33,077 nt of DNA from Candidatus Pacearchaeota archaeon (GTDB lineage Archaea > Nanobdellota > Nanobdellia > Pacearchaeales > GW2011-AR1). The translations under genes were made by a program, and so were the position numbers. Under the pieces are notes generated by a model that had not been told where the DNA came from, made no database searches, and saw only the letters and a list, made by a program, of their open reading frames with translations. The stretch's first letter is position 1. Each line of letters opens with the position of its first letter. Shown piece by piece: positions 1-33,077 of the stretch. The stretch is from the NCBI GenBank assembly GCA_018304165.1, contig JAGVWS010000003.1, positions 1-33,077 on the forward strand. The letters run 5' to 3'.

Positions 1-60
1 ATTTTACCTAAATGAGAACGCTCGGATTCAAAGTTCAAAGGTGGACGCTTCTCTGTCCGA
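1..60. repeat. 60-bp direct repeat, copy 1 (may extend left of the window)
   Basis: This block is identical over 60 bases to 2899-2958. It contains a short hairpin in which GGAC (42-45) pairs with GTCC (55-58). In copy 2 the repeat abuts the T-loop of a tRNA-Glu gene; here it abuts a different hairpin (65-99). Identity ends at base 60 and cannot be followed to the left. It could be the end of a mobile element, an attachment-site duplication or a dispersed repeat. The window alone does not decide between these. Confidence 0.9.
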
Positions 61-64
61 ATCA

Positions 65-99
65 CGGTGGAGCTTTACAGCTCCAATACGCCCCCACCG
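65..99. other. Nested hairpin next to the 60-bp repeat
   Basis: GGAGCT (69-74) pairs with AGCTCC (79-84) around a 4-base loop. An outer pair, CGGTGG (65-70) with CCACCG (94-99), shares two bases with the inner stem, so the two folds compete. The minus strand reads GGTGGGGGCG here, which resembles the 3' acceptor expected for the broken tRNA-Glu at 2957-3069. It may be a terminator, an element end or a tRNA remnant. Confidence 0.5.
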
Positions 100-135
100 A
101 ACTAAAAGAATTTCTCAAACGCCCTTATTTATTTA

Positions 136-1234
136 TAGATAATTGCGATGATTAGTATAATAAACTGCCAATAAAAAAAGACTTTATCACGTTAGGTTTT
201 CTTTGGATGCTTTGCATTTTAGATCTTACAAGCGGCGTAAATTCTTTCTTGTTTCTTGCTTGATGAGCTTTAAGTTTTACGTTTTTAAGGTAATTCCAGA
301 CTTCTTCATCAGGGTTTAAATCTGGAGAATAAGTTGGAAGATAATAAACTGCTATTTTACTTTTGTTTTCTTCAATAAAGTCTCTCACTGCTTTGGCAGT
401 GTGAGATGGAGCATTGTCTGTTATAACAATTATTTTTCTCCATCTATGGTTTTTCATTATTTGCCTCAGAAAATCAATAAATGTTTTTGAGTTAACATTT
501 TTCTTTTCAATCCTAAAAATCATTCTTCCAGCAGGGCTTATTGCGGATGAAACCGCAATGCTACCCCTGTTTCCAGTAACTTTTAGTTTTGGCGTTTCTC
601 CTTTCTTAGCCCATGTTGTTCCTAATACCGGAACAAGAGAAACGCTTGATTCATCCTGAAAGTAAAGCATTGCCTGCCATCTCCGTCGCTGTTCTTCAAT
701 GTCTGGCCATACTTCTCTAATCCACTTGTTTACTTTTCTCTGGTTTCTTTCTAATGCCATTTTCTCCGGCTTTTGCGGAGAAAATCCCAACTTTACCAGC
801 ATTCTCCAAACATTTGAGAAATGAATATCTTTTCCAAATTTACTTTTTATCACCTGCTTTATTTTTTTACAATCCCATAATGGTATTTCAAAACCATAAT
901 TAATTGCAGACTTTTCTATTAATTTTATTAATCTTTTTGCCTCATTTTTTGTTATCTTTGGCTCGGCACCTTTCGCCTTCTTCATTCTCAAACTATCTTT
1001 TCCATTTTGTTTATACTTCCTAATCCACTTATAAACGGCATCAATAGTAACTCCAAAAAATTCAGATATTTCACTTATCTTTTTTCCTTGTTTGTACAAT
1101 TTTATTGATTGCAACCTCATATATTCAAGAGCTTGTCTTGGTATTTTTCTACCATCCTCTTTTTTCATATGAAATAGAAGAATTCTACCTTAATTAATCT
1201 TTCTAATCTTTATACCGATTAATGCAACTATCTA
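136..1234 (-). mobile_element. IS630-family insertion sequence, apparently complete
   Basis: The element holds one intact transposase gene between imperfect terminal inverted repeats. The left end reads TAGATAATTGCGATGATTAG and the right end, reverse-complemented, reads TAGATAGTTGCATTAATCGG. About 19 of the first 25 positions match, including a shared TATAA. A TA dinucleotide lies directly outside each end (134-135 and 1235-1236), as expected for the TA target duplication of IS630/Tc1-type elements. The ends are my reading of the sequence and could be off by a few bases. Confidence 0.75.
152..1168 (-). CDS. IS630-family DDE transposase
   Basis: This 338-residue protein catalyses cut-and-paste transposition of its element. 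An N-terminal helix-turn-helix region (about residues 15-60, with SEISEFFGVTIDAVYKWIRK) would bind the inverted repeats. The RNase H-like catalytic domain follows, with D172 in FQDESS, D251 in ITDNAPSH and E288 in LNPDEEVW forming the DDE triad. TYSPDLNP is typical of the family. Length is normal and no frame break is visible, so it is probably active or recently active. The ATG at 1168 lies just inside the right terminal repeat. It is a single-gene element and has no functional link to its neighbours. Confidence 0.93.
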   Translation of the reverse strand: MKKEDGRKIPRQALEYMRLQSIKLYKQGKKISEISEFFGVTIDAVYKWIRKYKQNGKDSLRMKKAKGAEPKITKNEAKRLIKLIEKSAINYGFEIPLWDCKKIKQVIKSKFGKDIHFSNVWRMLVKLGFSPQKPEKMALERNQRKVNKWIREVWPDIEEQRRRWQAMLYFQDESSVSLVPVLGTTWAKKGETPKLKVTGNRGSIAVSSAISPAGRMIFRIEKKNVNSKTFIDFLRQIMKNHRWRKIIVITDNAPSHTAKAVRDFIEENKSKIAVYYLPTYSPDLNPDEEVWNYLKNVKLKAHQARNKKEFTPLVRSKMQSIQRKPNVIKSFFIGSLLY

Positions 1235-1276
1235 TAATTCTAATAATAAAAACGCACACAAGTATTTATAGTTTTG

Positions 1277-1993
1277 CTAAGATCTAGATTTTTCAACTAT
1301 TGAACAAAATTCTGTCCACCAATCTTTTCTAGTGGTGCTCATTTTATCTTCAAGTTCCTTTCTTTCAGCGATGACTTCATCGCTATCTTTTTTATCAGGG
1401 TCGAATTCTTCTCTTCTAAATGATCGAACATAATCTTGGTGAGCAGATAAAGCAGGTATTAATTTCTCAAACTCTTTATCTCCAACTTGTCTTCTATGTA
1501 GTTCGTAATCTCTATATCTCCAAATTAACATGTGAGGATAAATCGGAGCCTCATATTTAGCTAGAGTTTCTAAACACTCATTTAAAGAATTTCCTACCGC
1601 AAAAGATGCTCCAGCTCTCTCTATATCTTCATCAGAAAAACCAGTAGTAAAAATCCTTCTAAAGTCTGGATGAACTTCGATCCCAGATACTACCTCGGGT
1701 TGAGGCATATAATAGGTTTGTGTAATTCTTTTTATTAGTCTTTCTTTAGGTAATTCAACATTTGCTGGTAAAACGCCTTCTTTTTTTAGTTGATAGTCTG
1801 TAAAACTAATATCTTTAGGTTCATGATGATAATAACCATGCATACCAGATTCGAACAATTCGTATTTTGGTAAAATCCTTAAAGGATCAGTACCTTGCTC
1901 CGCTTGAAAATCACAAGCTTTAAGCCAACTTTCTAAGCCATTGGCTAAGTAAGCTGGTTCATTCCCAAAATCAGTTAAACCTTTATTAGTCAT
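1277..1993 (-). CDS. Hypothetical protein, 238 aa
   Basis: I do not recognise this family. It is a soluble, charged protein with no signal peptide or membrane segment. Notable features are a His-rich stretch near residue 52 (GMHGYYHHEP), many Tyr and Trp residues, and a Lys/Glu-rich C-terminal helix. The ATG at 1993 is preceded by AAGGAGT on the coding strand, one of the clearer ribosome-binding sites in the window. It is divergent from a TrmB-like regulator, with a 16-bp palindrome and a TATA-like box between them, so that regulator may control it. The gene lies between the two copies of the 60-bp repeat and may have been acquired with it. Confidence 0.7.
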   Translation of the reverse strand: MTNKGLTDFGNEPAYLANGLESWLKACDFQAEQGTDPLRILPKYELFESGMHGYYHHEPKDISFTDYQLKKEGVLPANVELPKERLIKRITQTYYMPQPEVVSGIEVHPDFRRIFTTGFSDEDIERAGASFAVGNSLNECLETLAKYEAPIYPHMLIWRYRDYELHRRQVGDKEFEKLIPALSAHQDYVRSFRREEFDPDKKDSDEVIAERKELEDKMSTTRKDWWTEFCSIVEKSRS

Positions 1994-2012
1994 TTTATTA
2001 CTCCTTAATAAT

Positions 2013-2040
2013 TACTATAATTATAGTATGTATTTAAATA
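2013..2040. promoter_or_regulatory. Divergent promoter and palindromic operator
   Basis: The perfect 16-base palindrome TACTATAATTATAGTA (2013-2028) lies beside TATTTAAATA (2031-2040), a self-complementary TATA-like box. The box is about 30 bases upstream of the ATG at 2068, which suits a leaderless transcript. Read the other way it would serve the gene starting at 1993, with a short leader carrying AAGGAGT. The palindrome is a plausible operator for the adjacent TrmB-like protein. Confidence 0.55.
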
Positions 2041-2067
2041 ATAGCTACCACTTAATGTTGTAGTAAT

Positions 2068-2826
2068 ATGGAAATAGTTAATTACTTGGAAGCTTTAGGA
2101 TTGACAATTCCCGAAGCCCAGATTTATCTAGAGTTGCTTAAGATTGGCGAATCTAGAACTGGAAAGCTTTGTAATAATCTTGATATCCCTAATTCTCATG
2201 TTTATCGTCAGCTTGATTCTCTTATAAAGAAAGGTTTAGTGACTTACAAAATTGCTAATAACGTTAAGATATTCTCTGCTAACAGCCCCGAAAGCCTTAG
2301 TCTTTTGTATCAAAAGAAGAGGGATGAACTGAAAAGTCAAGAAAAAATTCTTGAGAAAGCTATGTCTACTTTACGAGAGTCTCCTAAAACTAAAGAGACT
2401 ATTGCTGATTACAAATATTTTGAGGGGGTTAATGGTATTAAGGCTATGTGGCTTGAGATAAATGATTTACTTATTCCGAAGTCTGAAGCTTTTTATTATG
2501 CTGGAATTGTTGAATCTTGGAAAGCTCTAGAGCCATTCTACTTAGAACATCATAAGATTAAGAGCAAGAAAAGAGTAATGTTAAACATGATTCTGCCAAA
2601 AGATGCTCGTTCTGCAGGAGAAGTTCGTAAAAAACTAGGATATTTTAATTATAGGCTTTTAGACATCAAGAATGAAGGAGAATTCGGAGTTTATGAGAAC
2701 TTTATTGTTATTCAAAATACCAGCAAAAAGGAAAAGATTCCCCGAGCCTTTTTAATCAAAGATCAGATATTCATAGTGACATTCAGAGAAATATTCAACA
2801 GAATGTGGGAAATGTCTAAGAAATAA
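2068..2826 (+). CDS. TrmB-family transcriptional regulator
   Basis: This 252-residue protein has the two-part TrmB architecture. An N-terminal winged helix-turn-helix (about residues 5-70) begins GLTIPEAQIYLELLKIGE and contains SHVYRQLDSLIKKGLV, the recognition-helix region. A helical linker (about 85-110) leads to a C-terminal effector-sensing domain with YFEGVNGIKAMWLEI and PFYLEHHKIKSKKRV. TrmB proteins in archaea often sense sugars or other metabolites; the ligand cannot be read here. The ATG at 2068 fits the TATA-like box at 2031-2040. It is divergent from the hypothetical gene at 1277-1993. A broken relative of its C-terminal part lies at 29041-29530. Confidence 0.85.
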   Translation: MEIVNYLEALGLTIPEAQIYLELLKIGESRTGKLCNNLDIPNSHVYRQLDSLIKKGLVTYKIANNVKIFSANSPESLSLLYQKKRDELKSQEKILEKAMSTLRESPKTKETIADYKYFEGVNGIKAMWLEINDLLIPKSEAFYYAGIVESWKALEPFYLEHHKIKSKKRVMLNMILPKDARSAGEVRKKLGYFNYRLLDIKNEGEFGVYENFIVIQNTSKKEKIPRAFLIKDQIFIVTFREIFNRMWEMSKK

Positions 2827-2898
2827 ATTCATACCACTGCAAGATACATTGATAGGTTCACGCCCCCACCTGCTCGCATCCTCATTCTTAATAAATTT

Positions 2899-2958
2899 AT
2901 TTTACCTAAATGAGAACGCTCGGATTCAAAGTTCAAAGGTGGACGCTTCTCTGTCCGA
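2899..2958. repeat. 60-bp direct repeat, copy 2, abutting a tRNA
   Basis: This copy is identical to bases 1-60. On the minus strand it begins exactly inside the T-loop of tRNA-Glu, and it replaces the distal T-stem and 3' acceptor strand. The sequence beyond it at 2864-2873 reads, on the minus strand, AGGTGGGGGC, which would complete an acceptor stem with one T-stem mismatch. Confidence 0.9.
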
Positions 2959-3069
2959 TTCGAACCCGGGTTACCGGCTTTCTTCTGTCCTCCTGCTGGA
3001 GATATCGGAACCTTTTTGAGGTTCTGATCATCGAAAGGCCGGAGTCCTTGGCCTCTAGACTATGGGGGC
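2957..3069 (-). tRNA. tRNA-Glu(UUC), intron-containing, 3' end missing or interrupted
   Basis: Read on the minus strand, the 5' acceptor is GCCCCCA and the D-stem is GTCT/GGAC. The anticodon stem is CCGGC (3042-3038) with GCCGG (2978-2974), and the loop is C-T-T-T-C-G plus A after splicing. The anticodon is UUC. The canonical intron is 2980-3031 (52 bases) and contains GAACCT/AGGTTC and CTCC/GGAG hairpins. The T-arm starts normally (CCGGGTTCGAATC), but after C61 the expected CCGG plus TGGGGGC is absent and the 60-bp repeat follows. It may be a disrupted gene, an integration junction, or a gene with a second, non-canonical T-arm intron ending near 2874. Confidence 0.75.
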
Positions 3070-3360
3070 ATCTAGAAATAAATAGAGAAAAGAGATTTTT
3101 AAACCTTAACATATTGGTTCTTTGTTGTTAAAGTCTTAAAAATTTTATGAATTTTTTAAACCTATAGTAAAGGACATAAGTTTTTCACCATTAATAGACG
3201 ATAGAATTATATCAAAAAATCAAAATTAATCCTTATTGAGATGTTTACCGAAGATAATTTTATTTTTATCGCCGATTGACTAATAAAAGTTATTTATGTT
3301 TTGAGCTAATATTAATGTCCTTAGCTATAATGATGAAACCAAGGATGACTTTAGATAAAA
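3070..3360. other. Intergenic stretch without a recognised gene
   Basis: This AT-rich region lies between the 5' end of tRNA-Glu and the 3' end of a secreted-protein gene. It contains no convincing open frame, repeat or structured RNA. It should hold the tRNA-Glu promoter just beyond 3069; TTTAAACCT around 3096-3107 is a candidate TATA-like box for minus-strand transcription. Confidence 0.4.
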
Positions 3361-4434
3361 TTATTTTTCTTTTTCAGGCTTTAGCTCTTCCTTTGCTATT
3401 TCATAAGGACTTATTTTATCAATGAATACTCTTCTAAAAGAATCCCATTTCTTGCTGACGTCAGCAAATAATTCTCTTAAGTTGCTAGGACTATACTTGG
3501 CTAAAGGATGACCTTTATAAGTAACGCCTCCGGAATCCTCTGTGAATTGTTCATCCCTACCTTCGCCAAGCCAAAAATTGTCAAGGTTGCCATCTCTGTC
3601 GTCGTCGTGCATCCAAATAGTGAATTTAATGTCTTTGTCTAAATCTTTTCTTCTCATTTTCCAATCAACAATTAAAGAATTATTCTGGTCACTAAAGACA
3701 GCTTGAGAAAAAAAGTGAAGTCTATACACAGAATCATTAAGATCTGCTGATAAATTTGCAGAAAAATTCCCGAGAGAAGGGAAAACTCCCGGTCTGTTAT
3801 TATCAGTAATAACATAATGAGAAGAATCAATAGTTGATGGCAGGGCTTGAATAAAAGGCAGAGCATTTCTCCACTCAGTTTTAGCTATCCATTTGTCAAA
3901 TTCTAAAATTTTAGCCCATTTAGAAACATTTGCCCTCTCTTTAGAGTAAGAATCAGAATTATTTTTATCAATAGTTATAGTACTTGAACCTCTCAATGGC
4001 GAAAAGCTTTCATAATATACCTCTCCATCTCTGGATTGAGAATACCAGGAAAAGCCTTCATTTTTTTTAGCAATAATTGTTCTAATCCTTTCTTCATCTA
4101 AATATGGATAATCATGAATAATACTGACACTCATGCTTTCACCGTTATTGTCAATATCAGCGCCAATAGTTGTAATACCGCGACTATCGCCGAGATATTC
4201 TAATTCCTTGACTTTAACGCCTTTCTCTGAAGTCTCAAAATACTTCTTAGTCTCAAGCTTGGGCATATAATAAGCGACAGCTTCCGTAAGCTTAGAATCA
4301 TCACGCATAATGACTGCGGGTTCTGCCGTCTTATCAGTTGGTTTTCCGGCCGGCTCTTCCTGAGCGGAAGCGGAGGAAAAAGCTAAACTGCCAAGAAGAA
4401 GTGCGGAGCAGACCAACCTTTCAAGCGAATGCAT
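3361..4434 (-). CDS. Hypothetical secreted protein, 357 aa
   Basis: The N-terminus has a classical signal peptide: a short charged start, a hydrophobic core (VCSALLLGSLAFSS) and a likely signal peptidase site at ASA-Q around residue 24. The mature protein is acidic and charged, with a Pro/Thr/Lys linker, then a globular region rich in beta-type sequence. Acidic loops such as GADIDNNGES and HDDDRDGNLDN (near residue 278) resemble calcium-binding DxDxDG loops. The C-terminus is a Lys/Glu tail. I do not recognise the family. It probably acts outside the membrane, perhaps attached to the S-layer. It is transcribed in the same direction as the membrane-protein run upstream, with a 54-base gap. Confidence 0.7.
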   Translation of the reverse strand: MHSLERLVCSALLLGSLAFSSASAQEEPAGKPTDKTAEPAVIMRDDSKLTEAVAYYMPKLETKKYFETSEKGVKVKELEYLGDSRGITTIGADIDNNGESMSVSIIHDYPYLDEERIRTIIAKKNEGFSWYSQSRDGEVYYESFSPLRGSSTITIDKNNSDSYSKERANVSKWAKILEFDKWIAKTEWRNALPFIQALPSTIDSSHYVITDNNRPGVFPSLGNFSANLSADLNDSVYRLHFFSQAVFSDQNNSLIVDWKMRRKDLDKDIKFTIWMHDDDRDGNLDNFWLGEGRDEQFTEDSGGVTYKGHPLAKYSPSNLRELFADVSKKWDSFRRVFIDKISPYEIAKEELKPEKEK

Positions 4435-4488
4435 AAAGAATAGCAGACAAGAAGCCTATTTAACAATTACTATAATAAAAAACAATCA

Positions 4489-4872
4489 TCAAAACCTCAG
4501 GTACTTAACATATTTTCCAACAATTGGCACTTCCCTGAATTCACCGCCTATTGCGTAGAACCAGCTCAATATCCAAAGAAGCACGGCTGCTATGTAAATG
4601 AGCGGGCCGATAATCCATCCGAATCCGGGGAGGGATACTGCTATTGATGAAATTAAGTATACTACAAATACCAGCAGGGACTGCTTTGCGTAGAACATCA
4701 CGTAGCGGTCGCTCCTTCTGGCGAGCAATGCAATGACAAATCCGGCAAGGCTGAAAAAAGTAGCTATGAAAGCAAAGAGCTTGCTGTCGTCGTTGAGAAC
4801 TTCATTAATATTATTTTCAATTCTTTTTATTTCCCTGTCAATGCCCTTTCTGCTTTTTGCTTTTTTCGCCAT
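4489..4872 (-). CDS. Small multi-pass membrane protein, DUF4870/Tic20-like
   Basis: This 127-residue protein starts with a Lys/Arg-rich, partly helical cytoplasmic segment (about residues 1-30). Three or more hydrophobic segments follow: roughly residues 33-51, 63-83 and 87-108. RYVMFYAKQSLLVFVVYLI resembles the H/Y-A-K-Q-S motif of the DUF4870/Tic20-like small membrane family, whose role is poorly defined. It is the last gene of a tight run of four membrane-protein genes (5482 down to 4489) and lies 3 bases after the previous stop. Family assignment is from motif memory only. Confidence 0.7.
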   Translation of the reverse strand: MAKKAKSRKGIDREIKRIENNINEVLNDDSKLFAFIATFFSLAGFVIALLARRSDRYVMFYAKQSLLVFVVYLISSIAVSLPGFGWIIGPLIYIAAVLLWILSWFYAIGGEFREVPIVGKYVKYLRF

Positions 4873-4875
4873 TTT

Positions 4876-5019
4876 TTAGTTCAAAAACAATACTTTAATT
4901 GCCCCCAATAATAAAGATAGTGGTATGGTTATTTTAAAATATTTTTGGTTAGTGAAAAACGGAATTAAATTTAATATTATTATTACCAATCCAAAGAGCA
5001 AGTTAGTAATATCTATCAT
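4876..5019 (-). CDS. Very small membrane protein, 47 aa
   Basis: I found this frame by reading the minus strand. It starts MIDITNLLFGLVIIILNLIP and ends in AIKVLFLN, with two short hydrophobic segments separated by a polar FTNQKYFKI turn. Its ATG overlaps the stop of the preceding gene (ATGA at 5019-5016) and its stop lies 3 bases before the next ATG. That spacing strongly suggests translational coupling in an operon. No family is recognised. It is probably a subunit or accessory of a small membrane complex, but no function can be assigned. Confidence 0.6.
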   Translation of the reverse strand: MIDITNLLFGLVIIILNLIPFFTNQKYFKITIPLSLLLGAIKVLFLN

Positions 5020-5174
5020 TTGATTACTCTTCCCATAGCTTCAAATAAAGTTGCTATTATTAAAGCTATTAAACCATAATCTCCCCTGCCAATTAAGATT
5101 AGTACTGCGCCCAGCATAGCAACAAGTGCCATTATCATATTTAATGGCTCTATTGAATATCCTTTCTCATTCAT
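5016..5174 (-). CDS. Very small membrane protein, 52 aa
   Basis: This frame starts MNEKGYSIEPLNMIMALVAM. It has a hydrophobic stretch (about residues 13-28), a charged GRGDYG turn and a second hydrophobic stretch ending GRVIK. Its ATG overlaps the stop of the 103-residue gene upstream (ATGA at 5174-5171), and its own stop overlaps the next ATG, so it is coupled on both sides. I do not recognise it. The conserved spacing and double-hairpin membrane topology, rather than homology, are the reasons to call it a gene. Confidence 0.6.
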   Translation of the reverse strand: MNEKGYSIEPLNMIMALVAMLGAVLILIGRGDYGLIALIIATLFEAMGRVIK

Positions 5175-5482
5175 TTTTCAGACTCCTTTATCAGTTTAAT
5201 TCCGCTTATTATCCCCCATATCCATGCTGCTATCGGAAGAATGAACATTACAGCAAATCCTAGAAACATGAGGGCAATCATTTCCGCTCCCATTGAAACA
5301 AGCACAATAAACATTCCTATAATCAGTCCTCCCAACGACATAACTAACTGCCATATTCCCTCCCTTGTTCTTCTGCCTATTAAAGTGCCAAGGCCCGGAA
5401 TAATTATTATATTGAGAATCAAAGCAACAATGGCAAGAGCCTCGCTGACTCTATGCTTTTTATTATCACCACCTTTTGCCAT
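5171..5482 (-). CDS. Small multi-pass membrane protein, 103 aa
   Basis: This is the first gene of the four-gene membrane run. After a charged N-terminus (MAKGGDNKKHRVSE) there are three hydrophobic segments, roughly residues 15-33, 45-65 and 70-95. A GLGTLIGRRTREGIWQ loop resembles small archaeal and bacterial membrane proteins with a GxGxxxxG turn after the first helix. The function is unknown. An overlapping plus-strand open frame (5241-5510) is a shadow. The ATG at 5482 follows an AT-rich leader, and TTTAAA lies about 25 bases upstream on the coding strand, consistent with a leaderless start. Confidence 0.72.
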   Translation of the reverse strand: MAKGGDNKKHRVSEALAIVALILNIIIIPGLGTLIGRRTREGIWQLVMSLGGLIIGMFIVLVSMGAEMIALMFLGFAVMFILPIAAWIWGIISGIKLIKESEK

Positions 5483-5522
5483 GATAAATGTTATGACTCT
5501 GCCTTTTTAAATGTTTTTTAAG

Positions 5523-5705
5523 ATGCAGTATCTCCGATGAATAATTATTATAGCAGCATAAAAACAATATAGCTATTGGAAATAGTTCCATCGTTAGTCA
5601 GGTACAACATTTATAGCAGGTTCAACCTACCCATTAAGAGGATTTGCATTATTGGTTGATTCTTTAAATCTTCCTGCTAAATTTGGACTGTATCGGAGAT
5701 ATTCA
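5523..5705. other. Possible mobile-element relic bounded by a short inverted repeat
   Basis: TATCTCCGAT (5529-5538) is inverted at 5692-5701, bounding about 170 bases. The motif CAGTATCTCCG (5526-5536) recurs at 32979-32989 near the other end of the window. Inside, a short plus-strand frame without a start reads STYPLRGFALLVDSLNLPA and continues FGLYRRYSDQ. It vaguely resembles the N-terminal part of some IS5-type transposases. It could be a decayed insertion sequence or a MITE-like element. The assignment is weak. Confidence 0.3.
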
Positions 5706-5731
5706 GATCAAGCAGGCGAAAAGAATGAGGG

Positions 5732-5848
5732 ATGAGCCTGCGCAGATTTGAACCTACAGACCACCAGCGGGTCTCTAGGCTGTCCTGCAACCTATTCAAA
5801 TCTGCTGATTGCTAATAAGGGAGTGAATGAGCCTGCGCAGATTTGAAC
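5732..5848. repeat. Duplicated tRNA 3' end (22-bp direct repeat, 95 bp apart)
   Basis: The 22 bases at 5732-5753 are identical to 5827-5848, the T-arm and acceptor 3' strand of tRNA-Ile plus its discriminator. The extra copy lies directly downstream of the gene and is preceded (minus strand) by a hairpin, AGACC/GGTCT, and by an inverted copy of the T-arm motif (TTCAAATCTGC, 5795-5805). No complete second tRNA can be folded. A duplicated tRNA 3' end is the usual footprint of integration into a tRNA gene, but the 95-bp spacing leaves no room for an element. Confidence 0.6.
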
Positions 5849-5980
5849 TGCGGACTTCCGGCTTTCTTAGCACGAATGCTGTGAAGCATTAATTGCCTTC
5901 AAATTTGCATTGATTTGCATCAGCGAAGGAAATCAACGTCGTATAAGACCGGCGTTCTAACCGGGCTGAACTACAGGCTC
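5828..5980 (-). tRNA. tRNA-Ile(UAU) with a 78-base intron
   Basis: The acceptor GAGCCTG pairs fully with CAGGCTC and the discriminator is A73. The D-stem is GTTC/GAAC and the T-stem is CGCAG/CTGCG around TTCAAAT. The anticodon stem CCGGT pairs with GCCGG (one G-U), and the loop reads C-T-T-A-T-A plus A after splicing, giving anticodon UAU, which reads AUA. The intron (5864-5941) is at the canonical site after base 37 and contains a 7-bp stem (TTGATTT/AAATCAA). Most archaea read AUA with a CAU tRNA modified to agmatidine; a UAU anticodon is uncommon and is known from a few reduced archaea. Confidence 0.82.
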
Positions 5981-6098
5981 ACATCACTCACTCTTATCTA
6001 CAAATACTCACAAACACTGACTGCTCAATAAATCCAGAATATTATTTAAAGGTATTGTTGTGCATATCTTTTTATAGTTTTGATGGGAGAGTTAGGAT

Positions 6099-7295
6099 AT
6101 GCTAATCGGCCTTGTTGGCGCTCCGAATGTGGGGAAGAGCACGTTTTTCAAAGCTGCGACTCTCGCTGACATACTTATAGCAAATTATCCGTTTGCAACG
6201 ATAAAACCTAACAGAGGCGTGGCTTATGTAAGGATTGACTGTATTGACAAAGAGTTTAAAGTTAAGTGCGCTCCGCGGGAAGGATACTGCGTTAATGGAC
6301 AGAGGTTCGTACCGTTTGAATTAATGGATGTTGCAGGATTAGTGCCGGATGCTTCAAAAGGAAAAGGATTAGGAAACCAATTTCTTGATGATTTGAGGCA
6401 GGCAGACGCTTTTATTCAAATAGTAGATTTGTCCGGGGAGACTAATGAGGAGGGAAAAGCAGTAGAGGATTATTATCCCGGGAAGAGCATTGCTTTTTTG
6501 GAGAAGGAAATTGACTTATGGTATGTCGGAATATTAAAAAAGGTCTGGCATGTTTTTGCAAGAACTGCCGAGATGCAGAAGCAGAACTTCGCTCAAGCTG
6601 TCGCAAAGCAATTCTCTGGATTGAAAGTCACTGAAGATGATGTCAAGAAAGTTCTGTTAAAATTAGGACAGGAGTACAATTCAGAAAAGCCTACGAAATG
6701 GAGCGATGAGCAGCTGTTTGAGTTTGCAAGCCAGCTCAGAAAATTAACAAAGCCGATGGTTATAGTTGGAAATAAGATTGATACATTAAGAGCCAGGGAA
6801 AATTTTGATAAAATTGCCGGGGAATTTCCGGATTATAATATTATTCCGTGCTCTGCCGAAAGCGAGCTGGCTTTAAGAGAAGCTGCTAAAGCAGGAATAA
6901 TTGATTATATCCCCGGAGATAATTATTTTAAGGTAAAAGATGAGAGCAAGTTAAGTGACAAGCAAAATAAGGCCCTGAAGTTTATTAAAGAAAAGATACT
7001 TGATGTTTACGGAAGCACCGGAGTGCAGAAAGTTTTGGATTATGCAGTTTTTGATATGTTGAATTATATTGCTGTGTTTCCTGCGGGCGTTAAGAAACTA
7101 GCAGACAGCAAGGGAAATATACTGCCGGACTGTTTCTTGATTCCGAGAGGCAGCACAGCTCTTGACTTTGCATATAAACTGCACACTGACTTTGGAAAGA
7201 ACTTTGTCAAGGCAATTGATGTGAGGACAAAGCTGGCTGTAGGGAAAGAACATAAACTGAAGCATAGAGATGGAATCGAGATATTGACGAGATAA
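6099..7295 (+). CDS. Archaeal YchF/Ygr210-type GTPase with TGS domain
   Basis: This is a 398-residue translation-associated P-loop GTPase of the OBG/YchF group. The G1 loop is GAPNVGKST (about residues 7-15), G3 is DVAGLV (near 76) and G4 is NKID (near 225). An internal helical segment lies between G3 and G4. The C-terminal TGS domain (about 325-398) ends PRGSTALDFAYKLHTDFG and HRDGIEILTR, close to the normal family length. The ATG at 6099 follows a Shine-Dalgarno-like GGAGAG and a TATA-like TTTTTATAG 25-30 bases upstream. It faces away from the tRNA-Ile gene. Family members bind ribosomes or tRNA; the exact role in archaea is unsettled. Confidence 0.93.
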   Translation: MLIGLVGAPNVGKSTFFKAATLADILIANYPFATIKPNRGVAYVRIDCIDKEFKVKCAPREGYCVNGQRFVPFELMDVAGLVPDASKGKGLGNQFLDDLRQADAFIQIVDLSGETNEEGKAVEDYYPGKSIAFLEKEIDLWYVGILKKVWHVFARTAEMQKQNFAQAVAKQFSGLKVTEDDVKKVLLKLGQEYNSEKPTKWSDEQLFEFASQLRKLTKPMVIVGNKIDTLRARENFDKIAGEFPDYNIIPCSAESELALREAAKAGIIDYIPGDNYFKVKDESKLSDKQNKALKFIKEKILDVYGSTGVQKVLDYAVFDMLNYIAVFPAGVKKLADSKGNILPDCFLIPRGSTALDFAYKLHTDFGKNFVKAIDVRTKLAVGKEHKLKHRDGIEILTR

Positions 7296-7500
7296 TTAAG
7301 AATCTACTAATAACCCGATTATAACGATTTAGCACCAATTATGCTAGTAAAAATTAAATACGATTATTAATAATCTTGACAAATGCTCTAAACTATTGAT
7401 AACCTTATTTTGCTAATGGGTTGGCGCCATATAAGTTAATTTGTACGCAACATTAGAGTTAATTAATAACTGAGAGAATTAATGACAATTAGGCTAATTA

Positions 7501-9543
7501 TCATCTGTACTCATTTCTCTCCTTGAACCTGCTTATGAATTCGGCGTTTTCTTCTCTGTCAACTATTGATGTAACCTCATAGACATCCATATCTCCCTTG
7601 ACTTTCTTTCTTGTTTTAACGGCAGGGGATGTCTTTTTATGCATTGTCTGGGATATTAACAGCTCATTTCCTGCCTCAGCTACTTCTGCTGTTTTCTTTG
7701 CCAGCGAGATGGTGTTTCCGAGGCTTGTGAACTTGAGCTTATTGGTCTGCCTGTCAATCTCAACTACTAAGTCTCCGGTATGGACTCCTACACCAAAGCT
7801 TATTTTGTCCCTGAATTTTGAATTGTGCTCTTTAAGGAGGGAAATTATTTCCTGTGCAGCTTTGATTCCGGTTATCTCATTCCTGAATGTCTTTGTGACT
7901 GAAGGAGCGAAAATTCCTATTATAAAATCGTTGACGCTGTATACCGTTCCCTTGCTTCCGGTTATTGCAGAGTTTACAGAGTTGAGGGTTTCTCTGCAGT
8001 AATCTATTTTCCTGAGATTTTGCATGTCTTTGAGTTTTACGGCAACTATTGAGCAGAGCTCCTTGATGCCTTTGATAACCAGCGAATGCTCTGCTTCCCT
8101 TGGCGTAATACGGGAAGATTTTATACCCGTGTCAGAGCCCAAGCTTTTTGCAGATGCAGAACTTACAGAAGATTCAAGGGATGGAGATTCTTTGTGCTTC
8201 CTTCTTAAAAGAGCAGATAAATTTGGCATATGAGCAAGGAATTTCTGCTTTCCAAGGCCCTTTGAAATCCCGAAGATGAATAATCCAAGAACTCCAAGAA
8301 TGAACAGCCATACTAGGGAATATCTCGATACTACAGAGGTTCCTCTTGATAAGTCCACTACTTTGACGGCGCTTCCAGTCAATGCAACTGACGAAGCGGA
8401 GAATGTTTCAACACCGTCCGTTGCAGAAACATCATAACTTCCGTCGGGCGCCTGGAGGTTGAATGTTGAAGACTCTCCTACATTAAGTTTTATCTCTAAA
8501 ACTTCTTTGTTCTCTCCAATTCCTACTTCAACATTCTTCCTGTAAGGGATATTTCCGGTGTTTGTCACCTTTAGAGTAGTGTTGATAATTTCAAAGCTTA
8601 CTTTTTCTACTTCCGGAACATAGAAGTACCTCTTTGCTGAAAAGTCGCTTAATTTTGCAGTTATCGTCCTGTAACCAGGGCTTTCGTTTAATGGAATCTC
8701 AAGAATTATATCTTCGTTGGAAAAGACAATCCTGTCGCTTATCTTTTCGTCAGCACCATCAAATAAAGAGTAGCGGGCTTGGACATCCATTGTCTGGTTG
8801 ATTTGATCGTAGATGAGGAGCCTGAATTTGTAGTTTTCGCCGGGCTTTGCCTCCTGATTTTCAATTGATATCTCAAGCACTCTCGGCTCCTGCTTCACGA
8901 AGAGATTGTTCTCAAGGAGGGCCTTGTTTGTAGTTTCTCCTTGCTTATCTCTTTCATAGACTTCGGTCTTGATGGAGTAAATGCCGGAGGGCATGTTTAA
9001 TGGAATGCTGAAATTCGTTTCAAATTTGCCGTCGACTACATTCTTTGTCAGAGATATTCCAGCTTCTGAGAATGTTATGCTTGCGAATCCCTGGACGGGC
9101 TTTCCTGTTGCTTTTACTGCATCAAGCTTCAGAACTACAGCCTCGCTCGGGTTGAATTCCTTCTTGTCCAATTCAAGGTAGGCATCAATCCTGTTGCTTA
9201 TCTCAAACGCCTGGCTTTGGGAGGAAGTGTCTGAATAAGAAGCAATGACATAACACTGCCCAAGAAGGTCGTTGATGAATGCCTTTGTTAACGGAAAAGT
9301 TTTCTTGACTATAGTTGATGAGAGGATATCGTGAGTAATTGTTACTTTGCCGTTCTCGCAGACGAGCTGCATATCAAAATAACTGTCCGACAATTCGCTT
9401 ACTGTGGCTGAAAGAGTGATTTCATCCCCTAAATTGTAAATAGATGCAGGTTGCTCAAGGAAAATCTCGGCGCTTGCAGGAGGAATAATTAGAAAAATGC
9501 CAATCAAGGCCAATAAAAGCAAAAATAATCGTATTTTCCTCAT
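7501..9543 (-). CDS. Membrane receptor-like protein with a degenerate class III nucleotide-cyclase domain
   Basis: This 680-residue protein has a signal peptide (cleavage after PASA, about residue 25). About 375 residues of extracellular beta-sandwich repeats follow, resembling the MG2/Ig-like repeats of alpha-2-macroglobulin-type proteins. A single membrane span (about 404-427, LVWLFILGVLGLFIFGI) leads to a basic linker and a cytoplasmic class III cyclase homology domain (about 485-660). Matches include SFGVGVHTGDLVVEI and LKFTSLGNTISLAKK, equivalent to the family's GIHTGE and GDTVNLAAR. Key residues differ: the first metal aspartate position is VAVKLKD, GDT is GNT, and the usual Asn/Arg are Ser/Lys. 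It is probably a sensor with a non-catalytic or altered output. Confidence 0.8.
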   Translation of the reverse strand: MRKIRLFLLLLALIGIFLIIPPASAEIFLEQPASIYNLGDEITLSATVSELSDSYFDMQLVCENGKVTITHDILSSTIVKKTFPLTKAFINDLLGQCYVIASYSDTSSQSQAFEISNRIDAYLELDKKEFNPSEAVVLKLDAVKATGKPVQGFASITFSEAGISLTKNVVDGKFETNFSIPLNMPSGIYSIKTEVYERDKQGETTNKALLENNLFVKQEPRVLEISIENQEAKPGENYKFRLLIYDQINQTMDVQARYSLFDGADEKISDRIVFSNEDIILEIPLNESPGYRTITAKLSDFSAKRYFYVPEVEKVSFEIINTTLKVTNTGNIPYRKNVEVGIGENKEVLEIKLNVGESSTFNLQAPDGSYDVSATDGVETFSASSVALTGSAVKVVDLSRGTSVVSRYSLVWLFILGVLGLFIFGISKGLGKQKFLAHMPNLSALLRRKHKESPSLESSVSSASAKSLGSDTGIKSSRITPREAEHSLVIKGIKELCSIVAVKLKDMQNLRKIDYCRETLNSVNSAITGSKGTVYSVNDFIIGIFAPSVTKTFRNEITGIKAAQEIISLLKEHNSKFRDKISFGVGVHTGDLVVEIDRQTNKLKFTSLGNTISLAKKTAEVAEAGNELLISQTMHKKTSPAVKTRKKVKGDMDVYEVTSIVDREENAEFISRFKERNEYR

Positions 9544-9630
9544 TTTTATTATAGTTAAAAAGAGTGAAATACCTATTTAAAACTTATGAGAGAGGAAAAG
9601 AAGTGTTAAACTATAGCCATTCGTGAGAAA

Positions 9631-9882
9631 TTATTTTTCATAAATATTTTTTCTATAACCAATTTTTAAAATGTGCAGGATTTTAGCGTTTATGTAAACA
9701 TCAATAATCACTCTATAATCTCCTACCCTCAATTTGAAGCCGGGCATGTCTTCAAGATGCTCCAAGAACCTAAAGGGATTTTCCTTACACTGCCGGATTT
9801 TATTCCAAATCCTTTCTTTTATCTCTCCGGGAAGCTTGTTTAGAAAATCTGTAGCTTTCTTATCGAATTTTAATTCATACAT
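9631..9882 (-). CDS. RelE/ParE-type toxin
   Basis: The 83-residue protein has the compact RelE fold signature: MYELKFDKKATDFLNKLPGE, then a helix pair, then FKLRVGDYRVIIDVY and ILHILKIGYRKNIYEK at the C-terminus. RelE toxins cut mRNA on the ribosome; the C-terminal Arg and Tyr expected for catalysis are present (R77, Y81). It begins 3 bases after the stop of a small antitoxin gene, the usual antitoxin-first order. The pair is probably repressed by the complex binding the palindrome at 10128-10139. Confidence 0.88.
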   Translation of the reverse strand: MYELKFDKKATDFLNKLPGEIKERIWNKIRQCKENPFRFLEHLEDMPGFKLRVGDYRVIIDVYINAKILHILKIGYRKNIYEK

Positions 9883-9885
9883 CTT

Positions 9886-10122
9886 TTACAAGCCGAGTAT
9901 TCTTTTAGCATCTTCTTCTGAGTAGAATTCTCCTTTCTTAATCCTTTCCCTTGCCTCTTTTATTTCTCTTATTGTTTTCTGACTTAATTTTGGCTCTTTT
10001 TCAACCATTTTTACTATATAAATCAATTTCCTTAGTAATTCATCATAGCTCTCACTCTTATATTGTCTAAATTCGTCAAGTTTAAACTTTGTTTCTGGAT
10101 TAATTCTAATAGTGGTCTCCAT
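9886..10122 (-). CDS. Antitoxin of a RelE-type pair (ribbon-helix-helix-like N-terminus)
   Basis: The 78-residue, charged, helical protein begins METTIRINPETKFKLDEFRQ, a short beta strand followed by a helix as in ribbon-helix-helix or CopG-like DNA-binding proteins. The C-terminal half (KEARERIKKGEFYSEEDAKRI) is the flexible toxin-binding segment typical of archaeal RelB-type antitoxins. It lies directly upstream of the RelE gene. A perfect palindrome sits 6 bases before its start and a TATA-like box further out. The transcript is probably leaderless and autorepressed. Confidence 0.82.
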   Translation of the reverse strand: METTIRINPETKFKLDEFRQYKSESYDELLRKLIYIVKMVEKEPKLSQKTIREIKEARERIKKGEFYSEEDAKRILGL

Positions 10123-10127
10123 ATACG

Positions 10128-10158
10128 AATGTATACATTGATATACTTAAACTTTTCT
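10128..10158 (-). promoter_or_regulatory. Palindromic operator and promoter of the RelE/antitoxin pair
   Basis: The perfect 12-base palindrome AATGTATACATT (10128-10139) lies between the antitoxin start (10122) and a TATA-like TTTAAGTATAT (about 10143-10155, minus strand). Its position between the TATA box and the start codon fits repression by the antitoxin-toxin complex. The same layout occurs at 14775-14802 and 33025-33053. Confidence 0.6.
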
Positions 10159-10210
10159 ATTAGTCATTTTTGCAGAGAAGTTTTAAATACATAGCAAAAT
10201 AAGGAAGAAT

Positions 10211-11347
10211 ATGACAAAAAGTGAAGGGATGAAAGTTACTCCTTATGAAACGCAGGGAAGAATTGATTATGACAGATTAATAAAAGAATTCGGCGTTTCA
10301 AAACTTGATGAAACGGTTATTAATAGAGTAAAAAAGCACACCAAGGATTTGCACTTATTTTTAAGAAGGGGAGTTTTCTTCGCGCATCGTGACCTCAATT
10401 GGCTTCTTGATGAATACGAAAAAGGGAATAAGTTTTTTCTGTATACAGGAAGGGCATCATCAAGGGGAAGCAAAGTGCATTTAGGGCATTTAATACCATG
10501 GATAATGTGCAAATGGCTGCAGGACAAGTTTGGGGCAGAGATGTGGTTCCAGTTTCCTGATGAAGAAAAATTCTTTTACAAGAAGGATGTAACTTTTGAG
10601 GATACTGAGAAAGCGACACATGAAGATATGCTTGACATTATTGCTCTGGGATTTGATTCTAAGAAGACGCACTTTCTTATTGATACAAAGCATGCAGGAA
10701 TAATGTACAAAGAGGCATGCAAGGTAGCGAAGAAGATAACATTTAATACAGTGAAAGCGAGCTTTGGGTTTGATGAAAGCACAAATATAGGCTCAATATT
10801 TTACACGAGCATGCAGGCTGTTCCGGCATTTCTTCCGTCAGTAATTAAAGGGAAAAATATTCCGTGCCTTATTCCCTTAGGGGTTGACCAGGACCCCCAC
10901 TTCAGAATATCAAGGGATGTCATGCCGAAATTAGGATATTACAAGCCGGCAATACTTCACAATGTATTTCTGCCGCCATTGACAGGAATCGGGGGAAAGA
11001 TGGCGGCTTCAGGGCAGATGGAAGCGGCAATATACACCACTGACACTACGAAAGAAGTTGAGAGAAAAATAAACAAGTATGCGTTCAGCGGGGGACGGGA
11101 CACAATTGAAGAGCACAGAAAGCTTGGCGGAAATCCTGATGTTGATGTAAGCTACCAGTACTTGAGAATGCTGTTGGAAGAAAATGATGCTAAACTAAAA
11201 AAGATTTATGATGATTACAAGAGCGGAAAGATGACGACGGGAGAACTAAAAAAATACACTATTGAAAAAATTAATGCTTTTTTGAAAGAGCATCAAAAGA
11301 AGCGCGAGGGAGCAAAAAAGATTGTGGAAAAGTTTGTGTGGAAATAG
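10211..11347 (+). CDS. trpS: Tryptophanyl-tRNA synthetase, archaeal type
   Basis: This class Ic enzyme charges tRNA-Trp with tryptophan. It is 378 residues, with an N-terminal extension before the Rossmann core. The HIGH-type motif is HLGHL (near residue 93, within FLYTGRASSRGSKVHLGHL). The KMSKS-type motif is GKMAASG (near 262), as in archaeal and eukaryotic TrpRS. IPLGVDQDPHFRISRD and FGFDESTNIGS line the active site. The C-terminal helical domain would bind the anticodon. TTTTAAATA about 25 bases upstream of the ATG indicates a leaderless transcript. It is divergent from the toxin-antitoxin pair and convergent with the wall-hydrolase gene 4 bases away. Confidence 0.95.
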   Translation: MTKSEGMKVTPYETQGRIDYDRLIKEFGVSKLDETVINRVKKHTKDLHLFLRRGVFFAHRDLNWLLDEYEKGNKFFLYTGRASSRGSKVHLGHLIPWIMCKWLQDKFGAEMWFQFPDEEKFFYKKDVTFEDTEKATHEDMLDIIALGFDSKKTHFLIDTKHAGIMYKEACKVAKKITFNTVKASFGFDESTNIGSIFYTSMQAVPAFLPSVIKGKNIPCLIPLGVDQDPHFRISRDVMPKLGYYKPAILHNVFLPPLTGIGGKMAASGQMEAAIYTTDTTKEVERKINKYAFSGGRDTIEEHRKLGGNPDVDVSYQYLRMLLEENDAKLKKIYDDYKSGKMTTGELKKYTIEKINAFLKEHQKKREGAKKIVEKFVWK

Positions 11348-11351
11348 TGAA

Positions 11352-11927
11352 TCATCTTTCTCTGTAAAAAACATGCCTGAATTCTTTTGAATGTTCGGGG
11401 AATTCTATTTTAGTCATCCTGCCAGATTTAGACCATCCTGGATATTTTTTCATAGATTTAGCATGGTAATTAGTCTGGCCTTTGTTTATTTTTTTTCTGC
11501 TTCCATCAAGAACATCTTCGGCAGCAGTTAAGCAGACGCTCCAATTATAAGCATCAACAGATTCTGGATCCATTAGCTTCTTTCTGTTTAGGTCATCTTC
11601 ATTGAAACAGGAATACTGCCATTTCTTTAGAACAGCTTCCCTGATAGCCTCACCATTCCATCTCTTTCCGTCTCTGGCTCTGTTGAGAGCAGTAAATCCC
11701 ACAGCAAGCCTCTCTTCATAAGAGCAGTTTCTTGCCTCTCCAAAGAGCATTCTTGCAAGAATGACTTTGTCAGAGTCTTTAGAAAAGTCATCTGTTTTGT
11801 AACTAATACCTATGCTATTATCCTCTTGCGGATTGTCGTCTTCTTCCGCTCTTCTGGCGCAGCCGTCAAAGAAACTTGCTCCGTATAATAATGCTGTGAG
11901 CCCGATGAGCTTTATTGCGCAGTTCAT
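11352..11927 (-). CDS. SleB/CwlJ-type cell-wall hydrolase, exported, lipoprotein-like
   Basis: The 191-residue protein starts with a hydrophobic export signal ending FFDGC at residue 22, so it may be lipid-anchored. An acidic linker is followed by a Hydrolase_2 (SleB/CwlJ) domain: LARMLFGEARNCSYEERLAVG, with Glu in FGEA as the expected catalytic residue, TALNRA, then Gln/Tyr/Cys motifs (WQYSCFNEDD). It ends FRHVFYRER. Bacterial relatives cleave peptidoglycan in spores. This cell is archaeal by its other genes and should lack murein. The enzyme may attack bacterial walls, act on another glycan, or have been acquired recently. It is co-directional with, and 1 base from, the small gene upstream. 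Confidence 0.8.
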   Translation of the reverse strand: MNCAIKLIGLTALLYGASFFDGCARRAEEDDNPQEDNSIGISYKTDDFSKDSDKVILARMLFGEARNCSYEERLAVGFTALNRARDGKRWNGEAIREAVLKKWQYSCFNEDDLNRKKLMDPESVDAYNWSVCLTAAEDVLDGSRKKINKGQTNYHAKSMKKYPGWSKSGRMTKIEFPEHSKEFRHVFYRER

Positions 11928-11928
11928 A

Positions 11929-12210
11929 TTAAGCAGCCTCTTTTAATTCATCAAGTTCAGAAACTCTTATCCCTCTGCCGTTTCTTAGTTCGTCGGCAGC
12001 AAATCTTAATTCTCTGTCAAGCCTGCTAAAATTAGCCATGACACTTGTTATCCTTTTATCTCTTTCATGATTTATTCCATCGTAAATTTTTACGTGGCTT
12101 CTTATATAATCTTCAAGGAAGTCTCTAAGATAACAAAGCGCTTCATATCCTACGCCTGTTCTCAATTCAGCGAAGTAGTCTTCTTTTTTCACATTTTCTG
12201 CAATTTCCAT
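11929..12210 (-). CDS. Hypothetical helical protein, 93 aa
   Basis: The protein is short, charged and predicted to be mostly alpha-helical (LRDFLEDYIRSHVKIYDG, then ELRFAADELRNGRGIR and a Glu-rich tail). It has no signal peptide or membrane segment and I recognise no family. Its stop lies 1 base before the start of the wall hydrolase, so the two are probably co-transcribed. A role as a cytoplasmic partner or regulator of that enzyme is inference from position only. The promoter region (12211-12340) is shared divergently with gatD. Confidence 0.6.
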   Translation of the reverse strand: MEIAENVKKEDYFAELRTGVGYEALCYLRDFLEDYIRSHVKIYDGINHERDKRITSVMANFSRLDRELRFAADELRNGRGIRVSELDELKEAA

Positions 12211-12342
12211 AATTGATGCAGGAAAAACAACTATTTAAAGCTTTCTATTATGTTGTCTTTATTTGGTAGTTACATAATTGGTAGATTTGTATGGATTGTA
12301 AAAGTTCAGAACTTTTATAAATTGCTATTTGCTTTCATTGCT

Positions 12343-13635
12343 ATGAATAATACTGATTTTAATTTCAATTTCGGTGATAAGGTAAGACTCAAGATATCTG
12401 ACGAGGCAGTTGAAGGAACTATCTTAGAAAGCCCCGACAGCGAGTTTTATCTTGTTAAGCTGAAGAGCGGTTATAATATCGGAGTGCGAAAGGAGAATGT
12501 CAATAATGTTGCTGTTTTGGGGAAGGCGGAAGTTGTTAAGGAAAAACCTTTAGAGTTACCTAAGAATAGCCTTCCAAGAATAGACATTATAATGACGGGA
12601 GGAACAATTTCAAGCCGCGTGGACTACAAGACGGGAGGAGTTACCAGTTTAACTAAGCCCGAAGATTTCTTTAGGTTTTATCCAGAGATATTTGAAGTTG
12701 TACAAATAAACGAGGTGATGATGCCATTCATGAAACCATCGGAAAATATGGAGTATAAAGATTGGAAGGAGATAGGAGAGTGCGTTGAGAAATCATTAAA
12801 CAATCCGGAAGTTGAAGGAGTGATAATAACTCACGGAACAGACATACTTCATTATACCTCCGCAATACTATCCTTCTTTTTCCCGAAGCCAAACAAGCCG
12901 ATAGTGCTTACATTCAGCCAGAGAAGCACTGATAGAGCGAGCAGTGACGCTTCGCTTAACCTGCAGTGTGCAGCGCAGACGGCGACAAGCAATATTGCAG
13001 AAGTAGTAATAGTAGGACACGAAAACACGAACGATGACAGTTGTTATGCATTGCTTGGAACTAAAGTAAGAAAGATGCACTCAACAGCAAGAGATACTTT
13101 CAAGCCAATAAATACAGCACCTTTGGCAAGGGTATGGGCTGATGGGAAAATAGAGAAAATAACGCCATTCAGGGAAAGGTCTCCAAGAACAGAAAAGAAC
13201 GAGAAAGTTAAGGGAGATATAGTATTTAATGAAAAGATTGGAATGATAAAATTTTATCCCGGGCAAAAGCCAGAGATTCTTGAATATTATACCAAGAATT
13301 ATGAAGGATTAATAATTGAAGGAACAGGAATGGGGCATGTAATAACCGACGGAGAAAAAAACTGGATACCAATGATAAAAAAAGCAATTAATAACGGATT
13401 ACTGATATTCATGACTACACAAACAATAAAGGGAAGAACAAACAAATATGTTTATTCACCACTAAGAGAACTTAGCAAAGCGGGGGTAATCTTCCTGGAT
13501 GACATGCTCGCAGAAACAGCATTCGTAAAGCTTGGCTGGGTGATGGGGCACAAAGCATGGAAGGACAAGGAAATGATAAAGAAGAAAATGCTTGAGAATA
13601 TAAGCGGAGAGTTCAATGAGAGGATATTGAAATGA
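12343..13635 (+). CDS. gatD: Glu-tRNA(Gln) amidotransferase subunit D
   Basis: GatD is the asparaginase-like subunit that releases ammonia from Asn or Gln for GatE, which converts Glu-tRNA(Gln) to Gln-tRNA(Gln). The 430-residue protein has a short N-terminal beta-barrel (about 1-60) and the asparaginase domain. T88 in TGGTIS, T166-D167 in THGTD and K244 in RKMHS match the catalytic Thr-Thr-Asp-Lys set. Length is normal. A longer frame starts at 12250, but TTTTATAAA at 12313-12321 lies between the two ATGs and places transcription start near 12343, so the short form is right. GatE is encoded 2.5 kb downstream rather than adjacent. Confidence 0.95.
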   Translation: MNNTDFNFNFGDKVRLKISDEAVEGTILESPDSEFYLVKLKSGYNIGVRKENVNNVAVLGKAEVVKEKPLELPKNSLPRIDIIMTGGTISSRVDYKTGGVTSLTKPEDFFRFYPEIFEVVQINEVMMPFMKPSENMEYKDWKEIGECVEKSLNNPEVEGVIITHGTDILHYTSAILSFFFPKPNKPIVLTFSQRSTDRASSDASLNLQCAAQTATSNIAEVVIVGHENTNDDSCYALLGTKVRKMHSTARDTFKPINTAPLARVWADGKIEKITPFRERSPRTEKNEKVKGDIVFNEKIGMIKFYPGQKPEILEYYTKNYEGLIIEGTGMGHVITDGEKNWIPMIKKAINNGLLIFMTTQTIKGRTNKYVYSPLRELSKAGVIFLDDMLAETAFVKLGWVMGHKAWKDKEMIKKKMLENISGEFNERILK

Positions 13636-13651
13636 GGCAATCGGAAGCAAA

Positions 13652-14158
13652 ATGTCCGTCAAAATAACTTATCTTGTTCACGGAACAACAACTGATAATG
13701 AGAAGGGATTATCAACGGGGCAGAATCAAGGAAAATTATCAGAATTAGGAAAGGATAAGTCGTTCACAACAATATTTTGTTCAGATTTAAAGAGAGCAGT
13801 AGACTCCGCAGAGATAAGCTTCAGGGATAAACATCCAATAATTCAGGACAAGAGATTGGGGGAGTGCAATTATGGAAGACTAAACGGAGCAAAAGAAGAA
13901 AAAGTAGATTATTCTAAACATATTGATGAGAAATTTCCGGAAGGAGAAAGCCTGAAGGATGTGCAGGCGAGAATTGAAAGCTTCATAAAATTCCTGAAGA
14001 GAAATTATTCTGGAAAACATGTAGCAATAGTCGCTCATAAGGCGCCGCAACTAGCAATGGAAGTTCTGACTAAGAATAAGAGCTGGAAAGAAGCAATAGA
14101 AACAGACTGGCGAAAGACAGGAAAGTGGCAGCCAGGATGGAGCTATACTGTTAAGTGA
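13652..14158 (+). CDS. Histidine-phosphatase-superfamily protein, active-site motif altered
   Basis: The 168-residue protein has the phosphoglycerate-mutase-like fold. FCSDLKRAVDSAEI is the family's second-Arg motif, LGECNYGRLNGAKEEKV the central Glu motif, and VAIVAHKAP supplies the second active-site His. The first motif, normally RHG, reads LVHGTT, so the phosphate-binding Arg is replaced by Val while the nucleophilic His remains. Activity is therefore doubtful. It starts 16 bases after gatD and is probably co-transcribed with it, although no functional link is known. GTG or TTG starts are not needed; the ATG at 13652 is well placed. Confidence 0.75.
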   Translation: MSVKITYLVHGTTTDNEKGLSTGQNQGKLSELGKDKSFTTIFCSDLKRAVDSAEISFRDKHPIIQDKRLGECNYGRLNGAKEEKVDYSKHIDEKFPEGESLKDVQARIESFIKFLKRNYSGKHVAIVAHKAPQLAMEVLTKNKSWKEAIETDWRKTGKWQPGWSYTVK

Positions 14159-14261
14159 AAATCATATTAGATGTAATCTACTAGCCAATACCCTGCACTA
14201 TTTTGATGGTAGCATTAATGATAACTTGTTCTTGTTTCAGCTTTACTTTAATAAACATTAA

Positions 14262-14510
14262 TTATTGTTCATCTTTGTGATAAAAATCTAAAATAATAAC
14301 TATATTCTCTGTTTTATTATAAGCATAAGATAACCTAAAAGGTCTGAGATAAACCTCTCTTGTTCCCTTCCGAAGGTTTCTCATTGGCTTTCCAATTTCA
14401 GGGTTTTCTCTTATTTTTAATATTAATTTTTCAATTCTATCTTTAATTGAAGCATCTTTTATTTTAGAAACTACCCTTTTGAATCTATCATCAAAATCAA
14501 CTTTTACCAT
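14262..14510 (-). CDS. RelE-type toxin, second toxin-antitoxin pair
   Basis: The 82-residue RelE-like protein carries VDFDDRFKRVVSKIKDASIK, ENPEIGKPMRNLRKGTREVY and LRPFRLSYAYNKTENIVIIL, then FYHKDEQ. The middle G-KPM-L-KG-RE--L-PFR pattern is typical of archaeal RelE proteins. It overlaps the antitoxin gene by 7 bases, so translation is coupled. It would inhibit translation by mRNA cleavage unless bound by the AbrB-type partner. It differs clearly from the toxin at 9631, so the two pairs are not recent duplicates. Confidence 0.87.
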   Translation of the reverse strand: MVKVDFDDRFKRVVSKIKDASIKDRIEKLILKIRENPEIGKPMRNLRKGTREVYLRPFRLSYAYNKTENIVIILDFYHKDEQ

Positions 14511-14773
14511 TTTTTCATTTCTTTAATAAAATCATCAAAATCCATTCTAGTAAACTCGCCACGATCATGCTTCTTCCAAGCTTTCTCAGTTCTTCTTGCG
14601 AATTCTAAGTCTTCTTCAAACTTCTTATCTAAATCATCAGCTCTCTTGAGTAAAATAGAGTCATTATTTTCAATAATTAATAAGGTGTCACCTTCTTTGA
14701 AAACTTTGCGCATGTTACTGGGTATAACTATCTGTCCCTTAGAGCTAACCTTTGTTGTACTAATATTTACCAT
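14504..14773 (-). CDS. AbrB/SpoVT-type antitoxin
   Basis: The 89-residue protein opens MVNISTTKVSSKGQIVIPS, a swapped-hairpin AbrB DNA-binding domain (about residues 3-45, with LKRADDL at its end). A charged helical tail that should wrap the RelE partner follows. A longer frame begins at 14821, but TATATAAA at 14795-14802 and the palindrome at 14775-14790 lie inside it, so the start is 14773 and the transcript is essentially leaderless. It overlaps the toxin gene by 7 bases. It likely represses its own promoter. Confidence 0.85.
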   Translation of the reverse strand: MVNISTTKVSSKGQIVIPSNMRKVFKEGDTLLIIENNDSILLKRADDLDKKFEEDLEFARRTEKAWKKHDRGEFTRMDFDDFIKEMKKW

Positions 14774-14774
14774 A

Positions 14775-14802
14775 GTAAGACATATCTTACTTGCTATATA
14801 AA
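14775..14802 (-). promoter_or_regulatory. Promoter and palindromic operator of the AbrB/RelE pair
   Basis: GTAAGA (14775-14780) and TCTTAC (14785-14790) form a perfect 6-bp inverted repeat with a 4-base spacer, starting 2 bases from the AbrB start codon. TATATAAA (14795-14802, minus strand TTTATATA) is the TATA box, about 25 bases from the start. A repressor bound here would block transcription initiation. Confidence 0.65.
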
Positions 14803-14872
14803 TCTTTCTGGTATGAAACAAAGTGAAAACAAAAGAATAAGATAAAAATAAAAAACAAATTTTTTCTACTGC

Positions 14873-15184
14873 TTACTTGCTGAAATGAAGCTCAACGCCG
14901 CCGGCCCAGCCGGCAACTATATTATAGAGCCATATTCCTATAGCTCCTCCGACGAAGTAAGCTATGGCATAGATTATGGGCATGGCTATTATCGCCCAGT
15001 ATCCCAAAGTTCCTAAATAGGGGTTTAGAGCCACTGCGTCAGGGCTTCTTGCCGCGAGGGCAAAGATTAGCCCAAGGACAAGCCCGTAGATGGCCCCTAT
15101 TATTGCCATAACTCTTGAAACAGACCAGACTCCAATCTTCTTAAGAATTTTCACCTCGCTGTTTTCTCTTGCAGTTTTTGCCAT
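14873..15184 (-). CDS. Small membrane protein, 103 aa (DUF3566-like)
   Basis: The N-terminal basic region (MAKTARENSEVKILKKIGVWSVSR) precedes two strongly hydrophobic segments, about residues 26-46 and 60-94, the second interrupted by Pro and Gly residues. VWSVSRVMAIIGAIYGLVLG and a C-terminal YNIVAGWAGGVELHF resemble the DUF3566 group of small membrane proteins often found in archaea. The function is unknown. It is transcribed alone and is divergent from the nucleotidyltransferase gene at 15281. Confidence 0.7.
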   Translation of the reverse strand: MAKTARENSEVKILKKIGVWSVSRVMAIIGAIYGLVLGLIFALAARSPDAVALNPYLGTLGYWAIIAMPIIYAIAYFVGGAIGIWLYNIVAGWAGGVELHFSK

Positions 15185-15280
15185 GCTGGAAAAAGCAAAA
15201 ACGGCGTTATAAAGCTACTTATTAACTACCAAGTGGTTACATAGAGAAAGGTTTAAAAGGACTAATTTCATCTATAGAAT

Positions 15281-16123
15281 ATGGTAAATCCCGGCGAATG
15301 TGTAGAAAAAAAGAATAAATTTGAAATAAGGGGGAAAACACTAGATGACAAGATAGTCGTTGATAGCCTTAATGCAGTAAGCACACTTACTGATAAAGAA
15401 CCTTATTGTGTAGTCGGAGGCATAGCAACACAAACTTACGTAACTTCAGGTTTTAGAAGGTCAACGTCAGATGTTGATTTATCAGTAGGAATGCCACTTA
15501 ATTATACGCAATTTCAAAAACTCTTTGCTCCAGTAGTGGAATATTTAAGAGACCACCACTATAGCGTCTCATTTAAGAAAGGATCAAGGGCTTACGCACT
15601 GCATGTACTGGGGCCTGAAGGAGAGAGGGAGATAATTGAGGCATCAAGAAGAAACGAAGCAGCATTCTCAGCAAATGAAAATAGGCTAATGAGAGAGATA
15701 CAAAACGCGAGAAGAAAAATAGTTAATGGAGGAGACGGACTGACAGTGGTAATAGCGGCAGCAGAAGATATTATATTACCCAAATCTATGAGGACCGTAA
15801 ACTCAATGAAGAGAAACCAAGGATTTGTTTCAAGGTTTGGAAAAAATGCCATGGATTATGCAGCTAATGGAGCAAGACAAGTACTAGATGCAATTGAGCA
15901 CTTGAGGGAAGAAGCGTTGCTGAACGTAGGGGACCCAAGACTGGCGGAGGAATTAAGGTTTGACTCAGATATTTATGACATAAGATGCTTGTCAACAATG
16001 GCTGGAATAAACCCACAATATCTAAGAAACGCATTCTCGAGCTGGGAAGCACTAAGAGAGCAATCACCAGAAAGAGATACAGCAGTAAGAACTTTACTGC
16101 CATCATTCCATTTAGATGCGTAA
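15281..16123 (+). CDS. Nucleotidyltransferase-fold protein, AbiEii-like
   Basis: The 280-residue protein has a minimal nucleotidyltransferase core. YCVVGGIATQTYV (about residues 43-55) is the glycine-rich GG motif, and STSDVDLSV (about 61-69) supplies the Asp-x-Asp metal-binding pair. A later AAAEDIILPKSMR resembles the conserved E-D-L-x-x-x-K segment of AbiEii/MenT-type proteins. These are toxins of type IV toxin-antitoxin or abortive-infection systems, or tRNA-modifying nucleotidyltransferases. No AbiEi-type antitoxin gene is adjacent, so a stand-alone role is possible. GTTTAAAAGG about 25 bases upstream of the ATG suggests a leaderless transcript. Confidence 0.72.
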   Translation: MVNPGECVEKKNKFEIRGKTLDDKIVVDSLNAVSTLTDKEPYCVVGGIATQTYVTSGFRRSTSDVDLSVGMPLNYTQFQKLFAPVVEYLRDHHYSVSFKKGSRAYALHVLGPEGEREIIEASRRNEAAFSANENRLMREIQNARRKIVNGGDGLTVVIAAAEDIILPKSMRTVNSMKRNQGFVSRFGKNAMDYAANGARQVLDAIEHLREEALLNVGDPRLAEELRFDSDIYDIRCLSTMAGINPQYLRNAFSSWEALREQSPERDTAVRTLLPSFHLDA

Positions 16124-16159
16124 GATAACCTTTAATAATTCATTATTTCTTCTTAATTG

Positions 16160-17638
16160 ATGAGTAAAAGGCAGAGCACTTCATCTCGGAATGAAACAGC
16201 GCCTCAAAATAAAATAAGTGAGATAGCTGAAAATGAAATAAACGAAGTAGTTGAGATGAAGTGCGGGATTGAAATACATCAACAACTTAATACAGGAAAA
16301 CTATTTTGCAGATGCCCCTCAATATTGCGTTCCAATCCCCCGCACTTTACTATCAAGAGAAAACTTCATGTTGTCGCGGGTGAGAGCGGCGCCGTGGATA
16401 TTGCTGCAAAGCATGAAGCAGGAAAGGAGATGACTTTTGTCTATGAGTGTTATAAGGATAATACTTGCTTGGTTGAAATGGACGAGGAACCGCCTCATGA
16501 GATGGACAAAGAAGCTCTAAAAATTGTGATACAAATAGCCTTACTTCTAAATTGCGAGATACTTCCATTAACGCAGATAATGAGGAAGACTGTTATTGAC
16601 GGGAGCAACACTTCAGGATTCCAGAGGACGGCGCTGATAGCGAGGAAGGGATATATAGAAACTGCGAGCGGGAGAGTAGGGATTGACAGCATTTGTTTAG
16701 AGGAAGATGCTGCGAGGATAATAAGAAGCGACGAGAAAGAAAATATAAGAGTGTTCAGGCTTGATAGATTAGGAATTCCTCTGGTTGAAATTGCGACTGC
16801 TCCAGACATTAAGACACCGGAGCAGGCGAAAGAAGTGGCTCTTCATATAGGAGAAGTCCTCCGCGCTAGCAATGTCAAGAGAGGCATAGGAACAATAAGG
16901 CAGGATGTAAATGTTTCTGCCGGAGTGAATGGAAAGTGGGGCGCGCGCATTGAAATAAAAGGAGTTCAGGAGCCTGCACTAATAGAGAAGGCAATAATAA
17001 AAGAAATAGAAAGGCAGAAGGAGATGATAGCAGAAGGAAAGAGCACCGGAGAAGTGAGGAAGGCAAATGAAGACGGCTCAACAAACTTCTTAAGGCCGCT
17101 TCCGGGAGCAGCAAGGATGTATCCTGAAACTGACCTGCCCATATTAAGAATTTCCCGCGAGGAAATTAACGAAGCCAAGAAGAGCCTCCCAAAATTAAAG
17201 TCAGAAATGAGGGGAGAGTTGAGCAGGGCGGGCCTGTCACCAGAGTTCATCAAGCTGATAATTGAAAATAATAAGCTGGCAGAGCTGCAGGAATTATTAA
17301 GAGTCTATCAAAATCCAAACCTGATAGCTAAATTATTGGTTCTATGGCCGAGCGAAGTTTCAAGTAAGACAGGAAAGGACATTAGTAATATTGAGAAGAT
17401 GCTAACTTTGGATGTCCTTGAAACCATCCTCTTCGCAGTAAAGATGGGGAAGATAAGCGAGAGCAATGCGCGTGAATCGTTAGTAAAAATTATCAGCGGA
17501 GAAGATGTCAAGAAGGCACTTGTGTTTGAGAAGGCTGAAGACCTTGAGGAAAAAATAATGAAAATAGTGAAAGAAAAGCCGGGGCTGACGAAGCAGGCTT
17601 ATATGGGGCTCATCATGAAGGAGACTCTGAGACAATAA
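16160..17638 (+). CDS. gatE: Glu-tRNA(Gln) amidotransferase subunit E lacking the AspRS-like insertion domain
   Basis: GatE binds Glu-tRNA(Gln), phosphorylates the Glu side chain and transfers ammonia supplied by GatD. The cradle domain is well conserved (CGIEIHQQLNTGKLFCRCPS, MRKTVIDGSNTSGFQRTA, RLDRLGIPLVEIATAPDI, GTIRQDVNVS). The tail (about residues 335-492) is the helical plus YqeY-like tRNA-binding part. Family members are about 620 residues with a GAD (AspRS-like) domain inserted before the LRPLPGAARMYPETD motif. Here the chain runs straight from EKAIIKEIERQKEMIAEGK to that motif near residue 293, with no insertion. The frame opens at TTG 16157, but ATG 16160 is the likely start. Confidence 0.93.
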   Translation: MSKRQSTSSRNETAPQNKISEIAENEINEVVEMKCGIEIHQQLNTGKLFCRCPSILRSNPPHFTIKRKLHVVAGESGAVDIAAKHEAGKEMTFVYECYKDNTCLVEMDEEPPHEMDKEALKIVIQIALLLNCEILPLTQIMRKTVIDGSNTSGFQRTALIARKGYIETASGRVGIDSICLEEDAARIIRSDEKENIRVFRLDRLGIPLVEIATAPDIKTPEQAKEVALHIGEVLRASNVKRGIGTIRQDVNVSAGVNGKWGARIEIKGVQEPALIEKAIIKEIERQKEMIAEGKSTGEVRKANEDGSTNFLRPLPGAARMYPETDLPILRISREEINEAKKSLPKLKSEMRGELSRAGLSPEFIKLIIENNKLAELQELLRVYQNPNLIAKLLVLWPSEVSSKTGKDISNIEKMLTLDVLETILFAVKMGKISESNARESLVKIISGEDVKKALVFEKAEDLEEKIMKIVKEKPGLTKQAYMGLIMKETLRQ

Positions 17639-17670
17639 AGTTTATATTCTTGATATAATTATCAAATGTC

Positions 17671-18012
17671 ATGAGTGCCACAACTGCTACTGTGCCTGAT
17701 AAAGTTCACAATGGAAAAATGGTCTTTCCTGTTCCAATAAGAAATCTTGATGTTCACGGGGGACTTGAAAAGCTTGCTGTAGGAGATGTTGTTAAAATTA
17801 GCGTTAAAAAATGGGGAATGTTCCCTGGAACGAAAGAATATACTGCTGTAGGATATATCCAGGAGATTAGGTTAGGCCGTCCAGGAGAGTTAGTTTTATC
17901 AAATGTAAACCCCACTTATAATAAAGCTCCGCTATTTAGAGAAAGTATTCATGCTTACCCTGAGAACAAAATCAATACTATCTATTTGCTCTATAGGCGT
18001 CAAGGCATGTAG
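17671..18012 (+). CDS. Hypothetical small beta-rich protein, 113 aa
   Basis: The protein has no signal or membrane segment. It has alternating hydrophobic strands (GDVVKISVKKWGMFPG, YTAVGYIQEIRLG, ELVLSNVNP), suggesting a small beta-barrel. I recognise no family. TTTATATT at 17640-17647, directly after the gatE stop, is about 25 bases from the ATG, so it has its own leaderless promoter. A similar strand pattern (GDIVSVSLARN, FRVLGYRG) is seen in the convergent gene at 18166-18501, so the two may be distant paralogues. Confidence 0.62.
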   Translation: MSATTATVPDKVHNGKMVFPVPIRNLDVHGGLEKLAVGDVVKISVKKWGMFPGTKEYTAVGYIQEIRLGRPGELVLSNVNPTYNKAPLFRESIHAYPENKINTIYLLYRRQGM

Positions 18013-18165
18013 CTTAATTTATTATCTTAGACATTATTGTAGATAACTCTGTTAATCACAGTGACTATTAAAATATAATCCTCGGAATTTCTATAGTTAA
18101 TTATTTGCAGTTATTGCAGTTTTTACTTGTGCTAAAATGGCTCAATCACTTAAAACAATTTGAAA

Positions 18166-18501
18166 TCACACCGCTATTTCTTCATCAGCAGTTTCGTCAG
18201 CAACTGCATCTAATGATGGAGACCGTGAATGGACAGCGTTAATGCTTCCGATGACTCTTATTTCTATCATGAATCCCTTAATTCTGTTAGTCAGAGTCTC
18301 AAGGTAGAGTTTGCTATAGCCTTTGCTTTTGTCGCTTTTGCTGCCCCTATAACCAAGAACTCTGAACTTGAAGGCGGACTCAACTTTAACTGTCTTGGTA
18401 TCATACGTGCTGTCTGGCTGCGGTATGCATCTAATTCCCACGATATTTCTGGCTAAACTAACGCTGACGATGTCTCCTTTCTTGAATTCGTAATGGACCA
18501 T
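18166..18501 (-). CDS. Hypothetical small protein, 111 aa
   Basis: The protein opens MVHYEFKKGDIVSVSLARNI and continues with likely beta strands (FKFRVLGYRG, KLYLETLTNRIKGFMIEIRVIG). The C-terminal 15 residues are very acidic and Ala-rich (AVADETADEEIAV). There is no signal peptide and no recognised domain. Its order of strands resembles the gene at 17671-18012, to which it is convergent. Its promoter lies in the 18502-18775 gap shared divergently with AspRS. Confidence 0.58.
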   Translation of the reverse strand: MVHYEFKKGDIVSVSLARNIVGIRCIPQPDSTYDTKTVKVESAFKFRVLGYRGSKSDKSKGYSKLYLETLTNRIKGFMIEIRVIGSINAVHSRSPSLDAVADETADEEIAV

Positions 18502-18610
18502 AATATAATGTAATCTACTGCGCTTTTAAGCATTATTGTCCGCACTGCACCATTATATAAAACACAACGCCAAGTAGGGCTTCGTTTAATAATTGCTTGA
18601 AATACTTATT

Positions 18611-18729
18611 TATAGCAACAGACTTAAATATTTGACCATTTTGTCTGTTGCTGTATTCGAGAGAACAAAAAACATGGTAAAGTATTTTGTTCTCTCGTTA
18701 TGACAGATTATAGTTGTTTAACAAATCTG
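18611..18729 (+). promoter_or_regulatory. Three tandem hairpins upstream of AspRS
   Basis: Hairpin 1 pairs AGCAACAGAC (18614-18623) with GTCTGTTGCT (18643-18652) and can extend to 13 pairs. Hairpin 2 pairs CGAGAGAACAAAA (18658-18670) with TTTTGTTCTCTCG (18685-18697), 13 perfect pairs. Hairpin 3 pairs CAGATT (18704-18709) with AATCTG (18724-18729). They fill the gap before the AspRS start at 18776. They could be a regulatory leader RNA, overlapping operators, or a small inserted element. Whether AspRS transcription begins before or after them cannot be told from sequence alone. Confidence 0.6.
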
Positions 18730-18775
18730 CCAAAGTAGCAAAACTTAATAAATAACAAAAAACAGGATTATAATT

Positions 18776-20095
18776 ATGAGCGTGGAAAGAAAAGAGAGGA
18801 GTTATGTAAATGTGATAAAAGAGGGAGAGAGCGTCCTGCTTAAGGGATGGGTTCACGAAATAAGAGACTTATCAAAAATGAAATTCATTCTTTTAAGAGA
18901 TGTGACGGGGATTGTGCAATGCGTAATAAAGGATGAGAAATTGCTTAAGGAAGCGCATCAATTAACGCTTGAAAGCGTTATAGAAATAAAAGGACAGGTG
19001 AACAAAGCGCAGGTCAAGGCGGAGCTCTCACGCAAGGACGTTGAAGTGCATGTAAAAGAATTAACGATAATAAGCAAGGCTGAAACACTTCCAATACAAG
19101 TCAATGAAAAGACGATAACGACGGATTTGCCGACAAGGCTTGACTGGAGGTATTTAGACCTAAGAAAACCGAGAAATTTATTGATATTTAAAATATGGAC
19201 TTTTATGGAAAAAGCAATGAGAGAATTTTGGGAGCAAGAGGGATTTATACAGATATATTCTCCTAAGTTCATGCCATCACCAAGCGAGTCTGGAGCAGAA
19301 TTGTTTAGCGTAGATTATTTTGGAAAAAAAGCATACCTTGCTCAAAGCCCGCAATTCTACAAACAAATGGCCATGGCTGCTGGATTTGAAAAGATATTTG
19401 AGATAGGACCTGTTTTTAGAGCTAATCGTTCCCATACTGTGAGGCACGACACAGAATTTACAATGATTGATATGGAAATGTCGTTTATTAATTCGCATGA
19501 AGATGTTATGAAAACAGAAGAGAGATGGATACATCATTTTATCAAAAGAGTAAGGGAAGAATATGGAGAGGAAATAAAAAAAGTATTTGGTACAGAGGTT
19601 GTTGTGCCAAAGATACCCTTTCCCAGAGTTACTATGGCAGAAGCGCAAAAATTTGTTAGAGATAAAGGATACAAAGGGCCAAATGATGATCTTGATGCTG
19701 AAGGAGAGAAGTTATTATTTGAAGTAATAAAGGATAAATTTAATCATGAATTTGTTTTTGTTAAGGATTATCCTTGGAGTGCCCGTCCTTTTTATCATAT
19801 GAGGCATGCTGACAAACCAAATATCACGAAAAGTTTTGATTTGATATGGAAGGGAACAGAGGTAACAACCGGAGCACAGAGGGAGCACAGGCATGATATA
19901 TTGGTAAAACAGGCTAAAGAGAAAAAGATAAGCCTTGAATTAATAAAGAATTATCTAGATTTCTTCAGATGTGGCTGCCCTCCACACGGGGGTTTTGCAA
20001 TAAGCCCGACAAGATTCCTTATGTTAATGTTGAACATAAAAAATGTCAGAGAAGCGACGTTTTTGCCAAGAGATACGGAGAGGCTAACGCCATAA
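18776..20095 (+). CDS. aspS: Aspartyl-tRNA synthetase (first copy)
   Basis: This 439-residue class IIb synthetase charges tRNA-Asp. The N-terminal OB-fold anticodon domain spans about residues 1-105. The catalytic core has motif 2 FRANRSHTVRHDTEF (about 212-226), AQSPQFYKQ for Asp/ATP binding, GTEVTTGAQREHRHD, and motif 3 GGFAISPTR (about 405-413). The usual motif 3 GLGxER is altered here, but its ATP-binding Arg is kept. It ends PRDTERLTP like archaeal AspRS. In the anticodon domain GWVHEIRD has His where discriminating archaeal AspRS has Trp; His is linked with non-discriminating enzymes that also charge tRNA-Asn. An amidohydrolase gene follows 6 bases after. Confidence 0.93.
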   Translation: MSVERKERSYVNVIKEGESVLLKGWVHEIRDLSKMKFILLRDVTGIVQCVIKDEKLLKEAHQLTLESVIEIKGQVNKAQVKAELSRKDVEVHVKELTIISKAETLPIQVNEKTITTDLPTRLDWRYLDLRKPRNLLIFKIWTFMEKAMREFWEQEGFIQIYSPKFMPSPSESGAELFSVDYFGKKAYLAQSPQFYKQMAMAAGFEKIFEIGPVFRANRSHTVRHDTEFTMIDMEMSFINSHEDVMKTEERWIHHFIKRVREEYGEEIKKVFGTEVVVPKIPFPRVTMAEAQKFVRDKGYKGPNDDLDAEGEKLLFEVIKDKFNHEFVFVKDYPWSARPFYHMRHADKPNITKSFDLIWKGTEVTTGAQREHRHDILVKQAKEKKISLELIKNYLDFFRCGCPPHGGFAISPTRFLMLMLNIKNVREATFLPRDTERLTP

Positions 20096-20101
20096 TAAAA
20101 A

Positions 20102-21031
20102 ATGACTAAGTTATATGATGCACATGCACATGTAGGAACAGACTACTTTTATCATAAAATAAAAAATTATGAAGAATTTGATTTTTCACTAAAAAAACTT
20201 TTAGAAAGAATGAAAAAAAATGGAGTAGAAAAATCAATTGTTTCACAATGCCCATCAATAAAAGAAATAACCTGTTGCGCATCAGCAGATATAAAAATAG
20301 AAAATAAAAAAATAGTGACACAATGTCCAAAATGTAAAAAGATATTAGCAAGATTAAATCATGACCCTTATAGAGATTACAACATAAAAATAGCAAGAGA
20401 AATAGAAGAACTAGGAGTAAAAGAAAAAATAATACCCTTCTTTATAATACACTTGCAAAATCCACTAATAAGAGAAGAAATAGACTTTTATAAAAAGAAT
20501 TATAAAAATTTTGGATTAAAATTTCACACATTAGTATCAAGAAGATCAATAATAAGTATAAAAGAAAAGATGAAAGGTCTGAATATTCCTCTATTAGTAC
20601 ATACAGGAGAAGAAACATATTGTCACCCAAATGAATTAGTAGAATTCTCAAAAAGTTATAAAGGAAAAATAATAATGGCACATGCAGCAAGATTATCCAT
20701 AGACTGTTTGAAAAAAGTTAATCAAATAAAAAACTTATTTGTAGATGTAACTCCATTAACCTCATTTTATAGAAGAATAATGGATGATGATTTTAAAACA
20801 ATACTAGAAAAGAAAGAAGCATTTAACCAGATAAGAGCACCATCAGATGTTTATCATTTTTTGTTAAAATACCTTGATTACAAAAAGCTATTATTTGGGA
20901 CAGATGCACCATGGTGTGATAAGTACGGGTTAGGATACGGATCAGAAGTAAAAATATTCAATGATTTAGAACTTAATTCTGAAATAAAAGAAAGCATAGC
21001 CTATAAAAATTTTGATAAATTATTTAATTAA
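20102..21031 (+). CDS. Amidohydrolase-2-type metal-dependent hydrolase
   Basis: The 309-residue TIM-barrel protein has the family's metal ligands: HAH in DAHAHVG (residues 8-10), His in FGLKFH, His in LLVHTGEE, His in IMAHAAR and Asp in LFGTDAPW near the C-terminus. A short insertion with two Cys pairs, CCASADIKIE then CPKCKK (about residues 58-80), could bind zinc. Relatives include decarboxylases and hydrolases of aromatic or amide substrates; the substrate here is unknown. It starts 6 bases after AspRS and must share its transcript. Its very A-rich codon use (runs of AAA, ATA and AGA) contrasts with AspRS, so it belongs with the transferred-looking island downstream. Confidence 0.82.
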   Translation: MTKLYDAHAHVGTDYFYHKIKNYEEFDFSLKKLLERMKKNGVEKSIVSQCPSIKEITCCASADIKIENKKIVTQCPKCKKILARLNHDPYRDYNIKIAREIEELGVKEKIIPFFIIHLQNPLIREEIDFYKKNYKNFGLKFHTLVSRRSIISIKEKMKGLNIPLLVHTGEETYCHPNELVEFSKSYKGKIIMAHAARLSIDCLKKVNQIKNLFVDVTPLTSFYRRIMDDDFKTILEKKEAFNQIRAPSDVYHFLLKYLDYKKLLFGTDAPWCDKYGLGYGSEVKIFNDLELNSEIKESIAYKNFDKLFN

Positions 21032-21058
21032 TTATTTAAAGTGAGTCACCTCTAGAAA

Positions 21059-21068
21059 GCTTTATAAA
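21059..21068 (+). promoter_or_regulatory. TATA box of the second AspRS gene
   Basis: GCTTTATAAA (21059-21068) lies about 28 bases before the ATG at 21093, and no ribosome-binding site is seen. The second AspRS therefore has its own promoter and probably a leaderless mRNA, rather than depending on readthrough from the first AspRS. Confidence 0.6.
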
Positions 21069-21092
21069 CCTTAATATGTTTACTACTATGAG

Positions 21093-22403
21093 ATGAATAA
21101 AAGGACTTTAATCCGGGATTTGCCTGGTAAGCATGGAGAATCTGTTACACTTGGTGGTTGGGTAGACAAGGTAAAAGATCAGAAAAGAATGCAATTCTTA
21201 GTGTTGAGAGACCACACTGGTTATCTTCAAGTAGTAAACGAAAAAGGATCAACACCTTATGATAATGTTGTATCATCATTAAGTAATGAATCTGTTGTTT
21301 ATGTTGGTGGTAAGGTCATTCCTAATCCTTCTGTAAGAACTGGTAATGGTTTAGAATTAAGGCTGGAATCAATAGATGTTGCAAATACCCCATCAGGAAG
21401 CCTACCTATTGATGCATCATCTAATATTGACGCAAGACTTGACTGGCGTTATTTAGATTTAAGAGACCCCAAAAAATTATTAATCTTTAAAATTCAAACA
21501 ACTGCTGAACATGCAATGAGGGAATGGTGGATGAATAATGGATTTATGGAAATTCACTCACCTAAACTTCTTGGTGCAGCTAGCGAATCAGGAGCAGAAT
21601 TATTCAAATTAGACTACTTTGGAAAAACAGCATGCTTAGCTCAAAGCCCACAATTCTACAAACAAATGGCAATGAGTGCAGGATTTGACAGAGTTTTTGA
21701 GATAGGACCTGTATTCAGGGCTAATTCTTCACACACAAACAGACATGACACAGAATTCACAAGCGTTGATATGGAAGTATCGTTCGTAAATTCACACGAA
21801 GATGTAATGGAAATTGAAGAAAATTGGTTAAACTATGTTTTATCAAGAGTTAAAACCGCTCATGGTGAAGAAATTAAAAGATCTTACGGTCAAGAATTAG
21901 AAATTCCATCAGTTCCATTCCCAAGAGTAACAATGGATGAAGCATATAGAATATTAGATTCACAAGGCTATGTTGTACCAAGAGAACAGAAAGGAGACTT
22001 AGACCCTGAAGGAGAAAGAAGACTTGCTAAACACATAAAAGAAACTTTCAATCATGACTTTGTATTTGTTACAGACTATCCAGCTAAATCAAGAGCATTT
22101 TATCACATGAGACATGAAGACAGACCTGATATAACTAAGAGTTTTGATCTAATATGGAAAGGAACAGAAGTAACAACAGGAGCACAAAGAGAACACAGAT
22201 ATGACAGATTAGTAAATCAAGCAACAGAAAAAGGAATTGATCCTCAATCAGTATCATCATACACTGACTTCTTCAAGTATGGAGTACCCCCACATGGTGG
22301 GTTAGGATTTGGACTAACAAGAATGCTAATGAATATTACGGGTCTAGAAAATGTAAAAGAAGTAACATTTGTATATCGCGGACCAAACAGATTGACACCT
22401 TAA
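21093..22403 (+). CDS. Aspartyl-tRNA synthetase paralogue (second copy)
   Basis: The 436-residue protein is clearly a full class IIb AspRS. It has the OB-fold anticodon domain (about 1-105), AQSPQFYKQMAMSAGF, motif 2 FRANSSHTNRHDTEF (about 208), GTEVTTGAQREHRYD, motif 3 GGLGFGLTR and the terminal NRLTP. It is strongly similar to the copy at 18776 through the catalytic core but diverges in the anticodon domain. There GWVDKVKD has Asp at the position that is His in copy 1 and Trp in discriminating archaeal enzymes. Codon use is more AT-rich than copy 1, suggesting transfer. It could charge a special tRNA, feed a biosynthetic pathway or be an inhibitor-resistant spare. Confidence 0.92.
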   Translation: MNKRTLIRDLPGKHGESVTLGGWVDKVKDQKRMQFLVLRDHTGYLQVVNEKGSTPYDNVVSSLSNESVVYVGGKVIPNPSVRTGNGLELRLESIDVANTPSGSLPIDASSNIDARLDWRYLDLRDPKKLLIFKIQTTAEHAMREWWMNNGFMEIHSPKLLGAASESGAELFKLDYFGKTACLAQSPQFYKQMAMSAGFDRVFEIGPVFRANSSHTNRHDTEFTSVDMEVSFVNSHEDVMEIEENWLNYVLSRVKTAHGEEIKRSYGQELEIPSVPFPRVTMDEAYRILDSQGYVVPREQKGDLDPEGERRLAKHIKETFNHDFVFVTDYPAKSRAFYHMRHEDRPDITKSFDLIWKGTEVTTGAQREHRYDRLVNQATEKGIDPQSVSSYTDFFKYGVPPHGGLGFGLTRMLMNITGLENVKEVTFVYRGPNRLTP

Positions 22404-22578
22404 AATTTTAAATTATAGTTTGTTAAATTGTTCCTTCTCATTTTTCACAACTTTAAGAAATTCAATTGATCTTAAATAATTCTTCATTTTTAACTTAAGA
22501 TCATCAATACTATTTATCGATAACTGCGTTAATTAATGTCCCACACCCTAGTATTTCGTAAAATAAAAATAAGATTAA

Positions 22579-22588
22579 TTTTATATAT
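22579..22588 (+). promoter_or_regulatory. TATA box of the Asx-RS-like gene
   Basis: TTTTATATAT (within 22579-22588) lies about 26 bases before the ATG at 22610 and has no Shine-Dalgarno sequence after it. It marks the start of a transcription unit that probably includes the methyltransferase at 24031 and the tRNA-Asn at 24866. Confidence 0.6.
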
Positions 22589-22609
22589 ACTCAAATATAC
22601 TATTCTCTT

Positions 22610-24034
22610 ATGAATAAGGGTATATCATTAAGAGAGGTTAAAAATATTGGTCCTGAATTTATAAAAGATTTTGTTGCTCGAGCTGATAATGGTAAGAATT
22701 ATACTTTTAAAGGAAGAATTACCGCAGTTAGAAATCATTCTAAAAGAACATTTTTTGATTTGTCAGATCATACTGGAACAATTCAAATAGTAATTGAGGA
22801 AGAAAAATTTAAAGATTATAAAGAGATAATCTCTTTGTCACCAGCATCATACATTGAAGTTAGCGGAGAATACTCTAACTCAAGACAACCCTCAGAATTA
22901 AAAGCTGACTCAATTAAAATTCTTTCAGAAGCAACTCTACCTCTATCTCCTACGCCTTGGAAAATAGATGGTTCTAGCTCAGATAATGTGAACCAAGTTT
23001 TTGGTTACACTGGTTTTTATTTAGCAAATCCTCAAAGAGCAGCAATACTAAAGATAAAAACAAACTTTGTTAATGCATTACATGAATACTTTCAAAATAA
23101 CAAATTTACTCTAGTTGAACCACCAATACTAACTAATAAAATACTATATGAACCTGAAAAAGCTATAAATGCTGAAGTGCATGGAGAAAAAGTATTCTTG
23201 TCACAATGTGCAACTTTTGAACTTGAAGCTTTAGCAATGGTCTTTGGAAAAGTTTACACTATCTCGCCAGCTTTTAGAAATGAAAAAGGTGGATCAAAAA
23301 GACACCTTGCAGAATATAGTCATGCAAAAGCAGAAGTTTTATTCGCAAACGTTGATGACCTAATATTTTTAGCCGGAGACTCAATTTATAACGCAATGAA
23401 AAAAACTGTTGAAATAAGTGGTAAAGAGTTAGAAATATTAGGTGTAAAAGTTGATTTAGAATTACTTAACCCAAAAAGTCATTTAAGCATGACTTATGAT
23501 GAGGCTGTAAAAATACTTCATGATAATGATTCTAAAATTGTTTATGGTGAAGGTCTAGCAAGAAGTGATGAAATGATTCTAACAAAACATGTTGGGAACA
23601 AATATCTCTGGGTTAAATTCTTACCTTTTGCTTCAGAAGGATTTCCTTATAAAAAAGTACTTGGTTCACCACATTTATCGATGACTTGCGATCTTATAGC
23701 CCCTCATGGAGCAGGAGAAATGGTGGGAGTAGCAGAAAAAACAACAGATATAGAAGAAATAATTGATAACTTAATAAAGAAAGGCAAAAAGAAAGAAATC
23801 AAAAGGTATTGGAAGTACGTTTTACTTAGAAAGTATGGTCTACCGTCTCATGGAGGAATAGGAGCTGCTCCAGAAAGAATCATTTATGGGCTATTAGGAT
23901 TAAATCATATAAGATTAACTAAACCTTGGCCAAGATACCCTGATAGAAAAATTAATCCAATAACAAAAGATAAACTGAATCCTTGGAAAGATAAAGATCT
24001 AGATAAAATAATAAAAAAATATAATCTAAAATGA
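22610..24034 (+). CDS. Third Asx-tRNA-synthetase-like protein (divergent class IIb)
   Basis: The 474-residue protein has an OB-fold domain (about 25-110: YTFKGRITAVRNHSKRTFFD, then GTIQIVI) and a class II core. Motif 2 is FRNEKGGSKRHLAEYSHA (near residue 221) and motif 3 is GGIGAAPERI (near 414), with the ATP-binding Arg kept. GEMVGVAEKTTD replaces the usual GEIIGGSERxxD of AsnRS. It is closer to AsnRS than to AspRS by motif 2 (HLAEY) and motif 3. Length exceeds AsnRS by about 35 residues, including a Lys/Pro-rich tail. A genuine AsnRS lies at 26604, so a separate role is likely. It overlaps the next gene (ATGA). Confidence 0.85.
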   Translation: MNKGISLREVKNIGPEFIKDFVARADNGKNYTFKGRITAVRNHSKRTFFDLSDHTGTIQIVIEEEKFKDYKEIISLSPASYIEVSGEYSNSRQPSELKADSIKILSEATLPLSPTPWKIDGSSSDNVNQVFGYTGFYLANPQRAAILKIKTNFVNALHEYFQNNKFTLVEPPILTNKILYEPEKAINAEVHGEKVFLSQCATFELEALAMVFGKVYTISPAFRNEKGGSKRHLAEYSHAKAEVLFANVDDLIFLAGDSIYNAMKKTVEISGKELEILGVKVDLELLNPKSHLSMTYDEAVKILHDNDSKIVYGEGLARSDEMILTKHVGNKYLWVKFLPFASEGFPYKKVLGSPHLSMTCDLIAPHGAGEMVGVAEKTTDIEEIIDNLIKKGKKKEIKRYWKYVLLRKYGLPSHGGIGAAPERIIYGLLGLNHIRLTKPWPRYPDRKINPITKDKLNPWKDKDLDKIIKKYNLK

Positions 24035-24851
24035 AAATTAATCAATCAGTTGTAGATAAAATCATAAATTATACCTCCCTTGTAGCAAACTCGGGACAAG
24101 TTAATACCCCCCTGGAAGTTATGGGACTATAAGAGAATGGATAATTCAATCATTCATAAATAGCTCTTCAAGAATTTTAGAAATAGGATGCTCAACAGGT
24201 TTTATAGCTTATCAAATAAATAAGCTAACAGGAGCAAAAGTAACAGGGATAGATTTATCAAAGGATAGTATAGAAAAAGCAAAAATGAACTGCTTGGGAA
24301 TGGAAGGATGTGAATTCTTTGTTAGTGATGCTATTAATCTAAATTTTAAAAATGAATCTTTTACTCATGTTATATTAGGGGGTCATCTTCCATGGGTTTT
24401 AGAATCTGAAAGAAGTAAACACCTAAAAGAAGCAGTAAGAGTTCTAAAAACTGATGGTTTTTTATTAACTTCACTTTATTATTTTTCAACTAAACCATCA
24501 AAAAACTTCTTAGATAAATTTAATAATGAGTTTGGAACTTCACTAACTGCTAATGGTGGATACAACTACTGGAGTTCATTGTTTCATATCCCAGAACTAA
24601 GTTTGTATTATGAATCAAATTACAAAATTATTTATCCATCAAACAAAAGAAAAAAAGCATATCTATCTGTATTCAACATTGATCATCTTCCAGAATGGGA
24701 AAATAAAGTTAATCTATTTATACAAAATGGAAATTATTTATCATTCTTCGTGAAAGTTTTTAGAAAAGAAAAAAACAATATTTACAGACAATATCCACGT
24801 GGGGGAATCTATACCTGGAAAAAAATTGATTTGGTAGAAAAAGAAAAATAA
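24031..24851 (+). pseudogene. SAM-dependent methyltransferase, frame broken at a C-run
   Basis: The ATG at 24031 overlaps the stop of the synthetase-like gene, implying coupling. That frame runs 33 residues and stops at 24130. The run of six C at 24107-24112 breaks it: with seven C the frame continues NTPPGSYGTIREWI into the rest, giving about 273 residues. The class I SAM-binding motif is RILEIGCSTGF, followed by VTGIDLSKDSIEKAK, ILGGHLPWVL and the post-I region ALRVLKTDGF-like EAVRVLKTDGF. The downstream part alone opens at 24285 after motif I. The break may be a real mutation or a homopolymer error; an intact gene elsewhere in the species is expected if it is an error. Confidence 0.8.
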
Positions 24852-24865
24852 TGAAAAAATTCACT

Positions 24866-24938
24866 GCCTCCATAGCTCAGTTGGTAGAGCACATGACTGT
24901 TAATCATGGGGTCCAAGGTTCAAGTCCTTGTGGAGACG
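24866..24938 (+). tRNA. tRNA-Asn(GUU), intronless, with a C2-A71 mismatch
   Basis: The cloverleaf is acceptor GCCTCCA/TGGAGAC, D-stem GCTC/GAGC, anticodon stem CATGA/TCATG with loop C-T-G-T-T-A-A (anticodon GUU), and T-stem CAAGG/CCTTG around TTCAAGT. The discriminator is G73, as usual for tRNA-Asn. Position 2 (C) faces position 71 (A), a mismatch in the acceptor stem; every other pair holds. No CCA is encoded. Unlike the other two tRNA genes here it has no intron. It lies 14 bases after the methyltransferase stop and 29 bases before the next gene, inside the island, so it may be co-transcribed and serve the pathway. Confidence 0.93.
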
Positions 24939-24949
24939 TTTATAAATAC
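24939..24949 (+). promoter_or_regulatory. TATA box directly after tRNA-Asn
   Basis: TTTATAAATAC begins at the base after the tRNA 3' end and lies about 25 bases before the ATG at 24968. It should start a leaderless transcript for the second methyltransferase and the radical SAM gene, separate from the tRNA-bearing unit. Confidence 0.6.
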
Positions 24950-24967
24950 AACCTTCGCTAAAATAAT

Positions 24968-25624
24968 ATGGACTGGGACAATTTATACATTAAACATCCA
25001 GAATTTTGCATAAAAGAACTTGCTGAAGAAGTAGTAGACTTTGTGCCATTATTAAAAAAATTACCTGGAAGTGAAAAAGAAAAGAAAGTATATGACTTGG
25101 GATTTGGTGCTGGAAGACATATATTATATCTTGCAAGGTTAGGATACAAAGTTTATGGTGATGACATATCAAACTCTGGTAAGGAAATAACTCAAAAACA
25201 ACTTGATAAAGAAGGATTAAAAGCTAAGCTTGGAATAAGTGATATGACTGTAATTCCTTATAAACATAATTTCTTTGATGCAATAATTAATAGAGGGGTA
25301 ATAACTCATAATACTCTTGATAACATAAAAAAATGTATTTCTGAAATGAATCGCACTATAAAAGTTGGAGGGTTAGTAATGACAACGTTTATATCAACTG
25401 AAAGCTCAGAATACGGAAAAGGAAAGGAAATTGAGCATAACACTTTTGTTCCAGATTCTGGGCCTGAAGAAGGAGTACCACACCACTTTGTTACAAAAGA
25501 AGAAGTTGAAATATTAATGTCATCATTTGAGATGATGAAACTCTACCATTACAAACATAAAGGCTTACTAAAAGTTGGAAATTATGTTTCAGCACACTGG
25601 ATTTATTTTGGGAGAAAAATATAG
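24968..25624 (+). CDS. Class I SAM-dependent methyltransferase
   Basis: The 218-residue protein has a complete Rossmann-type methyltransferase core. Motif I is VYDLGFGAGRHILYLARLG (about residues 41-59), then YKVYGDDISNSG with the acidic end of strand 2 (about 60-71), GISDMTVIPYKHNFFDAII, and a post-motif helix with VGGLVMTTFI. A His-rich stretch, GVPHHFVTKEEV, comes before the final strands. It resembles TehB/UbiE-type small-molecule methyltransferases, but the substrate is not readable. It has its own promoter after tRNA-Asn. The radical SAM gene follows 11 bases after its stop, so the two are an operon. Confidence 0.85.
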   Translation: MDWDNLYIKHPEFCIKELAEEVVDFVPLLKKLPGSEKEKKVYDLGFGAGRHILYLARLGYKVYGDDISNSGKEITQKQLDKEGLKAKLGISDMTVIPYKHNFFDAIINRGVITHNTLDNIKKCISEMNRTIKVGGLVMTTFISTESSEYGKGKEIEHNTFVPDSGPEEGVPHHFVTKEEVEILMSSFEMMKLYHYKHKGLLKVGNYVSAHWIYFGRKI

Positions 25625-25635
25625 AGAGTAATAAT

Positions 25636-26484
25636 ATGGTTTTTAATGGTATGTATTATTTATTGAATGCAAAATGTCCTCATTTATGTAATGGATGTTT
25701 TCTTGATTCTCAAATGAGTTACTCTGCAAGAAATTCTGATCAAGCAATTAGAGATTTAACACAACTAAAAGAAGACTGGAAAAAAATCAGAGTAACAGGA
25801 TCAAATGTTTTAAGATTTCTAAAAATTGAAGAAATATTAAAATTATGCGAACAGGATTATATTCTTGGTGATGTTTTCACAATTAAAAGAGATAAAGAAA
25901 GATTAGAAAGACTAAAAGAATCAGGACTAAAAAGAGTTTTTATAACCAGTTCATACTCTGATAATGTTACAAAAAAAGTTTCATTAGAAGAAGCATCTAA
26001 GGCAATAAAAAAATTAGGACTTGAATTAGCAATAAGTTATATTATGACACATAATAATAAAGGAGAAGTTGCTAATATGGTAGAAGAAGCAATTAGTGTA
26101 AATGCAAATTCAATGCGTTTTATGAGGTATTTACCAACTGATGAAAAACCAAATTCATTGAACCTAACTGATGATGAAGAAAGAGAATTAATTGATAAGA
26201 TATACAAATTAAGATCTGAAATACCTAAAGATAAAATAAAAATATTCATTCATGGACATTTTGGCACAAAATTTCGCCCATCAAAAGGACCAATATGCTT
26301 TGCTGGTGAAGAAATGTTCTTTATAGGTTTAGATAATCTTGTGTACCCTTGCGAATTTTTAATAAATCCAAATAATGTAATGGGAAAATTCTTTGAAGGA
26401 AAAGTAAAAATTGATAGGAAACTATGTGGTTATGAAAATGATGAATGTAAACTTCTACAAATGCATTCTGGAAGAAAGAGATAA
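25636..26484 (+). CDS. Radical SAM protein with divergent core and C-terminal cysteines
   Basis: The 282-residue protein opens MVFNGMYYLLNAKCPHLCNG, continuing CF. C14, C18 and C21 form the CxxxCxxC motif that binds the 4Fe-4S cluster and SAM. The GGE motif that normally follows is not recognisable (IRVTGSNVLRFL stands near that place). Late strands fit the barrel (KRVFITSSYSD, ELAISYIMTHNN, NSMRFMRYLPT). The C-terminal part has four further Cys (CFAGEE, YPCEF, KLCGYENDEC), suggesting a SPASM/twitch-like auxiliary cluster. Such proteins modify peptides or small molecules. It is in an operon with the methyltransferase at 24968. No precursor peptide is apparent nearby. ATG 25651 is an alternative start. 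Confidence 0.82.
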   Translation: MVFNGMYYLLNAKCPHLCNGCFLDSQMSYSARNSDQAIRDLTQLKEDWKKIRVTGSNVLRFLKIEEILKLCEQDYILGDVFTIKRDKERLERLKESGLKRVFITSSYSDNVTKKVSLEEASKAIKKLGLELAISYIMTHNNKGEVANMVEEAISVNANSMRFMRYLPTDEKPNSLNLTDDEERELIDKIYKLRSEIPKDKIKIFIHGHFGTKFRPSKGPICFAGEEMFFIGLDNLVYPCEFLINPNNVMGKFFEGKVKIDRKLCGYENDECKLLQMHSGRKR

Positions 26485-26514
26485 TAAAATGTTTGTAAAT
26501 TTTCTTATACAAAA

Positions 26515-26570
26515 CCTTTAAAATCTTTCAGATTTTAAGGATTTGGAATTTAAACCATAAAAAATTCCAA
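26515..26570 (+). promoter_or_regulatory. Two tandem hairpins between radical SAM gene and AsnRS
   Basis: Hairpin A pairs CCTTTAAAATCT (26515-26526) with AGATTTTAAGG (26530-26540), with one bulge and a 3-base loop. Hairpin B pairs TTGGAATTT (26543-26551) with AAATTCCAA (26562-26570), 9 perfect pairs. Hairpin A could end the island transcript; hairpin B is close to the AsnRS promoter. Tandem hairpins also precede AspRS (18611-18729), though the sequences differ. Confidence 0.5.
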
Positions 26571-26603
26571 AGCTTAATAAACATATATAAGTTCATTTTA
26601 ATT

Positions 26604-27926
26604 ATGATAAAAAAAACTGAAACAGAAAAGGAAGAACATTATACATCAATAGCCGACGCCCTGCGTCAAGGCTCTGGAAGAGTAGCAGTGCGCGGCTGGG
26701 TTTATCGCGAGAGGGGAAGCAACGAAATGAAATTCATAGTACTAAGAGATTCCAGCAATGTAATACAATGCGTGCTCAAGAAGGAGAAGTTCACTAAGCA
26801 ATGGGCAGATATAGACAAGATAAGAATTGAATCATCGCTTGAAATATGGGGAGAGATAAAGAAGGATGAAAGAGCACCGACGGGGTATGAAATAGTGGCT
26901 GATAAAATCACTATAGTGCACATCGCTGAAGAATTCCCTATAAACAAGGACTTGAATGAAGAGTTGCTGGGAGACAGAAGGCATTTATGGCTTAGAAGCA
27001 GAAAAATGACAGCTATATTGAAAATACGCTCAACAGTATTTCATGCTATAAGAGAATATTTCGAAAGCAAAAAATTCTACGAATTCCATAGCCCCTTCCT
27101 GATTCCGGGCGGGGCTGAAGACGGGCCGACGATGTTTGAGGTAAACTACTTCAAGAAGAAGATGTACCTTGCACAGACATGGCAGTTATACGCTGAATCA
27201 GCAATATTCTCTCTTGAAAAAATCTTTACCATTGCTCCCAGCTTCAGAGCTGAAGAAAGCAAGACAAGCAGACATCTAACAGAATACTGGCACGCAGAAA
27301 TGGAAATAGCATGGGCAGGCTTGAAAGAAATAATGAATTATGCAGAAGAATTAGTTAAGCATGTGATAAAGAGAGTGATTGATAATAACAAAGAAGAGCT
27401 GAAAATATTGGAAAGAGATGTAAAGAAGCTTGAGCCATCGCTAAAAAAATCCTTTCCAAGAGTAACTTATGATGAAGTGCTCAAGGAATTAAAGAGCAGG
27501 CACAGAATGGAAGTGGCATGGGGAAAGGACTTGAGAACTATTGAAGAAGAAAAATTCATGTCATTACACGATACTCCGGTATTCGTAACTCATTATCCAA
27601 AAGACACAATGGCATTCTACAAGCCACGCGACCCCAAAAATCCGAAGGTAGCATTATGCTTTGACATGCTTGGGCCAGAAGGAAATGGAGAAATAATAGG
27701 AGGAAGCGAGAGGGACATGGATGTTGAAGACATGAAAAAAAGCCTGAAAGCAAAAGGGGAAAAAATAGAAGATTATTCTTATTATTTTGATACGCGACGC
27801 TATGGAAACATCCCGCATGGAGGATTCGGAATGGGAACTGAAAGATTAATAAAATGGATATGCGGACTAGAAAGCATTAAAGACGCAATAGCATTCCCAA
27901 GAACACAAGGAAGAATGATACCGTAA
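26604..27926 (+). CDS. asnS: Asparaginyl-tRNA synthetase
   Basis: This 440-residue class IIb enzyme charges tRNA-Asn with asparagine. The OB-fold anticodon domain spans about 25-115 (VRGWVYRERGSNEMKFIVLR). The core has GDRRHLWLRSRKM, motif 2 FRAEESKTSRHLTEYWHAEM (about 213-232), the AsnRS signature GEIIGGSERDMD, and motif 3 GGFGMGTERLIKWI. It ends FPRTQGRMIP. All catalytic motifs are standard, unlike the protein at 22610, so this is the housekeeping enzyme. Its less A-rich codon use resembles AspRS copy 1, marking the right edge of the island. With an AsnRS present, the cell does not need transamidation to make Asn-tRNA. Confidence 0.95.
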   Translation: MIKKTETEKEEHYTSIADALRQGSGRVAVRGWVYRERGSNEMKFIVLRDSSNVIQCVLKKEKFTKQWADIDKIRIESSLEIWGEIKKDERAPTGYEIVADKITIVHIAEEFPINKDLNEELLGDRRHLWLRSRKMTAILKIRSTVFHAIREYFESKKFYEFHSPFLIPGGAEDGPTMFEVNYFKKKMYLAQTWQLYAESAIFSLEKIFTIAPSFRAEESKTSRHLTEYWHAEMEIAWAGLKEIMNYAEELVKHVIKRVIDNNKEELKILERDVKKLEPSLKKSFPRVTYDEVLKELKSRHRMEVAWGKDLRTIEEEKFMSLHDTPVFVTHYPKDTMAFYKPRDPKNPKVALCFDMLGPEGNGEIIGGSERDMDVEDMKKSLKAKGEKIEDYSYYFDTRRYGNIPHGGFGMGTERLIKWICGLESIKDAIAFPRTQGRMIP

Positions 27927-28031
27927 AGAAAAATCATTAAAAACTTTTGTTAATGTTGTAATCCTTACAGCTTTTATCAACTTTTGATTAGTATTATAAA
28001 CTTTTAAATATCATAGCTGCCTTGATTAACC

Positions 28032-28223
28032 ATGGCTAAGAAGATTGAAAAGAAGAAAGAATCATGGTTATCATTCATTATTGGAATACCATTGTCCTTG
28101 ATTATACATTATTTTACATTCGCAAAACTTAACATTCATCCAACATGGCACTTAGTGATAGGGCTAATATTGTTCATGGCAACAAGCACAGTGATAGCGA
28201 TGATAGTAAAAAAGTTCTCCTAA
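28032..28223 (+). CDS. Small membrane protein, 63 aa
   Basis: After a basic start (MAKKIEKKKESWLS) there are two hydrophobic segments, about residues 15-32 and 38-58, joined by a short loop (AKLNIHPTWH), and a Lys-rich C-terminus. No family is recognised. A TTTTAAATA box about 28 bases upstream of the ATG supports a leaderless start. The patatin-like gene follows 6 bases after its stop, so they may be co-transcribed, but its composition is closer to AsnRS than to the patatin-like gene. Confidence 0.65.
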   Translation: MAKKIEKKKESWLSFIIGIPLSLIIHYFTFAKLNIHPTWHLVIGLILFMATSTVIAMIVKKFS

Positions 28224-28229
28224 CTTAAT

Positions 28230-29051
28230 ATGAAGAAGAGTTATCATCTTGGAATCTTTCTTGAAGGTGGTGGAATAAGAACATTTTATGGCGGGGGAGT
28301 AATTGATGGATTGAAGAAGGTGAGTGTTAAACCCGATTTTTATTGCGGTATAAGCGCATCAGCTGGGACAATATTTGGAAACATGTTTAATTGTAATAAA
28401 GCAATAATTGACATATTTGGAAAAAAGTGTAACAATAATTCTAAAAACTTTTATTTTTTCAGAAAACCTCATTTTCCTCACAACGCAATGATGGAAGGTG
28501 CACTACTAGAAATATTTAAGAAACACATAAAGAATCCAAATAATAAAGAAGAGTGGGGAATAACAAGTGGGATAACTCCAAAAGATAATTCTTATCTAAA
28601 AACACACTTAGTGCTATACTTAATGGTATTAAAGAATGTTTTTCATATTAATTTATTCAAAATTTTCAGAAGAATATTTGAAGTAAAAGAAGAAAGAGTA
28701 AGTTCTGATAATAACCTAAGCAGCAGAGAGATAGTTAATTTCATAATGGGAAGTTCGAGTATTTACCCCTTCATAAAACCACATTATTACATGGGAAAAT
28801 TGTTATTAGAAGCAAACTGTTTAGACCTGGATTATGAAAAATGCTTGAGTGATTGCAAGAAAGGAATAATAATTTATAACCGAGAAGGAAAGAGTTACAT
28901 AAAAGATAATATTTTACACTTTTACTCATCACAAAAACTAGAATGGAACATACTTGACTATACTAGTAAAGAAAAACTTCAAGAATTAAGAAAAATAGGA
29001 ATTAGCGAAGCGAAAAAGCAAAAAGAAATGATAAAAAAGTTTATTTTTTAG
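28230..29051 (+). CDS. Patatin-like phospholipase-family protein, divergent active site
   Basis: The 273-residue protein starts LGIFLEGGGIRTFYGGGVID, the glycine-rich oxyanion-hole motif of patatins (about residues 8-27). The nucleophile elbow follows as YCGISASAGT (Ser near residue 43), where GxSxG reads GxSxS. The catalytic Asp, normally in a DG[G/A] motif, is not obvious; the matching place near residue 195 reads LLEANCLDLDYE. PHFPHNAMMEG and MGSSSIYPFIKPHY agree with bacterial patatins of the YjjU type. It may be a lipid acyl hydrolase with altered activity. Codon use is AT-rich like the island. Its 3' end overlaps a broken TrmB gene on the other strand by 11 bases. Confidence 0.75.
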   Translation: MKKSYHLGIFLEGGGIRTFYGGGVIDGLKKVSVKPDFYCGISASAGTIFGNMFNCNKAIIDIFGKKCNNNSKNFYFFRKPHFPHNAMMEGALLEIFKKHIKNPNNKEEWGITSGITPKDNSYLKTHLVLYLMVLKNVFHINLFKIFRRIFEVKEERVSSDNNLSSREIVNFIMGSSSIYPFIKPHYYMGKLLLEANCLDLDYEKCLSDCKKGIIIYNREGKSYIKDNILHFYSSQKLEWNILDYTSKEKLQELRKIGISEAKKQKEMIKKFIF

Positions 29052-29530
29052 CCATCTTCCATACTTCTTCAAAATATTTCCTATATTTATCCGCTACTTG
29101 TTTGCTATGAACCAAGAAAGCAACGGGGCTATCACCCCAAACAAGAATTACAATGTTATTATTATGGATGTTAATGTTAGTCGGAAAATTGATGTTAGAA
29201 AATTTGTAATGGTAGAGTTTTAATTTAGAAAAGTCATCATCCATCTAACTTTTTAGTTTCAGGTTTCATAATAATTTTAGCAACAACTTTCTTTTCGGCT
29301 CTTCTAAGATGAAAATTCTTAAAGAAAATTTGAATTTTTTCATCAGCGAACTCTTCAGGGCCAATACCAAAAGCTAAGTATTCATCACCTGGCTTTAGAT
29401 TATTAAGGATTTCATTATAAAGCGTTTTCCAACCCTCAAAACCAACATAAACTTTAGCCTCCTGATTTTCTAAATGGCCTTTTTGCAAATCAACTAACCC
29501 TGCAATGACCTTTTTAGCATCATTTTCCAT
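29041..29530 (-). pseudogene. Broken TrmB-like regulator, C-terminal part only
   Basis: Two overlapping minus-strand frames encode consecutive parts of a TrmB effector domain. The first (29530-29237) has EAKVYVGFEGWKTLYNEIL and YLAFGIGPEEFADEKIQIFF. The second (29244-29041) has INIHNNNIVILVWGDSPVAF and YRKYFEEVWKMAKK, typical of the TrmB C-terminus. One extra base near 29240 (GATGGATGATG) breaks the frame between KKLD and DDDF. No helix-turn-helix domain lies upstream; the frame runs into the retropepsin-like remnant instead. The gene has therefore lost its DNA-binding part and gained a frameshift, and is almost surely non-functional. Confidence 0.75.
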
Positions 29531-29811
29531 ATTATTAATTTCATCCTTTTTGGTTTTAATATCCTAACAGACATTTTTTGTTTAACTTCAATTCCATCAA
29601 TTGATTTAAGAATTATCTCAAAATTATCAAAGATATAACTTTGATAAGCTCTTCCACCAATTCTTATTATTTCTCCCTTCTCATTATGCGGTATATTGAG
29701 TCTTAAAGAATCACTATAATTTAAGATTGTGTGCGGGCTTCCAGTATCCACAATAAATTTAGAAGAAACGGCAGCGTGAAAGAATGAGTAAGCGAGCAGG
29801 GGAGTATACAA
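29494..29811 (-). pseudogene. Retropepsin-like aspartyl protease domain, truncated
   Basis: The frame contains FIVDTGSPHTIL, the active-site D-T-G motif of pepsin/retropepsin folds, followed by flap-like IIRIGGRAYQSYIFDNFEI. Only a TTG (29811) precedes it, and a stop lies just upstream inside the insertion-sequence end at 29826, so the start of the gene has been lost. The C-terminal end (KPKRMKLIIWKMMLKRSLQG) overlaps the TrmB remnant out of frame, which suggests a deletion fused the two. Archaeal retropepsin-like domains are usually short stand-alone proteins; this one appears to be a relic. Confidence 0.6.
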
Positions 29812-29825
29812 ATCCTTATTAATAG

Positions 29826-30643
29826 TTTAGGTGATTAGCCGTTTTCCGCACTAAACTAGCCTCCTTATTGTTATATCAAATAGCAGGTTAAAAATACTTT
29901 CGTTTCTATGATTAAATCGAAACTCCATTTCTTTTAGGTAGAATGGATAGTTTGTTTTGTTAATCCCATGATACTTGTGGAATCTCTCTTTAGCATAACT
30001 CCAGAATCCTTCTATCCCATTAATATGATTACGCCCATTAGCAAATTCGTCTTCATGATGCTTGATAATATTGTGTTTACCATACTGCTCTAAACTTGCA
30101 TAGCTCTTCCATCCTTCAGTGTAGAACACTGAACCTTTGTTAGTCTTGTTCTTTATTTCATTCATTAAGGTGTCTGCACTAGCATTTGGCACTATCACTG
30201 TATGAACCTTTCCTCGTCGCTCTAAGATGCCAAATGCTATGGCTTTGTTATTAGCTCCTCTTCCTCTCTTGCCCTTTCTTCTTCCTCCCAAATAAGTTTC
30301 ATCTAACTCTAATTCTCCATCTAACTTTTTAGTTTCCTTATTGCAGTAATCTGCAATAAGCTTTCTGAAGCTCATAAACTTTGATTGAACGGTCTTATAA
30401 TTAATTCCCAGTTCTTTAGCAGTCTTTCTTGCAGATAATTCTAAATAAAAGTAGTAAAGAATTTGCAAGTCTGATTTGAGCTTCCTGATAGAATAATACT
30501 TCTTACAATTTTTACACTTAACTCTGTTATCTTTAAGTTTGTAAAGTCCATAATCACCACAAAATAAGCACTTTTTACCCTCAAAATACTTGCGTGCAAC
30601 ACCCTTTATCATCAATATCGTCGTAGTTTAGCTAATTACCTAA
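29826..30643 (-). mobile_element. IS1595-like element
   Basis: The left end TTTAGGTGATTAGC (29826-29839) matches the inverted right end GCTAATTACCTAA (30631-30643) at 12 of 13 positions after the first base. The transposase gene fills the space between. No clear target-site duplication is seen. A better inverted copy of the left end lies much further right at 31986-31996, so the true right boundary may be there. Confidence 0.6.
29851..30615 (-). CDS. IS1595-family (ISXO2-like) transposase
   Basis: The 254-residue protein starts with a zinc-ribbon (CLFCGDYGLYKLKDNRVKCK followed by NC, about residues 16-38) that binds the element ends. A helix-turn-helix (ARKTAKELGINYKTVQSKF) follows. The ISXO2-type catalytic domain has LELDETYLGGRRKGKRGRG (first acidic residue near 105), VFYTEGWKSY and INGIEGFWSYAKERF. 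In most relatives the second position is Asp (T-D-x-W/A); here it is Glu, which may lower or abolish activity. The frame is otherwise whole. A 22-base stretch encoding ETKKLDG is shared with the TrmB remnant at 29243-29264, probably by chance or local recombination. Confidence 0.9.
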   Translation of the reverse strand: MMIKGVARKYFEGKKCLFCGDYGLYKLKDNRVKCKNCKKYYSIRKLKSDLQILYYFYLELSARKTAKELGINYKTVQSKFMSFRKLIADYCNKETKKLDGELELDETYLGGRRKGKRGRGANNKAIAFGILERRGKVHTVIVPNASADTLMNEIKNKTNKGSVFYTEGWKSYASLEQYGKHNIIKHHEDEFANGRNHINGIEGFWSYAKERFHKYHGINKTNYPFYLKEMEFRFNHRNESIFNLLFDITIRRLV

Positions 30644-30720
30644 GTTATGACTGAAAATTAGTCACTACAAAATCTATCGAATACAAAATCGAAGCATTTA
30701 TATACTCGTAATGCCTATTA

Positions 30721-31951
30721 TAGGCATTACAATGAATTGATGGGCAACCAGTTAAAAAGGTATTTGCCAATAAAATCAGTGTACAGAGTGTAAAACAAAG
30801 TTTAGATGTTCTGGCAATAGATAAAATTGCTGAAGATTTGAATATCAAAGATTTAGAAAATCCTTATGTTCTTTCTCTAATTTATTCACAATTGTTAGAA
30901 AACAAAAGTATAAACAAACTTGAAAGTTGGATGAAGTACACAGAAATACCTTATCTGTTAGGCTTTGATAAAGTATCTGTTAAAAATCTTTATGAATCAT
31001 TATCTGATGTCAATGAAAAAGATTTTGAAAAGGTAAATGAAAAAATGTTTTTTATTTTTAACAAATATGAAGATATTTCTAAAGCCACAATTATTGATGT
31101 AACAGATACTTATTTTGCTGGAAGCAAAATAAATATTAAAAAAAGAAAAGGGAAAGATAAGAAAATAAGCAAATTAACTCAAATAGGTTTAGCAGTTTCT
31201 TTTGAGAATGGATTTCCAATTTTTCATAAACAATATCATGGAAATCTTTCTGGAATGGACCTAAAAAATAAGAAAATAGCGTCGATAATTATGGATAGGG
31301 GAATGCTTTCTAAAGAAAATATAGAGATGGCTTTAGAGTTAAAATTTAAAATTATTGCAGGTTTAAGAAAAAATTCTGCTTTAACTAAAACCTTTATTGA
31401 ACCAATAAAACGGGATGATATTTACTCTGCAAAATGCAGAGTTCCTTTAAAAAAGACAACTGTTTTCATAAAAGAATTTGATTATATGAAGGGGAAATTA
31501 ATAGTTGTTTACAATCCTGCTTTAGAAGTTGTGAAAAAAGAGATAAATTTTGAAAAAGAACTCGAAAGTAATTTTGATATAGGATATTCGTTAATTTACC
31601 ATAATACAAAATATTCTTCTGCGCAAGTTGTAAAAAGATATTATAATAAAGATATGATTGAAAGAGCATTTAAACAATTAAAAGGAGTTCTAAGTTTAAG
31701 ACCGATAAGAGTTTGGCTTTCAAATCATGTCGCAGGGCATATAAAAATTTGTTATCTTGCATATGCAATTTTATCTTTGATGAATTATAAATTGAAAAAA
31801 TTAGATATCTCTGCAGTTGAAGCTCTAGAATCTTTGAAATACGGCTATAAAGTAACTCTGAAAGATTCTACTTCAAATCATGAATGGAGCATTCATGTTC
31901 CTCTTGAACCTAAACAGAAAAAAATATTAAAAAAATTAAATGTAATGCCTA
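30721..31951 (+). mobile_element. IS1634/IS4-type element
   Basis: The left end TAGGCATTAC (30721-30730) and the inverted right end GTAATGCCTA (31942-31951) match perfectly over 10 bases, and similarity continues inward (ACAATGAATT against ACATTTAATT). The left end is itself half of a palindrome, GTAATGCCTA TTA TAGGCATTAC (30708-30730). The right end overlaps the last codons of the transposase gene. A TATA-like ATTTATATAC (30696-30705) lies outside the left end and may drive the gene. Confidence 0.6.
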
Positions 31952-31959
31952 AAAACTAG
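30838..31959 (+). CDS. IS1634/IS4-type DDE transposase, start codon unclear
   Basis: The 373 residues from a TTG at 30838 contain the catalytic residues: Asp in IIDVTDTYFAG (near residue 87), Asp in IIMDRGMLSKENI (near 150), and Glu in MIERAFKQLKG (near 274). IYHNTKYSSAQVVKRYYNKD is typical of the IS1634 group. The same frame is open back to about 30736 and encodes a plausible N-terminus (KKVFANKISVQSVKQSLDVL), but contains no ATG. An ATG in another frame (30747 region) would need a frameshift. The element may therefore be translated from a rare start or be slightly damaged. The frame ends at the right inverted repeat. Confidence 0.85.
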   Translation: MNIKDLENPYVLSLIYSQLLENKSINKLESWMKYTEIPYLLGFDKVSVKNLYESLSDVNEKDFEKVNEKMFFIFNKYEDISKATIIDVTDTYFAGSKINIKKRKGKDKKISKLTQIGLAVSFENGFPIFHKQYHGNLSGMDLKNKKIASIIMDRGMLSKENIEMALELKFKIIAGLRKNSALTKTFIEPIKRDDIYSAKCRVPLKKTTVFIKEFDYMKGKLIVVYNPALEVVKKEINFEKELESNFDIGYSLIYHNTKYSSAQVVKRYYNKDMIERAFKQLKGVLSLRPIRVWLSNHVAGHIKICYLAYAILSLMNYKLKKLDISAVEALESLKYGYKVTLKDSTSNHEWSIHVPLEPKQKKILKKLNVMPKN

Positions 31960-32016
31960 GGCAAACTCAGGTATGCGGATTTTACCTAATCACCTAGTTT
32001 AAATCTGAGATTTTTA

Positions 32017-32562
32017 ATGACTGATGCAGTTGTTAAGGATATAACTGAAAAAAGAATAGAAAATGCCTTTCCTTTAAGGATATGGGGAGAACACTCAAGA
32101 AATCTGGCCTGCTCTTATGAATTAAACTCTGATGATAATGCTACTTTGAGATTGCTTGAAAATGGCGGAATAGGTCATATAGAGCTTTTATCTGTGGAAG
32201 AAAAACCTTTTAGGAGGGACTTTTTATATTCAAGAACTTGGGAAGGCGGTCATGTAATTACAGCCAGAGGTTATGTCTATGATGGAGAGGTGGAAGTTTA
32301 TTCATGGAAAGGAAGAGATCCTTCATTACAATTAAACAGGGAAGAAAGAAGAGTTGTTTTTGAATTAGCAAGAGTTAGTATGTATCATGTTGGAAAAAGG
32401 AGAGGGCTATGCGAACCTCCGCCAAAAAAAGAGCCAGCAACACTTGATGAAGCGATGATTAGGCATTGGGAAAGAATAAGATTATTATCACTAAGACCTA
32501 TGACTCTGGATGACCTTGAAAAGTTCTATGACTTATTAAGAGATAATGTTCCAAGATACTGA
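32017..32562 (+). CDS. Hypothetical protein, 181 aa
   Basis: The protein is soluble and charged. The first half is likely beta-rich (RIWGEHSRNLACSYEL, GHVITARGYVYDGEVEVYSW), and the second half is helical with a Pro/Lys-rich linker (CEPPPKKEPATLDE) and a final helix pair (MTLDDLEKFYDLLRDNV). No family is recognised. It starts 17 bases after the end of the transposon cluster, with the ATG preceded by TTTAAATC about 15-20 bases upstream, partly inside the element end. Insertion may have replaced its original promoter. Codon use is like the housekeeping genes, so it is probably a resident gene. Confidence 0.65.
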   Translation: MTDAVVKDITEKRIENAFPLRIWGEHSRNLACSYELNSDDNATLRLLENGGIGHIELLSVEEKPFRRDFLYSRTWEGGHVITARGYVYDGEVEVYSWKGRDPSLQLNREERRVVFELARVSMYHVGKRRGLCEPPPKKEPATLDEAMIRHWERIRLLSLRPMTLDDLEKFYDLLRDNVPRY

Positions 32563-32664
32563 AAAATAATTATCCCTTCAGTTGTTTTCATTATCTTCTT
32601 GTATTTTTAAGTAACAACAATCAAATCTTGACAATATTTAAATAGTTCTTCTGATTCTGGATTT

Positions 32665-32950
32665 GGTTGGTTTAATAGGATTTATTGGAGGTTGGCTTAA
32701 TAGGCCTTATTAAGGGCTGATTTAAGTGACTTAATTTTAAATTATAGCTGATAAAAACTATTGCCTGAAGCCCTACTCTATTAATTGATCTTGGTACCGG
32801 CTTGAAACGATAAAAACAGGATGTTATTGAAGATGATGATGCATGATTGTGCATGTTTCGTTTCGCCTTACTGATAACTTCTTCTTAAAGAACCAACCAA
32901 GGTTTGGTTTTCCCGTCGGGACCTCGACGGCAAACTTTTTGCAGCATTTT
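32665..32950 (+). ncRNA. Candidate structured non-coding RNA
   Basis: TATTTAAATA (32635-32644) is about 25 bases before a G at 32665. No convincing open frame follows on this strand. The stretch carries two imperfect 25-base tandem units (32665-32689, 32690-32714), a CTTAATA/TATTAAG hairpin, and a possible long pairing (AAGCC with GGCTT, CCTG with CAGG, 32765-32820). It also has AACCA/TGGTT, a perfect CCGTCG/CGACGG hairpin (32913-32930), then T-runs (32936-32940, 32948-32952) that could terminate transcription. The local GC is higher than the surroundings, a sign of structured RNA in AT-rich archaea. It does not match SRP or RNase P RNA as I know them. Confidence 0.45.
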
Positions 32951-33023
32951 TAAGTGTTTAAAAATATAATATAAAATCCAGTATCTCCGCATGAGTGTTG
33001 GAACTATAAAATTAATCCAAAAA

Positions 33024-33053
33024 GCTTAAATAGTTAAGATATCTATTAGATAT
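33024..33053 (+). promoter_or_regulatory. Promoter and operator of the gene at the window end
   Basis: GCTTAAATAG (33024-33033) is a TATA-like box about 25 bases from the ATG at 33054. Between them ATATCTA (33039-33045) and TAGATAT (33047-33053) form a perfect 7-bp inverted repeat that touches the start codon. The layout equals that of the two toxin-antitoxin promoters in this window. Confidence 0.5.
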
Positions 33054-33077
33054 ATGAAGATTATTAAGTTAAATTCT
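33054..33077 (+). CDS. Start of a gene cut by the window end (possible AbrB-type antitoxin)
   Basis: Only eight codons are visible, reading MKIIKLNS. The upstream TATA box and palindrome make a real start likely. Many AbrB/SpoVT-type antitoxins begin in this way, and the operator layout matches the AbrB gene at 14504, but eight residues are too few to name the product. Confidence 0.35.

Follow-up and report, generated by a model that had tools for sequence, protein, structure and literature searches.

An archaeal GatE without the AspRS-like GAD insertion, and the distribution of this architecture among related genomes

The window, by which we mean the whole stretch of 33,077 nucleotides of Candidatus Pacearchaeota DNA analysed here (contig JAGVWS010000003.1), encodes both subunits of a GatDE amidotransferase. 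The E subunit is unusual in its architecture. The features of the two genes are as follows.

12250..13638, plus strand: GatD partner subunit, 461 aa (NCBIfam, 446 v 310 bits)
16160..17638, plus strand: GatE without the GAD insertion, 492 aa (open reading frame, NCBIfam and PDB-chain matches)
16259..17035, plus strand: first part of the cradle or catalytic domain, residues 34-292 (Pfam GatB_N, 25-sequence alignment)
17036..17056, plus strand: GAD insertion point, residues 293-299, a short linker where other GatE proteins carry about 130 residues of GAD
17090..17134, plus strand: LRPLPGAARMYPETD motif, residues 311-325, in the second part of the cradle domain (alignment)
17531..17635, plus strand: end of the tail (YqeY-like) domain, residues 458-492, without a Pfam GatB_Yqey match

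The gatE gene is a single unbroken frame of 492 codons from an ATG at 16160 to a stop at 17636-17638, and the TTG codon that immediately precedes this ATG could serve as a start as well. For GatD, which is encoded near GatE in many relatives, the true start is likely at codon 32 (12343). The assignment as GatE is supported by two NCBIfam equivalog models that score above their curated cut-offs (PRK04028, 470 v 456 bits; TIGR00134, 430 v 320 bits), while the GatB equivalog models stay below theirs (176 v 338 and 164 v 315 bits). The only Pfam domain seen in the protein is GatB_N, the catalytic domain common to GatB and GatE (199 bits, residues 34-336).

Both NCBIfam GatE matches are split into two stretches, the first of which ends at residue 290 (model position 262-264), and the part of the model left unmatched between them is where the GAD insertion lies. 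The comparison with GatE chains of known structure leads to the same place. Alignments to 2d6f_C and 1zq1_C halt at residues 290-292 and restart at chain positions 375 and 390, so that about 110-130 residues of these chains are skipped; the alignment to bacterial GatB runs across residues 290-292 without a break. The GAD-less junction is common to 24 relatives in our alignment, which rules out an assembly error as the reason for the missing domain. In sequence terms, the absence of the AspRS-like GAD insertion at about residues 293-298 is thus confirmed. The first-pass annotation, made from the DNA letters, had called the protein a GatE that lacks GAD and has a continuous frame without a sequencing break, and on these three points we agree with it. 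It had also placed the motif that follows the cradle near residue 293. What lies at residue 293 is the site of the insertion; the LRPLPGAARMYPETD motif itself is found further downstream. The description of a chain that passes from the cradle straight to the motif is right in that no GAD intervenes, but the motif still belongs to the cradle domain.

The catalytic core is conserved. Residues E38, H40, E181, E182 and E210, which we take to be equivalents of the metal and ATP site residues of GatB, are the same in every one of the 25 GAD-less GatE sequences aligned, including the one from the window. The fold predicted from the 25-sequence alignment (mean pLDDT 83) has a complete cradle together with helical and tail domains. 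Its best matches in the PDB are the GatE structures 1zq1 and 2d6f (E-values 4e-34 to 2e-32), followed by GatB structures (2e-26 to 2e-17). Compared with the relatives, about 15 residues are missing at the C-terminus. The remaining tail aligns with theirs, and a GatB_Yqey match is obtained for 24 of the 25 proteins but not for that of the window. Judged by alignment and predicted fold, the GAD-less GatE has the domain layout of bacterial GatB.

We searched the rest of the genome (866 kb in 42 contigs, 79% complete) for proteins that could stand in for the missing domain or for GatE as a whole. A separately encoded GAD, which the first-pass annotation had named as a result that would speak against its view, was not found: PF02938 has no match at E<=10 anywhere in the recovered genome, although it is matched in 14 of 14 control genomes. 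The recovered genome also has no second GatB or GatE homologue, the single one being the GatE near GatD. It encodes a single class Ic synthetase of the Glu/Gln type, which is of GluRS type, and no GlnRS. As neither GatB nor GlnRS was recovered, GatDE appears to be the only route to Gln-tRNA in this 79% complete genome. A GAD protein or a GatCAB may lie in the missing fifth, although among the listed family members only G296 has GAD. We infer from the conservation and from the absence of an alternative that the window protein is a working GatE that amidates Glu-tRNA(Gln); most likely it is ordinary in function and variant in architecture.

The genes for Asn-tRNA and Asp-tRNA formation lie downstream of gatE.

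18776..20095, plus strand: archaeal-type AspRS, copy 1 (Pfam, NCBIfam)
21093..22403, plus strand: archaeal-type AspRS, copy 2, 53% identical to copy 1 (Pfam, NCBIfam)
24865..24939, plus strand: tRNA-Asn (GUU)
26604..27926, plus strand: AsnRS, the direct route to Asn-tRNA (NCBIfam)

With an AsnRS encoded, amidation of Asp-tRNA(Asn) is not needed. A divergent AsnRS-like protein at 22610-24034 scores below every NCBIfam cut-off. Altogether, four class IIb synthetase genes of the Asp/Asn/Lys type are packed into 9 kb (18776-27926), with the tRNA-Asn gene between them, and two AspRS copies are retained in an archaeon that has AsnRS. An IS1634-type transposase gene is located at 30838-31959.

We consider it about 80% probable that the window encodes a shortened E subunit of GatDE from a Pacearchaeota-type DPANN archaeon, with a GatB-like layout, in which the GAD domain is dispensable and the substrate is selected on the basis of the A1:U72 pair. 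According to reviews, the features of tRNA-Gln that GatDE recognises are its A1:U72 pair and its D-loop (PMC9499178). The tail domain rejects tRNA-Glu by way of the smaller D-loop of tRNA-Gln, and the helical domain contributes to binding, not to selectivity (PMC4810234). Neither review (PMC9499178, PMC4810234) states a role of GAD in selectivity. In the genome of the window, tRNA-Gln has A1:U72 and A73, and tRNA-Glu has G1:C72. The first-pass annotation had concluded that the lineage must recognise its substrate differently. This does not follow, because the A1:U72 pair is kept and GatB selects its tRNA without GAD.

The D-loops require a more detailed discussion. Those of tRNA-Gln are mostly of 9 nt, in genomes with short and with long GatE alike. 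Those of tRNA-Glu have 11 nt in the long-GatE genomes sampled, but 9 nt in the order of the window. When 371 genomes of the phylum were searched with two patterns, the 9-nt D-loop of tRNA-Glu was found in 59 of the 72 genomes of this order and the 11-nt D-loop in one; model searches added the 9-nt form in 8 more. Outside the order, the D-loop of tRNA-Glu has 11 nt in 101 long-GatE and 90 short-GatE genomes, and 9 nt in family f13 (long) and in f63, f78, f81 and AR20 (short). A single 9-nt match in genome G354 (family f17) looks, by its sequence, like a Pacearchaeota contaminant. A tight coupling of D-loop contraction to GAD loss was looked for and not found, since f13 combines the long form with 9 nt and the 90 short-GatE genomes keep 11 nt. 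The 9-nt D-loop of tRNA-Glu is a fixed trait of the order, uncoupled from GAD loss across the phylum. As this loop now has the size found in tRNA-Gln, its size cannot serve to tell the two tRNAs apart in Pacearchaeota. Discrimination against Glu-tRNA(Glu) in this order is therefore probably based mainly on A1:U72 versus G1:C72. The D-loop data are evidence, independent of GAD, that discrimination has changed in this order; the change may or may not be linked to the loss of GAD.

The window itself contains one such tRNA-Glu gene.

2861..3069, minus strand: interrupted tRNA-Glu (UUC) gene with a 9-nt D-loop (pattern match; extent and introns assigned by eye)

The gene appears to be interrupted twice, by an intron that follows position 37 and by an insert within the T arm. 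Neither ARAGORN nor Rfam detected it when the window was scanned. Another interrupted tRNA gene, of 153 bases (5828-5980, minus strand), has an Rfam match and was missed by ARAGORN. Inserts in or beside the D-loop, apparently introns in an unusual place, were seen in tRNA-Glu genes of three other genomes (L249, G092:C2; L252, G364:C61; L253, G050:C33). The tRNA-Gln(UUG) of the window's genome has A18/G55 in place of the near-universal G18/U55, and is present in two identical copies (L108 and L109, G000:C36:907-979 and 2462-2534). The A18/G55 combination was also found in a tRNA-Glu(CUC) (L251 of G273), and a tRNA-Met (L213 of G108) apparently has C18/G55. Altogether, position 55 is other than U in 4 of the 159 distinct tRNAs read.

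The strongest competing explanation is that the loss of GAD lowers or widens the choice of substrate. GatDE would then be less selective and possibly act on Glu-tRNA(Glu) and Asp-tRNA(Asn) as well, with discrimination moved to GluRS, a transamidosome or EF-1A. Such a relaxation would fit the shortened tail of the window GatE, the altered elbow of tRNA-Gln(UUG) and the disappearance, from tRNA-Glu of the same order, of the larger D-loop that is the reported cue for the tail (PMC4810234). However, the contrast of A1:U72 and G1:C72 is retained, AsnRS removes any need to amidate Asp-tRNA(Asn), and D-loop and GAD part company both in the 90 GAD-less genomes outside the order and in f13. We therefore regard a less selective enzyme as unlikely, and favour the shortened but ordinary GatDE.

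The first-pass annotation had treated the loss of GAD as a peculiarity of one lineage, which is not borne out by a survey of the phylum. GatE was found in 363 of the 371 genomes. By profile score, about 196 of these have the short, GAD-less form, about 155 the long, GAD-containing form (a class that may contain a few truncated genes, as it was assigned by score), and 12 only fragments. Among families, 46 have only short forms, 40 only long forms, and 10 are mixed. The distance from the RQD.N to the RP.PG motif is strictly bimodal among the sequences read, with 58-69 residues in one group and 188-213 in the other. The short form also occurs in relatives from named genomes, in Pacearchaeota and others. 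In the family of the window, none of the members listed has a Pfam GAD match except one genome, G296. Many Woesearchaeota-type genomes with short GatE do contain GAD, in open reading frames of 580-770 aa that, judged by size only, look like bacterial-type AspRS. A Pacearchaeal GatE (L021) was also found on a contig titled Patescibacteria (JAHYJW010000001.1), a bacterial metagenome assembly to which it is probably misassigned. In the literature searched, we found no paper on GAD-less GatE or its biochemistry, and no account of the role of the GAD insertion in GatE. The architecture is thus widespread, evolutionarily labile and, in this literature, undescribed. The absence of GAD from many GatE proteins, which the first-pass annotation had foreseen as an objection, holds for predicted proteins and not for characterised ones.

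Trees of GatE were built without the GAD columns and rooted by sampling, without an outgroup. On these trees, presence and absence of GAD require 6 changes, with a bootstrap range of 5-7. Placing all GAD-less forms in one clade is rejected by an AU test (p 4e-31), and with it a single ancient loss of GAD. A clear separate loss is that of L135 (f51), which is nested inside a long clade, and the sequences of L146 and L152 represent a probable further one. Every separate loss led to the same junction length, as would be expected from clean excision of a self-folding insert. Genome G296 is the apparent case of a change in the other direction. The core of its GatE (L158, G296:C40) nests inside Pacearchaeota (support 100/99), and identity to the Pacearchaeal short forms is 72% in its N-terminal part and 55% in its C-terminal part; to long forms, the values are 59% and 33%. 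Its GAD, in contrast, clusters with those of L029 and L179 (support 98/97). From these sequences, GAD was apparently regained by recombination in an otherwise GAD-less family, although the long branch of this GAD weakens the claim. GAD would then be a dispensable module, apparently lost several times and regained once.

Could the short form instead be ancestral and GatB-like, with GAD inserted later in other archaea? The sister family GatB has no GAD, and the short-form junction aligns to GatB without a break. Yet GAD is present in euryarchaeal and Sulfolobus control genomes, the two solved GatE structures are long, short forms such as L135 in f51 are nested in long clades, and the AU test argues against a single short clade. 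We consider an ancestral short form improbable, more so than relaxed selectivity. An artefact of sequencing, binning or gene calling, or a decaying GatE copy with the real one elsewhere, deserves hardly any credence: the assembly is fragmented and incomplete and the C-terminus of the protein is short, but the same junction in every close relative refutes an artefact as the cause of GAD absence, the genome has no other homologue, and the catalytic motifs are intact.

In the preferred reading of a shortened GatDE subunit, a non-discriminating GluRS would make Glu-tRNA(Gln), GatD would free ammonia from an amide, and GatE would activate the glutamate and then amidate it. The tRNA would be held by the cradle, helical and tail domains, which would recognise A1:U72 in the way that GatB recognises its own determinant in the first pair. 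GAD would be a self-folding, dispensable module that was excised on several occasions in the phylum, always at one boundary, and reinserted by recombination in one genome. In the order of the window, moreover, tRNA-Glu no longer has the larger D-loop that lets the tail reject it. That a working enzyme can do without GAD is exemplified by GatB.

With respect to known systems, the window protein resembles the GatE of M. thermautotrophicus (2d6f) and P. abyssi (1zq1) in its equivalog-level match, catalytic cradle, helical domain and GatD partner, but has neither their GAD of about 130 residues nor the final part of the tail. The missing module is the GAD of bacterial AspRS (PF02938). To bacterial and organellar GatB, the B subunit of GatCAB, it is similar in having a cradle without GAD, a helical domain and, in the predicted fold, a tail domain (shortened and without a GatB_Yqey match), and this fold matches 3h0l, 2g5i and 3al0. 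It differs from GatB in scoring far below the GatB cut-offs, and in having GatD rather than GatA and GatC as its probable partner. As about 196 relatives lack GAD, this domain is not treated here as a defining feature of the GatE family.

A more far-reaching scenario, which we find doubtful, is that the whole sorting of tRNA-Gln and tRNA-Glu was rebuilt in Pacearchaeota. The rebuilding would have involved GAD and the D-loop of tRNA-Glu and, in the species of the window, also the tail and the elbow of tRNA-Gln(UUG). The two tRNAs would then be told apart by the first base pair alone or by the complex of GluRS with GatDE. GAD itself would be a module for specificity or docking that recombination can swap from one GatE gene to another. 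Under the preferred, simpler reading, a shortened GatDE that selects by A1:U72, the absence of GAD is no proof that the tRNA is read differently.

Both solved GatE structures are of GAD-containing proteins, and for about half of this archaeal phylum neither domain-based annotation nor the expected size is a reliable guide to GatE. GAD was lost independently several times and apparently regained once, in proteins with intact cores and in genomes with known tRNA sets, which amounts to a natural experiment on the role of this domain.
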